Origin: Thermoplasmatales archaeon
GTDB lineage: Archaea; Thermoplasmatota; Thermoplasmata; Thermoplasmatales; GCA-001856825
NCBI GenBank assembly: GCA_026127935.1
Contig: JAJSLL010000012.1
Location: 1-56,211, forward strand
DNA: 56,211 bases
Direction of reading: 5' to 3'
Shown: positions 1 to 56,211 of the stretch, one piece after another
Layout of the letters: each line of letters opens with the position of its first letter
Numbering within the stretch: the stretch's first letter is position 1
The notes under the pieces: model-generated
Database searches by the model: none
Seen by the model: the letters and a program-made list of their open reading frames with translations, nothing else
Told to the model about the DNA's origin: nothing
Translations under genes and position numbers: made by a program

Positions 1-3000
1 ATACTCCAGTATCTGCACTGTTGAATGTTGCAGTTGCAGTCTGACCGTTGCCGCTGTCTCCCGTTATTGCTCCAGTGGAATCATACCACTGCCATGTGAA
101 GGAGCCAGTGCCACCTGTAGCAGTTGAGGTAACAATAATCGATTGACCTGAGTCTATCGTTGCTGACTGAGGTTGGACTGTTATTGAAGGATTAGAATCC
201 ACCACTATAGGTACTGAAGCAGTAATAACGAGATGCAGGGTAGTTCCCGTATCCGTGACGTTGAGCCATACTTTGTAGGTGCCGGGAGTTGTTTCTGAGA
301 AGGAGTATGTGGATGACGCTCCAACTACGGTGGAACTGCCACCGATGGTCCAGGAGTAGATGTATGAGCCCGAGCCTCCGCTCACTGCAGGCGTCAGTAG
401 CACGCTTTGGGAAGAATCGACCGTTGCAGTCGACGGAGAGATAGTTACTGTAGGAGCCGCATTAACAGTTATAGATATAGAAATCGGAGAGAGAGCATAA
501 TTAGGAGAGGTTCCTGTATCGGTCACGTTCAGCCATATTGTGTAAGTTCCAATCGTCGATTCTGAAAAAGTATAGCTAGTTCCCGTACCCAAGATTGATT
601 TACTTCCACCGAGCGTCCATGAATACGAGAACTGACCAGAGCCCCCTTGTGAAGTAGTAGTAAGAGGCAAGGACTGTGATTCATATATTGTCGCAGATGA
701 GGGAGAGACGGAAACAGAAGGGGCAGAGTTCATGGTAACAACTGCTACATCGGAAGTAACTGATTGTCCCGTTGAATCCTTGAAAATAACATAATAACTT
801 CCCGCTTGGGGCGGAGTGAAGGTTGCTGCAGTACCGCTTCCTGATGCATCGGATATGGGAGTTCCACTAGTAGTGGTTCCGGAATACCATTGCCAGGTAT
901 ATGACCCACTCCCGTACTCGACCGTAGACGTCAGGGCAATGGTGAATTGTTGGTCGGGATCAATGGAATAAGATTGGGGCTGCTCTGATATCAGAGGAGG
1001 TGAAACGACAGTTACAGTGACGGAAGAAGCAGAAGACACTCCTGCAGCATCAGTTACCGTCAGGGTAACTACATAAGTATTGGGTACCGTGAAACTGAAG
1101 GTATTTCCAGGATTTGCTGACTGTGCCCATCCGGACGTTGGACTGACAGTATATGAATAGGCGAAAGGAGAAGTTCCACCCTGAGTCTGATTTGTAAATG
1201 TTACAGAATTGCCGGAATCAATTTGAGTGACAGGGGACGAAAGGGCAACGGATAGCTGGGGGCTGACCGTAACAGATATGGGAGTGGAATAAGCAACCGT
1301 TGACGAGCTGTCTGTAACCTTCAACTCAAAGAGCCAGGTCCCAATAGTCGAAAGAGTACCAGTTGAGATAATAGAAGCAGAGAGATCGTTTGAAGTTGCA
1401 GGGAAAGAATTACCAAGATCTACGTAGCTGGCGAAATTTGGTGGTTCTTCCAGCCATTGACCAGTGTAGGGAGGAATGCCGCCATTTATAGATACTGCGG
1501 TGAGAGTGGTGGATTGTCCTTCATCTATGTTTGAAAATCCATAAACCGCAACTGTTGCACTCAATAGAGCATTGATGGTGACCGTTTCAGTGAACGATAC
1601 GGATACACCACTTGAGTCGGTTACAGTCACTGTGACGTCATAGGTTCCAGAAGTACTGAATGTTATCTGGTTTCCAGAAGTACTATAGCCGCTAGGGACA
1701 GGTTGCCCAGTCGATGTGGCAACTGTCCATGAATAACTGAACGGTGCAATCCCATAACCAGACTCGACTGTCGCGTACAACGGAGTTCCTACAGTTGCCG
1801 TGGTTGGCGATATTGATATCGCAGAAGTCGTCAGAGGCAAAGACGGGTGCAGGACTATTATCTCTGCAGTGGCCACAGGGGCTAGTTTACGATTTTGGTC
1901 CTTAACAAACAGATAGAGATAATAGATTCCATAACTGGATGGAATGTATGTGAAATTAGCTTTTGGAAGAGAGGTAGTGTTTTCGCTAGAAAATGAATGG
2001 TGGTCTTGTTGCCAATGCGGGAAGTTGGAAGTCACGTACCACGCATATGTGTAAGGAGAGGCGCCCCCTGTCCAATTTGCGTAAAAGGTTAGTTGTTCTC
2101 CAAGATCCGCACTTACCGTAGTTGGAGTAAGCGTGACCTGTGTGACACTGGGTTGATGACTCTCTCGTGAGTATATCTGTGATACGGCCATTACCCATGC
2201 TGAAGAACTCGCGCTGTTTACGAATAAGTAGACGTAGTATTGTCCATTATCATTGGGTACGAAACTGAAAGTGGCAGAATTCCCATTAGTATAGTTGTAG
2301 GAATTCAATTGTAGGATGTACGGAGTGCTTATAGGTTCCTTTTTAACGACCATCCAGGCGTATGAGTATTCCGCTGTTCCTCCACTCCAGTTCCCAGTGA
2401 AGGTTATAGGAACTCCAGAGTCGGAATTTGCATTTACAGAAGATGGAGATATTGTTACTGAAGTAACCCCTGGCGTGCCAGGGAGAAGAATTATTTGTGA
2501 ATACCCGACCAGGAAATCTCCTTGGCTGTTATGTCTATTGCTATCCGTCGGTGTCAAGTAGAGATACAGGTAGTAGATTCCATATGAACTGTAAATGGGG
2601 TTGAAAGTGAAATCTGCAGACGTTGCAGGGGTTGTATTGAAAGAGTCAATTTGATTGAACTCTCCGTTATAATACGACTTCCAGTTTATTGGGCTGTTTG
2701 TTATTTCCCAGGCGTAGTTGTAAGCATTAAAACTACCAGTCCAGTTCCCTACAAAAGTAATGGGTTGTCCGGTGTACATAACCGAAGTAGTTGGAGTTAG
2801 GGTCACACTTTGAAGGCCCGTTTGATAATTTTGGGGGCCCTGATCGTTTCCCTGTCTGTCTCCATTCTGATTATTCGTTACAGTAACTATTGAAGTGGCA
2901 TTCAATCCAGCACCTGTGCCTGTTCCGTTCACTGTCAGAAGAATCTTATAAGTTCCAGAGTGGTCAGGTGCAAAACTGAAACTGGCACCATTTCCAGTTG

Positions 3001-3607
3001 TAGAGCTTGTGTAATAACTCAAATTGTGGTTGTTAGCGTGAGAAAGGAAGACCTGCCAGAGATACGTAAATGGAGCTGTCCCTCCTGTCCAGCTGCCCTG
3101 GAAATTTATGGACTGTCCTATGTAGAGACTAGAGGAGGTAGGGGAAAGAGTGATAGAAGTGAGAGTATACAACTGGGTAAAATTGAATGTATTTCCGGTA
3201 CTGGAATGGTCCAGTGACGTTGTATTACCTTGATTCGCTGAAATCGCTGAGGTGTTTAAATTCAGACTTGGTAAAGCGTTCAACTGGGATTGTAAATACT
3301 TCGAATTCTGTGCTGGATTTGAGGGGGCAAACGATCCAGATTTTGATAAATTGAGATTTGTGGTTTGAGAGACAGCCGAAGCGGGCCATGTCTTAACCAC
3401 CTTGCCGCTTTGAACTTTCTCGTAATAACTAGTGTTCTGACCGCCCATACTGGTAGTCACCAGGTAAACGTGACTCCCATTTGATTTGGAATGGGAACTG
3501 GCACTAGGATAATAGACAGCGCCAGAAAACGAAGAAACGACCATAACAATGACTATAATAAGCGCTACAGCTACGACTAATAACTTTGTGTACTTTTTGT
3601 TTGACAC
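1..3607 (-). CDS. Giant secreted PKD/Ig-like repeat surface protein (C-terminus beyond window)
   Basis: The frame is open from the GTG at 3607 to the left edge, giving at least 1202 residues. The N-terminus has a lysine-rich start and a hydrophobic stretch (LLVVAVALIIVIVMVV, about residues 8-23), a signal peptide or membrane anchor. After a Ser/Asn/Gln-rich spacer come about eleven beta-sandwich domains of roughly 90-110 residues. They carry the PKD/Ig-like pattern of a W-T-G-G-T-x-P-F-x-Y-x-W type core, followed by an F-S/T-F strand and a G-T-Y-x-V strand. Late domains are close to each other: a strand ending LNVTDTGT occurs twice. Many N-x-S/T sites fit a glycosylated cell-surface protein or adhesin. 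An in-frame ATG at 3640 exists, but it lies on the TATA-like box at 3638-3648, so I prefer the GTG start with a short leader. No enzymatic domain is visible in the part present. Confidence 0.85.
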   Translation of the reverse strand, partial: MSNKKYTKLLVVAVALIIVIVMVVSSFSGAVYYPSASSHSKSNGSHVYLVTTSMGGQNTSYYEKVQSGKVVKTWPASAVSQTTNLNLSKSGSFAPSNPAQNSKYLQSQLNALPSLNLNTSAISANQGNTTSLDHSSTGNTFNFTQLYTLTSITLSPTSSSLYIGQSINFQGSWTGGTAPFTYLWQVFLSHANNHNLSYYTSSTTGNGASFSFAPDHSGTYKILLTVNGTGTGAGLNATSIVTVTNNQNGDRQGNDQGPQNYQTGLQSVTLTPTTSVMYTGQPITFVGNWTGSFNAYNYAWEITNSPINWKSYYNGEFNQIDSFNTTPATSADFTFNPIYSSYGIYYLYLYLTPTDSNRHNSQGDFLVGYSQIILLPGTPGVTSVTISPSSVNANSDSGVPITFTGNWSGGTAEYSYAWMVVKKEPISTPYILQLNSYNYTNGNSATFSFVPNDNGQYYVYLFVNSASSSAWVMAVSQIYSRESHQPSVTQVTLTPTTVSADLGEQLTFYANWTGGASPYTYAWYVTSNFPHWQQDHHSFSSENTTSLPKANFTYIPSSYGIYYLYLFVKDQNRKLAPVATAEIIVLHPSLPLTTSAISISPTTATVGTPLYATVESGYGIAPFSYSWTVATSTGQPVPSGYSTSGNQITFSTSGTYDVTVTVTDSSGVSVSFTETVTINALLSATVAVYGFSNIDEGQSTTLTAVSINGGIPPYTGQWLEEPPNFASYVDLGNSFPATSNDLSASIISTGTLSTIGTWLFELKVTDSSSTVAYSTPISVTVSPQLSVALSSPVTQIDSGNSVTFTNQTQGGTSPFAYSYTVSPTSGWAQSANPGNTFSFTVPNTYVVTLTVTDAAGVSSASSVTVTVVSPPLISEQPQSYSIDPDQQFTIALTSTVEYGSGSYTWQWYSGTTTSGTPISDASGSGTAATFTPPQAGSYYVIFKDSTGQSVTSDVAVVTMNSAPSVSVSPSSATIYESQSLPLTTTSQGGSGQFSYSWTLGGSKSILGTGTSYTFSESTIGTYTIWLNVTDTGTSPNYALSPISISITVNAAPTVTISPSTATVDSSQSVLLTPAVSGGSGSYIYSWTIGGSSTVVGASSTYSFSETTPGTYKVWLNVTDTGTTLHLVITASVPIVVDSNPSITVQPQSATIDSGQSIIVTSTATGGTGSFTWQWYDSTGAITGDSGNGQTATATFNSADTGV

Positions 3608-3637
3608 TTGATTGGAAATTGCGGAAGAGTATAAAAA

Positions 3638-3648
3638 CATTTATAAGC
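3638..3648 (-). promoter_or_regulatory. TATA-like box of the PKD surface protein
   Basis: On the minus strand this reads as a TTATAAAT-type box. Transcription starting about 26 bases from its centre would begin near 3617, some 10 bases before the GTG at 3607. It therefore argues against the upstream in-frame ATG at 3640. Confidence 0.55.
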
Positions 3649-3957
3649 AATGAACCAAAGTTAAGGTTAATTAAATCAATTCTTGAGTCTGAATAGGACA
3701 AATTCTTGTGCGTTCCAGTCATCGAGAATGGTCTGTCATCTTCAAATTGAGATGAAGTCACGGGCGCCATTTGGTGCGATCATGACTGAATTGATGCCTT
3801 TAAAATAGAGCAAAAGCCTATGGCTTCAATTTGCCTAGGTAGAGATGGAATTTTTTTTCTTTAAGGTTCTGGTCTTTCAATATTATAAGTCCTAGTCTAT
3901 TCTTATTCAAAACTTAGTTTTGACAAAGTTTAATTATAGTTCACGCTATATAAGGAT
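3641..3957. other. Divergent intergenic region between two surface-protein genes
   Basis: There is no convincing gene in these 317 bases. The region holds the promoters of both divergent genes. At 3755-3787 there is an imperfect inverted repeat, with AGTCA and TGACT outer arms and GCGCC-ATTT-GGTGC at the centre. At 3850-3857 there is a run of eight T residues on the plus strand. The inverted repeat could be an operator or a small structured RNA, but nothing in the sequence decides this. Confidence 0.5.
3929..3938 (+). promoter_or_regulatory. TATA-like box for the ETGLP-repeat surface protein
   Basis: TTTAATTATA is centred about 25 bases upstream of the GTG start at 3958, so the transcript is probably leaderless. 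A second AT-rich TATATAA at 3947-3953 is too close to the start codon to act as the TATA box for it. Confidence 0.5.
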
Positions 3958-6900
3958 GTGAAAGAAATTCGAAAGAAAATCACTCTTTTATCGGTACTGG
4001 TAGTGACATCGTTTGTTCTTTTCTCTGCCCTAAGTTCTTCATTAATTCTATCTGAGGGCCAAACTGCTAACTTGGCTCCTTCTTCAGCGGCAAACAACGT
4101 GAACTACAACGGTTCTGCTTTTCAATCTGTAGCCCGAATTCCTTTCGCATATGGAAAAGGTCTAGGGGGTGCTTTTGATCCGTGGCAAAGTATTGGATAT
4201 CAAGCCTTGAGCAAATCTCCATCGGTCGAGAACCCAGTTGCCAAATATACAGTGAACTTCACTGCTACCAATAAACTGAGCGGTGAGAAATGGAGCGTTT
4301 ATGTATACACTAATCTTGCACTTTCTGTACCCGATCTCCCTCTATACAACACTATCTATCATGAGTCATATGGACTGATCTTTTCAAGTAACGCAACATC
4401 CTCTAGTATCTCCGGGTCAATTGCGGCAGGTACATATTATTACTATGCGGGTCCAACCTCAACTCTTTCTGGCCCTTATAAATTAATTGTGTCTGGGAAC
4501 AAGTCTGTTTCAATCCTTTTCCCTGCACTCCATAGCGCAACATTTACTGAAACTGGCCTTCCCTCAGGAACCATATGGACCGTTTATGCTTCATCTAGTC
4601 AATCTAATGGAAATATGACTATCTTATCAGAATCATCCGGCAACAATACCATATTAGCTTCTCTTCCCGACGGCTACTACAGTTTCGCATTTGGACCCGC
4701 GTCAACTGTGATTGAGTCTTATTCGTTTGCAATTTCTGGATCGAACATAGACAAACAGATAAATTTTCCCGCTCTGTATCCAACAGTCTTCAAGGAATCT
4801 GGTCTCCCTACTGGTTCTTCATGGCAACTTTTTGGAGAAACCACAACCCCTAATGCTTATTCTTTGAACACTTTCTTTGTCGATACAGCAAGTCAGTCCT
4901 CAGTTACGATTTACCTTCCGAACGGAGTCTATTACTATCAGCCAACATTTGAACGGACTACTTTCACCGAACCTTCATCCATCTATGTGAGTGGAAGCAT
5001 TCAGAATGTATCGATCAGCTTTCCCTCACTGACGCATTTCACAATTTATACAACGGGATTAGCAACGGGATTAAGCTGGCAGATCTCAGTTTATTCCACC
5101 GATGGAACGATATCAGCCCTGAATTCTAGTTATAATTCAAGCTTGACTCTGGAAATTCCTTCTGGGTCCTTTACCTACACCGCTGGTGAAGGGAGTTCGT
5201 ACTTCCTCAGTGGTGATTTCAACGTGACCTCTACCAATTCTTCTATTTCGATTACACTTCCGCAAACTCACAGAATTAATTTTCTGGAAACAGGGCTATA
5301 CAGTGGGATGGATTGGAGTGTTACTGTGTTCGGATCGGGACATACAACCGTTTTTAGCAACTCAACTCTAGATCCATCTTCAACCATTGATCTCCCGACA
5401 GGAACGTACAGTTATTCTGTATCTGAGGGCACAATGGGAACAGTGCTATTCCATCAATCCCAGTCTGTTTACTCCTCTTCGACTTTTACCCTCGGAACTT
5501 CTAACCTCAACGTTTCTATATCATTCCCAGAACTCTTTGCGACGACTTTCTCAGAAACGAATCTGAGATCTGGTATTTTGTGGGGAGTCGGAGTGTACTC
5601 ATCCACTTCAGCCACTGGCTTTTCTGAGGTCTTCTACAACACATCCTCAAGTAATGCTAACGTCACAGTGTATCTTATCAATGGATCATTCTACTATTCG
5701 GTTGAAGAGGCTAGTTCATATATCTATCCATCCGTGAATACGTTCAGTGTTGCGGGAATCAAACAGACAATAGACTACCACTTTTCCTCCCTATACCAGG
5801 CATCGTTCTCCATAGAGGGATTAAAGCCTTCCAACTCGTGGTACCTTACCGTAGACGAAACCAATTATTCAGTCGTCTACAGCAATTCTTCCTCTTTTGC
5901 AGTGATGAATGCATACCTTCCAAATGGTTCCTACATATATACTATGACTACCACGTCTAAACTAACAACCACCAATTCTTTCTCAGTTAATGGAAGTGCT
6001 CTATCAGTCCCAATTTCGGTGGCAGCAAGTTATTCAATCAAGTTCACAGAGTCTGGGCTTCCGTCCGGTGACCTTTGGTACGTCTCTCTTAATGGAACTT
6101 ATAGTTTCTCCACAAATTCAACCATACAAGTGAGTGAACCCAATGGTACCTACCTGTATTCTGTTGTCAGCTCAAGCTATATAGCGACCCCCGGTAATGG
6201 ATCATTCACTGTTGCTGGGAATGATGTGTCTATTGAAGTCAAATTTACCTCATCGCAGACGATCTATACTATCACCTTTTCAGAGACTGGATTGGCAAGC
6301 GGTATTCCCTGGTACATCACCATTTCAAATTCAACTCTCTCATCAATTTATAGTTCGATAGTTCTGCAGGAACCGAACGGAACTTACTCGTACGAAATAA
6401 ATGCCTCTGGGTTCACACCAACCCCATCTGCTGGGTTGTTGAGAGTTAATGGTGCAAACCAGACAGTATCAGTAGTCTTTGCTGTGTCAATACCGGCCTC
6501 AAGATACGGAATCACTTTTTCCGAGATAGGACTGACTACGGGGACAAAATGGTCCGTATCTCTCACGAACTCCACTAATTCTGGCAAGGTCATTGGCACT
6601 ATCAGTACTTCTGCGGAAAGTATAGATGTGTATGGTATCACATACGACAGTTCCAACAAGTACCTCTATGCCTCAGGGATATTCGAGAACTCTTCTTCTC
6701 CGACAAAGCACGCGGGAGTAGTCGTGGTCATAAGTCCTGTCACAAATAGCATAATCTCAACGATAAATGTCGGATCACTTCCCGAAACGAGCGTTTACGA
6801 TCCTTACAACGGCTACTTGTATACAGCCAACTCTTTATCCAACAACGTCTCCGTGATAAACACAGCGACAGAGACTGTAATAGCTACCATACCGGTTGGA

Positions 6901-8505
6901 AATGGACCAGTTGGAATCACCTACTCGTCCACGAATCATTACGTCTATGTAGCAAACAGCGCCTCAGGTACGGTATCAGTGATAAATAGTTCGGCTAATG
7001 CAGTATTTACCACTATCACTGTCACAAGCTCAGGAGGGACACTTGCGGGTGCAGTTTTTGATCCGTCAAATGGGAACGTATATGTTGGAGGATTCAACAA
7101 AACGTCCCTTGTGGATTCTGTCTACGTAATAAGTACAGCAACGAACAAAGTAATTGCAAATATCTCTGGTGCCGCATACTTCGGAATATTCGATTCAGAG
7201 AATGGTTACCTATACTTCACAGACAACGCACTTAACTCGGTTCTGGTAGTCGACGGGTCGACGAACAAGGTTGTAACTACAATAGACTTGCCCACTCATT
7301 CGTCACCGATAGGGATTGCTTACAATTCTTACGACCACAACGTCTATGTGGCTGAACAGAACTCGAGCTCTCTTGCGGTCATAAGTTCACTTACTAACAC
7401 TGTGATTGCAAATCTGGACGTCACAGGATCTCCGCTTTTCCCAACATACGATCCTTCGACACACAGCATCTATCTGTCCAACTACCTGGTTGGAGGGATC
7501 CAGGTCATTTCCTCCTATGGAGGGGTAAGCACTATACAGACTGCGACGGGCGTTTCCATTCAGTTTTCTGAACCAAATGGGACCTATTTCTACAGCATAG
7601 GAAGCATCAACGGCTATGGCGTGGAACCCCAATCCGGTTCTCTGGTCGTGAACGGTTCTTCACTGACACAGAGTGTCGCGTTTTCCGCCGTCGCGGGATA
7701 TGAAGTTACCTTCTCTCAGACGGGATTACGAGCTGGAGTTACTTGGTCGGTAACGCTGGGACCTAGAACTCAAACATCCACTTCTTCCACCATAACTTTC
7801 ACTGAGATCAATGGATCCTACTCCTACAAGATTTCCAACGTTTCTGGCTACGTCGTGTCTCCAACCTCTGGAGAGGTTACGGTCAGTGGGTCATCAATCA
7901 CCAAGACAATCACGTTTTCCGAACTCTTTTCGGTGAACTTCAATGTTTCCAATCTTCCTGTAGGAGCTATATGGACCGTGACTCTTGATGGTACCGGAAT
8001 TTCATCAAACGGGAGCAAGATTACTTTCATGGAGGTTAATGGTACGTATTCGTTCTCTGTGAATTCAACGGCAAACTACAAGATTTCGCCGTCATCAGGT
8101 ACTATAACGGTTAATGGTGCATCGGTCAATGAGCCAGTGCAATTTTCACCACTTCAAGCTCCAATATATCTGACTGGGACTATTACGCCTAGCAATGCGA
8201 CTTTGTACGTGAATGGACAACTGGTTCCCACTGTCAATGGAACTTTCAATGTCTCAGTTCAGCCAGGTAGCTATGAAATAAAAGTGAGCTTGACAGGTTA
8301 CAAGACTTACTTTAACAACATCAGTGTATCATCAAACCAGACCCACATTTCTGCTCTGACTATAACGCTTGGCAAGATTTTACCTACGCCGAAGTTGCCT
8401 ATCTCCGAGATCGCCATAATAGTAGTGGTTGTTGTTGCTATAATTGCACTGGCCATCGCCGCAATAATGCGGAATCTGGGGAAAAACAGAAGTAAGAACG
8501 ACTAA
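3958..8505 (+). CDS. ETGLP-repeat surface protein with nested YVTN beta-propeller and C-terminal membrane anchor
   Basis: This is a 1515-residue secreted or membrane-anchored protein. Residues 8-33 form a signal peptide. About twelve repeats of 80-100 residues follow. Each opens with a F-x-E-x-G-L-x-x-G-x-x-W-x-V strand (for example FTETGLPSGTIWTV and FTESGLPSGDLWYV) and continues to an N-G-T/S-Y-x-Y strand and a V-x-G-x-x-x-x-V-x-F ending. In the repeat starting near residue 850 the loop after WSVSL holds about 320 residues of YVTN-type propeller blades (motifs such as YLYTANSLSNNVSVIN and YVYVANSASGTVSVIN). The repeat resumes at FSEPNGTYFYS near residue 1203. A PEGA-like domain lies around residues 1401-1470 and a transmembrane helix around 1482-1505, followed by a basic tail. 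N-x-S/T sites are abundant. Such repeat proteins are typical of Thermoplasmata envelopes. The ligand is unknown. Confidence 0.9.
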   Translation: MKEIRKKITLLSVLVVTSFVLFSALSSSLILSEGQTANLAPSSAANNVNYNGSAFQSVARIPFAYGKGLGGAFDPWQSIGYQALSKSPSVENPVAKYTVNFTATNKLSGEKWSVYVYTNLALSVPDLPLYNTIYHESYGLIFSSNATSSSISGSIAAGTYYYYAGPTSTLSGPYKLIVSGNKSVSILFPALHSATFTETGLPSGTIWTVYASSSQSNGNMTILSESSGNNTILASLPDGYYSFAFGPASTVIESYSFAISGSNIDKQINFPALYPTVFKESGLPTGSSWQLFGETTTPNAYSLNTFFVDTASQSSVTIYLPNGVYYYQPTFERTTFTEPSSIYVSGSIQNVSISFPSLTHFTIYTTGLATGLSWQISVYSTDGTISALNSSYNSSLTLEIPSGSFTYTAGEGSSYFLSGDFNVTSTNSSISITLPQTHRINFLETGLYSGMDWSVTVFGSGHTTVFSNSTLDPSSTIDLPTGTYSYSVSEGTMGTVLFHQSQSVYSSSTFTLGTSNLNVSISFPELFATTFSETNLRSGILWGVGVYSSTSATGFSEVFYNTSSSNANVTVYLINGSFYYSVEEASSYIYPSVNTFSVAGIKQTIDYHFSSLYQASFSIEGLKPSNSWYLTVDETNYSVVYSNSSSFAVMNAYLPNGSYIYTMTTTSKLTTTNSFSVNGSALSVPISVAASYSIKFTESGLPSGDLWYVSLNGTYSFSTNSTIQVSEPNGTYLYSVVSSSYIATPGNGSFTVAGNDVSIEVKFTSSQTIYTITFSETGLASGIPWYITISNSTLSSIYSSIVLQEPNGTYSYEINASGFTPTPSAGLLRVNGANQTVSVVFAVSIPASRYGITFSEIGLTTGTKWSVSLTNSTNSGKVIGTISTSAESIDVYGITYDSSNKYLYASGIFENSSSPTKHAGVVVVISPVTNSIISTINVGSLPETSVYDPYNGYLYTANSLSNNVSVINTATETVIATIPVGNGPVGITYSSTNHYVYVANSASGTVSVINSSANAVFTTITVTSSGGTLAGAVFDPSNGNVYVGGFNKTSLVDSVYVISTATNKVIANISGAAYFGIFDSENGYLYFTDNALNSVLVVDGSTNKVVTTIDLPTHSSPIGIAYNSYDHNVYVAEQNSSSLAVISSLTNTVIANLDVTGSPLFPTYDPSTHSIYLSNYLVGGIQVISSYGGVSTIQTATGVSIQFSEPNGTYFYSIGSINGYGVEPQSGSLVVNGSSLTQSVAFSAVAGYEVTFSQTGLRAGVTWSVTLGPRTQTSTSSTITFTEINGSYSYKISNVSGYVVSPTSGEVTVSGSSITKTITFSELFSVNFNVSNLPVGAIWTVTLDGTGISSNGSKITFMEVNGTYSFSVNSTANYKISPSSGTITVNGASVNEPVQFSPLQAPIYLTGTITPSNATLYVNGQLVPTVNGTFNVSVQPGSYEIKVSLTGYKTYFNNISVSSNQTHISALTITLGKILPTPKLPISEIAIIVVVVVAIIALAIAAIMRNLGKNRSKND

Positions 8506-8528
8506 AAATGGAAAGCAAATATTCTACT

Positions 8529-8543
8529 AATTTTTTTCATTTT
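8529..8543 (+). terminator. T-rich terminator after the surface protein
   Basis: A run of seven T residues (8531-8537) and a second short T run lie about 25 bases after the stop at 8505. This fits the oligo-T termination signals of archaeal genes. Confidence 0.5.
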
Positions 8544-8611
8544 CGATTTCCAACAATTTAAGGGGAAACTGTCGTTTCAGATTCCTGATATTCCAATCTC
8601 CGTTGATACCA

Positions 8612-8619
8612 TTTATATT
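8612..8619 (+). promoter_or_regulatory. TATA-like box for the CocE-type hydrolase
   Basis: TTTATATT is centred about 25 bases upstream of the GTG at 8640, so transcription probably starts at or next to the start codon. Confidence 0.5.
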
Positions 8620-8639
8620 GTTGCCTGAATTACTCTTTC

Positions 8640-10280
8640 GTGTCTTTTAAAATTCAGAGATTTGCCGAGATTCCAACCAGGGACCAGACCATTCTTATCG
8701 GGGATCTGTACATACCTGATACCGCACCGCCATACCCTGCGATCGTATTTAGAACTCCTTACGGACGAGATGATAGTAATTACCGAAAGCAAGCTAAATT
8801 CTTCGCTTCCAATGGCTTTGCATTCCTTGATTTGGATGTACGTGGAAGGGGCGATTCCGATGGAAAGTTTGAACCTTATTTCAAAGACGGGAAAGATGGG
8901 AAGGACGTAATCGACTGGGTCGCAAAACAACCATGGTCGAATGGTAAGGTTGGAACCTACGGAGGTTCGTATTCTGCAAGAATCCAGTGGTTGACTGCAC
9001 TCGAAAGACCGAAAAATCTGTTCGCTATGATCTCTAAAGTATCTCCTTCAGATCCATTCGTGGAAAACCCCACTGGAGTGAACGACCCAATGCACATCTC
9101 GTGGAGGTATCTTGTCAGTGGAAGATCGCTCAAGAATGTCAACGACGTCGAGTGGGATAATGTATACAGAACACTCCCTCTCAAAGATATGCCTAAGTCT
9201 TTTGGAATTAATTTACCTGATTTAGATGAAGCGACCAAGCACCAGACATTCGATTCTTACTGGGATGGCATGAGTTATCAAAATAAATTTGAAACTATTG
9301 ATATCCCTACTTTGCACATTTCTGGCTGGTACGACGATGAACAGATTGGGACGTTCATCAATTATTCTGGCATGAGGACAAAGTCATCAAGCCAGAAGTC
9401 AAGGGATAATCAGGCAATTGTCATTGGTCCCTGGGGACACAACGTCAATCAATCCTCAAGACTCGGTGAAGTAGATTTTGGGCCGGATGCAGTCATCAAT
9501 CTGGATGATATCGAACTGAAATGGTTCAGGAAGTGGTTGCTGGATGAGACTACTCAGGTGGGGAAGAGAGCAAAGATGTTCATAATGGGAGAGAACAGAT
9601 GGGTCGATTTCGATGACTGGCCTCCTTCCAGTACAAAGCACATGAAACTCTTCATTTCCAGCAATGGTAAGGCCAACAGTAGATTCGGTGATGGACGGAT
9701 AGTCTGGAAGGAAGAGAGCATCTCCGATGGCAAAGACGAATTCACCTATGACCCGATGGATCCGACGCCGTACGTCACTGAAATTACTTCAGCCCAGATC
9801 GGAGGGCCTGATAATTTTTCATCGATAGAACGAAGGGATGACGTGTTGGTCTATACTAGCCCTCCCCTTGAAAGGGACTTGACACTACTTGGAGCAGTTG
9901 ACGCTGATATATTCATGGAAACGGATGTGGTTGATACGGACGTTATGGCAATGCTCCTCGACGTTTGGCCAAATGGTTTTTCTCAGCGTTTGTGCGATGG
10001 TATGACCCGCGCTCGTTACAGGAACGGAATGCACAAGACTGAATTCCTAGAAGAAGGGAAGGTATATGAATTCAAGATCGACCTCTGGAACACTGGCCAC
10101 AGAATTCCTAAAGGACACAGATTGCGGATAGATATAGCATCTGCAGCCTTCCCGAAATATTCCAGAAATCTGAATACGGGGTTAGACCTGACCTCCGATT
10201 CCTCGTTCAAAGTTGCAAACACCAAGATCATCCATACGAAATCTCACCCTTCAAATCTTTCAGTATTCATTTATGAGTGA
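8640..10280 (+). CDS. CocE/NonD-type alpha/beta hydrolase (X-Pro dipeptidyl-peptidase S15-like)
   Basis: A 546-residue enzyme of the CocE/S15 family, which cleaves esters or peptides with a serine nucleophile. The N-terminal half has the alpha/beta-hydrolase fold: the nucleophile elbow GTYGGSYSA places Ser110, SGWYDD places the acid near Asp232, and GPWGH places His267. The C-terminal part, from about residue 350, looks like the jelly-roll X-Pro peptidase C-terminal domain, including the typical ending with GHRIPKGHRLRIDI. The length is usual for the family. There is no signal peptide, so the enzyme is probably cytoplasmic. The next gene overlaps its end by 8 bases, indicating one operon. The substrate, a proline-containing peptide or an ester, cannot be told from sequence. 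Confidence 0.88.
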   Translation: MSFKIQRFAEIPTRDQTILIGDLYIPDTAPPYPAIVFRTPYGRDDSNYRKQAKFFASNGFAFLDLDVRGRGDSDGKFEPYFKDGKDGKDVIDWVAKQPWSNGKVGTYGGSYSARIQWLTALERPKNLFAMISKVSPSDPFVENPTGVNDPMHISWRYLVSGRSLKNVNDVEWDNVYRTLPLKDMPKSFGINLPDLDEATKHQTFDSYWDGMSYQNKFETIDIPTLHISGWYDDEQIGTFINYSGMRTKSSSQKSRDNQAIVIGPWGHNVNQSSRLGEVDFGPDAVINLDDIELKWFRKWLLDETTQVGKRAKMFIMGENRWVDFDDWPPSSTKHMKLFISSNGKANSRFGDGRIVWKEESISDGKDEFTYDPMDPTPYVTEITSAQIGGPDNFSSIERRDDVLVYTSPPLERDLTLLGAVDADIFMETDVVDTDVMAMLLDVWPNGFSQRLCDGMTRARYRNGMHKTEFLEEGKVYEFKIDLWNTGHRIPKGHRLRIDIASAAFPKYSRNLNTGLDLTSDSSFKVANTKIIHTKSHPSNLSVFIYE

Positions 10281-11166
10281 ACCGTTCAGTCGCTCTATAG
10301 ACGCCAGGGCCAGACTCATTTCTAATTATCAGAACGGAGTTGCAATATACAGGGAGAATCCGCTCTACGAATATTTCTCAAGGGACCAAAGGGCTGAAGC
10401 GGTTCTGATTAGAGGTGGATCTGTAACACACATCGGGGAAAGTGAGATTGAAGAAGGATTCTCAAGCTTCGGAGATTCAGATAGCTGCATAGCATCTCCA
10501 CACTATGAATTTCGGAAGGGAAAGACTTGCAAGCTTGGAACGGATACGTGGTTTGAATACCCGCTCTTCGAAGAACAGATGGTAATACAGGAAGAGAAAA
10601 AATCACTGAACGAGATCGTAGACTCTGTCATATCAGAGATGCTGGTGGAAGATACCGAGTTAACAATTGCCCAATCCATTAAAAAGCAGGTTTGCGGATC
10701 GGGATACACTCTCTATTACGAACCAATCACGGCATTCGATGAAAATACACTTAAAGTTTGGAATAAGCCAGAAGGAAAGCCTCTCAAGAAAGTAATGTAC
10801 GTGGAGATTGCAGCCAAGAAGAGGGGGTTGACCATTCTTTACTCGAACACATTCTTGGTATCAAGTGAAGAGAAATATGTAGAAAAGTACAGGCGAAACA
10901 TCGAAGCTATTGAACTTGTAAAAAAGAATTTCGTTGAGGGCAAAAGCACATCGGAATTATCGAAAATTCTCGAGGAATTCAGAAATCCCAAGCTCTACCT
11001 CACAACCCCACTTTACCCCTTCAACTACACCCCCATTCCGGGAGATGAAAAAAGCATAAGGACACGCAGTCTTGCTGTCTTCGACATTTGGAATCTTTCC
11101 TCAGAATTCAGTTTTAGAAAAAAAGTTACAGCCATCGCAGGAAATTACAGAGCTACTGTCATTTAG
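10273..11166 (+). CDS. M24 (pita-bread fold) relative, apparently lacking metal ligands
   Basis: About 297 residues if started at the ATG at 10273, which overlaps the upstream hydrolase gene by 8 bases. An upstream in-frame start at 10213 would run deep into that gene and is less likely. The segment YEPITAFDENTLKVWNKPEG, followed by a Y-V-E-I-A-A-K-K-R-G-L-T-I-L-Y-S-N-T-F stretch, aligns by eye with the M24 aminopeptidase/prolidase pattern F-E-P-I-V-A...L-I-D-L-G-A...S-D-I-T-R-T-F. Both metal-binding Asp positions are replaced (by Glu and by Tyr or Ser). An N-terminal creatinase-like portion may be present. I infer a catalytically dead or changed pita-bread protein, perhaps a partner of the X-Pro-type hydrolase. 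The family call is tentative. It ends tail-to-tail with the MEMO gene, overlapping by 4 bases. Confidence 0.5.
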   Translation: MSEPFSRSIDARARLISNYQNGVAIYRENPLYEYFSRDQRAEAVLIRGGSVTHIGESEIEEGFSSFGDSDSCIASPHYEFRKGKTCKLGTDTWFEYPLFEEQMVIQEEKKSLNEIVDSVISEMLVEDTELTIAQSIKKQVCGSGYTLYYEPITAFDENTLKVWNKPEGKPLKKVMYVEIAAKKRGLTILYSNTFLVSSEEKYVEKYRRNIEAIELVKKNFVEGKSTSELSKILEEFRNPKLYLTTPLYPFNYTPIPGDEKSIRTRSLAVFDIWNLSSEFSFRKKVTAIAGNYRATVI

Positions 11167-12014
11167 ATCATCTCTACCGTAAAGGACGCATATCCTACTC
11201 CAGTTTCCGATTCCGTCATCGCAATCGAATTTGACAGCTTCAGAAGATCTATCTTCCCTTCATAGGTTGAGAGCAGAGTAACAATTGGCCCAAACCCGCA
11301 CACACTGATCTCTCCCGAATACTCATATCTGTAAATGGTCCTTATGTCACGATTCAGGACAGCCTGTGAAAAATATCCATCCAGTTTCTTTAGTCTGGAG
11401 AGAGTCAGATAATGGTTGAGGTCCGAGCTTGCAACTATGGTAAAATTTCCCTTGAGTTTTTTCAGCCTGGATGCCAGGTGCTGGGCAGCTTCCAGTGACT
11501 GGTCCATCATTACTATCGGCACAATCTCAACGTCCCCGTAGATATACTGCAGGAATGGTATCTCGACTTCCACCGAATGCTCCTGGACGTGGGCCATGTT
11601 ATCGACAGTGACAAAATCATCTTGGAGGTCGATCACCGCCTCTAAATTGACCTTCGCCCTTCCTAGCGGGGTTAAATAGTCTTGATCACCGATCGAAATG
11701 GGAGAACCAAGTCCAGTGTGGTTAGGGCCAATCACAACATAATAATCGTACTTGCCGGAATTTGCAAGGGAACCAAAAGAATGTGCAGCAACGGGTGCAC
11801 TGTAATCATAACCAGCGTGCGGAGCTATTATCCCCTTCTTTTGATCTATTGCCTTGACCAGAGGAATGTAACCCGGTCCATTCCAGTGAGTGAAAGCCCA
11901 CTCTATCTTCTCCTTCAGTGCATCTTGTTCGGAAGGATAGAAATGGCCACTAACGTGAGGCTTTCTTACTATTCTCTGCACAAAAGTGTAACCATATGCA
12001 GCTAATGAATCCAT
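11163..12014 (-). CDS. MEMO1-family protein (AmmeMemoRadiSam system protein B type)
   Basis: 283 residues of the MEMO family, whose fold resembles extradiol dioxygenases and whose archaeal role is unsettled. Visible family motifs are VRKPHVSGHFYP near the N-terminus, IAPHAGYDYSAP, VVIGPNHTGLG, HVQEHSVEVEIPFLQ, ASSDLNHY and a late Cys in SVCGFGP. The family normally begins about where VRKPHVSG occurs, so the true start may be the GTG 11 codons downstream of the ATG at 12014. It lies downstream of S2 and enolase on the same strand, as in many archaea. A T-rich terminator separates it from rpsB, so it may have its own promoter. No AMMECR1 or radical-SAM partner gene is in the window. Confidence 0.88.
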   Translation of the reverse strand: MDSLAAYGYTFVQRIVRKPHVSGHFYPSEQDALKEKIEWAFTHWNGPGYIPLVKAIDQKKGIIAPHAGYDYSAPVAAHSFGSLANSGKYDYYVVIGPNHTGLGSPISIGDQDYLTPLGRAKVNLEAVIDLQDDFVTVDNMAHVQEHSVEVEIPFLQYIYGDVEIVPIVMMDQSLEAAQHLASRLKKLKGNFTIVASSDLNHYLTLSRLKKLDGYFSQAVLNRDIRTIYRYEYSGEISVCGFGPIVTLLSTYEGKIDLLKLSNSIAMTESETGVGYASFTVEMI

Positions 12015-12067
12015 GCACTGAGGATTTCTACGTTTGCCTTAGGGGCAGTGTTAAAAAACCTGAAGAA

Positions 12068-12088
12068 TTTAAAAAATGAAAAAAGGGG
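12068..12088 (-). terminator. Oligo-T terminator after rpsB
   Basis: On the minus strand, two runs of six T residues follow the rpsB stop within 30 bases. This probably ends the ppdK-eno-rpsB transcript before the MEMO gene. Confidence 0.5.
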
Positions 12089-12097
12089 CAGACCAGA

Positions 12098-12682
12098 TTA
12101 GAGTTCTGCCAGGAAGTCTTCCTGTTTGAGCTGTGTAGCGTCCTTTCCATTCTGGGTGAGGACTCCTTTCGTTAAAAGGTAGTAGATCAGTGCAAGGCTC
12201 TCCCGTCCCTTGTTGTTCCCTGGTACAACCAGATCCACGAAGGTAGTGCTGTTGTTCGTGTGACAAAGCGCGACCACTGGTATCCCGTTCAAGATCGCCT
12301 CCTTTTGTGCCTGGTTATCTGTCGCAGGATCGTTGATCACGACCACATCTGGCTCGATGTAACCAGAAATGGACGGATTCGTGAAAGATCCTGGAATGAA
12401 CCTGTCCGTCATGAACTTCGCTCCAAGTGCTCCGGCAGACGCCTTTACTGGCTTCTTCGCATACTCCCTGGAAGCAACAAATACTATCCGGTTCGGTTCG
12501 AACTTCGAAAGGAACTTGGCTGCGACCTTTATCCTCTCATCGATCTTCTTGATGTCCAGTATGTTCAGTCCCTCTTTATTAACGTAAGCTGTAAACTTTT
12601 TCATGTCCGCGCTTCTTATCTTTGTACCGATATGAATCGCGGAATTCCTGTACATATCTTCTGATGCTAACATATCACTCAT
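12098..12682 (-). CDS. rpsB: 30S ribosomal protein S2 (archaeal uS2)
   Basis: A 194-residue uS2, a small-subunit protein of the ribosome. The archaeal pattern is clear: HIGTKIRSADMKKF, ILDIKKIDERI, FVASREYAKKPVK, TDRFIPGSFTNP, IEPDVVVINDPATDNQA, ILNGIPVVALCHTNN. The length suits archaeal S2, which lacks the long coiled-coil insertion of bacteria. Its ATG shares one base with the enolase stop, so the two are likely to be translationally coupled. It is the last gene of a ppdK-eno-rpsB transcript. Confidence 0.97.
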   Translation of the reverse strand: MSDMLASEDMYRNSAIHIGTKIRSADMKKFTAYVNKEGLNILDIKKIDERIKVAAKFLSKFEPNRIVFVASREYAKKPVKASAGALGAKFMTDRFIPGSFTNPSISGYIEPDVVVINDPATDNQAQKEAILNGIPVVALCHTNNSTTFVDLVVPGNNKGRESLALIYYLLTKGVLTQNGKDATQLKQEDFLAEL

Positions 12683-13884
12683 TAGTGTGCACCCATTTCT
12701 TCCTGAATTCTTACGAGTTCATTTAATTTTGCCAACCTTTCTCCTCCCACAGTACCAGTTTTGATGTAGTCTGCACCAATGGCTACGGCAAGATGTGCGA
12801 TGAAGAAGTCCGTCGTCTCCCCCGATCTGTGCGAGACCACTGAACTCATTCCATGGTCCTTGGCCAATCTCCAGGTCTTCAGAAGCCTAGATAGGGTTCC
12901 CACCTGGTTGGGTTTCAGTAGAATTGCGTTGCTGGCCTTATTGCTGATTCCCATCTCAAGTCTTTGGTAATTCGTGGTGTAAAGATCATCTCCGATGATT
13001 ATGGCCTTGTTTCCTACCCTCTTTGTCAGTTCAGCAAAGCTCTCGAAATCGTTCTCATCAAAGGGGTCTTCGATTACGGAATAACCTTTGTCCTTGACTA
13101 TCTCCTCCACGAAATCAATCTGTTCTGTCCTGGACAATTTCTTGTCCCTGTAAACGTAATGGCCGTTCTCATAAAAACTTGATGCCGCCAAGTCCATCCC
13201 ATTCTCTATCGTGAAACCCGTCTTATCAGAAACCTCCTGCGCAACTTCCCTGACCAGTTCTATGACCTTATCGTCGTCAAACGGCAGTACCCACGCCTTT
13301 TCGTCCCCCATTCCAATGGGTATGTCGAGTTCCTTCGAAGCTCTCTCCCTTATTCTCTTGTGAACGATTGCGTTCGTCTTGATAGCATCGAATACCCGAT
13401 CTGCGTGAGATGCTATCAGGAACTCTTGGATTGTTGTGCCGTTCACTGCGTGTTTTCCACCCCCTACTACGTTGCCAAGCGGAGTGGTCATTCTCGCGTT
13501 TAGCCCTCCCAGATATCTGAAGAGTGGAATGCCCAGTTCGTCAGCGGACGCAAATGCATTTGCGAGGGACATGGCAACAGCCAAGTTGCCTCCGATTTTT
13601 GCAAAATTTTCTGTACCGTCAATGTCTTCTAAAAATGAATCGAATCCTTCTTGATCGCTGGATTCCAATCCAACTATCTTCTTTGAGATATCGGAGGTGA
13701 AAAGCTTGACCGACCTATCGATTCCACCCTCTGGATAATCCGTTACCTCGGTTGCACCTTTTGATGCCCCGCTTGGTGCGGCTGAAATTCCGAAACCATA
13801 CTTCGTGTATATCTCGACTTCCACAGTCTCATTCCCCCTCGAGTCGAGTATCTTTCTTATCTTTGAATCTACTATTTCTGACAC
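12682..13884 (-). CDS. eno: Enolase
   Basis: A 400-residue phosphopyruvate hydratase interconverting 2-phosphoglycerate and phosphoenolpyruvate. Catalytic landmarks are present: SRGNETVEVE at the N-terminus, IQEFLIAS, GMGDEKAW (archaeal-type version of the GDEG loop), metal ligands in GMDLAA, VIEDPF and IIGDDL, the catalytic lysine in ILLKPNQVGT, and SHRSGET and IKTGT near the end. It is slightly shorter than bacterial enolases. The start is a GTG directly abutting the stop of ppdK (no spacer), and the stop overlaps the rpsB start. This gives a tight operon in which enolase makes the substrate that PPDK uses next door. Confidence 0.97.
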   Translation of the reverse strand: MSEIVDSKIRKILDSRGNETVEVEIYTKYGFGISAAPSGASKGATEVTDYPEGGIDRSVKLFTSDISKKIVGLESSDQEGFDSFLEDIDGTENFAKIGGNLAVAMSLANAFASADELGIPLFRYLGGLNARMTTPLGNVVGGGKHAVNGTTIQEFLIASHADRVFDAIKTNAIVHKRIRERASKELDIPIGMGDEKAWVLPFDDDKVIELVREVAQEVSDKTGFTIENGMDLAASSFYENGHYVYRDKKLSRTEQIDFVEEIVKDKGYSVIEDPFDENDFESFAELTKRVGNKAIIIGDDLYTTNYQRLEMGISNKASNAILLKPNQVGTLSRLLKTWRLAKDHGMSSVVSHRSGETTDFFIAHLAVAIGADYIKTGTVGGERLAKLNELVRIQEEMGAH

Positions 13885-16539
13885 CTAGTTCACCTCTTTT
13901 GATTCTGTATTTGCCTGAGCGGCAGCTAATATTGCGATCGGAACCCTGTATGGCGACGCTGAAACGTACTTCAGACCGATCCTGTGGCAGAACTTTACGG
14001 AATCCGGGTCTCCCCCATGCTCACCGCATATCCCAATCTCAATGTCAGGCCTTGCCTTGACACCCCGTTCGAAACATATCTTCATAAGTTCTCCAACTCC
14101 ATTCTTGTCAAGGGATTCGAAGGGATTCACTTTGAATATACCTTGCTCTAGATACTTGGGGAGGAAAGTCGCCTCCACATCATCCCTCGAAAATCCTAAT
14201 GTCATCTGGGTCAAATCGTTTGTTCCAAAACTGAAGAACTCCGCAACTTCCGCAATTTCACCTGCCGTAAGGGCTCCCCTCGGTGTCTCGATCATCGTAC
14301 CAAACTTGTACTTCAGTTCCTTCCCTTTCAATTCCTCATCTATTGCTTTCTGCAATCTTTCCCTGACGAGTTTCAACTCGTTTGCCTCAATTGTAAGAGG
14401 TATCATGATCTCTGGGATCACCGTCTTCCCCTCCTCCTTGACCTTCAGGGCAGCCCGAAGAATGGCACGCACCTGCATCTCATAAATTTCTGGGTAAACT
14501 ACTCCAACCCTGATCCCCCGGAAACCGATCATAGGATTGAACTCCGCAAGTGAGTTCACTTTCCTGAGTACCTCTTCATCCTCCTTCAGTTTCTTGTCTT
14601 TTGCCTGACTTTTTCTTTTGTGTCTCGTTTCAACTATGCCCACCATCAATTCTTCCTTCTTGGGGAGGAATTCGTGAAGCGGCGGATCCAGCAACCTGAT
14701 GATAACCGGGAAACCGTCCATGGTTCTGAAAAATTCTACGAAATCATTGTATTGCAGCGGTAGTAACTTTTCAAGGAGCGATTTTCTCTCTTCGAGAGTG
14801 TCGCTCATGATCATTTCCCTCATTATTGGAATTCTCTCCGCGCCGAGGAACATTCTCTCCGTCCTAGCAAGACCAATTCCCTCGGCACCATTCTTTCTTG
14901 CAAGTATTGCTTCCTCCGGTGTGTTGGCATTTGCCAGAACACCCAGTCTCTTGACCCTCCTGCACATTTCCATGAATTCTCGAAATTCGTTGCCCAATTC
15001 AGGGATTGTGAGAGGTACATTTCCCTTGAAAACCAACCCTGTCGTCCCATCCACAGTGACCTCTTGGTGTTCCCACATGAAATCCTGTTTGAAATTGACA
15101 CCCCTCTTGTCAAGGTCTATCTTCAGGTCCTCGGAACCGACAATTGCTGGTTTTCCCATCGCCCTTGCTACAACCGCTGCATGGGATGTCATTCCTCCCC
15201 TGGCAGTGAGAACTGCTTCTGATACCGCGATTCCATGAACATCATCAGCGAGTGTTTCGTTTCTGACCAGGACAACCTTCTCTCCCTTCTCTTTCATCTT
15301 GACGGCTTCGTCAGGATCCAAGACTATCTTACCTGCTCCCGCACCCGGGCTTGCAGCTAGCCCCTTCGCTATTGGGGAACCGGCCCTCTTTGTGTCCACC
15401 TGAGGATGAAGCAGCTGATTCAGCTGCTCGGGTTGAACTAGGTTAACCGCCTCGCCGTCTGTGAGTATGCCTTCCATCCTTAGATCAAGGGCTATCTTCA
15501 AAGCCGCAGCAGCACTCCTCTTTGCAGACCTGGTCTGCAGAAGATAGAAGGTTCCGTCCTGAATCGTGAATTCAATGTCCTGAACATCCTTGTAGTGTTC
15601 TTCCAAGATGTCTGCCGACCTCTTCAGTTCGGTGTAGGCGTTCGGAATCTCTGACTTCAATTTCTCCACCGCAGAAGGTGTCCGAATCCCCGCAACAACA
15701 TCCTCTCCCTGGGCGTTGTTCAGGTACTCTCCATAGAGTTTCTTCTCTCCTGTATTGGGGTCCCTGGTGAATACGACTCCCGTGGCGGAGTTTGTGCCGA
15801 GATTACCGTACACCATAGTTACCACAGATACTGCGGTACCCATCGTGTCCGAAATCTTGTTGATTCTCCTATACACGACCGCCCGGTCGTTTTTCCACGA
15901 GTCAAAGACGGCATTTATTGCGAGCTCAAGCTGCCTGTAAGGATCGTTGGGTAGCTCTTTCCCAGCCGATCTTATAATCTGCTTGAATTCTTGGACTATT
16001 TCCTTCCAGTCCTTCTCACTGAGCTCGAAGTCGTTGGTAAGATTCAGTTCCTTTTTCTTCTTTTCAATAACTTCGTCGAACTTATTCCCCTTCAATCCAA
16101 GAACAATTCTTGCAAACATCTGGATGAATCTCCTGTAAGAATCCCAGGCGAACCTTGGATTGTTGGATTCCTTTGAAAAGAGTTCAACATTTTGGTCGTT
16201 CATTCCCAGATTAAGAACTGTATCTAGCATTCCAGGCATGCTCACTGGAGCACCTGATCTGACTGACACCAGCAGGATCTTTGGGGCTCCACCAAAAACT
16301 CTTCCAGTTTTCGCTTCCAGAGTCTTGACTGATTGAACGATTGTGTCCCAGAGCCCTGGAGGAAGTTTGTTGTTCTTGAAATAATAATTGCAAGCTTCGG
16401 TGGTGATAGTGAAACCGGGTGGAGTCCTTAGCCCGATTCTTGTCATTTCAGCGAGGCCCGCTCCCTTGCCACCAAGGAGAAGTTTCATGTTCTTATCGCC
16501 TTCTTCAAAATTGTAAACATATTTGGTATTGGTGAGCAT
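13885..16539 (-). CDS. ppdK: Pyruvate, phosphate dikinase
   Basis: An 884-residue PPDK, which interconverts PEP + AMP + PPi and pyruvate + ATP + Pi at the lower end of glycolysis or gluconeogenesis. All three parts are visible. The N-terminal ATP-grasp domain has GGKGAGLAEM and RSGAPVSMPGMLDTVLNLG. The swivelling phosphohistidine domain has GGMTSHAAVVARAMGKPAIVG near residue 455. The C-terminal TIM barrel has GLARTERMF, TQMTLGFSRDD and the active-site Cys in GICGEHGG. The length is normal. A TATA-like box at 16561-16568 lies about 26 bases upstream of the ATG, so this is probably the leaderless first gene of the ppdK-eno-rpsB operon. Confidence 0.97.
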   Translation of the reverse strand: MLTNTKYVYNFEEGDKNMKLLLGGKGAGLAEMTRIGLRTPPGFTITTEACNYYFKNNKLPPGLWDTIVQSVKTLEAKTGRVFGGAPKILLVSVRSGAPVSMPGMLDTVLNLGMNDQNVELFSKESNNPRFAWDSYRRFIQMFARIVLGLKGNKFDEVIEKKKKELNLTNDFELSEKDWKEIVQEFKQIIRSAGKELPNDPYRQLELAINAVFDSWKNDRAVVYRRINKISDTMGTAVSVVTMVYGNLGTNSATGVVFTRDPNTGEKKLYGEYLNNAQGEDVVAGIRTPSAVEKLKSEIPNAYTELKRSADILEEHYKDVQDIEFTIQDGTFYLLQTRSAKRSAAAALKIALDLRMEGILTDGEAVNLVQPEQLNQLLHPQVDTKRAGSPIAKGLAASPGAGAGKIVLDPDEAVKMKEKGEKVVLVRNETLADDVHGIAVSEAVLTARGGMTSHAAVVARAMGKPAIVGSEDLKIDLDKRGVNFKQDFMWEHQEVTVDGTTGLVFKGNVPLTIPELGNEFREFMEMCRRVKRLGVLANANTPEEAILARKNGAEGIGLARTERMFLGAERIPIMREMIMSDTLEERKSLLEKLLPLQYNDFVEFFRTMDGFPVIIRLLDPPLHEFLPKKEELMVGIVETRHKRKSQAKDKKLKEDEEVLRKVNSLAEFNPMIGFRGIRVGVVYPEIYEMQVRAILRAALKVKEEGKTVIPEIMIPLTIEANELKLVRERLQKAIDEELKGKELKYKFGTMIETPRGALTAGEIAEVAEFFSFGTNDLTQMTLGFSRDDVEATFLPKYLEQGIFKVNPFESLDKNGVGELMKICFERGVKARPDIEIGICGEHGGDPDSVKFCHRIGLKYVSASPYRVPIAILAAAQANTESKEVN

Positions 16540-16560
16540 ATTCCAATATCCAAGTTCGAA

Positions 16561-16568
16561 TTTTAATG
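16561..16568 (-). promoter_or_regulatory. TATA-like box of the ppdK-eno-rpsB operon
   Basis: On the minus strand it reads ATTAAAAT, centred about 26 bases before the ppdK ATG at 16539. Confidence 0.5.
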
Positions 16569-16628
16569 TTTACGATGGACCAATCATTGAGGTTTGACTA
16601 ATGACAAAGCAATTGTGACCTGTAAAAT

Positions 16629-17867
16629 TTAGCTATATCTAAGGATGGCCCCGAGTCCGCCAAACGAGTTGAGGAAGGATAACCCTTCGTCGGATTCATC
16701 TCCGACGAGTTCAATCTTTGAGTCGCTCTTCTGCCCCAGTTCAATGTACTTTTCAATAACATCTGCTTGTTCCGATACCACCATATTTTTCCCACAAACC
16801 GGACAATTGTGTTCCTTTTCTTCCTGTGATATCTCTGATTTTTCGCTGCCGTCAGTTTCGCACCTGTAGGTGAACTTTGTCTTACGCAACCCCTTAGAAA
16901 TAATCAAGGTGTCGACTTTACCATCTTCGAGAGCTTTTGAAACTTCCCTGTCGCCGTAAGCAGCTAGTCCAGTTCCCTTCTTAATCTCCACCAGCAATCT
17001 GTCTATTATTTTCTTTTCTTTAGAGACCTCTAGCTGGTCTAGAGTCTGCGAAGCCCTGTCCACAAGCTCCTTCAGGCCATACTCGTTTGTGTAACCCACG
17101 TCGTAGAGGTCGATTACTTTTTCCTGTATCTGGTACTGCAGGTATGCTTTCTTGTAGAAGAAATCCTTCGTCGACCCTGGTCCTCCTATCAGGACTCCTT
17201 TGAGATCCCTTTCCCTCAAGAATGCAGTTGAGGCGAGGTTTCCAATCTTTGTGAAGAATTCGTGAGCGGCTATTTCTATCAAGCGTTCGTATCTCCTTGA
17301 ACTTTGACCCCCCTGATGATGCTTGCTGGGTACAAGGGAATCTTCGTTCTGAACAATTTCTATCCTGGCCCCCCTAAGAATTCCAATTGTCGCTTCAGCC
17401 CTGTCCATGACTATCAGTCCGTAGACTTCCTTCTTTTCGAGCATTGGAAGTATGGGCTCAAGGTAGAACTTTGAGTCGCATCTGTAGAGGAAGCTTGTAA
17501 CGGACTGGGGCGGCTCGATGAAGAATGATACCATGTCGCTCTTATCACCCCTCGTCGGAACATAGCCGACGAATATTGCGAGTCCGTGCTCTGGCGGTGA
17601 CTTGTAATACTTGAGCTTGCTCATTATGCTCTCGATCGCGGTAGTCACGTTCTTTCGAGTGGTCTTGCTCTTTATATTGCTAGATGTTGAATACTCGTCC
17701 CTCAGGTACCCAACAACGTCACTAATCTGTCTCTCCGGAGGAACATAAACCGAAATCAGCTCGGTGCCTCTACCCTCCAGCTTCTTTATCTGATCGACAT
17801 ATCTTTTGAACTGATATTCCTTTAAAGATTTCTCAATATCCTTCTTGTTCTGTTCTAGTTCAGACAT
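16629..17867 (-). CDS. prf1: Peptide chain release factor aRF1
   Basis: A 412-residue archaeal/eukaryal-type release factor that reads all stop codons and releases the peptide. Domain 1 has the NIKS stop-codon recognition motif in SNIKSKTTRKNV (near residue 60). Domain 2 has the peptidyl-hydrolysis GGQ motif in HHQGGQSSRRYE (near residue 187). Domain 3 carries a CPVCG pair and an upstream YRCE cysteine, a zinc-ribbon-like element of archaeal RF1. Nine bases separate it from the upstream FKBP gene, so the two are likely co-transcribed. Confidence 0.97.
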   Translation of the reverse strand: MSELEQNKKDIEKSLKEYQFKRYVDQIKKLEGRGTELISVYVPPERQISDVVGYLRDEYSTSSNIKSKTTRKNVTTAIESIMSKLKYYKSPPEHGLAIFVGYVPTRGDKSDMVSFFIEPPQSVTSFLYRCDSKFYLEPILPMLEKKEVYGLIVMDRAEATIGILRGARIEIVQNEDSLVPSKHHQGGQSSRRYERLIEIAAHEFFTKIGNLASTAFLRERDLKGVLIGGPGSTKDFFYKKAYLQYQIQEKVIDLYDVGYTNEYGLKELVDRASQTLDQLEVSKEKKIIDRLLVEIKKGTGLAAYGDREVSKALEDGKVDTLIISKGLRKTKFTYRCETDGSEKSEISQEEKEHNCPVCGKNMVVSEQADVIEKYIELGQKSDSKIELVGDESDEGLSFLNSFGGLGAILRYS

Positions 17868-17876
17868 CTCTCCCCG

Positions 17877-18647
17877 TCAACTAGTTGCTTTAGCCTGTTG
17901 TTCAGGTTCTGCCTTTTTTTCTTCCTCTTTCTTCTCTTCAACTCTCTTCTCAAAAATCTCTTTGAAAATGACTGTCTTGTTTGCAACATACTCTCTTATT
18001 GCACCTACTATTGCAAACTTGGCTAGTGGCCATGAATCGTCTATCTTGGCCGAGTCGGGAATGGTAATGACTATCTCTTCTCCCGTTTCAATCTTGAATT
18101 TATCGCTATCCTTGGAGAAGTTAATCTCTATGATTGCACCAATCTTCTTATCCTCTCCTTCAATCTTCTCAAGGACCTTATAAGCGTATTTTATGGTCTT
18201 TCCAGCAAGCGGGTGATTGAAGTCGACAACGACTCTTCCTGCAGTAACGGTCATAATTTTCCCATACTTATCTCCTATTCTGACCATCTTGCCTATCTCA
18301 GGGTAAACATCCTTTCCACTCCTTCCAGCACGCTTTTCCTCTTCAATCAGCGATCTTTCAACCTCTCTGTAAGAGTTCACTCTGACGCTATTCGTGTCCC
18401 TCACACCAAATGCCTTTTCTGGCGACAGCAATAGTTCCTTGTCTTCCCCGACATTTGCTTTTTGGATGTCGTCTTCAAGGTCCTTCAGCAATCTCCCGGA
18501 TCCAAGTATTGTGATGACTGGCTTATAGGATGAGTGCTCGTCGAAAATTCCATTATCCTTAGCTTTCTTCTCATCTGTAGTTTCCACTAACTTCCCATCA
18601 TCCGTGTATGTGTCGAATTGCAGTTTAATGATGTCCCCTTTCTCCAT
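17877..18647 (-). CDS. FKBP-type peptidyl-prolyl isomerase (long SlyD-like archaeal form)
   Basis: A 256-residue cis-trans prolyl isomerase and chaperone. The split FKBP domain shows the N-terminal D-x-x-x-D-D-G-K-L-V-E-T-T segment and the C-terminal strand VVVDFNHPLAGKTIKY, with an insert-in-flap between. A further alpha/beta C-terminal domain of about 80 residues follows, as in long archaeal FKBPs. The tail is a Lys/Glu-rich low-complexity stretch of about 25 residues. There is no signal peptide. A TATA-like box at about 18680-18689 lies about 37 bases upstream of the ATG, which would leave a short leader. Confidence 0.92.
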   Translation of the reverse strand: MEKGDIIKLQFDTYTDDGKLVETTDEKKAKDNGIFDEHSSYKPVITILGSGRLLKDLEDDIQKANVGEDKELLLSPEKAFGVRDTNSVRVNSYREVERSLIEEEKRAGRSGKDVYPEIGKMVRIGDKYGKIMTVTAGRVVVDFNHPLAGKTIKYAYKVLEKIEGEDKKIGAIIEINFSKDSDKFKIETGEEIVITIPDSAKIDDSWPLAKFAIVGAIREYVANKTVIFKEIFEKRVEEKKEEEKKAEPEQQAKATS

Positions 18648-18833
18648 TTAGCCCACTCTTCTATCCATAACAATCAAAACTATAAAAAGACTGGGAATTC
18701 TGTCTTTCCAATGGAGGCATCTCTTTCATACCAAAAGCCGAACATGTAGATGCTATTGTTTGAAGACAATCAGTGCTATTCAAATATGATCAGTTTGGGG
18801 GTTCTGCTAATTTCCAGAGAGTGTTGGCAATAA

Positions 18834-19099
18834 CCATTAAGAAACCGATTTTCGCATTGTGAAGGTCAGAGACATATTGTTAAGGTTCTTCTCGAGAGTG
18901 TTCAATTTAGCTTCTTGCCAGGGAAACTTGATTCACATGGTAAGAACGTGACAGATCAACTAAGAGTCAGAAGGAATCTAAGGAATCAGTTAGTGCACGC
19001 CTATAACTCATACACGGTGACTGAGGTGTACGAACAGGCAAAAGATACTTCAGATATTGACTCCTTTAAAGTATCCGTTAGAAAGTTACTAAGATAGTC
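18834..19099 (+). pseudogene. Remnant of a HEPN (HepT/DUF86-like) toxin gene
   Basis: The frame is open from 18834 to the stop at 19097-19099 but has no good start: a TTG at 18915 is the first plausible one. The C-terminal part carries RNLRNQLVHAYNSYTVTEVYE. This matches the R-N-x-x-x-H-x-Y catalytic motif of HEPN ribonuclease toxins and the spacing to a following V-Y-E helix in DUF86 proteins. The N-terminal helices expected of a full HepT domain are not recognisable, and no MntA nucleotidyltransferase gene is adjacent. It is therefore most likely a decayed toxin gene just upstream of the tRNA. A short functional protein cannot be excluded. The rest of 18648-19133 shows only the tRNA promoter. 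Confidence 0.4.
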
Positions 19100-19101
19100 T
19101 A

Positions 19102-19111
19102 TTTTTATTTA
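19102..19111 (+). promoter_or_regulatory. TATA-like box of the tRNA-Gln gene
   Basis: TTTTTATTTA is centred about 27 bases upstream of the first base of the tRNA. Confidence 0.45.
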
Positions 19112-19133
19112 CTACATCGCAATAACTGTTATC

Positions 19134-19205
19134 AGCCCCGTGGTGTAGTGGCCAAGCATAGCGGACTCTGAATCCGTTGACAGCAGTTCGAATCTGCTCG
19201 GGGCT
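19134..19205 (+). tRNA. tRNA-Gln (anticodon CUG)
   Basis: This is a complete 72-base cloverleaf. The acceptor stem AGCCCCG pairs with CGGGGCT at the 3' end. The anticodon stem GCGGA/TCCGT encloses the loop CTCTGAA, giving anticodon CUG (19168-19170). The T arm is AGCAG-TTCGAAT-CTGCT. CCA is not encoded and no intron is seen. Its 3' end is repeated at 23918 and 28875, which marks it as an integration target. Confidence 0.95.
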
Positions 19206-19266
19206 ATAGTGATTTTGCGGAGCCGTATTTTCTAAGATGGCGAAGCACGATGTGATGAATCCGAAA
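19190..19266 (+). repeat. Direct repeat copy 1 (tRNA-Gln 3' end plus shared left end of unit A)
   Basis: A 77-base sequence identical to 23918-23994. Its first 16 bases are the 3' part of tRNA-Gln and the remaining 61 lie downstream of the tRNA. The core CTGCTCGGGGCTAT (19194-19207) recurs at 23922-23935 and 28875-28888. Confidence 0.9.
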
Positions 19267-19270
19267 AAGG

Positions 19271-19292
19271 TTCGATTAATAGATTAAGCGAA
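19271..19292 (+). repeat. 22-bp inverted repeat, copy inside the left end of unit A
   Basis: TTCGATTA-ATAGAT-TAAGCGAA: the arms pair except at one position. It has the same length and nearly the same arms as the right-end copies at 23899-23920 and 28852-28873. It lies five bases after the 77-base direct repeat. Confidence 0.6.
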
Positions 19293-19456
19293 TCCATCTG
19301 AAATCTGATACCTACAGTAAGGAATACCCCTAAACAAGTCTATCGCAATGGGAGATACCAAAATTGTCTTGATGAGTCCGAAATTCTGTTGCTAATATGA
19401 TAGAAGAGAAAGGGTCGTGCATCTAAAAACTTTATAATCATTGTCACTGTCACATT

Positions 19457-20641
19457 ATGCAACCATGGAAAAGGATTGCATTACCGGTATCTGGATTTAT
19501 AACTACCTCTATAGTATTTAGTGTTCTGGCCTCTGTCACCTTTTATGCTCCCTCAATACTTCCTAATTTAAGCTCCAAGCTGTCAATTGACTCCTTTATT
19601 TCTATCATCACCATAGTCTACTTTGCTGGAATGCCATTCGGCAAAATACTGGGCAGGGTGATGAAATTTCACAGGAATGCTTCTTTCTGGACCCTTGTAA
19701 TGCTCTTGATTATAATCTTCACAATATTCATTACCCCGTACTTGCACAGTCTTGCCCTGTTCATTGCCATAAGATTCATTCAGGGAACAGCGAGCTTTTT
19801 GATGGAAATATTCTCCATATCTTACTCTTTCTTGTTCAAAGAAAAGGAAAGGGCGCTGGCATCTGCTGTTTCTATAAGCGGAATCCCCGCAGGCGTCACT
19901 TTTGGTTCGATTCTTGCTCTTAATCTAAACCTCCACGAAACGTTCATTATAATTCCTATTCTTGGCCTCGTTTCTCTAATACCATTCATCTATCTACTCA
20001 ATATCAAGGATTATTCGTTCAAGAACGAATCTTATACCACATACAGTTTTAAATATACCTGGATCTACGGTTTTCTCTGGATGACCATAGCGGGATTCAA
20101 TCTTACTCTGGCAGTCATAATTCCATTATATCTTGAAAAATTTTCCCCTCAAATAACCGGAACTGCCATGTCAATATTCGGTTATTGGGGTGCATTGGCA
20201 ACAATATTAGGCGGGGTCATTGCGTATTCAATATATTCTAGACTCAGAGGCTCGCTCTCCCTGATCATCGTGGGCATCTTAGGATATGCAATATCTATAC
20301 CGGGGTTTATCTTACTCTTCTTACGTCCTAGCAATATATTGATCCTGGTGGGAATACTTCTAATTATGACAGAGGCGCTTGCTATTTCCCCAATTTATAC
20401 CACTCCAGTTGATGTATATGGTAAGGAGAAAGTTGGCAATGGTATCTGGGAATTCTCACTGATAGGAAGCACCGGCCATATAATTGCTCCACTGACGCTA
20501 CTTCCTTTAGGGTTGATATTCGGATTTAACACTGTATTTTTAATCCTAGTGATATTCCCAATATATGGGATAATTGCGATGTTCTTCATTTATGGTTATA
20601 TAAGAGGCAATGATATTAAAAAAAGTGGTATAAATGTCTGA
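19457..20641 (+). CDS. Major facilitator superfamily transporter
   Basis: A 394-residue integral membrane protein with about 12 predicted helices in two six-helix halves. It has the MFS-typical cytoplasmic loop after helix 2 (AGMPFGKILGRVMKFHRNA) and a long central loop near residue 190. Substrate unknown. The ATG at 19457 lies about 23 bases after a TTTATAAT box (19430-19437), so the transcript is probably leaderless. Its stop overlaps the start of the UbiD gene by 8 bases, so it may move a substrate or product of the UbiD/UbiA enzymes. The DNA is more AT-rich than the housekeeping genes to its left, as expected of acquired DNA. Confidence 0.88.
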   Translation: MQPWKRIALPVSGFITTSIVFSVLASVTFYAPSILPNLSSKLSIDSFISIITIVYFAGMPFGKILGRVMKFHRNASFWTLVMLLIIIFTIFITPYLHSLALFIAIRFIQGTASFLMEIFSISYSFLFKEKERALASAVSISGIPAGVTFGSILALNLNLHETFIIIPILGLVSLIPFIYLLNIKDYSFKNESYTTYSFKYTWIYGFLWMTIAGFNLTLAVIIPLYLEKFSPQITGTAMSIFGYWGALATILGGVIAYSIYSRLRGSLSLIIVGILGYAISIPGFILLFLRPSNILILVGILLIMTEALAISPIYTTPVDVYGKEKVGNGIWEFSLIGSTGHIIAPLTLLPLGLIFGFNTVFLILVIFPIYGIIAMFFIYGYIRGNDIKKSGINV

Positions 20642-22052
20642 CTTGAGAAAATCACTGTCAATACTGAAGGAAAACAATGATCTTAGGGAAATAGACGAAG
20701 AATTCAGCACGGAAATCGAAATAACGTCTCTGGCCAATAATTACCAGAGGAACAACGGGCCAGCCTTGTTATTCAATAAACCATCAGGATTTAGCAATAA
20801 GGTCGCAATTGGATTATTTGGGACGTACAGCAGGCTGGAAAATGTACTTGAAAGAAAGATAACTGAAATTACAGAGGATTTTACTGAATTATTCGAGACA
20901 CTTTATTCAAAACCCAGCCTAATGGGGGGATTGAAGTTATTTTCAAAACTGAAGAACTTTAGCGTAAGCGAGGTTGGAAACGGACCCGCAAAGGAAAGAT
21001 ACGGGGACATTACACTGGACGATATCCCCATACTTAAGAGCTGGCCAAAGGATGGAGGGAGGTTCATTACGGCCCCCGTAGTCATAACCAGGGACCCTGA
21101 AAATGGCGCATACAATGCGGGAACCTACAGGATGCAGGTTTACGATTCAGAAACTACTGGAATGCACTGGCAGACCCAGAAAACGGGGGCAATGCACCTG
21201 ACGAAGGCAAAAAAGATGGGAAAGAACCTGGACGTTGCAGTTGCGATCGGTGTCCATCCAGCAATATTGTTCTCATCTGTTTCTCCACTTCCGGAGGGAA
21301 TTGATGAAATGGCATTTGCAGGATACCTTACAGGGGATAGGGTTGATACTGTTAGGGGTGAGACGGTTGATCTCAGATATCCTTCAGATTCGGAAATTAT
21401 TTTAGAAGGGTATGTGGATCCAAATGAGACAAGGGAAGAGGGCCCTTTCGGTGATCATACGGGATATTATACTCCAGTTGACCTGTACCCCGTTTTCCAC
21501 GTGAAAAGAATTTACCATAGGAAGGATTTCATATACCACTCAATCCTAGTAGGTAAATACTGGAATGAGGATGTTCCCATAGGGAGGGCAATTGAAAGGA
21601 TTTTCCTGCCAGTGATAAAGTTCCAGATTCCGGAGATTAATGACATCTTCCTTCCAGAGGAGGGACTTTTCAACGATGTTCTGTTTGTCTCAATTAAGAA
21701 GAGATACCCAGGCCAGGGAAGGAAAGTTGGAATGGCCATATTATCATCAGGCCAGATGATGTTCACGAAATACGTGATAGTGGTTGATGAAGATATAGAC
21801 GTAACTGACAGGAAGGAGGTTATGTGGGCGGTAGCTACTAGAACCGATCCGGCAAGGGATATAGAGATAATTAAAATTGCACCAACCGATTCCCTCGATC
21901 ATTCTTCAATCTATCCTGATGTTGGAGGCAAGATGATAATAGATGCAACTGTGAAGAGAATGAATGAAGGCGCAAGGAGGGAATGGCCAGAAAGAATTGA
22001 AGTTAATGAGGCGGAGGTTCTAAAAGAAAAAATGAAAAAATATGTCCTTTAA
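20634..22052 (+). CDS. UbiD-family prenyl-FMN-dependent decarboxylase
   Basis: 472 residues. UbiD enzymes (de)carboxylate aromatic or alpha,beta-unsaturated acids with prenylated FMN. The cofactor- and metal-binding segment reads GTYRMQVYDSETTGMHWQ. The catalytic loop reads EEGPFGDHTGYYTPVDLYP, close to the family form E-G-P-F-G-E-H-T-G-Y-Y-T-P. The length is normal. Next to a UbiA-family gene, a role in quinone ring maturation is likely, either a ubiquinone-type step or the UbiD-like step of the futalosine pathway. Decarboxylation of an unrelated aromatic acid remains possible. The flavin prenyltransferase UbiX is not in the window. The gene overlaps its upstream neighbour by 8 bases and its downstream neighbour by 11. 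Confidence 0.9.
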   Translation: MSDLRKSLSILKENNDLREIDEEFSTEIEITSLANNYQRNNGPALLFNKPSGFSNKVAIGLFGTYSRLENVLERKITEITEDFTELFETLYSKPSLMGGLKLFSKLKNFSVSEVGNGPAKERYGDITLDDIPILKSWPKDGGRFITAPVVITRDPENGAYNAGTYRMQVYDSETTGMHWQTQKTGAMHLTKAKKMGKNLDVAVAIGVHPAILFSSVSPLPEGIDEMAFAGYLTGDRVDTVRGETVDLRYPSDSEIILEGYVDPNETREEGPFGDHTGYYTPVDLYPVFHVKRIYHRKDFIYHSILVGKYWNEDVPIGRAIERIFLPVIKFQIPEINDIFLPEEGLFNDVLFVSIKKRYPGQGRKVGMAILSSGQMMFTKYVIVVDEDIDVTDRKEVMWAVATRTDPARDIEIIKIAPTDSLDHSSIYPDVGGKMIIDATVKRMNEGARREWPERIEVNEAEVLKEKMKKYVL

Positions 22053-22875
22053 TTTGAAAGAGATAATAAGATTCATAAAGATTGAGCATACAATATTTGA
22101 TCTTCCTTTCGCATACATGGGTTTAATTCTAAGCGGATTATTCAGCCTAAGAGTTATCATAATTGTTGGAATAGCGGCCACCCTGGCAAGAGTTTCTGGA
22201 ATGACAATGAACAGGATAATGGATCTTCCACTTGATTCTCTCAATCCGAGAACCAGGGAGAGGGCACTGGTGACTGGAAAAATTTCTTTAAATGAGGCGA
22301 AGATAGTTCTCGTCACAAGTTCTATTCTATTCATCATATCTGCATTTTCTCTTAATGTTCTTGCAGGGCTTTTGTCTCCTTTGATACTTCTTCTATTCTA
22401 CCTCTATCCAGTTACAAAAAAAATTCCAGTTTTAAGCCATTACATTCTTGGATTCTCGATAGGATCTATTCTTCTTGCTGGTTACATAGCTGCGAAAGAT
22501 GCTTTTCCAAGCGGCCCAAATTTCTTCTATTTCATGATTTTCATATCGCTCTGGATAGCTGGATTTGATATACTTTATCAGTACCAGGATCACAAGTTTG
22601 ACGGAACCGTTGGTATCAAGTCCATACCCGTGATATCTAAAGGTAGGATAACGGTCCCCCTCACTGTCAATTATATCACAGCCTTAATTTTTCTTTTCAT
22701 CTTCTCGCTTGGAAGTATTTTGATGCTCAGTGCTTCCTTTATAGTCTCGATTGTCATTATATCTGAAATTCTCATGTGGAAAAATTATGATTCTAATAGT
22801 CAGTTCAAATTATTCAATATTCCTGTGCCCTTCGTTCTCTTCGTAGGTCTGATATTGAATTTCTTCATAAAATGA
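22042..22875 (+). CDS. UbiA-family membrane prenyltransferase
   Basis: 277 residues with 8-9 transmembrane helices. The family transfers an isoprenoid chain to an aromatic acceptor within the membrane. The two Asp-rich motifs are present: NRIMDLPLDSLNPRTRERAL (N-R-x-x-D-x-x-x-D, near residues 57-76) and YQYQDHKFDGTVGIKSIP (D-x-x-x-D, near residue 185). The first motif, with its N-P-R-T-R-x-R-A-L continuation, resembles 4-hydroxybenzoate and menaquinone-pathway prenyltransferases more than heme O or lipid enzymes. It is translationally coupled to the UbiD gene. The acceptor cannot be assigned from sequence. Confidence 0.88.
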   Translation: MSFNLKEIIRFIKIEHTIFDLPFAYMGLILSGLFSLRVIIIVGIAATLARVSGMTMNRIMDLPLDSLNPRTRERALVTGKISLNEAKIVLVTSSILFIISAFSLNVLAGLLSPLILLLFYLYPVTKKIPVLSHYILGFSIGSILLAGYIAAKDAFPSGPNFFYFMIFISLWIAGFDILYQYQDHKFDGTVGIKSIPVISKGRITVPLTVNYITALIFLFIFSLGSILMLSASFIVSIVIISEILMWKNYDSNSQFKLFNIPVPFVLFVGLILNFFIK

Positions 22876-23425
22876 AATAATCTGTTCCATAACTCTTTCA
22901 ATCTTACACTATATGCAGATCCAGCTTTTCCGTTATCTTCATCGATTTCCCCAGTCTTTTAGAATACTTTCACTCCTGGTGTTGAAGAGATTACCCAGAT
23001 CCCTTCCCTCTCCTCTCTTACCTTTGCTTTCCCTACAGCATTGGATAGAGTAATTGTATTGTCTGCACTGGGTATAGTCCTAAACACATGGTTGGCCAAA
23101 TCGAGAATCAAGATACCTGAAGATAGGGGAAATACAGGCTGAATGGTCTGTGGGGTTCCCGAGTCCGTAAATTTCTATAATAAAAGTCATGAAGGTAAAA
23201 CGAAAATAGAATCTACTTACAATGAAAGATATGACTGTCTGAACGAAAGAATACAGTTTCAATAGGAAAAAGTTTCACTACTGGAATAGAAAATTTTATC
23301 GCCGAACTGATTAAGAAATGATGAAGACTGGGGATGCAAGAAAGTAAGCCCCTTTCTGACTAATGCTGTTCCTGGATTGACAGGGGGATGGAAACCTTTA
23401 TTCTATGGTTATTGATTAGAATAAT
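22876..23425. other. Non-coding stretch within unit A with a possible gene fragment
   Basis: There is no intact gene in 550 bases. On the plus strand a frame is open from 22963 to the stop at 23142, about 59 codons, ending in a hydrophobic helix and a basic tail (VIVLSALGIVLNTWLAKSRI). It has no start codon, so it may be the remnant of a membrane protein gene or chance. The rest shows no structure I can support. Confidence 0.35.
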
Positions 23426-23635
23426 ATGAAATATACAGTAATCTTGGAGCCTCAAAGCGAGGGAGGGTACACGGTTACCGTTCCAGCACTTCCGGGTTGC
23501 ATTTCGGAGGGAGACACGTTCGACGAGGCAATCGAGAACATAAAGGATGCAATAGCAGGGTATATAGAGAGCCTTAGGAAACATGGTCAACCCATACCAG
23601 TGGAGATGGCCGTGGAAGTGCCTATAAGTGCCTAA
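23426..23635 (+). CDS. hicB: HicB-family antitoxin
   Basis: A 69-residue HicB-type antitoxin with the single partial-RNase-H-like domain: an opening strand YTVILEPQSEGGYTVTVPALPGCISEGDTFDEAIENIKDAI, which is the family signature. No C-terminal DNA-binding domain is present, so this is the short form. It probably neutralises the HicA toxin encoded immediately downstream, whose GTG start overlaps this gene by 8 bases. Confidence 0.92.
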   Translation: MKYTVILEPQSEGGYTVTVPALPGCISEGDTFDEAIENIKDAIAGYIESLRKHGQPIPVEMAVEVPISA

Positions 23636-23852
23636 ACTTCCGGTAGTCTCTGGTTCTGAAGTTGTCAAAGCGCTGACCAAGATTGGATTTTTCATCGATC
23701 ACCAGACGGGTAGCCACGTGATTATGCGTCGGGACGGAGAGAAAGTCCTAACAATAACGGTTCCTCAGCATAGAGAACTGAAGAAGGGTACGCTCAGAGC
23801 AATAATTAGGCAGTCAGGACTAACTGCCGAAGAGTTTGAAAACTTGCTATGA
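23628..23852 (+). CDS. hicA: HicA-family mRNA interferase toxin
   Basis: A 74-residue toxin with a double-stranded-RNA-binding-like fold that cleaves mRNA. It shows the usual order: P-x-V-S-G-S-E-V-V-K-A-L, G-F-x-x-x-H-Q-T-G-S-H-V-I-M with the catalytic His in GSH, then TITVPQHRELKKGTLRAIIRQSGL. The start is a GTG overlapping hicB. The antitoxin-first order is one of the two seen in HicBA modules. It sits at the right end of unit A, consistent with a stabilising module. Confidence 0.93.
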   Translation: MPKLPVVSGSEVVKALTKIGFFIDHQTGSHVIMRRDGEKVLTITVPQHRELKKGTLRAIIRQSGLTAEEFENLL

Positions 23853-23898
23853 GTTCTAGCACTATTTTATCTAAAGGTGAAGATTAGATTTTAATGGC

Positions 23899-23920
23899 TT
23901 CGCTTAAATGTTTAAGTGAA
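23899..23920 (+). repeat. 22-bp inverted repeat at the right end of unit A
   Basis: TTCGCTTA-AATGTT-TAAGTGAA. The arms pair with one G-T type mismatch, followed directly by the att-like core at 23922. With the GGC before it, it matches the right end of unit B at 20 of 25 positions (23896-23920 against 28849-28873). Confidence 0.75.
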
Positions 23921-23994
23921 TCTGCTCGGGGCTATAGTGATTTTGCGGAGCCGTATTTTCTAAGATGGCGAAGCACGATGTGATGAATCCGAAA
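23918..23994 (+). repeat. Direct repeat copy 2 (junction of units A and B)
   Basis: Identical over 77 bases to 19190-19266. The first part is the tRNA-Gln 3' end, a duplicate without the rest of the tRNA. The remainder is the left end of unit B. Confidence 0.9.
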
Positions 23995-24048
23995 TGAATT
24001 CTACTAGCTAAGAAGGATTCTCTTTAACTCCTAATAATAGAATGTGTA

Positions 24049-24651
24049 ATGGAAATAATTAAATACAACGTCCTGTTATTTAGACACATGGGAATGACGT
24101 ATTTTGACGTTGTGAAAATGGAATTCGGGAGAAGGGAATTCCGCGTAAGCGATTTAGCCAGACTCACCAATAATTCCAACGTTAGAAAACTCCTCTCAGA
24201 TATGAAGATGAAGGGTTTAATCAGGAGAACGGGTAGGGGTACCTATGTCATTCCCAACCCTATCAAGAGGGAGGATAACAGGATAAGAGAATGGAAGAGA
24301 GTCCGGAACGCCGTGTTGAAAGCTCCCATGGAGAAAGCGTGGATGGACAGCACCGCAGTGGAGGTCTGGACTGACGGTGCGTACGTCACAGCACCAAACT
24401 CATACCTTATGGTTTACCATCTCCTGGTAAGGAACGAAGATATAGAAAGATGGAAACTCTATCTCAAGAGACATGGTGTTTCGTATAAGGGAAATAAAAG
24501 GGTAGGTAGCTACGTTAGATTGAAAGGGACCTCCAATCTTCGTGCTGTTATCGTGAACGGAGAACCCGTCATACCTAGGGAAGAAGTGGTGAAGCTGATC
24601 AAGAAGCACCCCGGATTGTATGCAGAGGCGGGAGATTTAATTGCGTATTGA
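24049..24651 (+). CDS. Winged-helix AbiEi-like antitoxin/regulator
   Basis: 200 residues. The N-terminal 70 form a winged helix-turn-helix (FRVSDLARLTNNSNVRKLLSDMKMKGLIRRTGRGTYVI), as in AbiEi-type antitoxins and transcriptional repressors. The C-terminal part is an alpha/beta region containing TAPNSYLMVYHLLVRNED. It overlaps the downstream nucleotidyltransferase gene by 11 bases, the arrangement of AbiE type IV toxin-antitoxin pairs. The call rests on fold pattern and context. Confidence 0.65.
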   Translation: MEIIKYNVLLFRHMGMTYFDVVKMEFGRREFRVSDLARLTNNSNVRKLLSDMKMKGLIRRTGRGTYVIPNPIKREDNRIREWKRVRNAVLKAPMEKAWMDSTAVEVWTDGAYVTAPNSYLMVYHLLVRNEDIERWKLYLKRHGVSYKGNKRVGSYVRLKGTSNLRAVIVNGEPVIPREEVVKLIKKHPGLYAEAGDLIAY

Positions 24652-25357
24652 CCCGACTGAGAGACTAGCTTCGAGGGAAGGGAAGATATTGGATCTGCTG
24701 AATAAATGGCCTTGGAAAATCGGAGGCACTTTGATCGGCGGATATGCCATAGCTGCATATGGAACACCAAGATACTCAAAAGACGCTGACATCATAATCT
24801 CTGCCTCCCTAAAGCCTTCCCTCGAAACATTTCTCCTTGAGCAAGGGTTCAAGTCGGAGAAATCAGACCACCCCAACCCTCAGGATTTCGAGGGGGAAGT
24901 CACTCGATACCGTAACGAAGAAGCAACTGTTGACCTTTTTGTAGGTTATGTGAGGGACAGGAAAACACAGGTGGATATCTCTGAACACTGGATAAGCAAG
25001 AATACAAAGCGGATACATCTCAGGACTCTTACGGGAATCACAACGGTCCCGGTCAATGTGGCAAGGCCTACAGCACTTTGGGCTCTTAAACTTCAATCCG
25101 GACGTGATCAGGATATCCTTGACCTCTTTGCAATAGCTGATATCCCGATTGAAGCAGGTGAAATCATCTCTCTCTTCGGAAGTTTCAATTCAAAAACATT
25201 GAGGGAGAGACTTCTACTTACTTTGGAGAGAGCCCAGTCCGTAAAACTCTTTCAGGACGCTATGGCAAGGCTGCAGATAAAGAGAACCAATGAAAGTAGG
25301 AAAAGGTGGAACCTCTTCTGCGAAAGGGTCAGTGACATCGTTGAGAAATCAGTATGA
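24641..25357 (+). CDS. AbiEii-like nucleotidyltransferase (probable toxin)
   Basis: 238 residues with a minimal nucleotidyltransferase core: GGTLIGGYAIAAYGTPRYSKDADIII, the G-G-x-A-x-x-x-x-G-x-x-R-x-T/S-x-D-x-D pattern. A further carboxylate in ATVDLFVG and a basic helical C-terminal half follow. Family members transfer nucleotides to tRNA or other targets, and paired with a winged-helix protein they act as toxins. The start is a TTG at 24641 preceded by GGAG at 24631-24634, which supports it. There is no in-frame ATG near the N-terminus. Confidence 0.7.
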   Translation: MRIDPTERLASREGKILDLLNKWPWKIGGTLIGGYAIAAYGTPRYSKDADIIISASLKPSLETFLLEQGFKSEKSDHPNPQDFEGEVTRYRNEEATVDLFVGYVRDRKTQVDISEHWISKNTKRIHLRTLTGITTVPVNVARPTALWALKLQSGRDQDILDLFAIADIPIEAGEIISLFGSFNSKTLRERLLLTLERAQSVKLFQDAMARLQIKRTNESRKRWNLFCERVSDIVEKSV

Positions 25358-26025
25358 CTGAAGCATTGCTACCTTGAGATGGAGCTTCCAGTCTTTCTTG
25401 CCCCTGTTAGACCGGTTTGATTTTTCTCTTAAGTTTTATTTCATCCAACTTATTCAGAAAAGGGAAATGGGAATTGAAACCATATAGGAACGATGATGGT
25501 GCTCCTTCGTGAAAGAAGAACTGAAATTCAAAGTTCATCGAATAAGAACCTTCACTTGTAATGGCAGAAGTCAGGGATCAATTGTTCTTTTTAGTTGATC
25601 CTGTCAAGCGTCTTAAGAAACCGCGGCTTCCTTTCGTCGGTCCCCCTCAGAAGTGAAACGTAAGAGTCCCACTCCTCCTTCCTACCTAGTCCCTGCATAA
25701 GTTTACCCAATTCTGCAAGGTGATCTACCCCTCAGCATATGAACGTGCATTCGTTTCAGCTATCTCTCCTTCAATAATATTCTTCCACAAAGGGAAAGGC
25801 ACGACCTCTTAGAACTTGACTTTCTCATTTGATTGTCGCGGGAATCGGTAGTGTGTAAATGAACCTAAATTTTCCTTTATTTGACTGATTATTGCCAATC
25901 TAGTTCTCGTACCTAAAAATATAATTGGAAAGCTTCCTTAATCTGCCGATCCATTTGACTTTTCAGACATACTAATTCACTCCAGAGTTTGTGAATGTTT
26001 ATGTATCGGATTATAATATATTATA
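25358..26025. other. Gene-poor stretch of unit B
   Basis: 668 bases without an intact gene. It contains the decayed gene at about 25591-25802 (separate entry) and, at its right end, the vapBC promoter (TATA-like box GTTTATGTAT at 25997-26006). I see nothing else in 25375-25590 and 25810-25990. Confidence 0.5.
25591..25802 (-). pseudogene. Frameshifted C-terminal remnant, possibly of a SWIM zinc-finger protein
   Basis: On the minus strand one frame reads PLWKNIIEGEIAETNARSYAEG and then hits a stop near 25727. The next frame continues at once with DHLAELGKLMQGLGRKEEWD, then S-Y-V-S-L-L-R and a basic end to a TAA at 25591-25593. Joined, they look like one helical C-terminal domain with a single frameshift near 25725-25732. 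The pattern of an A-x-x-Y helix, an L-x-x-L helix, E-E-W-x-x-Y and a basic R-K-P-R-F-L ending resembles the C-termini of archaeal SWIM proteins, but that match is from memory and tentative. No N-terminal part was found. Confidence 0.4.
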
Positions 26026-26244
26026 ATGGCAAGCACCGAAACGATATTCAAAGCTAAAGTGAGGAGGATAGGTACTTCCTTTGGTGTACTGATACCCAAT
26101 CAGTTGATGGAAAAAAAGTCCATAAAAGAGGGAGAAGAGATATACTTAGCTGTGCTAAGAAAAAGGGTAGAATTAATTGATCAGGCCTTCGGAATGGCTA
26201 AGGGCTCACGACATTTTCACAGAGAGGAATCTGAGAGGAACTAA
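26026..26244 (+). CDS. vapB: AbrB/VapB-type antitoxin
   Basis: 72 residues with a swapped-hairpin AbrB DNA-binding domain at the N-terminus (AKVRRIGTSFGVLIPNQLMEKKSIKEGEEIYLAV). The C-terminus is short and charged and probably wraps the toxin. The ATG is about 25 bases after a TATA-like box, consistent with a leaderless transcript. The palindromic AT-rich stretch ATTATAATATATTATAAT over the start (26010-26027) could be the autoregulatory operator. Four bases separate the stop from the VapC start. Confidence 0.85.
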   Translation: MASTETIFKAKVRRIGTSFGVLIPNQLMEKKSIKEGEEIYLAVLRKRVELIDQAFGMAKGSRHFHREESERN

Positions 26245-26248
26245 ATCA

Positions 26249-26620
26249 ATGCTGCTTGACACCTCTGCATGGGTAGAATTCTTCATTGGAAGTGAAAAGG
26301 GAAAAAGAGTGAAAGAAATCCTGAAAAAAAATTCTGGCTACACTAGTATTGTTAGTTTGGCCGAGTTGACCAATTGGTCCCTAAAAGAAGGAAGGGGACC
26401 GGAGAAGTTTGTAGAAACAGTAAGGGAATTAAGCAGTGTGATGAATTTGGATAATGATATCTCGATTCTTGCCGGAAAATTGAACTACGAAAGAAAGAAA
26501 GAAAATAAAAAGTGGGGGATGCTTGATTCTTTCGTACTTGCCACTGGCATGCTATATGACTTGGGAATTCTAACAAGTGATAAAGACTTTAAAGATGTGC
26601 CTCTGGTAGAGATACTGTGA
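26249..26620 (+). CDS. vapC: VapC-type PIN-domain ribonuclease toxin
   Basis: 123 residues when started at the ATG at 26249. The upstream in-frame start at 26177 would lie inside vapB and is not expected of a PIN protein. The four acidic residues of the PIN active site are placed in MLLDTSAW, SLAELTN, GMLDSFVLATG and TSDKDF. Probable tRNA or rRNA endonuclease paired with the upstream AbrB-type antitoxin. Confidence 0.93.
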   Translation: MLLDTSAWVEFFIGSEKGKRVKEILKKNSGYTSIVSLAELTNWSLKEGRGPEKFVETVRELSSVMNLDNDISILAGKLNYERKKENKKWGMLDSFVLATGMLYDLGILTSDKDFKDVPLVEIL

Positions 26621-26704
26621 TTTCTGGGTGAGGTCCTGAAGAAAATTCTTTGCAAAATGGGAATAGTCACCCGCTTTAAGATTTCTCCACTAATTAGTGT
26701 ATTA

Positions 26705-26997
26705 AGCAATTCAAAGATAAGACCAATTCGGCTCACCACGGTATTCTTTCTCATTAGGAGGTAGCAGTAAATCTTCATAACAGTCTCTCGAATCTGCTAT
26801 TCCAACCTCCTTGCCCTTATCGTTTCACCAACCACTCTCTTCAGAGCTGATAAGAATATTTCCACTCTCAACCTCTTGCCGTATTCTGTTGAACGCTTCC
26901 ATGATTCAAGTCCAATCTTCCTTATCTTTCTCACACCCTTAGACCTGTATGGTGATCCTCTTGCAATTGTTCCTCCATTCTTCCAGCAACCTTTCAA
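26705..26997 (-). pseudogene. C-terminal remnant of an IS5-type DDE transposase
   Basis: On the minus strand the frame reads ARGSPYRSKGVRKIRKIG, then SWKRSTEYGKRLRVEIFLSALKRVVGETIRARRLE. It meets a TAG at 26797-26799 and continues in frame with QIRETVMKIYCYLLMRKNTV. The Y-G-x-R-x-x-V-E-x-x-x-S-A-x-K-R-x-x-G-E segment is the catalytic-Glu region of IS5-group transposases. The N-terminal two thirds are missing, and a nonsense codon interrupts what is left. No terminal inverted repeats are obvious. It fills the otherwise empty stretch between vapC and the next gene. Confidence 0.75.
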
Positions 26998-27009
26998 TCT
27001 CCGCCGGCA

Positions 27010-27564
27010 TTATTTCCCCAAATCCTCCCTCATCCTGTCATATTCCTCTTTCGATATTTCACCCTTTGCATACCCGTTCTTCATTATACTTAACGGATCA
27101 AAACCATAACCAGATTTGCCTGGATTATACCTGGAACTGTAATAGACGATTGAGAAATCCGTGAGAATCACGCCGACGAAGGCTATGGACATTGAAAATG
27201 AAAGGAAATTGTTGCTCATGTAACTGAACAAGAAGAGCATGCCGGATATCCCGGCAACAAGAGTCAAGATGCCGTCTGCAAAGCTCAAGATGATGATCTT
27301 GGCCTCACCGCTGAACAGCGAAAATGCGATCATTATCAATGCGAGGATTCCTATCATGATGCCAACAATCATATGAGTCATCGCTTCAGGTTCTGAAAAC
27401 ACCACAAGCATCATGAACTGCATGGGAGACGGGGTGAGCGTTGTGTTGATGGCTGGAGCGAAGAGGTTTATCCACATCCCAACAATGAATTGAACTGAGA
27501 GAAATAATAATTGTGTCATTGCGAGTGCAGTAAACAGTTTTCCATTATTTTTCAACATATCCAT
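27010..27564 (-). CDS. Membrane protein with C-terminal SHOCT domain
   Basis: 184 residues: four predicted membrane helices (about residues 10-32, 62-80, 85-110, 118-140), then a soluble tail ending in DPLSIMKNGYAKGEISKEEY, a SHOCT (short C-terminal) domain. SHOCT domains are thought to mediate oligomerisation. The function of the membrane part is unknown. The neighbouring broken gene encodes a related tail, suggesting paralogues or partners. Confidence 0.75.
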   Translation of the reverse strand: MDMLKNNGKLFTALAMTQLLFLSVQFIVGMWINLFAPAINTTLTPSPMQFMMLVVFSEPEAMTHMIVGIMIGILALIMIAFSLFSGEAKIIILSFADGILTLVAGISGMLFLFSYMSNNFLSFSMSIAFVGVILTDFSIVYYSSRYNPGKSGYGFDPLSIMKNGYAKGEISKEEYDRMREDLGK

Positions 27565-27575
27565 ACCTCCATTTA

Positions 27576-27958
27576 TCAGTCACTCTTTTTCAAATCGTCA
27601 ACCATCTATTCATACTGTTCTTTTGATATTTCACCCTTTGCGTACCTCTCCCTGAGTATCTCCATGGCATCTTCATGATCCCACCATCTCCAGTTGCGGT
27701 CAGAGTACCTAGAGCTCCTTGATATCCATCCACTATAGATCTTGCGAACCATAAGAGTGCCAAAAAGAATAAGAATACGAAAAATAGGCCTATAAGTGCT
27801 CCCATCACACTTCCTGCCACACCTATCCATCCAGAAAATGTGCTGGGGAATGTGTGGGGATTGAATATCACGCTCAGCAAGGCTGCAATTCCTATGAGTA
27901 TGAACATCTCTGAGAGACCTATCATCATGGTCCTTGATGCTGAATATTTTTCATTCAA
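27576..27958 (-). pseudogene. Broken SHOCT-domain membrane protein (frameshift plus nonsense)
   Basis: The first frame encodes two or three membrane helices (residues 10-85) and then loses sense after GTLTATGDGG. The next frame picks up WWDHEDAMEILRERYAKGEISKEQYE, a SHOCT domain, near 27680. That frame is cut by a TAG at 27606-27608 and would otherwise continue MVDDLKKSD to a TGA at 27576-27578. Two separate lesions make a real pseudogene more likely than a single sequencing error. The SHOCT tail closely matches that of the intact gene at 27010-27564. Confidence 0.7.
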
Positions 27959-28024
27959 CGATTTTCATCCTTGATCCACAACATTTAGAATGATGCATAA
28001 TCGTCTCTTGATTTATATCATCAA

Positions 28025-28285
28025 TCATAATCTCATACCTTTACGAAGAACAATCATTCTGCTCTTGAGGGAAAATAAAATGAACAGTAAAGTCAGGAAT
28101 ATCAGTCCTGATCCAAAAGTTAGAATGTAATAGGATTGAATCTGCCTTGGAGAGTTGCTGAGAGTTTGCCCCAAAAATATCATCGATATTATGAAAATTA
28201 TCATAATAAAAGGAATAGCTTGAGTGAGCCTTCTGCGTATTCTGGATGCATCATCAATCTCCCTAAACTTGCTTAAAGAAATCAT
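28025..28285 (-). CDS. Small membrane protein, function unknown
   Basis: 86 residues with two membrane helices (about residues 22-43 and 53-75), a charged N-terminus and a basic C-terminus. The ATG overlaps the stop of the next gene upstream by 4 bases, so the two small membrane proteins are probably made together. I do not recognise the family. Confidence 0.6.
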   Translation of the reverse strand: MISLSKFREIDDASRIRRRLTQAIPFIMIIFIISMIFLGQTLSNSPRQIQSYYILTFGSGLIFLTLLFILFSLKSRMIVLRKGMRL

Positions 28286-28533
28286 TCCTTCGATCCCTCC
28301 CGTACTTCCGTTACCTCTTTTTTCTCCGCTGGCTCTTTTGAGCCTCTTACATGCCGGATTATTATTCCAAATACTATGAAAATGATAAAGAGTATAAAAC
28401 CGAATGCAAAAAGAGTATTTCCAAGTGTGGAACCATATGCGGATAAAATTACGCTACCAAGAACACCTATGCAAATAGCTGCAAACCCGAATCCAATTGC
28501 CAGTAAGCTCAGGTTATCACTATACCTGCTCAT
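28282..28533 (-). CDS. Small membrane protein with charged tail, function unknown
   Basis: 83 residues: two membrane helices (about 8-32 and 38-60), then a highly charged tail with repeated Lys/Glu. Coupled by a 4-base overlap to the gene at 28025. No family recognised. Confidence 0.6.
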   Translation of the reverse strand: MSRYSDNLSLLAIGFGFAAICIGVLGSVILSAYGSTLGNTLFAFGFILFIIFIVFGIIIRHVRGSKEPAEKKEVTEVREGSKE

Positions 28534-28851
28534 TCCATTAACACTCCATTAGCCTTTTTCGTACAACCTACTGCTCCTTCCATACACATTTTATTTCCCT
28601 TCTAGAATCTCTTCAATTTCCTTCAAATGTTTTGCAACTTTCAACCCTATTTCCAGTAGCATGCCCACTTTAAGTAGCATAAATCTATGCTTACTTAACT
28701 CTTGTTATATGTTTTCTACCTGTTTCTTAAGACACCGTTAGGAGAGGGTAGTAATATCCATCTTTGTTAATTTGCCGAAAAGAATACTGGAGTGTGTTGG
28801 ATAGGGAATCTCATTGTGATGCGTGCGGAGATGGGAGCTATGCTTATCGGC

Positions 28852-28873
28852 TTCGCTTATTCTTTTAAGCGAA
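28852..28873 (+). repeat. 22-bp inverted repeat at the right end of unit B
   Basis: TTCGCTTA-TTCTTT-TAAGCGAA. The eight-base arms are perfect complements. It directly precedes the core copy at 28875. Confidence 0.8.
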
Positions 28874-28888
28874 GCTGCTCGGGGCTAT
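28874..28888 (+). repeat. Third, partial copy of the tRNA-Gln 3' end (outer right att-like site)
   Basis: CTGCTCGGGGCTAT (28875-28888) matches the tRNA-Gln 3' end and its first two flanking bases. The following sequence differs from the other copies, as expected if it is the original chromosomal flank. Confidence 0.75.
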
Positions 28889-29070
28889 TCAAGAATGTTG
28901 GGCCATCTCTAAGCAACTTGGGATCTGTGTTCAGACTGCTTGTAAGTTGGAAAATAATGACTGGTGAATTCTTAAAATGGACTCCACCTTTATTGAATTT
29001 GTTTGGTTCATCAGTTGACTGAAGTTGTAACACGCCTTAAATATATTAGTAACGGCTTTATCGCTGGAAT

Positions 29071-29628
29071 ATGACCCCAAGTCTCATCGTGCTTCAAGGG
29101 GGCGAGGATGTAAAGGAGAGAACCAATAAATCTTTGTTCACATTTATTGCAAGAACTTCAAGGACAAAGAAGGTCCTGGTAATTCCATGGACTTCTAAGT
29201 CGAAGAAGAAGGAAAATCAATACGGAGAGATTTATAGAGAATACTTCCTCAACATTGGATTTGAGAAAGTCATATTTCTGGAAAAGGATGACTCTGTTAC
29301 CGAGATGGACAACAAGTTCTCTGCTGCTGATGTGGTCTATCTGCCAGGAGGAGATCCAGAGATACTCAAGAAGGAAATCGAGAGTTTCTCGATTCAGAAG
29401 AAGTTGAAGAGATTTAAGGGAACAATAATTGGAAATTCTGCTGGAGCTATCGTGCTTTCGAGGGGCGGAGAAGCGGGAGGGAAATTTTATGAAGGTCTTG
29501 GCCTGGTAAACATCTATGTCAAGGTTCACTTCAACTTCAAATCTGATCAACTTGAATCGGGCAAGGAGGGTTACGTTATCGGAATTCCAGAAGATGGATG
29601 GATAGCAATCCAGTCAAATTCAAGGTGA
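29071..29628 (+). CDS. Peptidase S51-like protein (dipeptidase E/cyanophycinase family)
   Basis: 185 residues. The nucleophile elbow IIGNSAGAIVLS matches the G-x-S-A-G-A of S51 serine peptidases. It is preceded by the usual VVYLPGGDPEIL (P-G-G-[DN] loop) and followed by a His in YVKVHFNFKSD. The family cleaves Asp-X dipeptides or related bonds. The protein is shorter than PepE (about 230), mostly at the N-terminus. The ATG lies about 28 bases from the centre of a TTAAATATATTAG box, so the transcript is probably leaderless. It is the first chromosomal gene after the unit array. Confidence 0.82.
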   Translation: MTPSLIVLQGGEDVKERTNKSLFTFIARTSRTKKVLVIPWTSKSKKKENQYGEIYREYFLNIGFEKVIFLEKDDSVTEMDNKFSAADVVYLPGGDPEILKKEIESFSIQKKLKRFKGTIIGNSAGAIVLSRGGEAGGKFYEGLGLVNIYVKVHFNFKSDQLESGKEGYVIGIPEDGWIAIQSNSR

Positions 29629-29683
29629 CCTCCTCAGGCACTTTTAGGAATAGTTATATAGATTCAGTAAATTGCTAGACGAA

Positions 29684-30127
29684 ATGTTGGACAGTGATGC
29701 AAATACTGCAAAGACACTCACTTTGGTTGCAATAGTCTTGCAGCTCATTTTCTTCGCAATTGGGGTAGTCATCACATTCAGTCTCCTAACTTTCTTTGCC
29801 GTCGCTCGTGTAACGACCACTATGTCCAACGGGACTTATATTAGCTATCCTACTTCTCCTTTGTTTGGGTTGGGAATTGCAGCGATCGTATTCTCAATTT
29901 TCTTCTTAATAGGGTTAGTCTGGATTCTGCTTGATTATTTCCTAGTGTACAAAAAACTCTTATTAGAGAAGATCAGAGAGGCAGAGATGCCTTCACTGGT
30001 ACTCGGAATCGTTCAGCTGATATTCGGAGGAGTGATTTCTGGAATTCTTCTGATAATAGCATACGTAAAAATCAGAGACTCTCTTGAAAGGAGTGTAAGA
30101 GAATCTCAAAAAGATACTCACCTTTGA
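29684..30127 (+). CDS. Four-helix membrane protein, function unknown
   Basis: 147 residues from the ATG at 29684. An in-frame TTG at 29672 is less likely, because a TATA-like box at 29650-29659 sits about 28 bases before the ATG. Hydrophobic helices are at about residues 14-40, 62-88 and 101-125. The loop after helix 3 and the C-terminus are charged (KIREAEMPS and RDSLERSVRE). I do not recognise the family. Confidence 0.65.
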   Translation: MLDSDANTAKTLTLVAIVLQLIFFAIGVVITFSLLTFFAVARVTTTMSNGTYISYPTSPLFGLGIAAIVFSIFFLIGLVWILLDYFLVYKKLLLEKIREAEMPSLVLGIVQLIFGGVISGILLIIAYVKIRDSLERSVRESQKDTHL

Positions 30128-30144
30128 TTATTTTGAATTACAGC

Positions 30145-31257
30145 CTATTTCAATTTGTCTAAGTAGATATCAGAAACTAATTCAGCAATGGCTGGTGTTG
30201 CCGTCAAACCGGGAGATTCTATTCCGATTAGGTTTATGAATCCGGAAAGTCCTTTATCTGCTTCTTCTGAAATTACAAAGTCCCTGAAAGAATCACCAGG
30301 ACCTTGTAACTTCGGACGGATTCCTGATGAATCTTCCTGTATATTCATATCTAACACTGTAGGGAGATACCTCCCCACATCTGCACGGAAATCTTCTACA
30401 TTTGTCGTGACCCTATAATCTAACTTGTCCACATAATATGCATTCGGCCCGATTTTGACTGAACCTGATAAGTCCGGGGTCGCGTGTATGCCTAATCCCC
30501 CTCCCTTCGGTACTGGATAGACTAGGTGTTTTATCGGCGGGGCTCCATGTATCCTGAAATAATCACCCTTGCAGTAGTATAGTCTGTATCCTAACCTATT
30601 AATATCCAATCCAGCCATTGCCGCAATTTTATCGGAATTTAGACCAGCCGCATTTATCACGGTATCCGCAATCAAATTGAATTCCCCACCAGCAGCCCTA
30701 CAGGTCAGCTCGTAGCCTGTTTTTTTCAAACTAATACCAACAACTTCTGTTGAAGTTGAGACGAATGCTCCGTTCAAACTGATAATGGATTGATAATGAT
30801 TCACAAGTTCGCTCGCTTCAATGATCCCGCTCGTTGGAGAAAGTAAAGCTCTGTCAGAATGCAGGTTAGGTTCCAGTTCCTTAGCCTCTTTCCCTTCAAG
30901 CATTTTGAGACCTGGAACTCCGTTTTCTTCCCCCTGTTTCTTGAGTCTCTCAATTTCTGCTATTTCTTTCTCTCCAATAGCTACCGTAAGTTTACCAAGC
31001 TTTTTGTGGGAGATCCGATACTTCGAACATAAATCATAAAGCAACTCGTTTCCCCTCACAGACAATGTGGCCTTCAGGGACCCTCTTGGATAGTGAATTC
31101 CGGAATGAATAACCCCACTGTTGCGACTGCTTGTCTCTTGACCCGCCTTGGAATTCTTCTCTAACACGAAAATTCCTTTACTTCTCTCAGAGAGCTTCGC
31201 AGCAACCGAAAGTCCTATGAGACCTCCTCCGATCACAACAATGTTTGCTCTCTCCAT
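30145..31257 (-). CDS. FAD-dependent L-2-hydroxyglutarate oxidase-like protein (LhgO/L2HGDH family)
   Basis: About 370 residues from the ATG at 31257. An in-frame start seven codons upstream is possible, but the flavin-binding strand ANIVVIGGGLIGLSVAAKL fits the shorter start. The signature ETSSRNSGVIHSGIHYP is that of the L-2-hydroxyglutarate dehydrogenase/oxidase branch of DAO flavoproteins. NAAGLNSDKIA and the C-terminal GIRPKLQGPG and GIESPGLTATPAI further support it. The enzyme oxidises a 2-hydroxy acid to a 2-oxo acid and passes electrons to oxygen or the quinone pool. The exact substrate is not proven. Confidence 0.85.
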   Translation of the reverse strand: MERANIVVIGGGLIGLSVAAKLSERSKGIFVLEKNSKAGQETSSRNSGVIHSGIHYPRGSLKATLSVRGNELLYDLCSKYRISHKKLGKLTVAIGEKEIAEIERLKKQGEENGVPGLKMLEGKEAKELEPNLHSDRALLSPTSGIIEASELVNHYQSIISLNGAFVSTSTEVVGISLKKTGYELTCRAAGGEFNLIADTVINAAGLNSDKIAAMAGLDINRLGYRLYYCKGDYFRIHGAPPIKHLVYPVPKGGGLGIHATPDLSGSVKIGPNAYYVDKLDYRVTTNVEDFRADVGRYLPTVLDMNIQEDSSGIRPKLQGPGDSFRDFVISEEADKGLSGFINLIGIESPGLTATPAIAELVSDIYLDKLK

Positions 31258-31303
31258 TGATAACACAAAGGGATTCAACGGTAATGAATAACTCTTTGTC
31301 TTC

Positions 31304-33091
31304 TTAAAAACCGCTTGCTTTGCTCACGTATGAGCTGACACTCCTCTTGTACAGTTCCCTGAAAGTCCCTTCTTCCTTAGCCAGTTCGTCGAGGGTACCT
31401 TCCTGTACCACACCGCCTCCTTCAAGGACTATGATCCTATCTGAGAGCGTTATCAGTGAGAACCGGTGGGAGATCAGGATCAGGGTTCCGTTCTTTGCAT
31501 AACTTCGCATCGCTGTTATGATTGCTTTTTCAGACCTTGAATCTATCTGCGCAGTCGCCTCGTCCATGATTATTATTTCGGGGTTCCTGGCAAATGCTCT
31601 CAGTATAGAAACCGCCTGTCTCTGTCCTTCTGACATGTTTCTGCCCATCTCGCCCACAGGAGAATCTATTCCATTAGGCAAATTTCTGAAAATCTCAGAC
31701 ATGCCGTAGACGTCGATAAGGCGCTGTACTTCTTCCTTAGTGATACCCTTCTTTGAATACTCTACGTTCTGGAAGACTGTGCCATTGAATAGAAACGGTT
31801 CCTGCAGTACTGGAACTATCAGCTTCCGGTAGGCGTTTGTCTCAATCTCGTTCAATCCTCTTAGGTCAAGAAGGACATCTCCTTCGTCCGGGAATTTGAA
31901 CTTTAGGATGACATTGGTCAATGTCGTCTTTCCAGCCCCAGTTCTGCCAACAATTGCAACGCATTCCCCCTTCTTGATTTCCACGGTCACATTCTTGAGA
32001 GCAACATTTTCATCATATCGAACGCTCACGTTGTTCAACTTTATCGATTTTGAGAAGGAAGCCACGTCTATCTCCCCCTTCATCTTTTCAGGGGTGCTGT
32101 CTATTATCCCGTAGATCCTAGACGCACCTACCATCGAGTTTTGGTACATGTTGTAGAGCTGGGTCAACTGCACAATAGGGTTGAAAAACTGCTGAACGTA
32201 CGCGATGAAGGCAACTAATATTCCTAAACTAATCTGCCCGTGAAGAAGAGATAGAGACCCCTCGTATATCACGAGGAAAATACCAACTGCTTCCAGGAAC
32301 CTTATTACTGAGCTGTATGATGAAGTGAGTCGAGTGGCCACCATGTTCGCCTTGAAATTATTTTCATTCAGGTTCCCAAATCTTCCTTCTGTCTGTGTCT
32401 CTGCGTTGAATGCCTTAACCGTCCGGATCGCTGCAATTGTTTCTGCTAGGTTGCCAGTAATAGCTGCCAGCGCTCTTCTAGTCGCGAGATAATTCCTTCT
32501 GACCCTCGGTTGAATGGCTAAGGTGTAGATAGCTAGCACCGGCATTACCACAAGAGAGTAGAGTGCAAGTTTGGTGTTGAGATCAAACATTATCACGGCC
32601 GCGATTATTATTGTCGTGATACCCGATATCACTGAGGGCAATTGATATGTGAGGAAATCGGAAATCGATTCGGCATCGTTTGCGATTCTGCTTATAAGAT
32701 AACCCAACTTAACATTGCTGTAGAAGTCCAGTGGGACACTCTGCAATTTCTTAAAAGCCCCATCTCTCATTCCTTTTATCACTCCCTGGGCGACCTTAAC
32801 CGAACTTAGATTTATCCATATGTTGCTAAAGAATTGTATGAGGTAGAACAGGAAGAAGAGACCCGCATAAAGAATTAAGGGGCGAACCTGTCCCGCTTTC
32901 ACAGAATTGATGGCCAGTCCTAGGGCCAGGGGATACAACACCCCGCCGATTGCATATATGACCACTGAGATGGTGAAGACAGTCGCATCCCTTTTTAGTT
33001 TCAGGACGTCCCTGATCATCCTGAACATGGTCTTCCGTCCCTTCACCGGCTTAATGTACTGATCCTCTACCGCATCATATCCTGTTGACAT
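31304..33091 (-). CDS. ABC exporter half-transporter with non-canonical signature (MSEGQ)
   Basis: A 595-residue fusion of a six-helix membrane domain (residues about 35-320) and a nucleotide-binding domain. Walker A is VGRTGAGKTTL (near 383), the signature loop is MSEGQRQAV instead of LSGGQ, Walker B is IIIMDEATAQ with the catalytic Glu, and the switch His is in LISHRFS. It overlaps the upstream ABC gene by 17 bases. With its partner it should form a heterodimeric exporter in which this subunit supplies the catalytic Glu of the working site and the altered signature of the degenerate site. Substrate unknown. Confidence 0.92.
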   Translation of the reverse strand: MSTGYDAVEDQYIKPVKGRKTMFRMIRDVLKLKRDATVFTISVVIYAIGGVLYPLALGLAINSVKAGQVRPLILYAGLFFLFYLIQFFSNIWINLSSVKVAQGVIKGMRDGAFKKLQSVPLDFYSNVKLGYLISRIANDAESISDFLTYQLPSVISGITTIIIAAVIMFDLNTKLALYSLVVMPVLAIYTLAIQPRVRRNYLATRRALAAITGNLAETIAAIRTVKAFNAETQTEGRFGNLNENNFKANMVATRLTSSYSSVIRFLEAVGIFLVIYEGSLSLLHGQISLGILVAFIAYVQQFFNPIVQLTQLYNMYQNSMVGASRIYGIIDSTPEKMKGEIDVASFSKSIKLNNVSVRYDENVALKNVTVEIKKGECVAIVGRTGAGKTTLTNVILKFKFPDEGDVLLDLRGLNEIETNAYRKLIVPVLQEPFLFNGTVFQNVEYSKKGITKEEVQRLIDVYGMSEIFRNLPNGIDSPVGEMGRNMSEGQRQAVSILRAFARNPEIIIMDEATAQIDSRSEKAIITAMRSYAKNGTLILISHRFSLITLSDRIIVLEGGGVVQEGTLDELAKEEGTFRELYKRSVSSYVSKASGF

Positions 33092-34805
33092 TTAACCCCT
33101 CTTCCCCTCCCACATCTGTCTTGAGTTCCCCCTCTTCCAGAATCAGCACTTTGTTTGCGAAAGACAGTGCAGATGCTCTTAGGCTGATCATAAGAATGAT
33201 TGTGTCTTTCATCGATCGTTTCAGATTTTCGAAGATTGCAATTTCGGTATCCGGATCAACGCTGGATGTAGCGTCATCCAATATCAGTAACAGTGGGTCC
33301 CTTAAAACTGCCCGAGCGATTGCTATCCTCTGTCTCTGACCGCCAGAAAGTGTCAGGCCTCTTTCCCCCACCATAGTATCGTACTTAGAGGGGAGAGACT
33401 CAATAAAGTCGGAGATGGATGCCAAACTTGCAGCCTTCTTCACCCTTTGGTCGGTCGCATCGATTCCAAACAAAATGTTGTCTCTTATCGTTCCAGATAG
33501 AATATTGATCTCCTGCGGCACAATCGAAATTCTACTTCGGAGCAAGCTCAAGGGGATGTCCCTGGTGTTTCTTTCATTGAATTTTATTGAACCTGAATCT
33601 GGTTCATAGTACCTCGTGATAAGATTGACCAGAGAAGACTTTCCCGCTCCGGTCTTCCCGGTGATACCGATGAATTCTCCCGACATTACCTTAAAAGTGA
33701 CATCCTTTAGAATAATCCTGTCTCCCCTCCTGAACCATACGTGATCAAAACTGAGAGTCCCAGGGGACAGAGATTCATGAGATTGCTCCACAAACTCTTC
33801 ATCCCCGGTATCGGTTATTTCCTTGATTCTTCCTATGGCGGCCCTTGAATTTTCAGAGAATATTATCATTCTTCCAAGAAACGATACTGGACTCGTTAGA
33901 AGTGCAAAAATAAGCACTGCAGAAACGAGACCTCCAACATTGTAATTGTTTAACAGATCCTCATATCCAACGATGACGAGAATCGCACTTGAAACCGCAG
34001 CAACTACAAGTGGCATGAGACTGTTGTGAAATACCCTTGATCGGACCACTTGGTAGTTCTCAACATAATATTCCTGCGTCATCGAGCTGTACTTTTCTAT
34101 CTCCTGTTTTTCGGCAGCCAGTCCTCTCACTACTCTCTGACCGACGATATTTTCCTGCAGCGTTTCACCCAACTTTCCGTAAGTATCCCTTATCTGCTTC
34201 CATATCGGACGCTGCTTACGGGAAGACATCATCCCGAGGTAAATGAGTGGGGGTACGACAAAGAGAAGAAATAGCGCGAATTCAGGTGAAATGAGGAACA
34301 ATAGTATGAAGGCCGCGACAATCAAGGAGATGGTCGGAAACAAGTTAGTAAACATGTTCAGATTGAAGTTTCTGGTCTGCTCTATGTCCTGACTCCCCCT
34401 TGACAGTAAATCCCCAGAAGTTTGCGTTTCGAAAAACAAGAATTTCTTTCTCACAAGATGAGCAACAAAGTCCTTCCTAAGATTGAAGGCATAATTCTGA
34501 CTTATGTACTGTGCCCCGTATGTAACTATGAAATTTACAATTGACGAAATCGCATAGGCAAGAATGATGAAGAGACCGATACTTGGTATGCTCGAGAATG
34601 TTCCTTTCTGCAGAGCCGACACTGCTTGCCCTATGTAGACAGGCACCAGCAACAGAGAAACGTTTGAGATGACTCCTGCTTCGATAACCAATATGAACAG
34701 GCGAGTTCCGTTCTTCAGATATGGTCTCGCAAAGAGTACGGGTTCAAACACCCCAAGGAATGTTTTACTCATCCCTTTCGCATTTGGTCCACCGACAGTT
34801 ATCAC
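33075..34805 (-). CDS. ABC exporter half-transporter with degenerate Walker B and H-switch
   Basis: A 576-residue half-transporter with an N-terminal six-helix domain. Walker A is ITGKTGAGKSSL (near 380) and the signature LSGGQRQRIAIARA is canonical. Walker B ends LLLILDDATSS, so the catalytic Glu is Asp. The switch His is Leu (MISLRASAL). Those changes and the MSEGQ of the partner fall in the same composite ATP site, the asymmetric design known from heterodimeric bacterial and archaeal exporters. The start is a GTG at 34805 with a purine-rich stretch before it. MSKTF, 11 codons downstream, is an alternative. Confidence 0.92.
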   Translation of the reverse strand: MITVGGPNAKGMSKTFLGVFEPVLFARPYLKNGTRLFILVIEAGVISNVSLLLVPVYIGQAVSALQKGTFSSIPSIGLFIILAYAISSIVNFIVTYGAQYISQNYAFNLRKDFVAHLVRKKFLFFETQTSGDLLSRGSQDIEQTRNFNLNMFTNLFPTISLIVAAFILLFLISPEFALFLLFVVPPLIYLGMMSSRKQRPIWKQIRDTYGKLGETLQENIVGQRVVRGLAAEKQEIEKYSSMTQEYYVENYQVVRSRVFHNSLMPLVVAAVSSAILVIVGYEDLLNNYNVGGLVSAVLIFALLTSPVSFLGRMIIFSENSRAAIGRIKEITDTGDEEFVEQSHESLSPGTLSFDHVWFRRGDRIILKDVTFKVMSGEFIGITGKTGAGKSSLVNLITRYYEPDSGSIKFNERNTRDIPLSLLRSRISIVPQEINILSGTIRDNILFGIDATDQRVKKAASLASISDFIESLPSKYDTMVGERGLTLSGGQRQRIAIARAVLRDPLLLILDDATSSVDPDTEIAIFENLKRSMKDTIILMISLRASALSFANKVLILEEGELKTDVGGEEGLNVNRI

Positions 34806-34865
34806 ATCTTCCTTCTCCGAAACTTATGTTCTCGTGATTTTCCTATCAGATATTACCCTTTGGTA

Positions 34866-34967
34866 TCATAAAAGGTACACTCCAAAAATAAACATGAAAA
34901 TTCCGATCATTCCTTCCAGATATAAGATTGAAAGATAGTTGGCTTGATTCGATTTTGCTTGATCCAT
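34866..34967 (-). CDS. Putative 33-residue single-helix membrane microprotein upstream of the ABC exporter
   Basis: A short ORF, MDQAKSNQANYLSILYLEGM followed by IGIFMFIFGVYLL, with a polar N-terminus and one hydrophobic helix. Its ATG lies about 28 bases from the centre of the TATA-like box at 34991-34999, the usual leaderless spacing here. It ends 60 bases before the first ABC gene on the same strand. It could be a small accessory or regulatory subunit of the exporter, or simply the leader of the transcript. Support is positional only, since I know no family. Confidence 0.4.
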   Translation of the reverse strand: MDQAKSNQANYLSILYLEGMIGIFMFIFGVYLL

Positions 34968-34990
34968 TTGTCCCGCAGTCTACGCTAACA

Positions 34991-34999
34991 ATTAAATAG
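34991..34999. promoter_or_regulatory. Shared AT-rich box between divergent start codons
   Basis: ATTAAATAG on the plus strand is centred about 26 bases from the thermopsin ATG (35021) and about 28 bases from the microprotein ATG (34967) on the minus strand. One near-symmetric box could serve both directions. Confidence 0.45.
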
Positions 35000-35020
35000 A
35001 CCGCTTAACATGAAGAACGC

Positions 35021-37489
35021 ATGACGCGGAAATTACTCGTCTTTTTGGTGCTGGTGGTTTCCATTGCGATGCTCGTCCCGGGTCTTTCCCTTTTTCAGAA
35101 TTCCCACGCCCCTAGCGCGATAGTCACGCCGTCAATTGCCTCCAGCACACCTGCCGTTTCTATTAACAGCAATTCAATCAGCAACCCTAGCACATACAAG
35201 CACTACTTCCCGCCTAATTTCCATCCTGCAACAAGGGATTCTAACGGAGTAGTCTCCCCTCTGTATACAAATAGCCCGGCTCCCATGGGAGTTGGATCGT
35301 GGGGAATTACAAACACCTCTGGGAACCTTACGGGATTTGTTCTGAACACTTCGAGTTTTGAGGGAACTGCAACTTTGAACAACCTTACGACCCTTGATTT
35401 GACCAATGATGGACCGGATCAATACACGATGCAGCTGAATACTATTCTTAGAAACGTGACGCTCTTTGGCAACTCTAGCTTTGTGTTCTGGACACAGAAC
35501 GTAGTTCTCTACACCGCTCACAACCACACACTCTCCTTTGAGGACAATCTCTGGAATTTTTCGAGTTCTGCATTTAACTTGACACCAAACTCACTCTATA
35601 GTTACAACGGTACAATTGTGCCTTATTCATATTACTATGCAGTCGGTCCGTCACTGAACGTCTCGTATCCATTCACAGTTCATCTGTTCCTGAACTCGAG
35701 TACGCACAACAACAGAAATGCAGTTTATTACAACTATTCGGTGATATCCTCTAACGGGAACTACGGTGGATCTTACGATAGGATAGTGTTCAACAGCACC
35801 CATGGAATGCCTTCGACTTTCGTGACCCCTTTTGCGTACTACCAGATAAACGGGTTCCAGTACACCCCTAACGGATTTCTTCCTTATGATGCGGAAATGA
35901 TGCTAGGCGGTCCGGGTGGAGGCAGTCAGACCAATGTTCTCTCGATTAATGGGACTATGACACTTGACTATCTTCCACAAGGTTCAACCTCAAACAGCTA
36001 CGTTTCAGTTCCATCAGCATACGATTTCGGTTCTGATACTGGGGAAACTTCGTCGGGTATAGCTGAGTGGTGGTCTGGAAATACAGTTCACCTGGATACG
36101 GGTCCATCATTACTCTATCCGATGTGGAATATATCTTCAAATTCTGGCCATCAAACACTCTCAGGCTCGGTCACCCCTTCCAATTCTTTCATATTCATCA
36201 GCAATGGAACGTTCAACAACTATTACGCCGGATGGGCTCCCGTTTCAAACGATGGATCATTCCACTATGAGTTACCGCCAGGAACTTACTCTGGTAAGAT
36301 TCTGATGAGCGAATACAACCCTCTGAACTTCAGTTTCACTTCTTCCAAAACGATGATAGTATCTCTGGTAAAAAATACAGCTAAGGGCATCTATACCCCG
36401 CTGGTTGCAATGAACAATCAGCAGCTTCAGTCAATATCTTCCGGAGGCAGTGGTACTGTAGGGAATCCATACGCGATTCAGAACAATCAGTACTTTGAAA
36501 TTAATCCACTGTTCTGGGAGTGGAACGATTACATGTTCCCTGTGTTCTCTGGAATAATGCTTGTGAACACAGATGCATACGTCACTATATCGAATGCGGC
36601 ACCGTTCCTCATAAACTATCCGTCGTTCACCTACCCACAGCTCACCTATTACGGGCTCCCTGCCTTCAATTTCATGCCCACTGAACTCTACAATACTTCA
36701 CACGTTTCTATCGTCAACAGCCGTTACACGGGCTGGTTTTCTTCAAACCTCAACTTCGGCCTTCCCATAACTGGAAACATAATAATGTGGAATTCAACGT
36801 CAAACCTCATTGCACACAATGACTTCCTCAGCATGGGAAATTCCATCGAGTTGTACGGTGGATCTGGAAACCTGATATGGGGGAACTATTTTGAAGAGAG
36901 TGCGCCAGTAGGCAATATCAATTCGATGGCTTTCGGCACATCTCCGATCGGAATGACGGTCTACTCCTCCAACAACACAATATACAATAACAATTTCGAC
37001 GTACTGCTCACAGTCGTTTCCCTAGATTACAACATTTATAACGGAGGATCTCCAATATATAACAACACCTACAACGTACCTAGCGTACCGCCCTCCACAG
37101 TCATGATGTTCAACGGTATATCGATGTCAGGAAGCGTTGTGAACAACGGCTACGTTTCAGGCAATGTATGGTGGGATGAATTTCCTGGACAGCCTTACAA
37201 TGATTCCGGGTTAATGCAAAGCAGTTACGACTATTCACCCGTCGTTCCTAATTTCTATAACGTGACGGTAACACTGAGCCATAATCAGGGGAGATATGCA
37301 CAGGTATATCTAGTGCAGGACGGCTTCTATCAGTACCTCTTCGAAAACTCCGGAACCACTAACGTCACAGTCCCAGTCTATAACGGAACTTACTATATTG
37401 TCGTGGTCACTAACGGAAACTTCTACTTTGACAGAACCCAAACGATCACAGTTAATGGAGCAGCAACATCTGTCACTGTAAACATCTGA
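35021..37489 (+). CDS. Thermopsin-family secreted acid protease (A5)
   Basis: An 822-residue secreted protein. Residues 4-22 form a signal peptide. From about residue 88 the thermopsin catalytic region follows (PAPMGVGSWGI, then DQYTMQLNTILRNVTLFGN, FVFWTQNVV and LGGPGGGS). Thermopsins are acid-active, thermostable proteases typical of Sulfolobales and Thermoplasmata. The region from about 500 to 700 has NosD-like right-handed beta-helix turns (GNIIMWNSTSNLIAHNDF, SGNLIWGNYF, SNNTIYNNNF). A small beta domain ends the protein. There is no C-terminal membrane anchor, so it is probably released. Many N-x-S/T sites. The ATG follows the box at 34991 by about 26 bases. Confidence 0.9.
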   Translation: MTRKLLVFLVLVVSIAMLVPGLSLFQNSHAPSAIVTPSIASSTPAVSINSNSISNPSTYKHYFPPNFHPATRDSNGVVSPLYTNSPAPMGVGSWGITNTSGNLTGFVLNTSSFEGTATLNNLTTLDLTNDGPDQYTMQLNTILRNVTLFGNSSFVFWTQNVVLYTAHNHTLSFEDNLWNFSSSAFNLTPNSLYSYNGTIVPYSYYYAVGPSLNVSYPFTVHLFLNSSTHNNRNAVYYNYSVISSNGNYGGSYDRIVFNSTHGMPSTFVTPFAYYQINGFQYTPNGFLPYDAEMMLGGPGGGSQTNVLSINGTMTLDYLPQGSTSNSYVSVPSAYDFGSDTGETSSGIAEWWSGNTVHLDTGPSLLYPMWNISSNSGHQTLSGSVTPSNSFIFISNGTFNNYYAGWAPVSNDGSFHYELPPGTYSGKILMSEYNPLNFSFTSSKTMIVSLVKNTAKGIYTPLVAMNNQQLQSISSGGSGTVGNPYAIQNNQYFEINPLFWEWNDYMFPVFSGIMLVNTDAYVTISNAAPFLINYPSFTYPQLTYYGLPAFNFMPTELYNTSHVSIVNSRYTGWFSSNLNFGLPITGNIIMWNSTSNLIAHNDFLSMGNSIELYGGSGNLIWGNYFEESAPVGNINSMAFGTSPIGMTVYSSNNTIYNNNFDVLLTVVSLDYNIYNGGSPIYNNTYNVPSVPPSTVMMFNGISMSGSVVNNGYVSGNVWWDEFPGQPYNDSGLMQSSYDYSPVVPNFYNVTVTLSHNQGRYAQVYLVQDGFYQYLFENSGTTNVTVPVYNGTYYIVVVTNGNFYFDRTQTITVNGAATSVTVNI

Positions 37490-37496
37490 TAACTTC

Positions 37497-37537
37497 TCTT
37501 TTTCCTCTTTTATTTTTTCTTTCCTTTTTCTTTTCTC
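37497..37537 (+). terminator. Pyrimidine-rich terminator after thermopsin
   Basis: A 40-base stretch of T and C with several T runs (up to six) lies directly after the stop, a typical archaeal termination region. Confidence 0.6.
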
Positions 37538-37642
37538 CTCATAGTTTCATATGCCAGGTTAATCTCTCTTATAATTCAACTCAAATTTCCTGAATGTTTC
37601 GAGATAAATCTTGATGGTAATCTTTTACTACCCTAAGAAAGA

Positions 37643-37650
37643 TTTAATAA
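37643..37650 (+). promoter_or_regulatory. TATA-like box of the terminal oxidase operon
   Basis: TTTAATAA is centred about 26 bases before the GTG at 37673, so the operon transcript is probably leaderless. Confidence 0.5.
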
Positions 37651-37672
37651 ACCTTAGTTCTATGGGATTGTA

Positions 37673-37924
37673 GTGAATATCGACAAAAAGACTAGGGCAG
37701 CGATTATAATTTTCGTTGAGGGGGTCGTTGTCTACTTTATCACTTCGTACTTGATCATAGGTCCGTTATTCAGAAAATTCTATGTGAGTCAACCTTTGGT
37801 CAGCGACCTACCGTTTCTAATTGCCTACATTTCTGTCGGCATTGCGGCTGCATTCACAACAATCGCAATGACAATCTACCCGGTATTAAAATTTAGAGAA
37901 GCAGGTGAAGAAGTTGGACAATAA
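37673..37924 (+). CDS. Small two-helix membrane subunit at the head of the oxidase operon
   Basis: 83 residues with two membrane helices (about 9-32 and 47-70) and charged ends. It starts with GTG and overlaps the subunit II gene by 20 bases. Position and size fit a small accessory subunit of the heme-copper oxidase, but I do not recognise the sequence family. Confidence 0.6.
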   Translation: MNIDKKTRAAIIIFVEGVVVYFITSYLIIGPLFRKFYVSQPLVSDLPFLIAYISVGIAAAFTTIAMTIYPVLKFREAGEEVGQ

Positions 37925-38351
37925 GACAAAAGCGGAAGTTGTGTGGATCGTTGCTGTGCTAACCATCTTAGTGTGGGCTGCGGTTTCAAATGCTGCATAT
38001 CTTCACGATAACTCCAGTAGTATTGCAAATCCAGTGGGGGGAAATCCTCAGGGGGTTGTCATCAACGTCACGGGCTACCAATGGGCCTGGACTTTCACCT
38101 ATTCTAACGGTACTAGTTCAATTGACAACTTGTCGCTGAAGGCAGGCACCACTTACACCCTAGTTATCACGAGCAAGGACGTGATTCACGATCTGTACAT
38201 TCCGGAATTTGGGGTTAACGTTTATGCAGTCGCGGGTCACACGAACCAGATAACATTCACTCCAACCAAGGTCGGGACCTACATTTTCGAGTGCGTTGAG
38301 TATTGCGGTGAGTATCACTATGAAATGAGGGGTACGGTGACCGTGACATGA
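37905..38351 (+). CDS. coxB: Heme-copper oxidase subunit II with CuA site
   Basis: 148 residues: one N-terminal membrane helix (about 11-30), then a cupredoxin domain outside the membrane. The CuA ligands are complete: His95 in DVIHDLYIP and the C-x-x-x-C-G-x-x-H-x-x-M loop with Cys130, Cys134, His138 and Met141. The aromatic patch YQWAW, for electron entry, is present. A CuA site means electrons come from a soluble or tethered redox protein rather than directly from quinol. The start is a GTG within the preceding gene. The stop overlaps the subunit I ATG by 4 bases. The short length and single helix resemble B-type oxidases. Confidence 0.93.
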   Translation: MKKLDNKTKAEVVWIVAVLTILVWAAVSNAAYLHDNSSSIANPVGGNPQGVVINVTGYQWAWTFTYSNGTSSIDNLSLKAGTTYTLVITSKDVIHDLYIPEFGVNVYAVAGHTNQITFTPTKVGTYIFECVEYCGEYHYEMRGTVTVT

Positions 38352-39991
38352 CGCTCGGGTTGACTTTTGAACTCGCTGTCTTCGGTTCATTTATTGCACT
38401 CCTGATAGTGACGGGTTTTCTTCTGTACTATTTTGCAGTGGATTACAAGAGGAATCTGCTAGGTGAGGTAAGTTCCGCCCTTCCAAAGAAAGAATCCAAC
38501 ACTGTGTTGTCCAGGATGAAAAGAGAGCTCAGTTTTTCTGCATTCATGATGGATGACAGCAAGTCGATTGGTATCAGATACCTAATTACGAGTCTAGTTC
38601 TCTTCTTCATAGCTGGTCTGGCTGGAATAGGAATGAGAATCTCTCTTTGGTTCCCCGTTCCAAGTTTCTTGACGCCAATTCAATACAACATACTTTTGAC
38701 TGCACACGGGACTCTGATGCTGTACGGCTGGGCCACAGGAAGTATTCTCGGAATGGCTTACTATTTGCTGCCTTCATCCGTCAAACTCAAGAACGACTCC
38801 TTTGGTGTTGTGAGTTCCATAATGTACTGGATGTTCCTCGTTGGATCCCTGTTCGTTATATTTTCAAAGAGCACCGCGACGTGGTACTTCTACTATCCCC
38901 TGGTCGATCAGCTGACGGCTACGGGAGGAGGTCAATATTCCTTTGCAACCCTGATAGGGGTGATGCTGATACTGATAGCCACGACGGTTTCAAGCGTCAT
39001 TTTCCTCAGGATGATATTCTTCGACAGGGACCCGTCCATCAGGCTCTCAAACATGTCTCTGTTTGCTTGGTCGATAGTATCCACTGCATTCCTTATAATT
39101 GCTTCTGCACCTGTCTCTATAATCGCAAATGGGTTCCTGATATACGATAATATCAACCCAATTTTCTTCCAGGCTGGGAATGGTAGCGCACTCGGTTATG
39201 CTATTATGTTTTGGTATTGGGGGCACCCCTTGGTATACGTAGCAGTAATTCCTGCATTCGGACTGATATATGAGATGCTCCCGAGATTCACGGGAACTAA
39301 GATTTACAGCTACAAGTCTGGGGTTTTATCTCTCTTGATGCTCATGATATTGAGCGGAACTGTGTGGGGGCATCATCTTTTCAATAGTGGGTTAGGTACT
39401 GTTTGGGACCTCATATTCTCGACAACTTCCTTCATCGTTGCAGTCCCTTCTGCAATCTCCGTTTTTAATTGGATCGCGACTATGTGGGTTGGCAGAGTAA
39501 AGTTGACTGTACCTATGATGTTCATTATCAACGGAATTATTGATTTCATTATTGGAGGAGTATCTGGAGTGATGCTCGCAGACGTGGGCGCCAACCAGCT
39601 GATTCATGGGACTTATGCTGTTACTTCTCACTTCCATTTCATTTTCTTGGGGCTGACAACGGGTGTTGCATTTGCAGCAATCTATGTTCTTTTCCCAACA
39701 CTCTCTGGTGGGAGAAATTACAATGTCCCTATGGCTAAAGTTCATTTCTACCTTTCAACGATCGGCACAATTATCATGTCTGGATTTTGGCTGGTTGGTG
39801 GATTTGCAGGAATGCCGAGAAGAGTAGCGGGTTATTTCGGAATCTTCCAGACCTATCAGGATGCGGCCGCAGTCGGAGGAGTAATTCTAGGAATTGGGTT
39901 TTTGATATTCCTTATCAACTTCCTATACTCCACCTACAAACCGGTTGAAACAGATACATCCAACATTCTAGAAGAGGAGGTGACATCGTGA
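38348..39991 (+). CDS. coxA: Heme-copper terminal oxidase subunit I
   Basis: A 547-residue catalytic subunit that reduces oxygen to water and pumps protons. Ligands are all visible: His120 (AHGTLMLYGW) and His430 for the low-spin heme, His428 for the high-spin heme (SHFHF), and His293, His342 and His343 for CuB. Tyr297 follows His293 in GHPLVYVAVIPAFG. The Leu in GHPLVY, in place of the Glu of A1-type enzymes, and the small CuA subunit II point to a B-type-like oxidase. There is an extra N-terminal helix before the usual first one. It overlaps both neighbours by 4 bases. Confidence 0.95.
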   Translation: MTLGLTFELAVFGSFIALLIVTGFLLYYFAVDYKRNLLGEVSSALPKKESNTVLSRMKRELSFSAFMMDDSKSIGIRYLITSLVLFFIAGLAGIGMRISLWFPVPSFLTPIQYNILLTAHGTLMLYGWATGSILGMAYYLLPSSVKLKNDSFGVVSSIMYWMFLVGSLFVIFSKSTATWYFYYPLVDQLTATGGGQYSFATLIGVMLILIATTVSSVIFLRMIFFDRDPSIRLSNMSLFAWSIVSTAFLIIASAPVSIIANGFLIYDNINPIFFQAGNGSALGYAIMFWYWGHPLVYVAVIPAFGLIYEMLPRFTGTKIYSYKSGVLSLLMLMILSGTVWGHHLFNSGLGTVWDLIFSTTSFIVAVPSAISVFNWIATMWVGRVKLTVPMMFIINGIIDFIIGGVSGVMLADVGANQLIHGTYAVTSHFHFIFLGLTTGVAFAAIYVLFPTLSGGRNYNVPMAKVHFYLSTIGTIIMSGFWLVGGFAGMPRRVAGYFGIFQTYQDAAAVGGVILGIGFLIFLINFLYSTYKPVETDTSNILEEEVTS

Positions 39992-40548
39992 ACAAAGCAA
40001 CACCGATAGCCCTATTCTTAGTCGTGCTCCTTGCAGCTGGAGGATCCTTCATATGGTTTGTTGAACAACCTAGTTCTATCTCAAATTACTCCGCTACATA
40101 TAATTCGACGAAAGAAATCGTCCTTTACGCTAACGCAATTGGATGGAATTACAACTCTTCAAATCCAAATCCTACCCTATATGAAAAGACTCACGTCTTA
40201 CTGGAATTCAAAGTGATTGAACAGGACAATCTCCCACACACACTTACTGTCAACCCGGGTACAAATGAAAGCACTTCCAATGACGTCTTCAGCGTTAACA
40301 TACCTGCGGTTACAGGAACCATCGTTTGGTTGAACTGGTCCTTCGCAAACCCTGGAACTTTCACTTACTGGTGTGAAGTTCACCCAACAACGATGGTTGG
40401 AAGACTTGTAATCAATGCATCTTCTAGCAACGGAATAAATGCTTCTGCCGTCCCGACAATACAACCACAATCGCCGAGTCTTATATGCTATTCCAATTCC
40501 ATCTATCAACCAGTTTCCTTAAGGGATGCAAATGACGAAGTTTGGTAA
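39988..40548 (+). CDS. Membrane-anchored type 1 copper protein (cupredoxin)
   Basis: 186 residues: an N-terminal signal or anchor helix (about 5-24), then a cupredoxin fold. Type 1 copper ligands are placed at His84 (LPHTL), Cys129, His132 and Met136 in FTYWCEVHPTTMVG. It is the likely electron donor to the CuA subunit of the adjoining oxidase, in the role sulfocyanin plays in other archaea. The GTG overlaps the coxA stop by 4 bases and is preceded by a strong ribosome-binding site, AGGAGGTGA at 39975-39983, decisive for the start. The C-terminal 30 residues are polar, and the last part overlaps the ctaB gene. Confidence 0.88.
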   Translation: MNKATPIALFLVVLLAAGGSFIWFVEQPSSISNYSATYNSTKEIVLYANAIGWNYNSSNPNPTLYEKTHVLLEFKVIEQDNLPHTLTVNPGTNESTSNDVFSVNIPAVTGTIVWLNWSFANPGTFTYWCEVHPTTMVGRLVINASSSNGINASAVPTIQPQSPSLICYSNSIYQPVSLRDANDEVW

Positions 40549-41401
40549 GGTATTCAGCCTGACCAAACCCGGAATAGCAATTCTCCTGAACCTTGTTGCC
40601 GTCACAACCTTTTCACTCGGATTGAAGAGTGTCAGCGAGCTGTGGAAAGTTGTTCCTCTACTGGTATCTGGAACACTTGCGTCCTTTTCATCCTCACTGG
40701 CCAACAACTTCATTGACAGGGATATTGACACCAGGATGGGTAGAACCAGATGGAGAGCTTCGATTGGAAACAGGGCTGGATACATCTTGTCTATACCTCT
40801 CCTGCTTGGAATTTCCCTAACTATTTCGTTAATCTACCTCAATATTCCAACCACTCTGTGGATATTTGGAGGCTTCCTCAGTTATTCCTTACTTTACTCA
40901 GTATTACTGAAGAGAAGAACGAGCTGGAACATCGTGATAGGTGGGGTCGCTGGTTCGTTCCCCGCACTTGCTGGTTGGTCTTCAGTGAACTCTCCAATTT
41001 CTATGATTTCATTCTTTGTGGCGGTCATCGTGTTCCTATGGACACCAACGCACTTCTGGACTCTAGCCCTCAAGTACAAAGAGGATTACATAGAGGCCAA
41101 TATCCCAATGCTGCCTGCTGTGAAAAATGAAAAATATACGGTGAATGCGATCTTAATTAACACAACTGTCCTCGTTGCGTTTTCATTCCTTCCGGTATTC
41201 ATAAATATGGGTTTCCCTGTTTTTTACGACTTGCTTCTAATTCCTCTTTCAGCCTACCTGATCTGGAGAGTTCTCTCACTCAGATTCAAGAATGGAAAGT
41301 CTCTGCTCGCTTCATCGTTGAAGGCATTCCTCGCAAGCAATTACTACCTCTCTGCACTTCTTTCGATTCTGATTCTGGGAACAGTTCTTAGACTGTTGTG
41401 A
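40526..41401 (+). CDS. ctaB: Protoheme IX farnesyltransferase (heme O synthase)
   Basis: 291 residues with 8-9 membrane helices. The enzyme farnesylates heme B to heme O for the oxidase. Family motifs: SLTKPGIAILLN at the start, NNFIDRDIDTRMGRTRWR (first Asp-rich motif, near residue 65), and FLWTPTHFWTLALKYKEDYI with NIPMLP (the heme O synthase form of the second motif). The start overlaps the end of the cupredoxin gene by 23 bases, and an ATG two codons later is equally possible. No heme A synthase is recognisable in the window. Confidence 0.94.
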   Translation: MQMTKFGKVFSLTKPGIAILLNLVAVTTFSLGLKSVSELWKVVPLLVSGTLASFSSSLANNFIDRDIDTRMGRTRWRASIGNRAGYILSIPLLLGISLTISLIYLNIPTTLWIFGGFLSYSLLYSVLLKRRTSWNIVIGGVAGSFPALAGWSSVNSPISMISFFVAVIVFLWTPTHFWTLALKYKEDYIEANIPMLPAVKNEKYTVNAILINTTVLVAFSFLPVFINMGFPVFYDLLLIPLSAYLIWRVLSLRFKNGKSLLASSLKAFLASNYYLSALLSILILGTVLRLL

Positions 41402-41405
41402 TGAA

Positions 41406-42746
41406 ATGAAGAAGTCCTTGTTGAATACCCTTCCTCTCATTTTAATTTTCCTTCTCTGGAATGCTCCTTTCTTCTTTAAGGGCTTTGTAATACAAAGCAC
41501 GATTTTCCTAGAGCTACTTGGCTTGACGATCTCTTTGTTTACATTCCTTTCAGTCTCAGCAATTTACTTCAAGAGATTGGGCGCTCTTTACCTCATACTT
41601 TCCCTTTCCTCTGCGGTCTTCGCGATCATTTTCGGTGTTGCCGGTTCCATAAGATTTGTCCTATTCTATCTTGGTGCTCTCGCGATTGCTTCTAGATACT
41701 TTTTGAGTCTGAGAGAAAGAGGGGATCTCGCTGTTGGATCTGCTTCGGTTGGCTTACTACTACTCCTTCTTGTGCTTTCCACTAGTTTACGATTTATTCA
41801 CTTGGGCACTCTCCAATCGACTGGGTATCTCTACTCTATCTACAACGATGCTTCACCTGTTGGCGTCCCATTCACCTATGCTTATGGTCTTGTATTTGTG
41901 CTTGGTCCTTTTAGTCTAACAATTTCTCCCATCACAGGATTCCTCTTTCCACTGGTTGCTTATCTCACTTCAGCTAACACGTTTCTCATAATCAACGCCT
42001 TCCGAACTAGGGGGGTTACTTCCGTTAGTGCAATCGTCGTTACTGCCATAGCCTGCCAGTGTGAAAACACCATAGGTATCGTATCTGGAACTGTATCTTC
42101 TCTAGCACTCTCTATTCTTCCTTATTTCATATTCATATCTGTTGCCCTCCTGATACTTACAAACATTTACCTCCACAGACCTAGAAAAATGAGAGTACCA
42201 GAAATTAACAAGTTATCGATGCTACTCTTGTTCATCTCTATACTGGCTGTGGAGTTCGCAATTATCTATACGGGTATGATTTACAATCTTGCCGTTTTCG
42301 GGTTTACCTCATTCCTTACTCTATTCTCAGGGTTCCTGCTAGGACAGACGTTGAAAATAAACTGGAAGATGCCTGTCTACATCATTATTCTGCCATTCGT
42401 GATACAAATGGTCATGTTCGCTCCTTCGTTTATAAGGGAAGCCCTAACTTCTCCAAGTGTGTTCGAGCTTTATACCATCGCTGGTATGATCGCTGGCCTC
42501 CTGATCTCACTTTCGTTCAGAAACAGAAACGTTCTTTCCAAGATTACCATTTTCGAATTTGTGTTCTCCATGGAAACAATGATCGCTGCTGTACTCCTCT
42601 TCCTCTCTATTTTTTCTGTTTCCTTTTTCACAGGTTATTCGGAGATTGCAGTCGTAGACTTTTCGGTCTTCATTCTTGTTGTGAGCCTGCCGTTGATGTG
42701 GTTTTCAAACATCTATCTACTCAGTGCGAGGGTTTTTGGAAGCTAG
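41406..42746 (+). CDS. Twelve-helix membrane protein of the oxidase operon with a CQCE motif, function unknown
   Basis: 446 residues, almost wholly hydrophobic, about 12 helices. Its only charged or sulfur-rich feature is AIACQCENTIGIVSG near residue 218, a Cys-Gln-Cys-Glu motif at the start of a helix. It is the last gene of the oxidase operon, starting 5 bases after ctaB, so assembly of the oxidase, such as copper handling, or a transport role linked to it are plausible. I know no characterised family. The end overlaps the convergent polyferredoxin gene by 30 bases. Confidence 0.75.
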   Translation: MKKSLLNTLPLILIFLLWNAPFFFKGFVIQSTIFLELLGLTISLFTFLSVSAIYFKRLGALYLILSLSSAVFAIIFGVAGSIRFVLFYLGALAIASRYFLSLRERGDLAVGSASVGLLLLLLVLSTSLRFIHLGTLQSTGYLYSIYNDASPVGVPFTYAYGLVFVLGPFSLTISPITGFLFPLVAYLTSANTFLIINAFRTRGVTSVSAIVVTAIACQCENTIGIVSGTVSSLALSILPYFIFISVALLILTNIYLHRPRKMRVPEINKLSMLLLFISILAVEFAIIYTGMIYNLAVFGFTSFLTLFSGFLLGQTLKINWKMPVYIIILPFVIQMVMFAPSFIREALTSPSVFELYTIAGMIAGLLISLSFRNRNVLSKITIFEFVFSMETMIAAVLLFLSIFSVSFFTGYSEIAVVDFSVFILVVSLPLMWFSNIYLLSARVFGS

Positions 42747-44666
42747 CCTGTCCTTGACGACATTTCTGATATCGTAGAAGTGGATATTGTCATAGGGACA
42801 GGCTTCAATACAAGACCCAGCACCAACGCACTTCTGGCTCTTGAAATATCCATTCTTTATGAACTGTGCAGGGAGATCGCCAAGGCCAACTTCACACGCA
42901 GTCACGCAGTCCTTGGTCGGGCACTTAAGGCACACATTCGGGTCTACTGCCTTTATCTTGAATAACCCAAGTTTGCTGAAGAATCCGACGAAGGTTCCGG
43001 TAGTACACCAGCCGTATCTTCTGCAGGGGCTCATGCCAACGAACGGTATTGATATGAAGAAAATGTACCACAGCATGTTCCATATTAGTAAAGAATAGAG
43101 AATTGCCGGATCGAACGGAAGGTTGACCAGGTGGATTGAAATTGCAAAACTAGCTAACGCAGACCCGAGCATGAACAACCAGCTACCTGCCGCCACCTTT
43201 TGGATCAATGGAGAATACTTGCTACCGATATTCTTCTTGCTCGTTTTCGATTTGTAATTCAGAGAGATCATTTCCTGACCCAAAGTTCCCCCATACATTA
43301 CCGCTGATGGACACAGTGTTCCACAGTAGGATCTCCTTCCGAACAGTAGTGCAAGTATAGCGTAGACCAGATAAGAAAGAAGTAGAGGTAGTATCAAGGC
43401 CCCCCGGACAGATCCAAGTGCACCTACATTAGCCCAGAGCGGTAAATTTCTCCACCAAAGTATATAACTCGGCCCATAGAGAGTGTAAGTGAAATATGCG
43501 ATAAGGGCAAATAAAAGGTTTATCCTCTTTTCAAACCATTTGATTCTCTTCATCCTGAAGACTACCAGGGCACCCATCTCTAATCCCATCAGCAGGAGGA
43601 ACATGGGTGAAGCAGCCACAATACCGATGAATGGAATAATGGACAGGTAAGCACCACCTGTGAAGTGGAATCCCACCACATTGGTGATAAGATTTGACAG
43701 CGATCCTGGTCCATTCCCACTTGTTGAGAACCAGCCAGCGGATATGTCTAATGGAATGCTCATGAGCAACTCGGCGACAAAAGTTGCCGAGAGCACAAAA
43801 AATAACCAGTACCTCTTCTCAATCCATCCCTTTATCCTCTTGGTCTCTTTACCGCTGAAAACGTAGAAGAAGTAAAGTCCCATACCAAGGAGAACAGAAA
43901 GTGCGTATGGGAGCCAATAAATTTCGTTCTTTTGTCCAAGCGCATAAAAGAGGAAAAAGCCAACAGAATTCAGGACATAAACGAGGATTGATATGTCTAT
44001 CATTCTCTTCTTTTGTGAGGTTATTCCGCTCTTTGAATTTGAGACCTCTTCTAGGATTAGTATCATCCCTGCGACCATTATCAGAGCATTTGCTACAAGG
44101 AGTTCAACGTGAAAAGTGGAGAAGAGAGCGGGTGACAGAATATCCATTGCTGCCAGGGCAACTAGCAAATATCGAATTGTCCCCTTTATTTTGAAGAAAA
44201 GTATGGAGGCCACCATTTCGGCTTCCATCGGCAACACGAAGTAGAAAGAATTGATTGTCTGTGGGAGCTCTGTCAGAATATTGACGTTCAGTCTGAACCC
44301 CAGGAGTTTAAAGACAAAGAACGTCATCAAAATCTCATTCAATACGAAGAGTACGGGCAGTAGAAGTCTATTAACATCCGCTCGTGTCTTCCATTCCATA
44401 GAGTAAAAATAGAAGAGAACAACCAGGAAAGAAATCATTGGAACCATGATGATATTTATGGCGATTATTGAGTTCAGGAATCCATGGGGTTCACTCAAAT
44501 ACCAGCTAAGACCTATGAACATGCTGGCCATCATCAGCAGCACAAAATAGAACAGATACCGCACTTTTTTTGATGCTTTGCCAGTTGAAAAATAGTATTC
44601 AACGTAGACGATGATCCAAACCATCAACGCAATCGTTGAGTATGCTGCAATTTCTCCGGCAAACAC
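42717..44666 (-). CDS. Multi-helix membrane polyferredoxin (NapH/CcoG/NosR-type cysteine motifs)
   Basis: 649 residues. About the first 400 are hydrophobic, with ten or more helices. A 4Fe-4S membrane module follows, with YCGTLCPSAVM near residue 442 and SPCRRYGWC near 555. Two ferredoxin clusters end the protein: CLKCPTKDCVTACEVG (near 577) and CVGAGSCIEACPY (near 614). The cysteine pattern resembles NapH, CcoG and NosR proteins, which pass electrons across or along the membrane, or help assemble copper oxidases. The long N-terminal membrane part is not typical of those. The GTG start lies about 25 bases from a TTTTATAT box at 44687-44694. It is convergent with the oxidase operon. Confidence 0.8.
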   Translation of the reverse strand: MFAGEIAAYSTIALMVWIIVYVEYYFSTGKASKKVRYLFYFVLLMMASMFIGLSWYLSEPHGFLNSIIAINIIMVPMISFLVVLFYFYSMEWKTRADVNRLLLPVLFVLNEILMTFFVFKLLGFRLNVNILTELPQTINSFYFVLPMEAEMVASILFFKIKGTIRYLLVALAAMDILSPALFSTFHVELLVANALIMVAGMILILEEVSNSKSGITSQKKRMIDISILVYVLNSVGFFLFYALGQKNEIYWLPYALSVLLGMGLYFFYVFSGKETKRIKGWIEKRYWLFFVLSATFVAELLMSIPLDISAGWFSTSGNGPGSLSNLITNVVGFHFTGGAYLSIIPFIGIVAASPMFLLLMGLEMGALVVFRMKRIKWFEKRINLLFALIAYFTYTLYGPSYILWWRNLPLWANVGALGSVRGALILPLLLSYLVYAILALLFGRRSYCGTLCPSAVMYGGTLGQEMISLNYKSKTSKKNIGSKYSPLIQKVAAGSWLFMLGSALASFAISIHLVNLPFDPAILYSLLIWNMLWYIFFISIPFVGMSPCRRYGWCTTGTFVGFFSKLGLFKIKAVDPNVCLKCPTKDCVTACEVGLGDLPAQFIKNGYFKSQKCVGAGSCIEACPYDNIHFYDIRNVVKDRLASKNPRTE

Positions 44667-44686
44667 TACATTCGCGACTTAACGAC

Positions 44687-44694
44687 ATATAAAA
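44687..44694 (-). promoter_or_regulatory. TATA-like box of the polyferredoxin gene
   Basis: TTTTATAT on the minus strand is centred about 25 bases before the GTG at 44666 and supports that start, since the ATG just upstream is followed at once by a stop. Confidence 0.5.
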
Positions 44695-44805
44695 GATTTG
44701 TGTATTTTAAATTCGGAGATACGGTTCAGTTACCTCAAGATTGAGACTAAAGTTTCTGTGAACACTCCTGTTAAATTTATCAAGTTAGATGAACGTTATG
44801 CGGAT

Positions 44806-45645
44806 CTAGAGCCTGTTCTTGACGTTGCAATATGAATCAATTTTGAGTAGATTTATTCCTGCGATGTTCTTGGTCTCATTGAAGTACCGTACTAGGAAAT
44901 GCTTTGCCAGGAACGTGGGCAATATCATCATCGAGTGAACTTCACCCTTCTTCCTGTTTTCAAAATACCCGGCCACTGGGATTCGATCCCTCAAAACGGA
45001 AAGAAGCAATGGCGTTATTGGAGCGTTTGAAACATCCACGTGGCTGACTTCCCCTGCCCCATCTAGACTGTAAGAGACTGCCCCTGTCGGATCAACAATC
45101 CCCTTCCATTCCAGAATGCGGTCACTATCCCTCTCATCCACATAACTGAATTCCACAACCGACATTGGAGATCTAGTTTCCATCTCTTCATATTTAGCCT
45201 TAAGCCCTTCGGACTGCTCCATCTTAATTATTTTGATGTCTTCATTTATTGAAACGAGAAGCCTTACGAGTTCACCCACTCTCTTAATATCGGACTTGTG
45301 AAATCTAAAGTCCATCATTACATTCCCTTTCTGCGAGAATAATCCACCCATCACGATTGTAGGAATGGAATATATGTTCTTCCGAATGGGCACCAGCATT
45401 GGCAATTCTACTCTCTGTGCAAGTAATACAAAATCTCCAAAGTGTATTGGATTGTAGTATTTGTAAAGCTCATAATAATTTCTTAAAGATTCCTTGACAA
45501 AAAAGTCGTAGTAAAGATCCTTTGCACTAAAATGCAAACCCATAGGTACTTGTTCGTTCTCATCTAAGAAAAGCGGTCCAGACGCGCCCAGTGGAATTGA
45601 GAGATAAAGAGCCATTTCCAGCCCCCGATCTATAGTGTTTAACAT
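44806..45645 (-). CDS. Conserved-looking protein of unknown function
   Basis: 279 residues, soluble, alpha/beta in character, with mixed charged and hydrophobic segments: LYLSIPLGASGPLFLDE near the start, IPTIVMGGLFSQKGNVMMDF in the middle, and a Cys-poor C-terminus. There is no recognisable DNA-binding, nucleotide-binding or catalytic motif. The ATG follows a TTAAATAAAA box (45664-45674), consistent with a leaderless transcript, though a start at the ATG ten codons later is possible. It lies between a CPBP protein and the polyferredoxin on the same strand. Confidence 0.65.
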   Translation of the reverse strand: MLNTIDRGLEMALYLSIPLGASGPLFLDENEQVPMGLHFSAKDLYYDFFVKESLRNYYELYKYYNPIHFGDFVLLAQRVELPMLVPIRKNIYSIPTIVMGGLFSQKGNVMMDFRFHKSDIKRVGELVRLLVSINEDIKIIKMEQSEGLKAKYEEMETRSPMSVVEFSYVDERDSDRILEWKGIVDPTGAVSYSLDGAGEVSHVDVSNAPITPLLLSVLRDRIPVAGYFENRKKGEVHSMMILPTFLAKHFLVRYFNETKNIAGINLLKIDSYCNVKNRL

Positions 45646-45702
45646 TCAATCAGAGAGCCTTCGGTTTTATTTAACACGTTCTCTCATTCGACGGGGATTT
45701 CA

Positions 45703-46320
45703 TCAGGTTGGAAGTAGGGTCGTGGCTATTCCTGGATAATGTGCAAGCAGTGGAAACAGGGCCCAGATCACAAAGTGCAGCGTTGCTGCAGGCAAGAAAT
45801 TCTTCGAGAATTTTGTAATGACTCCGTAAACCATCCCCATTCCCAGAACCGAGGTCAATAAAAGGAGGTTGAAGGGGAAAGGATAAGCTGCTCCGTGGTC
45901 TGCGATAGCATACTTCGAATAATAGGCCATATAAATCAGAGCTTGTAAGAAAAGGGCGGCATATGGTGACATATTCCGAAACAAGAGTCTTTGAATCAAA
46001 TATCTAAAATTGAATTCTTCTATTATCACGGGTGTCAGGAGTATTATTGGCAAGAATTTGGCCCAGCTAGGGTCCGTGATGTAATAAAATATTATCAACA
46101 ACAAGAATGCAGAAACAAATATGGAGAATTGAACCATTGAAGTTTTGAAATCTTGATGCACTTCATTTCTGAAAAATACCATACTCAATGGTATTGAAAA
46201 GATGCCTGCGGCTATGCTGATATAGTTCGCAAATTCGCTGTTGAAAAGAATGAACAAAAATCCAGCTATGAAAAATAATAAGAAATCTGCGCCTATCAAG
46301 GACCTTTTTATCCATTCCAT
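45703..46320 (-). CDS. CPBP-family intramembrane protease-like protein
   Basis: 205 residues, about seven membrane helices. The first catalytic motif of the CPBP (Abi/CAAX protease-like) family, E-E-x-x-x-R, is present as IIEEFNFRYLIQRL (Glu101, Glu102, Arg106). The last motif gives His182 in LHFVIW. The middle F-x-x-x-H motif is altered: the expected His is Tyr in ALIYMAYYS. It may therefore be an inactive or modified relative. Starts at an ATG 26 bases from a box at 46341-46350, divergent from the Rieske gene. Confidence 0.75.
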   Translation of the reverse strand: MEWIKRSLIGADFLLFFIAGFLFILFNSEFANYISIAAGIFSIPLSMVFFRNEVHQDFKTSMVQFSIFVSAFLLLIIFYYITDPSWAKFLPIILLTPVIIEEFNFRYLIQRLLFRNMSPYAALFLQALIYMAYYSKYAIADHGAAYPFPFNLLLLTSVLGMGMVYGVITKFSKNFLPAATLHFVIWALFPLLAHYPGIATTLLPT

Positions 46321-46340
46321 TTTACAATGTATTATCCCTA

Positions 46341-46350
46341 AAATTTATAG
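46341..46350 (-). promoter_or_regulatory. TATA-like box of the CPBP gene
   Basis: CTATAAATTT on the minus strand is centred 26 bases from the ATG at 46320. It forms one half of the divergent promoter region between the CPBP and Rieske genes. Confidence 0.5.
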
Positions 46351-46364
46351 GTTTACTAAAAAGG

Positions 46365-46373
46365 TTAAAATAG
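46365..46373 (+). promoter_or_regulatory. TATA-like box of the Rieske-cytochrome b operon
   Basis: TTAAAATAG is centred about 26 bases before the Rieske ATG at 46395. Confidence 0.5.
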
Positions 46374-46394
46374 TATACTTGAATTTGACAGCAG

Positions 46395-47123
46395 ATGAAT
46401 GAGGGGATCGATGAACCGAAGAGAAATTTTCTCAAGTTAATGGTCACTGCATCGATCGTAGCCGGCGCCGGTTTATCTCTGGGAGTTGTTTTAAAGTCAT
46501 TGACCCCGCCGCAAGCGGGGATAGCTAGTTTTCCCAGCCTGAAATTGGTAGATTCCAACGGGAATCCACTACTCGCTTCAAGTTTAAGTGTTAATAATCC
46601 CAATGCCCTTCAATTCAACTATCCGCTTCAGGGCACGCCAAACAATATACTTAATGTGGGTGATGCAAGTGGGACTCCTATCAAGATCAGCTCCACTCAG
46701 GTCACGGTTCCTGCTGACGGCAGCAAATATAGTTCATATGCCGGAGTAGGGAAAGATCAATCGATTGTCGCTTATAGTGCCATATGCCAACATCTCGGTT
46801 GTGTTTTCCCCGAGCTCAGGTTCTATCCAAACGGTGTTGAGAGCATAACTGTTGGGAGCGAGTCCTATACCGGGGTATTTCACTGCCTGTGTCACGGCAG
46901 TACCTATGATCCTGAAAGCGGTGCTTCTGTACTGACTGGTCCGACAACACACCCCCTACCGATGATCAAGTTGGTTTGGGACCCAAGTACAGATGAACTA
47001 TCAGTTTCAAACATGGTTGGACCAACAATTTACGGAAGGACTTCGGATCTACAGGGCGAGACTGCCATAAGTGGAACAACTACTGAAGTTACGGATCTTG
47101 GAAATCCCTTTACGGTGGTATGA
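46395..47123 (+). CDS. Rieske iron-sulfur protein
   Basis: 242 residues. An N-terminal membrane anchor (about 14-35) is preceded by EPKRNFLKLM, a Tat-like motif with Lys-Arg instead of twin Arg. The Rieske fold follows, with the two cluster-binding boxes CQHLGC (Cys131, His133) and CLCHGSTYD (Cys164, His167); Cys136 and Cys166 would form the disulfide. It receives electrons from quinol at the cytochrome b encoded next and should pass them to a copper protein. Nine bases separate it from the cytochrome b gene. Confidence 0.94.
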   Translation: MNEGIDEPKRNFLKLMVTASIVAGAGLSLGVVLKSLTPPQAGIASFPSLKLVDSNGNPLLASSLSVNNPNALQFNYPLQGTPNNILNVGDASGTPIKISSTQVTVPADGSKYSSYAGVGKDQSIVAYSAICQHLGCVFPELRFYPNGVESITVGSESYTGVFHCLCHGSTYDPESGASVLTGPTTHPLPMIKLVWDPSTDELSVSNMVGPTIYGRTSDLQGETAISGTTTEVTDLGNPFTVV

Positions 47124-47132
47124 GGAGTTCAA

Positions 47133-48779
47133 ATGACATCAATAAGAGAAAGAATAAATCGGGTTAGAAAGAATTTCAAAAGTCCAACAGAATGGTTAAT
47201 GGACAGAACTCACATCGATAGACTTCCTCTAAGGAAAACACCTGACTACATGAGAACATGGGGAGGGAAATGGTACTGGACAGGTGCACTGATCACTATC
47301 GCGTTTACCTATGAAGTTCTGACGGGACTGGTTCTTCTCCTCTACTACAATCCGGCAGACCCATACGTTTCCACACAGTACGTCCTAACCACTGTGCCCT
47401 TCGGTAAACTCATTCTTGGGACACATCTATATGGGGCGTATGCAATGATTGTTCTTGTTTACGTCCACATGTACCGAAACTATTTCGTTGGAGCATATAA
47501 AAAACCGAGAGAATTACAGTGGATCATTGGAGTACTTCTGCTTGCTCTCACAATAGGCGCCGGATATTTCGGATATTCGCTCACGGGAGATGTCCTTTCC
47601 GTCGATGCCCAGGACGTTGGGAGAGGAATTGCATCCCTTATTCCAGTGTTAGGACCTTGGCTCGCGTCTATTGGATTTGGAAATGGTACAACTACCAGCT
47701 TGTTTTCCAAGTTCTTGGGGTATCACATCATCATGGCAGCTTTGATTGCGCTTCTATTTGGATATCATTTCTACCTTGCAGAAGCGAATACTATGCTTCC
47801 TTCTTCAAAGGCAAGCAAGTATAGGGTCCCAGCCACAACTCCGGAAACACACGACATGAAGCCATGGTATCCGTCTAACTTCCTTTATCTGATCGAACTC
47901 GGTCTATTTACAATGGGTTTCATTATACTGATCCCGAGTTTTGTGGGACTGTTCCCCAATGCTCCGATCCTCATATCTCCTTATCCTGGCCCTTCACCAA
48001 CAAGTGCCTTGGCAGCACTTATACCTCCTTATCCCCCATGGTTTCTGCTTTTCCTGTACAAAGCACTAGACTTTGGGATGTTCCAGAACGTGATGGGTCC
48101 CCTCACGGCTTCTGTAATATTTGGGCTCTTGCCATTGATCTACTTTCTCTTGATCCCCTTCCTGGATAGAGGGAATTCCCTTCATCCTCTCCACAGACCG
48201 ATTACGACTTCGCTGGGAATAATAAGTATCGTCTACATGATAATATTCAGCATCTGGGGTGCGTTTTCACCGGGAGTTATCATACAACCGCTGGTAGTCG
48301 CAGAGGTTCTACTTCCACCACTTATAGTCACATTCGGGACCGTGATGGGAATTTCAAGATTGTGGAAGAAAGGCAAATTGAAGATAGGAAACAAGTCATC
48401 CACCACATCTTTTCTGATATTCATTTTGGGGTTGGTGGTGACAGTGATTCTCACTGGTTATTCATTTTCATACTTCGTGGTGCACACATCTTTACTGTCT
48501 CTCGGCAGGTTGATTCTTACTGGCGGAGCCACAAGCTTTTTAGCCATCGGTACTGCGAAAACCAGCTCCCAGCTCCCGGACCAGAAATTCAAGAAGATAC
48601 CTACCGGAGCCTACATAGCGATCGTGCTGTTGACTCTCATGTGTTGGGTGCTGCTCGGGATCTCATTAAAACTGAACCCAGTCACACAGGCGATGACAGT
48701 TGGAATGGCACTCGGCACCGTTTTGATCTTCTCTGGGATAGTACTTGCAATATACAGGCGAGTTATGTTTGGCGAGTAG
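47133..48779 (+). CDS. Cytochrome b of a Rieske/cytochrome b complex
   Basis: 548 residues, about 12 membrane helices. Two pairs of heme ligands in the canonical H-x13-H spacing: His98/His112 and His198/His212. The Qo-site PEWY motif appears as PPYPPWFLLF near residue 300. A C-terminal extension of four or so helices, beyond a normal cytochrome b, resembles those of archaeal SoxC/SoxG-like proteins. GAGGAG at 47122-47127 is a clear ribosome-binding site. With the Rieske protein it forms the quinol-oxidising complex. There is no cytochrome c1 gene nearby, consistent with copper proteins as acceptors. Confidence 0.93.
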   Translation: MTSIRERINRVRKNFKSPTEWLMDRTHIDRLPLRKTPDYMRTWGGKWYWTGALITIAFTYEVLTGLVLLLYYNPADPYVSTQYVLTTVPFGKLILGTHLYGAYAMIVLVYVHMYRNYFVGAYKKPRELQWIIGVLLLALTIGAGYFGYSLTGDVLSVDAQDVGRGIASLIPVLGPWLASIGFGNGTTTSLFSKFLGYHIIMAALIALLFGYHFYLAEANTMLPSSKASKYRVPATTPETHDMKPWYPSNFLYLIELGLFTMGFIILIPSFVGLFPNAPILISPYPGPSPTSALAALIPPYPPWFLLFLYKALDFGMFQNVMGPLTASVIFGLLPLIYFLLIPFLDRGNSLHPLHRPITTSLGIISIVYMIIFSIWGAFSPGVIIQPLVVAEVLLPPLIVTFGTVMGISRLWKKGKLKIGNKSSTTSFLIFILGLVVTVILTGYSFSYFVVHTSLLSLGRLILTGGATSFLAIGTAKTSSQLPDQKFKKIPTGAYIAIVLLTLMCWVLLGISLKLNPVTQAMTVGMALGTVLIFSGIVLAIYRRVMFGE

Positions 48780-48796
48780 CTACCAAATGAATCATT

Positions 48797-48815
48797 CTTA
48801 ATTTTTGAAATTTTA
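48797..48815 (+). terminator. T-rich terminator after cytochrome b
   Basis: Runs of five and four T residues begin about 20 bases after the stop at 48779, before the promoter of the SDR gene. Confidence 0.45.
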
Positions 48816-48855
48816 TTATAGAAAACCATTTAAATTGCAATTCTCATAACCTTCG

Positions 48856-49569
48856 ATGGATTATTTCTCCAAATCCTTTGAGGGAAAAGTTGGAGTAGTC
48901 TCCGGTGCTGGGCAGGGACAGGGAAAAGCTGTCATCAAGCTGCTTCTTGAGAGTGGTGCAAGAGTAGTAGCGTTTTCTAGAAGCGGTAACAAGCCTGATC
49001 TAAAGCACGATAACCTTCGCACATTGAAGGGAGATTCTTCTGATGTGACATCGCTTAAAGTAGTCAGAGACTTCATAGGTCATGAATTTGGCACTCTCGA
49101 TTTTCTTTATAACAACCACGGGTTATTTGCACTGCACAGCACGGAATTCAACGGAGATACAGCCGTCGAATTCTACAAAAGGAACGTTGTTTCTTCCATC
49201 AACACCATAGAGACTTTTCACCCACTGATGAACAAAGGGGGAAGCATAGTGAATGTGGGAGCTTCACCAGTATTGTATCGCCTTAGTTCCCTGGAGTATG
49301 CAGTTTCGAAGAGTGCTGTCGTGGAAATGACAAAAAAGATGGCTTCCATTCTAAGGCCAAAGAACATTCGTGTAAACGCTCTGATGCCAGGAAACGTCGA
49401 TTCGTCGAAAGAAATAGAAGAAATTGCCCCATTCAACTTCAAAAAACTTGACGGAAAAAAGGAAGTCACCACACTCGAGATCGCCTATACCGCTCTTTTC
49501 CTGCTTAGCGATCTATCATATGGGATAAACGGGCAAGCCATCAACGTTGACGCGGCAACTGGACTTTGA
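48856..49569 (+). CDS. Short-chain dehydrogenase/reductase (SDR)
   Basis: A 237-residue NAD(P)-dependent oxidoreductase of the classical SDR type. The dinucleotide motif is SGAGQGQGKAV near residue 17, with an Arg in AFSRSG after the second strand that hints at NADPH. Structural NNHG, a catalytic Ser region around VNVGAS, and Y-x-x-x-K in YAVSKSAV are all present. The C-terminus GQAINVDAATGL is typical. The substrate is unknown. A TTTAAAT box at 48827-48833 sits about 26 bases before the ATG, so it is a separate leaderless unit. Confidence 0.88.
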   Translation: MDYFSKSFEGKVGVVSGAGQGQGKAVIKLLLESGARVVAFSRSGNKPDLKHDNLRTLKGDSSDVTSLKVVRDFIGHEFGTLDFLYNNHGLFALHSTEFNGDTAVEFYKRNVVSSINTIETFHPLMNKGGSIVNVGASPVLYRLSSLEYAVSKSAVVEMTKKMASILRPKNIRVNALMPGNVDSSKEIEEIAPFNFKKLDGKKEVTTLEIAYTALFLLSDLSYGINGQAINVDAATGL

Positions 49570-49667
49570 AGAAGGAATCTCACCTGTTTTGTAGCAAACT
49601 CACTCTGAACCGAGGTTATTGGATCAAAACCAAAAGAGTTTTAATTTAGACTTACTATAACTTCTAT

Positions 49668-50363
49668 ATGCCACTTAAGAATGCTGAAAACTCTTTCTAT
49701 CAAGAAATCTACTCAATGGTAAAGAAACATCCAGCAACGAACAACAATTTCATTGATAGGTTTTCTAAAGGAGAGATTACTTATGAGGAGTTTGAGAACT
49801 TCTCGATAGAATTTTACCACTTTACCAGGGAATGGGTTTCTATCCTGTCGGTTCTGCTGGTAAATACACCGAACGAAAATGATGCGGAGTCCCTGACCAG
49901 AATTCTAGTATCAGAGCTTGGGGATATGGACCCTACAAAGAGGCACGAACTGCTTTACAGGAAGTACCTGAGGAGTATAGGGATTTCGCCAGAAGAACTG
50001 ATTTTCCGCGAGCAGCTACCCTCTACCAAGCAGTGGCTGGATAAGATGAGGGAATACTTTGCGAGCGATCATTTCACTGCGCTTGGAGCAGAATACGGAC
50101 TCGAGAACATGGCCATACCAATGTGGGATAAGCTTCTCCCGGGTCTCGAGAAAGCCAAACACAAGTTTCCAGAGTTGAAATCTATGGACATCGAATATTT
50201 CACCTTTCACAGGGAACTCGAAGAACATCATGAAGAGGAAATGGCAAATGTTCTGGGAGAACACATAGACGACAAAGTGGCCAAAGACAAGTTTACAAAG
50301 GGGGCTTCTGGAATGCTTGATTATGAGAAGAAATTCTGGGATGGCTTAGCAGTAAAGGCGTAA
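49668..50363 (+). CDS. Heme-oxygenase-fold protein (TENA/PqqC/CADD-like; possible diiron oxidase)
   Basis: 231 residues, all helical. The layout of potential metal ligands matches the heme-oxygenase-like diiron oxidase pattern: Glu83 in SELGDMD, His93 in KRHELL, Glu142 in GAEYGLEN, and H-x-x-x-E-x-x-H as His181, Glu185, His188 in FHRELEEHHEEE. CADD-type proteins have the same H-x3-D/E-x2-H ending and act in p-aminobenzoate formation, while PqqC and TenA relatives lack metals. In this protein the first Glu and His are ten residues apart rather than seven, unless Asp86 is the ligand. Monocistronic; an AT-rich box TTTTAATTTAG lies about 26 bases upstream. Confidence 0.7.
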   Translation: MPLKNAENSFYQEIYSMVKKHPATNNNFIDRFSKGEITYEEFENFSIEFYHFTREWVSILSVLLVNTPNENDAESLTRILVSELGDMDPTKRHELLYRKYLRSIGISPEELIFREQLPSTKQWLDKMREYFASDHFTALGAEYGLENMAIPMWDKLLPGLEKAKHKFPELKSMDIEYFTFHRELEEHHEEEMANVLGEHIDDKVAKDKFTKGASGMLDYEKKFWDGLAVKA

Positions 50364-50458
50364 CTCATCTCCGTCTTCTGTTATTCACGGTTTCTGAACT
50401 TGTTGGTCTAGGATCTAATTAATGAGTTGTTAAATATCCGTACTTACTGAAGGGGCAA

Positions 50459-51373
50459 ATGACTGAGACAGTGATTTCAGTATCTAATCTGGTCAAGAGT
50501 TATTCAGATCTAAAAGCAGTCGATGATATTTCGTTCTCGATTAACAAGGGAGAAGTATTCAGTCTTCTGGGACCGAACGGTGCGGGGAAAACCACCACAG
50601 TTGAAATTCTGGAGGGAGTGAGAAATAGAACGTCCGGCGACGTGCGTGTTCTGGGACAGGATCCCGAGCGGAGTAAATCGTTAATATACAAGCTGGGCAT
50701 CTTACCTCAAGATTTTTCCTTTATCTACAACAGCACTCCAAAAGAGGCACTGAACTTCTACAAGAGGACGTTGAGAGCATCTACCGACCTTGATGAAATT
50801 CTCACAATGGTTGATCTATCGGACAAAGGTTCTACCCCATTTCAAAAGATGTCTGGGGGTCAGAAGCAGAAACTTGGTCTTGCGCTTTCAATGGTTAATG
50901 ACCCGGAAATATTGTTCTTGGATGAACCTACATCCGGGCTAGATCCAAGGGCAAGAAGGAACATCTGGAATGTTATCAAGACATTGAAGGCAAAGGGGAA
51001 GAGCATTCTCCTGACTACTCACTATCTGGAGGAGGCGGAACTTTTGGCGGACAGGGTGGCTATAATGAACAAAGGCGAGATCATAGATTCCGGTACACCG
51101 ATGGAAATCATAGAAAGACATCACGAGGACGACAGACTCATCATTAGAGGAGATGGAGAAGTTTCAGCACTTCTGACTACCGGAGGATACAAATTCGAAC
51201 GCGAAGGAGCGTACATTAAGATAAATATGAAGAACATCAAAGATGCAACTCAGATAATCAACTATCTTTATGAAAGAAAAGCTAAATTTGAAGACTTCAC
51301 TTTAAAGAGGGAAAGTCTTGAAGACGTATTTGTAAGAATGGTTGGGGAGATAGAGGAAGATGAAGCCGAGTAG
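50459..51373 (+). CDS. ABC-2-type exporter ATP-binding protein
   Basis: 304 residues of the DrrA/CcmA-like class. Walker A is LGPNGAGKTTTVEIL, the Q-loop GILPQDFSF, the signature MSGGQKQKLGLAL, Walker B EILFLDEPTSGLDP, and the H-switch LLTTHYLEEAELL. A C-terminal domain of about 80 residues follows, usual for the class. It overlaps the permease gene by 14 bases. Together they form an export system for a drug, lipid or polysaccharide. The substrate is unknown. Confidence 0.93.
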   Translation: MTETVISVSNLVKSYSDLKAVDDISFSINKGEVFSLLGPNGAGKTTTVEILEGVRNRTSGDVRVLGQDPERSKSLIYKLGILPQDFSFIYNSTPKEALNFYKRTLRASTDLDEILTMVDLSDKGSTPFQKMSGGQKQKLGLALSMVNDPEILFLDEPTSGLDPRARRNIWNVIKTLKAKGKSILLTTHYLEEAELLADRVAIMNKGEIIDSGTPMEIIERHHEDDRLIIRGDGEVSALLTTGGYKFEREGAYIKINMKNIKDATQIINYLYERKAKFEDFTLKRESLEDVFVRMVGEIEEDEAE

Positions 51374-52457
51374 AGTTAGCGCTTATTTCATATTGCACGC
51401 AAAGTCGTACATGAGATCGAGGTCCGCCCTCTTCTTTCAGATCGCATTCCCGGTGATACTCATATTGCTATTCGGTGCAATATTTTCTGGTTCTTCTTAT
51501 TCCCCATCCACTCTCATTGTCCAAAACGAGAGTCCTTCTGCAATATCGTGGGAAGTTGTTGATGCGATTAACTCATCTGGACTCTTTAAGGTCCAAGTGA
51601 TCGGTGCGAACCAGAATATATCTGATTACATCAATTCTCATTCCATTCAGGCTGCGCTGTTGATTCCTTCAAACTTTACAACCAATTATGCTTATGGATA
51701 CGGACTCTTAATTCTTAAGGGGCACACCAACCCAACTGTGGCTAGCGCAGATTATCAAACCATCAATGGGATCCTTACCCAACTCAATTTCAAGGCTAGT
51801 AATGCCTCTGAAAAACTGATTCTCTCTTCCCAGGTTGCACTCGGAAACTCTGGAAAGACCATAAATTTCTACGTACCTGGTTTGATTGGATTTACCGTGT
51901 TGAGCACGATGTTCAACATGGTCTACACCGTTCCTAACTATAGGAGGGAGAGACTCTTCAGACAGCTCTCTTTCAGCGGCTTGACTAAGTCAGAGTGGAT
52001 AACAGCAAACATGCTGTTTTCCTTCCTGATGCTCGTGCTTTCTGATATCGTACTGGTTGCGATAGGCATATTCGTTTTCGGTGCTTCCCTAACGTTAAAC
52101 ATCGAGACTATCTTAGCTTCTGCTTTGATAATTTTCGGAGGTTTGGTCTTTTTCACCAGCGTCGGTATCCTTGCAGGGCTGGTCTCTGATAACGAAGAAA
52201 CAGTATCCGTAGTTGGGAACCTTGTGATGTTTCCGATGATGTTTTTATCGGGTGTCTTCTTTCCATTGAACTTCGCCCCAGCCTACTTGGTTACAATATC
52301 AAAATTCCTGCCGCTCACATACTTCATAAACTCTTTGATTTCTGTACTGGACTACGGGAACATATCAGCCGTCACACTCCAGATAGTTTGGTTGCTGCTT
52401 GGTTCAGCCATCCTGTTTGCAGTTGCGGTGAAACTATTCAGCTGGAAGCAAAAGTGA
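51360..52457 (+). CDS. ABC-2-type exporter permease
   Basis: 365 residues: a first helix (about 21-41), a large extracytoplasmic loop of about 140 residues, then five more helices. The ABC-2 signature region NLVMFPMMFLSGVFFPL near residue 285 is clear. Translationally coupled to the ATPase gene upstream. The large loop is typical of the YhgE/DrrB group with N-terminal ectodomain. Confidence 0.9.
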   Translation: MKPSRVSAYFILHAKSYMRSRSALFFQIAFPVILILLFGAIFSGSSYSPSTLIVQNESPSAISWEVVDAINSSGLFKVQVIGANQNISDYINSHSIQAALLIPSNFTTNYAYGYGLLILKGHTNPTVASADYQTINGILTQLNFKASNASEKLILSSQVALGNSGKTINFYVPGLIGFTVLSTMFNMVYTVPNYRRERLFRQLSFSGLTKSEWITANMLFSFLMLVLSDIVLVAIGIFVFGASLTLNIETILASALIIFGGLVFFTSVGILAGLVSDNEETVSVVGNLVMFPMMFLSGVFFPLNFAPAYLVTISKFLPLTYFINSLISVLDYGNISAVTLQIVWLLLGSAILFAVAVKLFSWKQK

Positions 52458-52493
52458 GAAGGATATCTGGAAAACTGGATTCACAGAGGAAGA

Positions 52494-53759
52494 TTACTGC
52501 TGCTTCAGTTGAGGATTTACGTTTTCACCCTGAATAGTGTTGGTGGAGACGCCTACTGCGCTGTTTGCATATTTTCTTGAGATCGCCGTAAAACTGAGTG
52601 AACCTGCAAGAATTGCCAGAATAACCGTATAAAATATGATGTTTCCAAATGAACTGAAGATTGCTGGATTTGAAGTGAGGACTATACCTAGAAGGACAAT
52701 GACAGTTGGGCCCCTGTGAACAAAGGTTGCCACTAACATACTGTCGCTGCCAAACCACTTGGTAACACCATTAATCGCATAGATCTCAAAGAACCGAATT
52801 GCTACGAGGGCAGCGACAAATATCAGTGCAAAAATGAAGGCGTGAAAGTCAAATATATTGACTAGAATTCCTGTATAGACATAAAAGATAGTCAGTAAAA
52901 TGAAAGTAATCTCCTGGTTGAAATAATCAAGTTGCGCCGTATCAACTATTCCGGACAACTTAATAATCTTGGATATAGGTCCTGAGTTTGCGATAATTAT
53001 AGAGAAAACGAAAGCAGCAAGAATTGGAGAGGCGCCTATGTAGTCTGACATACCCCAAATGCCCAATAGAACTGCAATGGTCGCTATGTAATAGTGAGGC
53101 GCAGATGCCTGTTTCAAGATGATCAACCAGACGATTCCTAAGACTCCTCCTAGGACTATCGCTTCGGACACGCTTCCAAAGAGATAGCTCGCTATTCCAA
53201 CCACCCCAACCAAGGAGCTTTGCTGATCTATGATGCTCAAAAGAAGAAGGGCACCAATGACATTCAACACCGAGTTGAATATGGTTTCAACCTCTATTGA
53301 GTGTCTCATCTCCTCGTTGATTTTTATTCGGTTCAACAGAGGGATGATGAAGGGAGCAGCTGCTTCGCTCAGAATTGTCGAAATTAGTAGTGAAATTAGT
53401 AGCGGTAATTTAAAAACAAAATACAACAGGGGAGACAATAGCCCAATAACAAATAATAAATCAGCAACTGCGATCCAAATACCCTTTGACAATGCATGAC
53501 CAAATCTCTGAAGATCCAGCTTGAGTAGTCCACCAAATACGATAAGTATCAAGGCGATTGTACCGACAAAGCTGAGAAGTTGCCTCAATAGAGATATGTA
53601 GACTCCAGGAATGATACCCGAATAGTGGATCAGAATACCGATCAGCAATAAGAGCAGCATGTCAGGTATTCTCTTTTTTCGAAACGCTATTTCTCCTACA
53701 AACCCGAGTAACATAATTCCTGCGAGTAACAGCAGTAGCTCGTCGGTTCTAGGTACCAT
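52494..53759 (-). CDS. CPA-family cation/proton antiporter-like protein with altered ND motif
   Basis: 421 residues, 12-13 membrane helices, with the overall look of CPA1/CPA2 transporters (KRIPDMLLLLLIGILIHY at the start, a conserved AAAPFIIPLL helix). At the place where CPA1 proteins have the ion-binding Asn-Asp (usually ...LFNDxxxxVL), this sequence has ETIFNSVLNVIGALL, so Asp is Ser. The transporter may use another carboxylate or a different ion, or have lost exchange. A GTTATAAC box (53784-53791) lies about 28 bases before the ATG. Confidence 0.78.
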   Translation of the reverse strand: MVPRTDELLLLLAGIMLLGFVGEIAFRKKRIPDMLLLLLIGILIHYSGIIPGVYISLLRQLLSFVGTIALILIVFGGLLKLDLQRFGHALSKGIWIAVADLLFVIGLLSPLLYFVFKLPLLISLLISTILSEAAAPFIIPLLNRIKINEEMRHSIEVETIFNSVLNVIGALLLLSIIDQQSSLVGVVGIASYLFGSVSEAIVLGGVLGIVWLIILKQASAPHYYIATIAVLLGIWGMSDYIGASPILAAFVFSIIIANSGPISKIIKLSGIVDTAQLDYFNQEITFILLTIFYVYTGILVNIFDFHAFIFALIFVAALVAIRFFEIYAINGVTKWFGSDSMLVATFVHRGPTVIVLLGIVLTSNPAIFSSFGNIIFYTVILAILAGSLSFTAISRKYANSAVGVSTNTIQGENVNPQLKQQ

Positions 53760-53884
53760 CGCTCTCTAAAGAGCTCCTAATCAGTTATAACATTTTGTAT
53801 TGGTATCTTGCAAATACCAGACTTCCGTTCATAATTCTTATTTATATGATAAGCGAGAATATTTCAGATGACCCAGAATCCGCA

Positions 53885-54358
53885 CTACTCTTTGATGGTC
53901 CTAGCAAAATTCTTTATGATGAATATTAGGTTGACTACCACGATTACAAACCCAACAATATTGAGTGAACCGAAAGATGGTATGATGAGAGTTAATTTCT
54001 CGATAGATGGGATGTAGATGCCTAGAATTGTAAAGGTTAGGATCAGAAACAACAGAATTGGAAGTACATTGCTCTTCGAAACTTTGTTCTCTCTTTTGGC
54101 AGCGTGTTTTGCAAAGTAGAACGAAGCAGAAAGTATAGCCAATGGTAGGTACAACAAGAAGGAGAGTATGACTATTAGAAATGGAAGTCCAAAAACAGTG
54201 AGAGACCTAAAATTGAATGCGAGAAACAATACAATAGATGGTACTATAACACCCAAGTCCACTATGGTGATTATAGATATCGCCTCGCTGTAACTCTTGA
54301 CGGATAACCTTTGACTTATAACACTATTGCTCAATCCGTCAGACAATACATTCGCCAT
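53885..54358 (-). CDS. Four-helix membrane protein, function unknown
   Basis: About 157 residues from the ATG at 54358, which lies near the transcription start expected from a TTATTTATAC box around 54384-54393. An ATG five codons upstream is also in frame. Helices at about 28-50, 57-83, 96-118 and 130-150. Short basic loop KHAAKRENKVSK. I do not recognise the family. Confidence 0.65.
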   Translation of the reverse strand: MANVLSDGLSNSVISQRLSVKSYSEAISIITIVDLGVIVPSIVLFLAFNFRSLTVFGLPFLIVILSFLLYLPLAILSASFYFAKHAAKRENKVSKSNVLPILLFLILTFTILGIYIPSIEKLTLIIPSFGSLNIVGFVIVVVNLIFIIKNFARTIKE

Positions 54359-54539
54359 TGCAATTAATAACATAGAATAGTAGTATAAATAATTGTCTGC
54401 TTATTGTCATACAAATGTCAGAGTTATACGTCCTTAATTCTGTCATCCGATGCTGTTTAGACTGAGATTTTAGCTGTCACAATTGTTTCACTTTTCTAAG
54501 AAAAAAGTCAAATTTTCTGTCGACGAAGTTTCACACAAC

Positions 54540-54548
54540 TTTTATTTT
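54540..54548 (+). promoter_or_regulatory. TATA-like box of the leucyl aminopeptidase gene
   Basis: TTTTATTTT is centred about 25 bases before the ATG at 54569 and supports that start over an in-frame TTG at 54563. Confidence 0.45.
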
Positions 54549-54568
54549 GAATCATATAATACTTGAAA

Positions 54569-55999
54569 ATGGAATTTCAAAAGTTCTTTGAAAGATATTC
54601 CAGTAAGGTAAGTGCGATTATCGCACCCGTTTTCGAAGATTTTACTCCGGCTGATACTCTGAATTTTACTAGAGAGAGTTCTGCCTTGGCCAATGCAAAG
54701 AAGTCTGGATTTTCTGGAAAAATTGGGGAAACTTTTGATATCTTCGACAATAAGCTCGGGAAGAGAATTATTCTAATCGGGCTGGGAAAGAAGGGAGCAA
54801 TTGATAAAGAAGTGCTTCGCCGATCCTATTCTTCTGCATTCAATGCAGTCAAATCTACTCCTAAGGGAATGATACAAGTCATCCTTCCTAAAGGATCAAC
54901 TGAAGAGACAAAGGAAGTAATCTTTTCCATCTCTCTCGCTGCTTACGACTTCGACAAGTACCGAAGTGAGAAGAATAAAGCCAAAGTAGACAAAATACTC
55001 ATAAAAACTAAGGCCAAGGAAATTGCAATAAAGGAAGCAATTGCGTCAGCAGATGCAGTGAATTTTACCAGAGATATCGCCAACCTGCCCCCTTCTGTTG
55101 GAACTCCTTCCTTTTTTGAGAAGACTGCACGGAAACTCGAAGGCGTAACTATCAAGTCTTTCGTAAGGGAAGACTTCCTCAAGCTGGGCATGGGAGGTTT
55201 GGAGGGTGTATCTAGAGCTGCGAAGGAGGCGGCCAAGCTACTGATCCTTGAGTATGGTCCAAGAGATAAGAAACCAACATTGATCGTGGGCAAGGGAATA
55301 ACTTTCGACAGCGGTGGAATTTCAATCAAACCTTCGGAAGGAATGGATGAAATGAAATTTGACAAGTGTGGTGCTTCTGCTGTTATCGGGATAATGAAAC
55401 TCATCTCCGAATTAGGGATCAAAAAACACGTCATCGGTATGACACCTCTGACGGAAAACCTCCCAGGTGGAAATGCGTACAAACCAGGTGACATACTCAC
55501 CCATTACAATGGAGTGACTTCTGAAGTCTTGTCAACTGACGCCGAAGGAAGATTGGTGCTAGCTGATGCTTTGAGTTATGGAACCAAGAATTTCAAACCA
55601 TCGGAAGTGATAGATCTTGCGACTCTCACCGGGGCTTGTGTCGTCGCACTGGGAAATAACTATGCGGGGCTCATGGGCAATAACGAGCCTCTAAAGAACA
55701 GAATCAAGAAAGCATCAGAGAATTCCTGGGAAAAAGTCTGGGAGTTGCCAATAGATTCGGATTTCCAGGACCAGATAAAGAGCAAGGTCGCAGACATAAA
55801 GAATACTGGCGGAAGGGAGGGAGGGGCCGAGACAGCTGGTGCGTTCCTAAGCAGATTTGTGGGAGATACTCCTTGGGTACATCTGGACATAGCGGGAACT
55901 GCCTGGACACAGAAGAACAATTCTCACAGGTCCTATCTACCTGCGGGAGCGACTGGCTATGGAGTTAGATTGCTCTACGAATTCTTGAAATTGGAATAA
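54569..55999 (+). CDS. pepA: Leucyl aminopeptidase (M17 family)
   Basis: A 476-residue cytosolic dizinc aminopeptidase that removes N-terminal residues from peptides. The C-terminal catalytic domain has every landmark: VGKGITFDSGGISIKPSEGM (Lys and Asp ligands), KFDKCGAS, and STDAEGRLVLADAL (Asp, Glu and the catalytic Arg), where the first residue is Ser rather than the usual Asn. The end, WVHLDIAGTAWTQKN, is typical. The N-terminal domain of about 160 residues is of the usual regulatory type. It may work with the other peptidases in the window in protein catabolism. Confidence 0.95.
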   Translation: MEFQKFFERYSSKVSAIIAPVFEDFTPADTLNFTRESSALANAKKSGFSGKIGETFDIFDNKLGKRIILIGLGKKGAIDKEVLRRSYSSAFNAVKSTPKGMIQVILPKGSTEETKEVIFSISLAAYDFDKYRSEKNKAKVDKILIKTKAKEIAIKEAIASADAVNFTRDIANLPPSVGTPSFFEKTARKLEGVTIKSFVREDFLKLGMGGLEGVSRAAKEAAKLLILEYGPRDKKPTLIVGKGITFDSGGISIKPSEGMDEMKFDKCGASAVIGIMKLISELGIKKHVIGMTPLTENLPGGNAYKPGDILTHYNGVTSEVLSTDAEGRLVLADALSYGTKNFKPSEVIDLATLTGACVVALGNNYAGLMGNNEPLKNRIKKASENSWEKVWELPIDSDFQDQIKSKVADIKNTGGREGGAETAGAFLSRFVGDTPWVHLDIAGTAWTQKNNSHRSYLPAGATGYGVRLLYEFLKLE

Positions 56000-56028
56000 A
56001 CTACTCATAGGGACGCTCTATAATAAAC

Positions 56029-56211
56029 CTAAAGATCCTGTACGATGCTGGACGAGAAAAGAATATGGTAGGAAATAATTGTGACCTCCTCTCCCAGCTT
56101 TCGCAGGGAGCTTCCCACTTCAAAGGTTGCTGGCGGAATCTCCATGGGCTTGAATTCCCCTCGGCCAGAAGGTACTTTGTCCTTCATGCTAAGCCATCTG
56201 ACTTTACGGAT
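56029..56211 (-). CDS. C-terminal end of a gene running off the right edge
   Basis: The last 60 codons of a minus-strand frame, open from the window edge to the TAG at 56029-56031. The visible peptide includes GRGEFKPMEIPPATFEVGSS and ends LFSSSIVQDL. No other frame on either strand is open across this stretch on inspection. The family cannot be told from the fragment. Confidence 0.45.
   Translation of the reverse strand: MRKVRWLSMKDKVPSGRGEFKPMEIPPATFEVGSSLRKLGEEVTIISYHILFSSSIVQDL

Follow-up and report, generated by a model that had tools for sequence, protein, structure and literature searches.

A family of archaeal membrane proteins with an invariant CQCE motif, often encoded beside copper electron-transfer proteins

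Sco proteins expose a soluble copper-binding domain. The same is said of Cox11 and PCuAC in excerpts of a review of copper-site assembly in heme-copper oxidases (PMC6696091); because the word "archaea" is absent from that text, the way in which copper sites are filled in archaeal oxidases that are without Cox11 and PCuAC, and that have no clear Sco, appears to be an open question. Handling of copper by proteins embedded in the membrane has been described as well. CcoA/CalT, copper importers of the MFS type, are hydrophobic many-helix proteins tied to oxidase biogenesis and marked by conserved MxxxM and HxxxM motifs, and CcoG acts in oxidase assembly as a cupric reductase (both according to portions of PMC7558416). 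The P1B-type Cu(I)-ATPase CopA has an intramembrane Cu(I) site made up of CPC, YN and MxxSS, as set out in part of PMC9433437; a Cys-x-Cys pair inside the membrane can thus serve Cu(I), because CopA employs one together with Asn, Met and Ser.

Here we describe a 446-aa protein that heads an undescribed family and carries a Cys-Gln-Cys-Glu (CQCE) motif. Its gene lies in a 56,211-nucleotide stretch of DNA from a Thermoplasmatales archaeon, referred to below as the window (Table 1). A preliminary description of this DNA had placed the gene last in an oxidase operon that includes heme O synthase, and both points are borne out: the genes for oxidase subunit II, subunit I, a cupredoxin and CtaB follow one another in this order, they and the leading gene for a small membrane protein overlap from one to the next, and the CQCE gene starts 4 bp after the CtaB stop. 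At its 3' end, the gene overlaps convergently by 30 bp with that of a NapH-like Fe-S protein. The CuA-type ligands of the window's subunit II (H, C-x-E-x-C, H, M) are invariant across 11 aligned relatives. The genome to which the window belongs holds a single copy of the CQCE gene.

Table 1. Genes and codons in and around the oxidase operon, in window coordinates.
Feature	Position	Strand	Remarks
83-aa membrane protein, operon gene 1	37673..37924	+	no Pfam match
Oxidase subunit II	37905..38351	+	CuA-type ligand set
Oxidase subunit I (COX1)	38348..39991	+	PF00115, 2.1e-108
Cupredoxin (blue copper protein)	39988..40548	+	weak match in window; above cut-off in relative L044
Heme O synthase CtaB	40526..41401	+	TIGR01473 over cut-off
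CQCE membrane protein gene, 446 aa	41406..42746	+	ORF
Codon N191	41976..41978	+	fifth invariant residue; helix before CQCE helix
Codons C217 Q218 C219 E220	42054..42065	+	invariant, 103/103 full-length homologues
Codon E384	42555..42557	+	E in 98, Q in 5 of 103
649-aa membrane protein, 4Fe-4S motifs, NapH-like	42717..44666	-	TIGR02163, 5.5e-11, below cut-off
Rce1-like (CAAX) membrane protein	45703..46320	-	relatives directly after CQCE gene in many other oxidase operons
Rieske protein + cytochrome b	46395..48779	+	Rieske PF00355; cytochrome b from sequence and gene order

The window protein matches no Pfam or NCBIfam family at E<=10 and no PDB sequence family, in agreement with its first labelling as a protein of no known kind, and a literature search returned no description of a CQCE membrane protein. 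Searching the PDB with the family profile drew antibody light chains only (E 0.017-3.2, profile positions 143-177), which we take to be chance matches. DUF1404 (PF07185) is matched at E<=1 by two of 30 homologues, the better of them at 2.1e-4 and 21.5 bits against a cut-off of 29.4; this match covers residues 267-414 of homologue L013, outside CQCE, and the window protein gave none.

Relatives were found in 51 of 400 genomes of the class by a single-sequence search with the window protein, and the 30 best of them, once aligned, all carry CQCE. A family profile built from 39 sequences matched 37 of 389 genomes in a sample of the phylum, all of them in the window's order, and 88 of the 117 genomes of that order, which we read as Thermoplasmatales because loci of Ferroplasma acidarmanus, Acidiplasma aeolicum and I-plasma occur in the same tree. 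The scope of the profile search was the phylum; a separate scan of 84,980 species used a seed pattern requiring CQCE, so that scan cannot test the invariance of the motif.

How strictly is the motif kept? Among 103 distinct full-length homologues, many of which share just about 20-25% identity, five columns are invariant (N191, C217, Q218, C219 and E220), and if they were placed at random over 482 columns, the chance that four of the five would be adjacent is about 1e-6. C217 and C219 are the sole cysteines of the window protein. Homologues lacking the motif, which would have spoken against the earlier proposal, were not found among the full-length sequences. Over all distinct hit ORFs, CQCE occurs in 106 of 112; the six others are incomplete sequences, either fragments or halves of a frameshifted gene, from which the motif region is missing, and in the frameshifted gene (L142) CQCE is encoded in another frame. 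The hits are independent of the motif, since the CQCE-free fragments still match at E 1e-30 or better. The earlier view of CQCE as the only conspicuous polar feature proved incomplete, given N191 and the near-invariant E384 (Glu in 98, Gln in 5); the other near-invariant columns are W432 (102 of 103), G364 and I195 (101 each), and P340 and P429 (100 each). No Met or His column is invariant across the 103 rows: M389 is Met in 74 and M431 in 88, and His reaches at most 17 in any column.

Two of the earlier structural readings did not hold up against an AlphaFold2 model of the window protein (pLDDT 82, pTM 0.78), which predicts about 14 long helices and a strand-containing loop (residues 125-174) where 12 helices had been proposed, and which puts CQCE at residues 11-14 of the helix 207-230 rather than at a helix start, with moderate confidence for this block (pLDDT 66-74). 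In the model of a Ferroplasma homologue (pLDDT 73, pTM 0.70), CQCE occupies residues 269-272 within helix 258-277. We predict that CQCE lies inside a membrane helix, with the strand-containing loop two helices upstream and, judging from the distribution of charges, facing the outside. Neither model has a Foldseek match at E<=0.001 (best 0.69 for the window model and 0.48 for the Ferroplasma model). In VIA comparisons, where a Z below about 13 between helical bundles may be chance, the window model reached at best Z 6.6 over 86 residues and the Ferroplasma model Z 9.8 over 113 of its 538 residues; the latter matches were to transhydrogenase membrane parts (ranks 1-8), which cover residues 330-450, after the motif. 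MFS chains matched with low Z (5-6.3) over 97-132 residues, or with 12-18 A rmsd over longer ranges. On the basis of these models, we do not claim the fold as new.

Set beside the described copper proteins, the family shows partial likenesses to each. As in CopA and its P1B-type relatives, an invariant Cys-x-Cys sits in a predicted membrane helix and an Asn on another, but the pair reads CQC instead of CPC, the window translation holds neither DKTGT nor CPC, and an ATPase domain, an invariant Met/Ser set and any Pfam match are lacking. Like CcoA/CalT, the protein is hydrophobic, many-helical and tied to oxidase genes; unlike CcoA, with its conserved MxxxM and HxxxM (portions of PMC7558416), it lacks invariant Met and His residues and matches no MFS family. 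The role proposed below, copper loading of oxidase copper sites, is also that of Sco1, Cox11/CtaG and PCuAC, whereas the CQCE protein is, in its model, almost wholly membrane helix and, being without any Pfam match, matches none of their families. The convergent neighbour resembles CcoG/NapH in that it is a membrane protein, carries 4Fe-4S motifs and is encoded next to oxidase genes, but its match is NapH-like, weak and below cut-off, and CcoG is absent among the best 25 families listed for it.

The genomic neighbourhoods of 98 distinct CQCE genes fall into a few types. Thirty-five genes are no more than 100 bp from CtaB, and COX1 was seen at 33 of them (the L032 and L151 stretches are incomplete), and ten adjoin the Fe-S gene in a Ferroplasma/Acidiplasma-type locus, with COX1 2.2-5.8 kb off in eight (the L064 and L069 stretches end before it). 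A second partner is a protein family that we label c6: for 19 genes, cytochrome b is no more than 200 bp away, and 16 of these also have c6 at up to 2.6 kb (L150, L152 and L162 are incomplete); nine more are no further than 160 bp from c6 and have no cytochrome b over 2.6 kb. Fifteen adjoin a VIT1-like/DUF211 pair and have no copper protein in the stretch examined. The last ten have other contexts: one is 1.3 kb from CtaB (L123), one 4.1 kb from COX1 (L040) and two 6-9 kb from an oxidase operon (L057, L058); in L056 and L137 the stretch ends at the CQCE gene on one side and the Rce1-like gene is next; and in L041, L046, L133 and L135 the stretch examined holds no copper gene. COX1, COX2, cupredoxin or c6 occurs within 3 kb of 63 of the 98 genes, and anywhere in the stretch examined for 71. 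In genera g9 and g17 (L105-L122), the CQCE gene follows the DUF211 and VIT1-like genes in place of an oxidase operon.

The c6 proteins are found in 72 of the 117 genomes of the order, beside Rieske/cytochrome b genes. They measure 224-274 aa with an N-terminal hydrophobic stretch, and HTF, WQCxxPCG and GWM are invariant in 23 distinct copies (examples are L100:7413-8120, L124:7499-8173 and L145:9837-10616). At E<=1, the c6 profile matched ten CuA subunit II chains and three MotY in the PDB, all weakly, the ten best being the subunit II chains (E 0.17-0.36), and in the alignment the invariant His and two Cys of c6 fall on those of the CuA domain. Matches to Pfam and NCBIfam were below cut-off or absent, two of three c6 proteins having no Pfam match, and when the c6 profile was compared with the local CoxII, it was the N-terminal parts that aligned and not the Cys; "CuA-like" is therefore a likely, though unproven, description. 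We regard c6 as likely an exported CuA-like protein, judged by its sequence, and possibly as the electron acceptor of a bc-type complex. The window's own genome has tandem c6 genes (410-421 aa) with Rieske and cytochrome b genes after them, at G000:C4:922-4473 (L182); no CQCE gene stands alongside this cluster, to the contig end.

Clades of the family track their own copper partners, the oxidase or c6. A maximum-likelihood tree of 99 rows was computed by a quick method, without bootstrap and with warnings of long branches. In it, rows with c6 or Rieske/cytochrome b contexts fall together in a single group of 30 (SH-aLRT 100), those with the VIT context in one of 15 (SH-aLRT 99), and the window sequence among the oxidase-operon rows. 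Context labels change 11 times on this tree against 56.2 in shuffles, none of 200 being as low. Across the 117 genomes of the order (given as both / first only / second only / neither), the counts are 78/10/2/27 for the family and COX1, 87/1/2/27 for the family and COX1 or c6, and 28/2/4/83 for the c6-clade and "long c6", for which the limit (E<1e-85) was chosen with the data already in view; Fisher p is <1e-15 in all three, values that are inflated because the genomes share kinship and because families f2 and f4 lack everything. All these counts come from genomes that are not independent in kinship. The c6-clade and COX1 give 24/6/56/31 (p 0.17) and the other clades and COX1 75/5/5/32, with COX1 calls weak or incomplete in G339, G657 and G666, while any c6 at all is present in 28 of 30 genomes with the c6-clade against 44 of 87 (p 1.9e-5). 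The five genomes of genus g8 keep the CQCE gene without COX1, and in all five it lies 6-157 bp from c6, so that the family looks linked to copper electron-transfer proteins and not to oxidases alone; one of the five copies looks N-terminally shortened (437 versus 487-488 aa). The co-occurrence with CuA oxidases foreseen in the preliminary description is thus strong but not exclusive, and linkage to oxidases holds in part, 28 of the 98 genes being in c6 or Rieske/cytochrome b contexts and 15 in VIT1-like/DUF211 contexts.

That no copper chaperone is visible, first noted for the operon, extends to the order: Cox11 and PCuAC were found in 0 of 117 genomes each, and no Sco was found in the window's own genome, with control matches among 14 known genomes for Cox11 (one) and PCuAC (three). 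Sco matches in the order are marginal, at 19-25 bits: 52 of the 117 genomes have one at E<=1e-3 and 15 exceed the cut-off of 22.8 bits, the best at 24.8 bits. They are mostly frames of 150-200 aa and occur also in COX1-free genomes (G075 and G650), and are probably thioredoxin-fold relatives. In the control genome of Sulfolobus acidocaldarius, COX1 matches and Sco and CtaA do not. The own genome also encodes a 77-aa HMA protein (G000:C28:77439-77669, or L180:9440-9670), followed by a 477-aa ORF. We did not count the HMA protein as a copper chaperone, because the adjacent ORF is presumably MerA-like. It further encodes a CPC-type P-type ATPase, which could export or supply Cu(I) alone and so counts against a copper role for the CQCE protein.

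A role as heme a synthase was considered because PF02628 has no match over cut-off in the 117 genomes. CtaA has conserved His residues as heme ligands, and among the 103 rows of the CQCE family there is no conserved His column of the kind that marks CtaA/Cox15; we rejected the role. It is further weakened by a 261-aa membrane protein near Ferroplasma-type loci (L168:6931-7713 and relatives), which by eye looks like a divergent heme a synthase and has no Pfam or NCBIfam match. Also against it is the report, in part of PMC12808453, of other types of heme a synthase in Ca. Thermoplasmatota.

What might such a protein do? A copper-loading factor fits, because a Cys-x-Cys-Glu and an Asn are invariant and predicted to be buried, the copper carriers encoded nearby would face outward, and the usual chaperones are absent. 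We hold, with about even confidence, that the CQCE protein is an integral-membrane maturation factor for outward-facing copper electron-transfer proteins that passes Cu(I) via a buried Cys-x-Cys-Glu/Asn site. In this scheme, C217 and C219 would hold Cu(I) within the membrane-embedded part of the protein, E220, N191 and possibly E384 would aid its capture or release, and the metal would then move to an empty copper site in a partner whose gene lies close by. Where the CQCE gene is part of an oxidase operon, this acceptor would be CuA, CuB or the blue copper protein; in clusters of c6, Rieske and cytochrome b genes it would be the CuA-like c6. The NapH-like Fe-S neighbour, possibly a partner of the CQCE protein and perhaps a metal reductase, may give electrons, for example by keeping copper as Cu(I). 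Somewhat more tentatively, we propose that these proteins are Cu(I) chaperones or transporters of a new, membrane-embedded class that has no relation to Sco, Cox11, PCuAC, CcoA and CopA. Archaea of this order would employ them for loading CuA-type and blue copper electron carriers, with some paralogues specialised for the oxidase and others for the CuA-like carrier of the Rieske/cytochrome b chain.

The first proposal, a new assembly or copper-delivery factor, is thereby supported in part and widened, from oxidase assembly to a factor linked to copper carriers. Linkage to and co-occurrence with copper sites, as expected of an oxidase copper-maturation factor, were both found, with exceptions. 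Against a copper role stand the absence of an invariant Met or His, the 15 genes in VIT context and four others that have no copper neighbour, the c6-Rieske-cytochrome b cluster of the own genome that has no adjoining CQCE gene, and the weakness of the resemblance of c6 to CuA. The family is a concrete and widely conserved candidate, with five invariant residues and two separate partner proteins; if the copper-loading reading is true, these organisms of metal-rich acid waters would have a copper-loading route built inside the membrane.

The same genetics would result if the Cys-x-Cys cycled between dithiol and disulfide in the membrane, via quinone or the Fe-S neighbour, and kept both Cys of apo-CuA or apo-c6 in reduced form for copper entry. 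Both partners have a conserved Cys-x3-Cys, homologues of the NapH-like Fe-S membrane protein lie within 200 bp of 28 of the 98 CQCE genes, and no invariant Met or His accompanies the Cys. Such a thiol-redox maturation factor would nevertheless leave the invariant Gln and Glu of the motif and N191 unexplained, and the window protein matches nothing in Pfam; we consider this explanation unlikely.

Slightly less likely still is that the protein is a subunit, structural or accessory, of the oxidase and the Rieske/cytochrome b complex, for example a docking platform for a supercomplex. The gene shares their operons, the protein is by its model membrane-embedded, and part of PMC8280799 describes a complex of 850 kDa from Ferroplasma acidiphilum that includes sulfocyanin and aa3 oxidase. 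Yet the CQCE protein is much less conserved than the core subunits (at L035/L036, about 50% against 74% for subunit I; at more distant loci, 22-31% against about 50%), the five invariant residues around CQCE resemble a site and not an interface, and some copies lie away from all respiratory genes. Were the protein such a subunit, or a thiol-redox factor, it would still name an unannotated part of the respiratory chain.

We think it quite improbable that the protein transports or handles another respiratory need (iron, heme or another metal), as might be suggested by the 15 genes that adjoin one for a VIT1-like protein (match to PF01988 at 1.1e-4, below cut-off) and by the heme O synthase gene directly upstream, given that the family has no conserved His for heme, that Ca. 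Thermoplasmatota have heme a synthases of other types (part of PMC12808453), and that the c6-adjacent genes L124, L129, L143 and L144 have none of the searched heme genes within about 6 kb.

Two further observations concern the surroundings of these operons. A thermopsin protease (PF05317, 2.1e-62) is encoded just 5' of the window's oxidase operon, at 35021-37489, and in the uncultured archaeon ASS_A1 two CQCE genes flank an oxidase cluster (G178:C1:1276461-1292175, with COX1 at 1282093).
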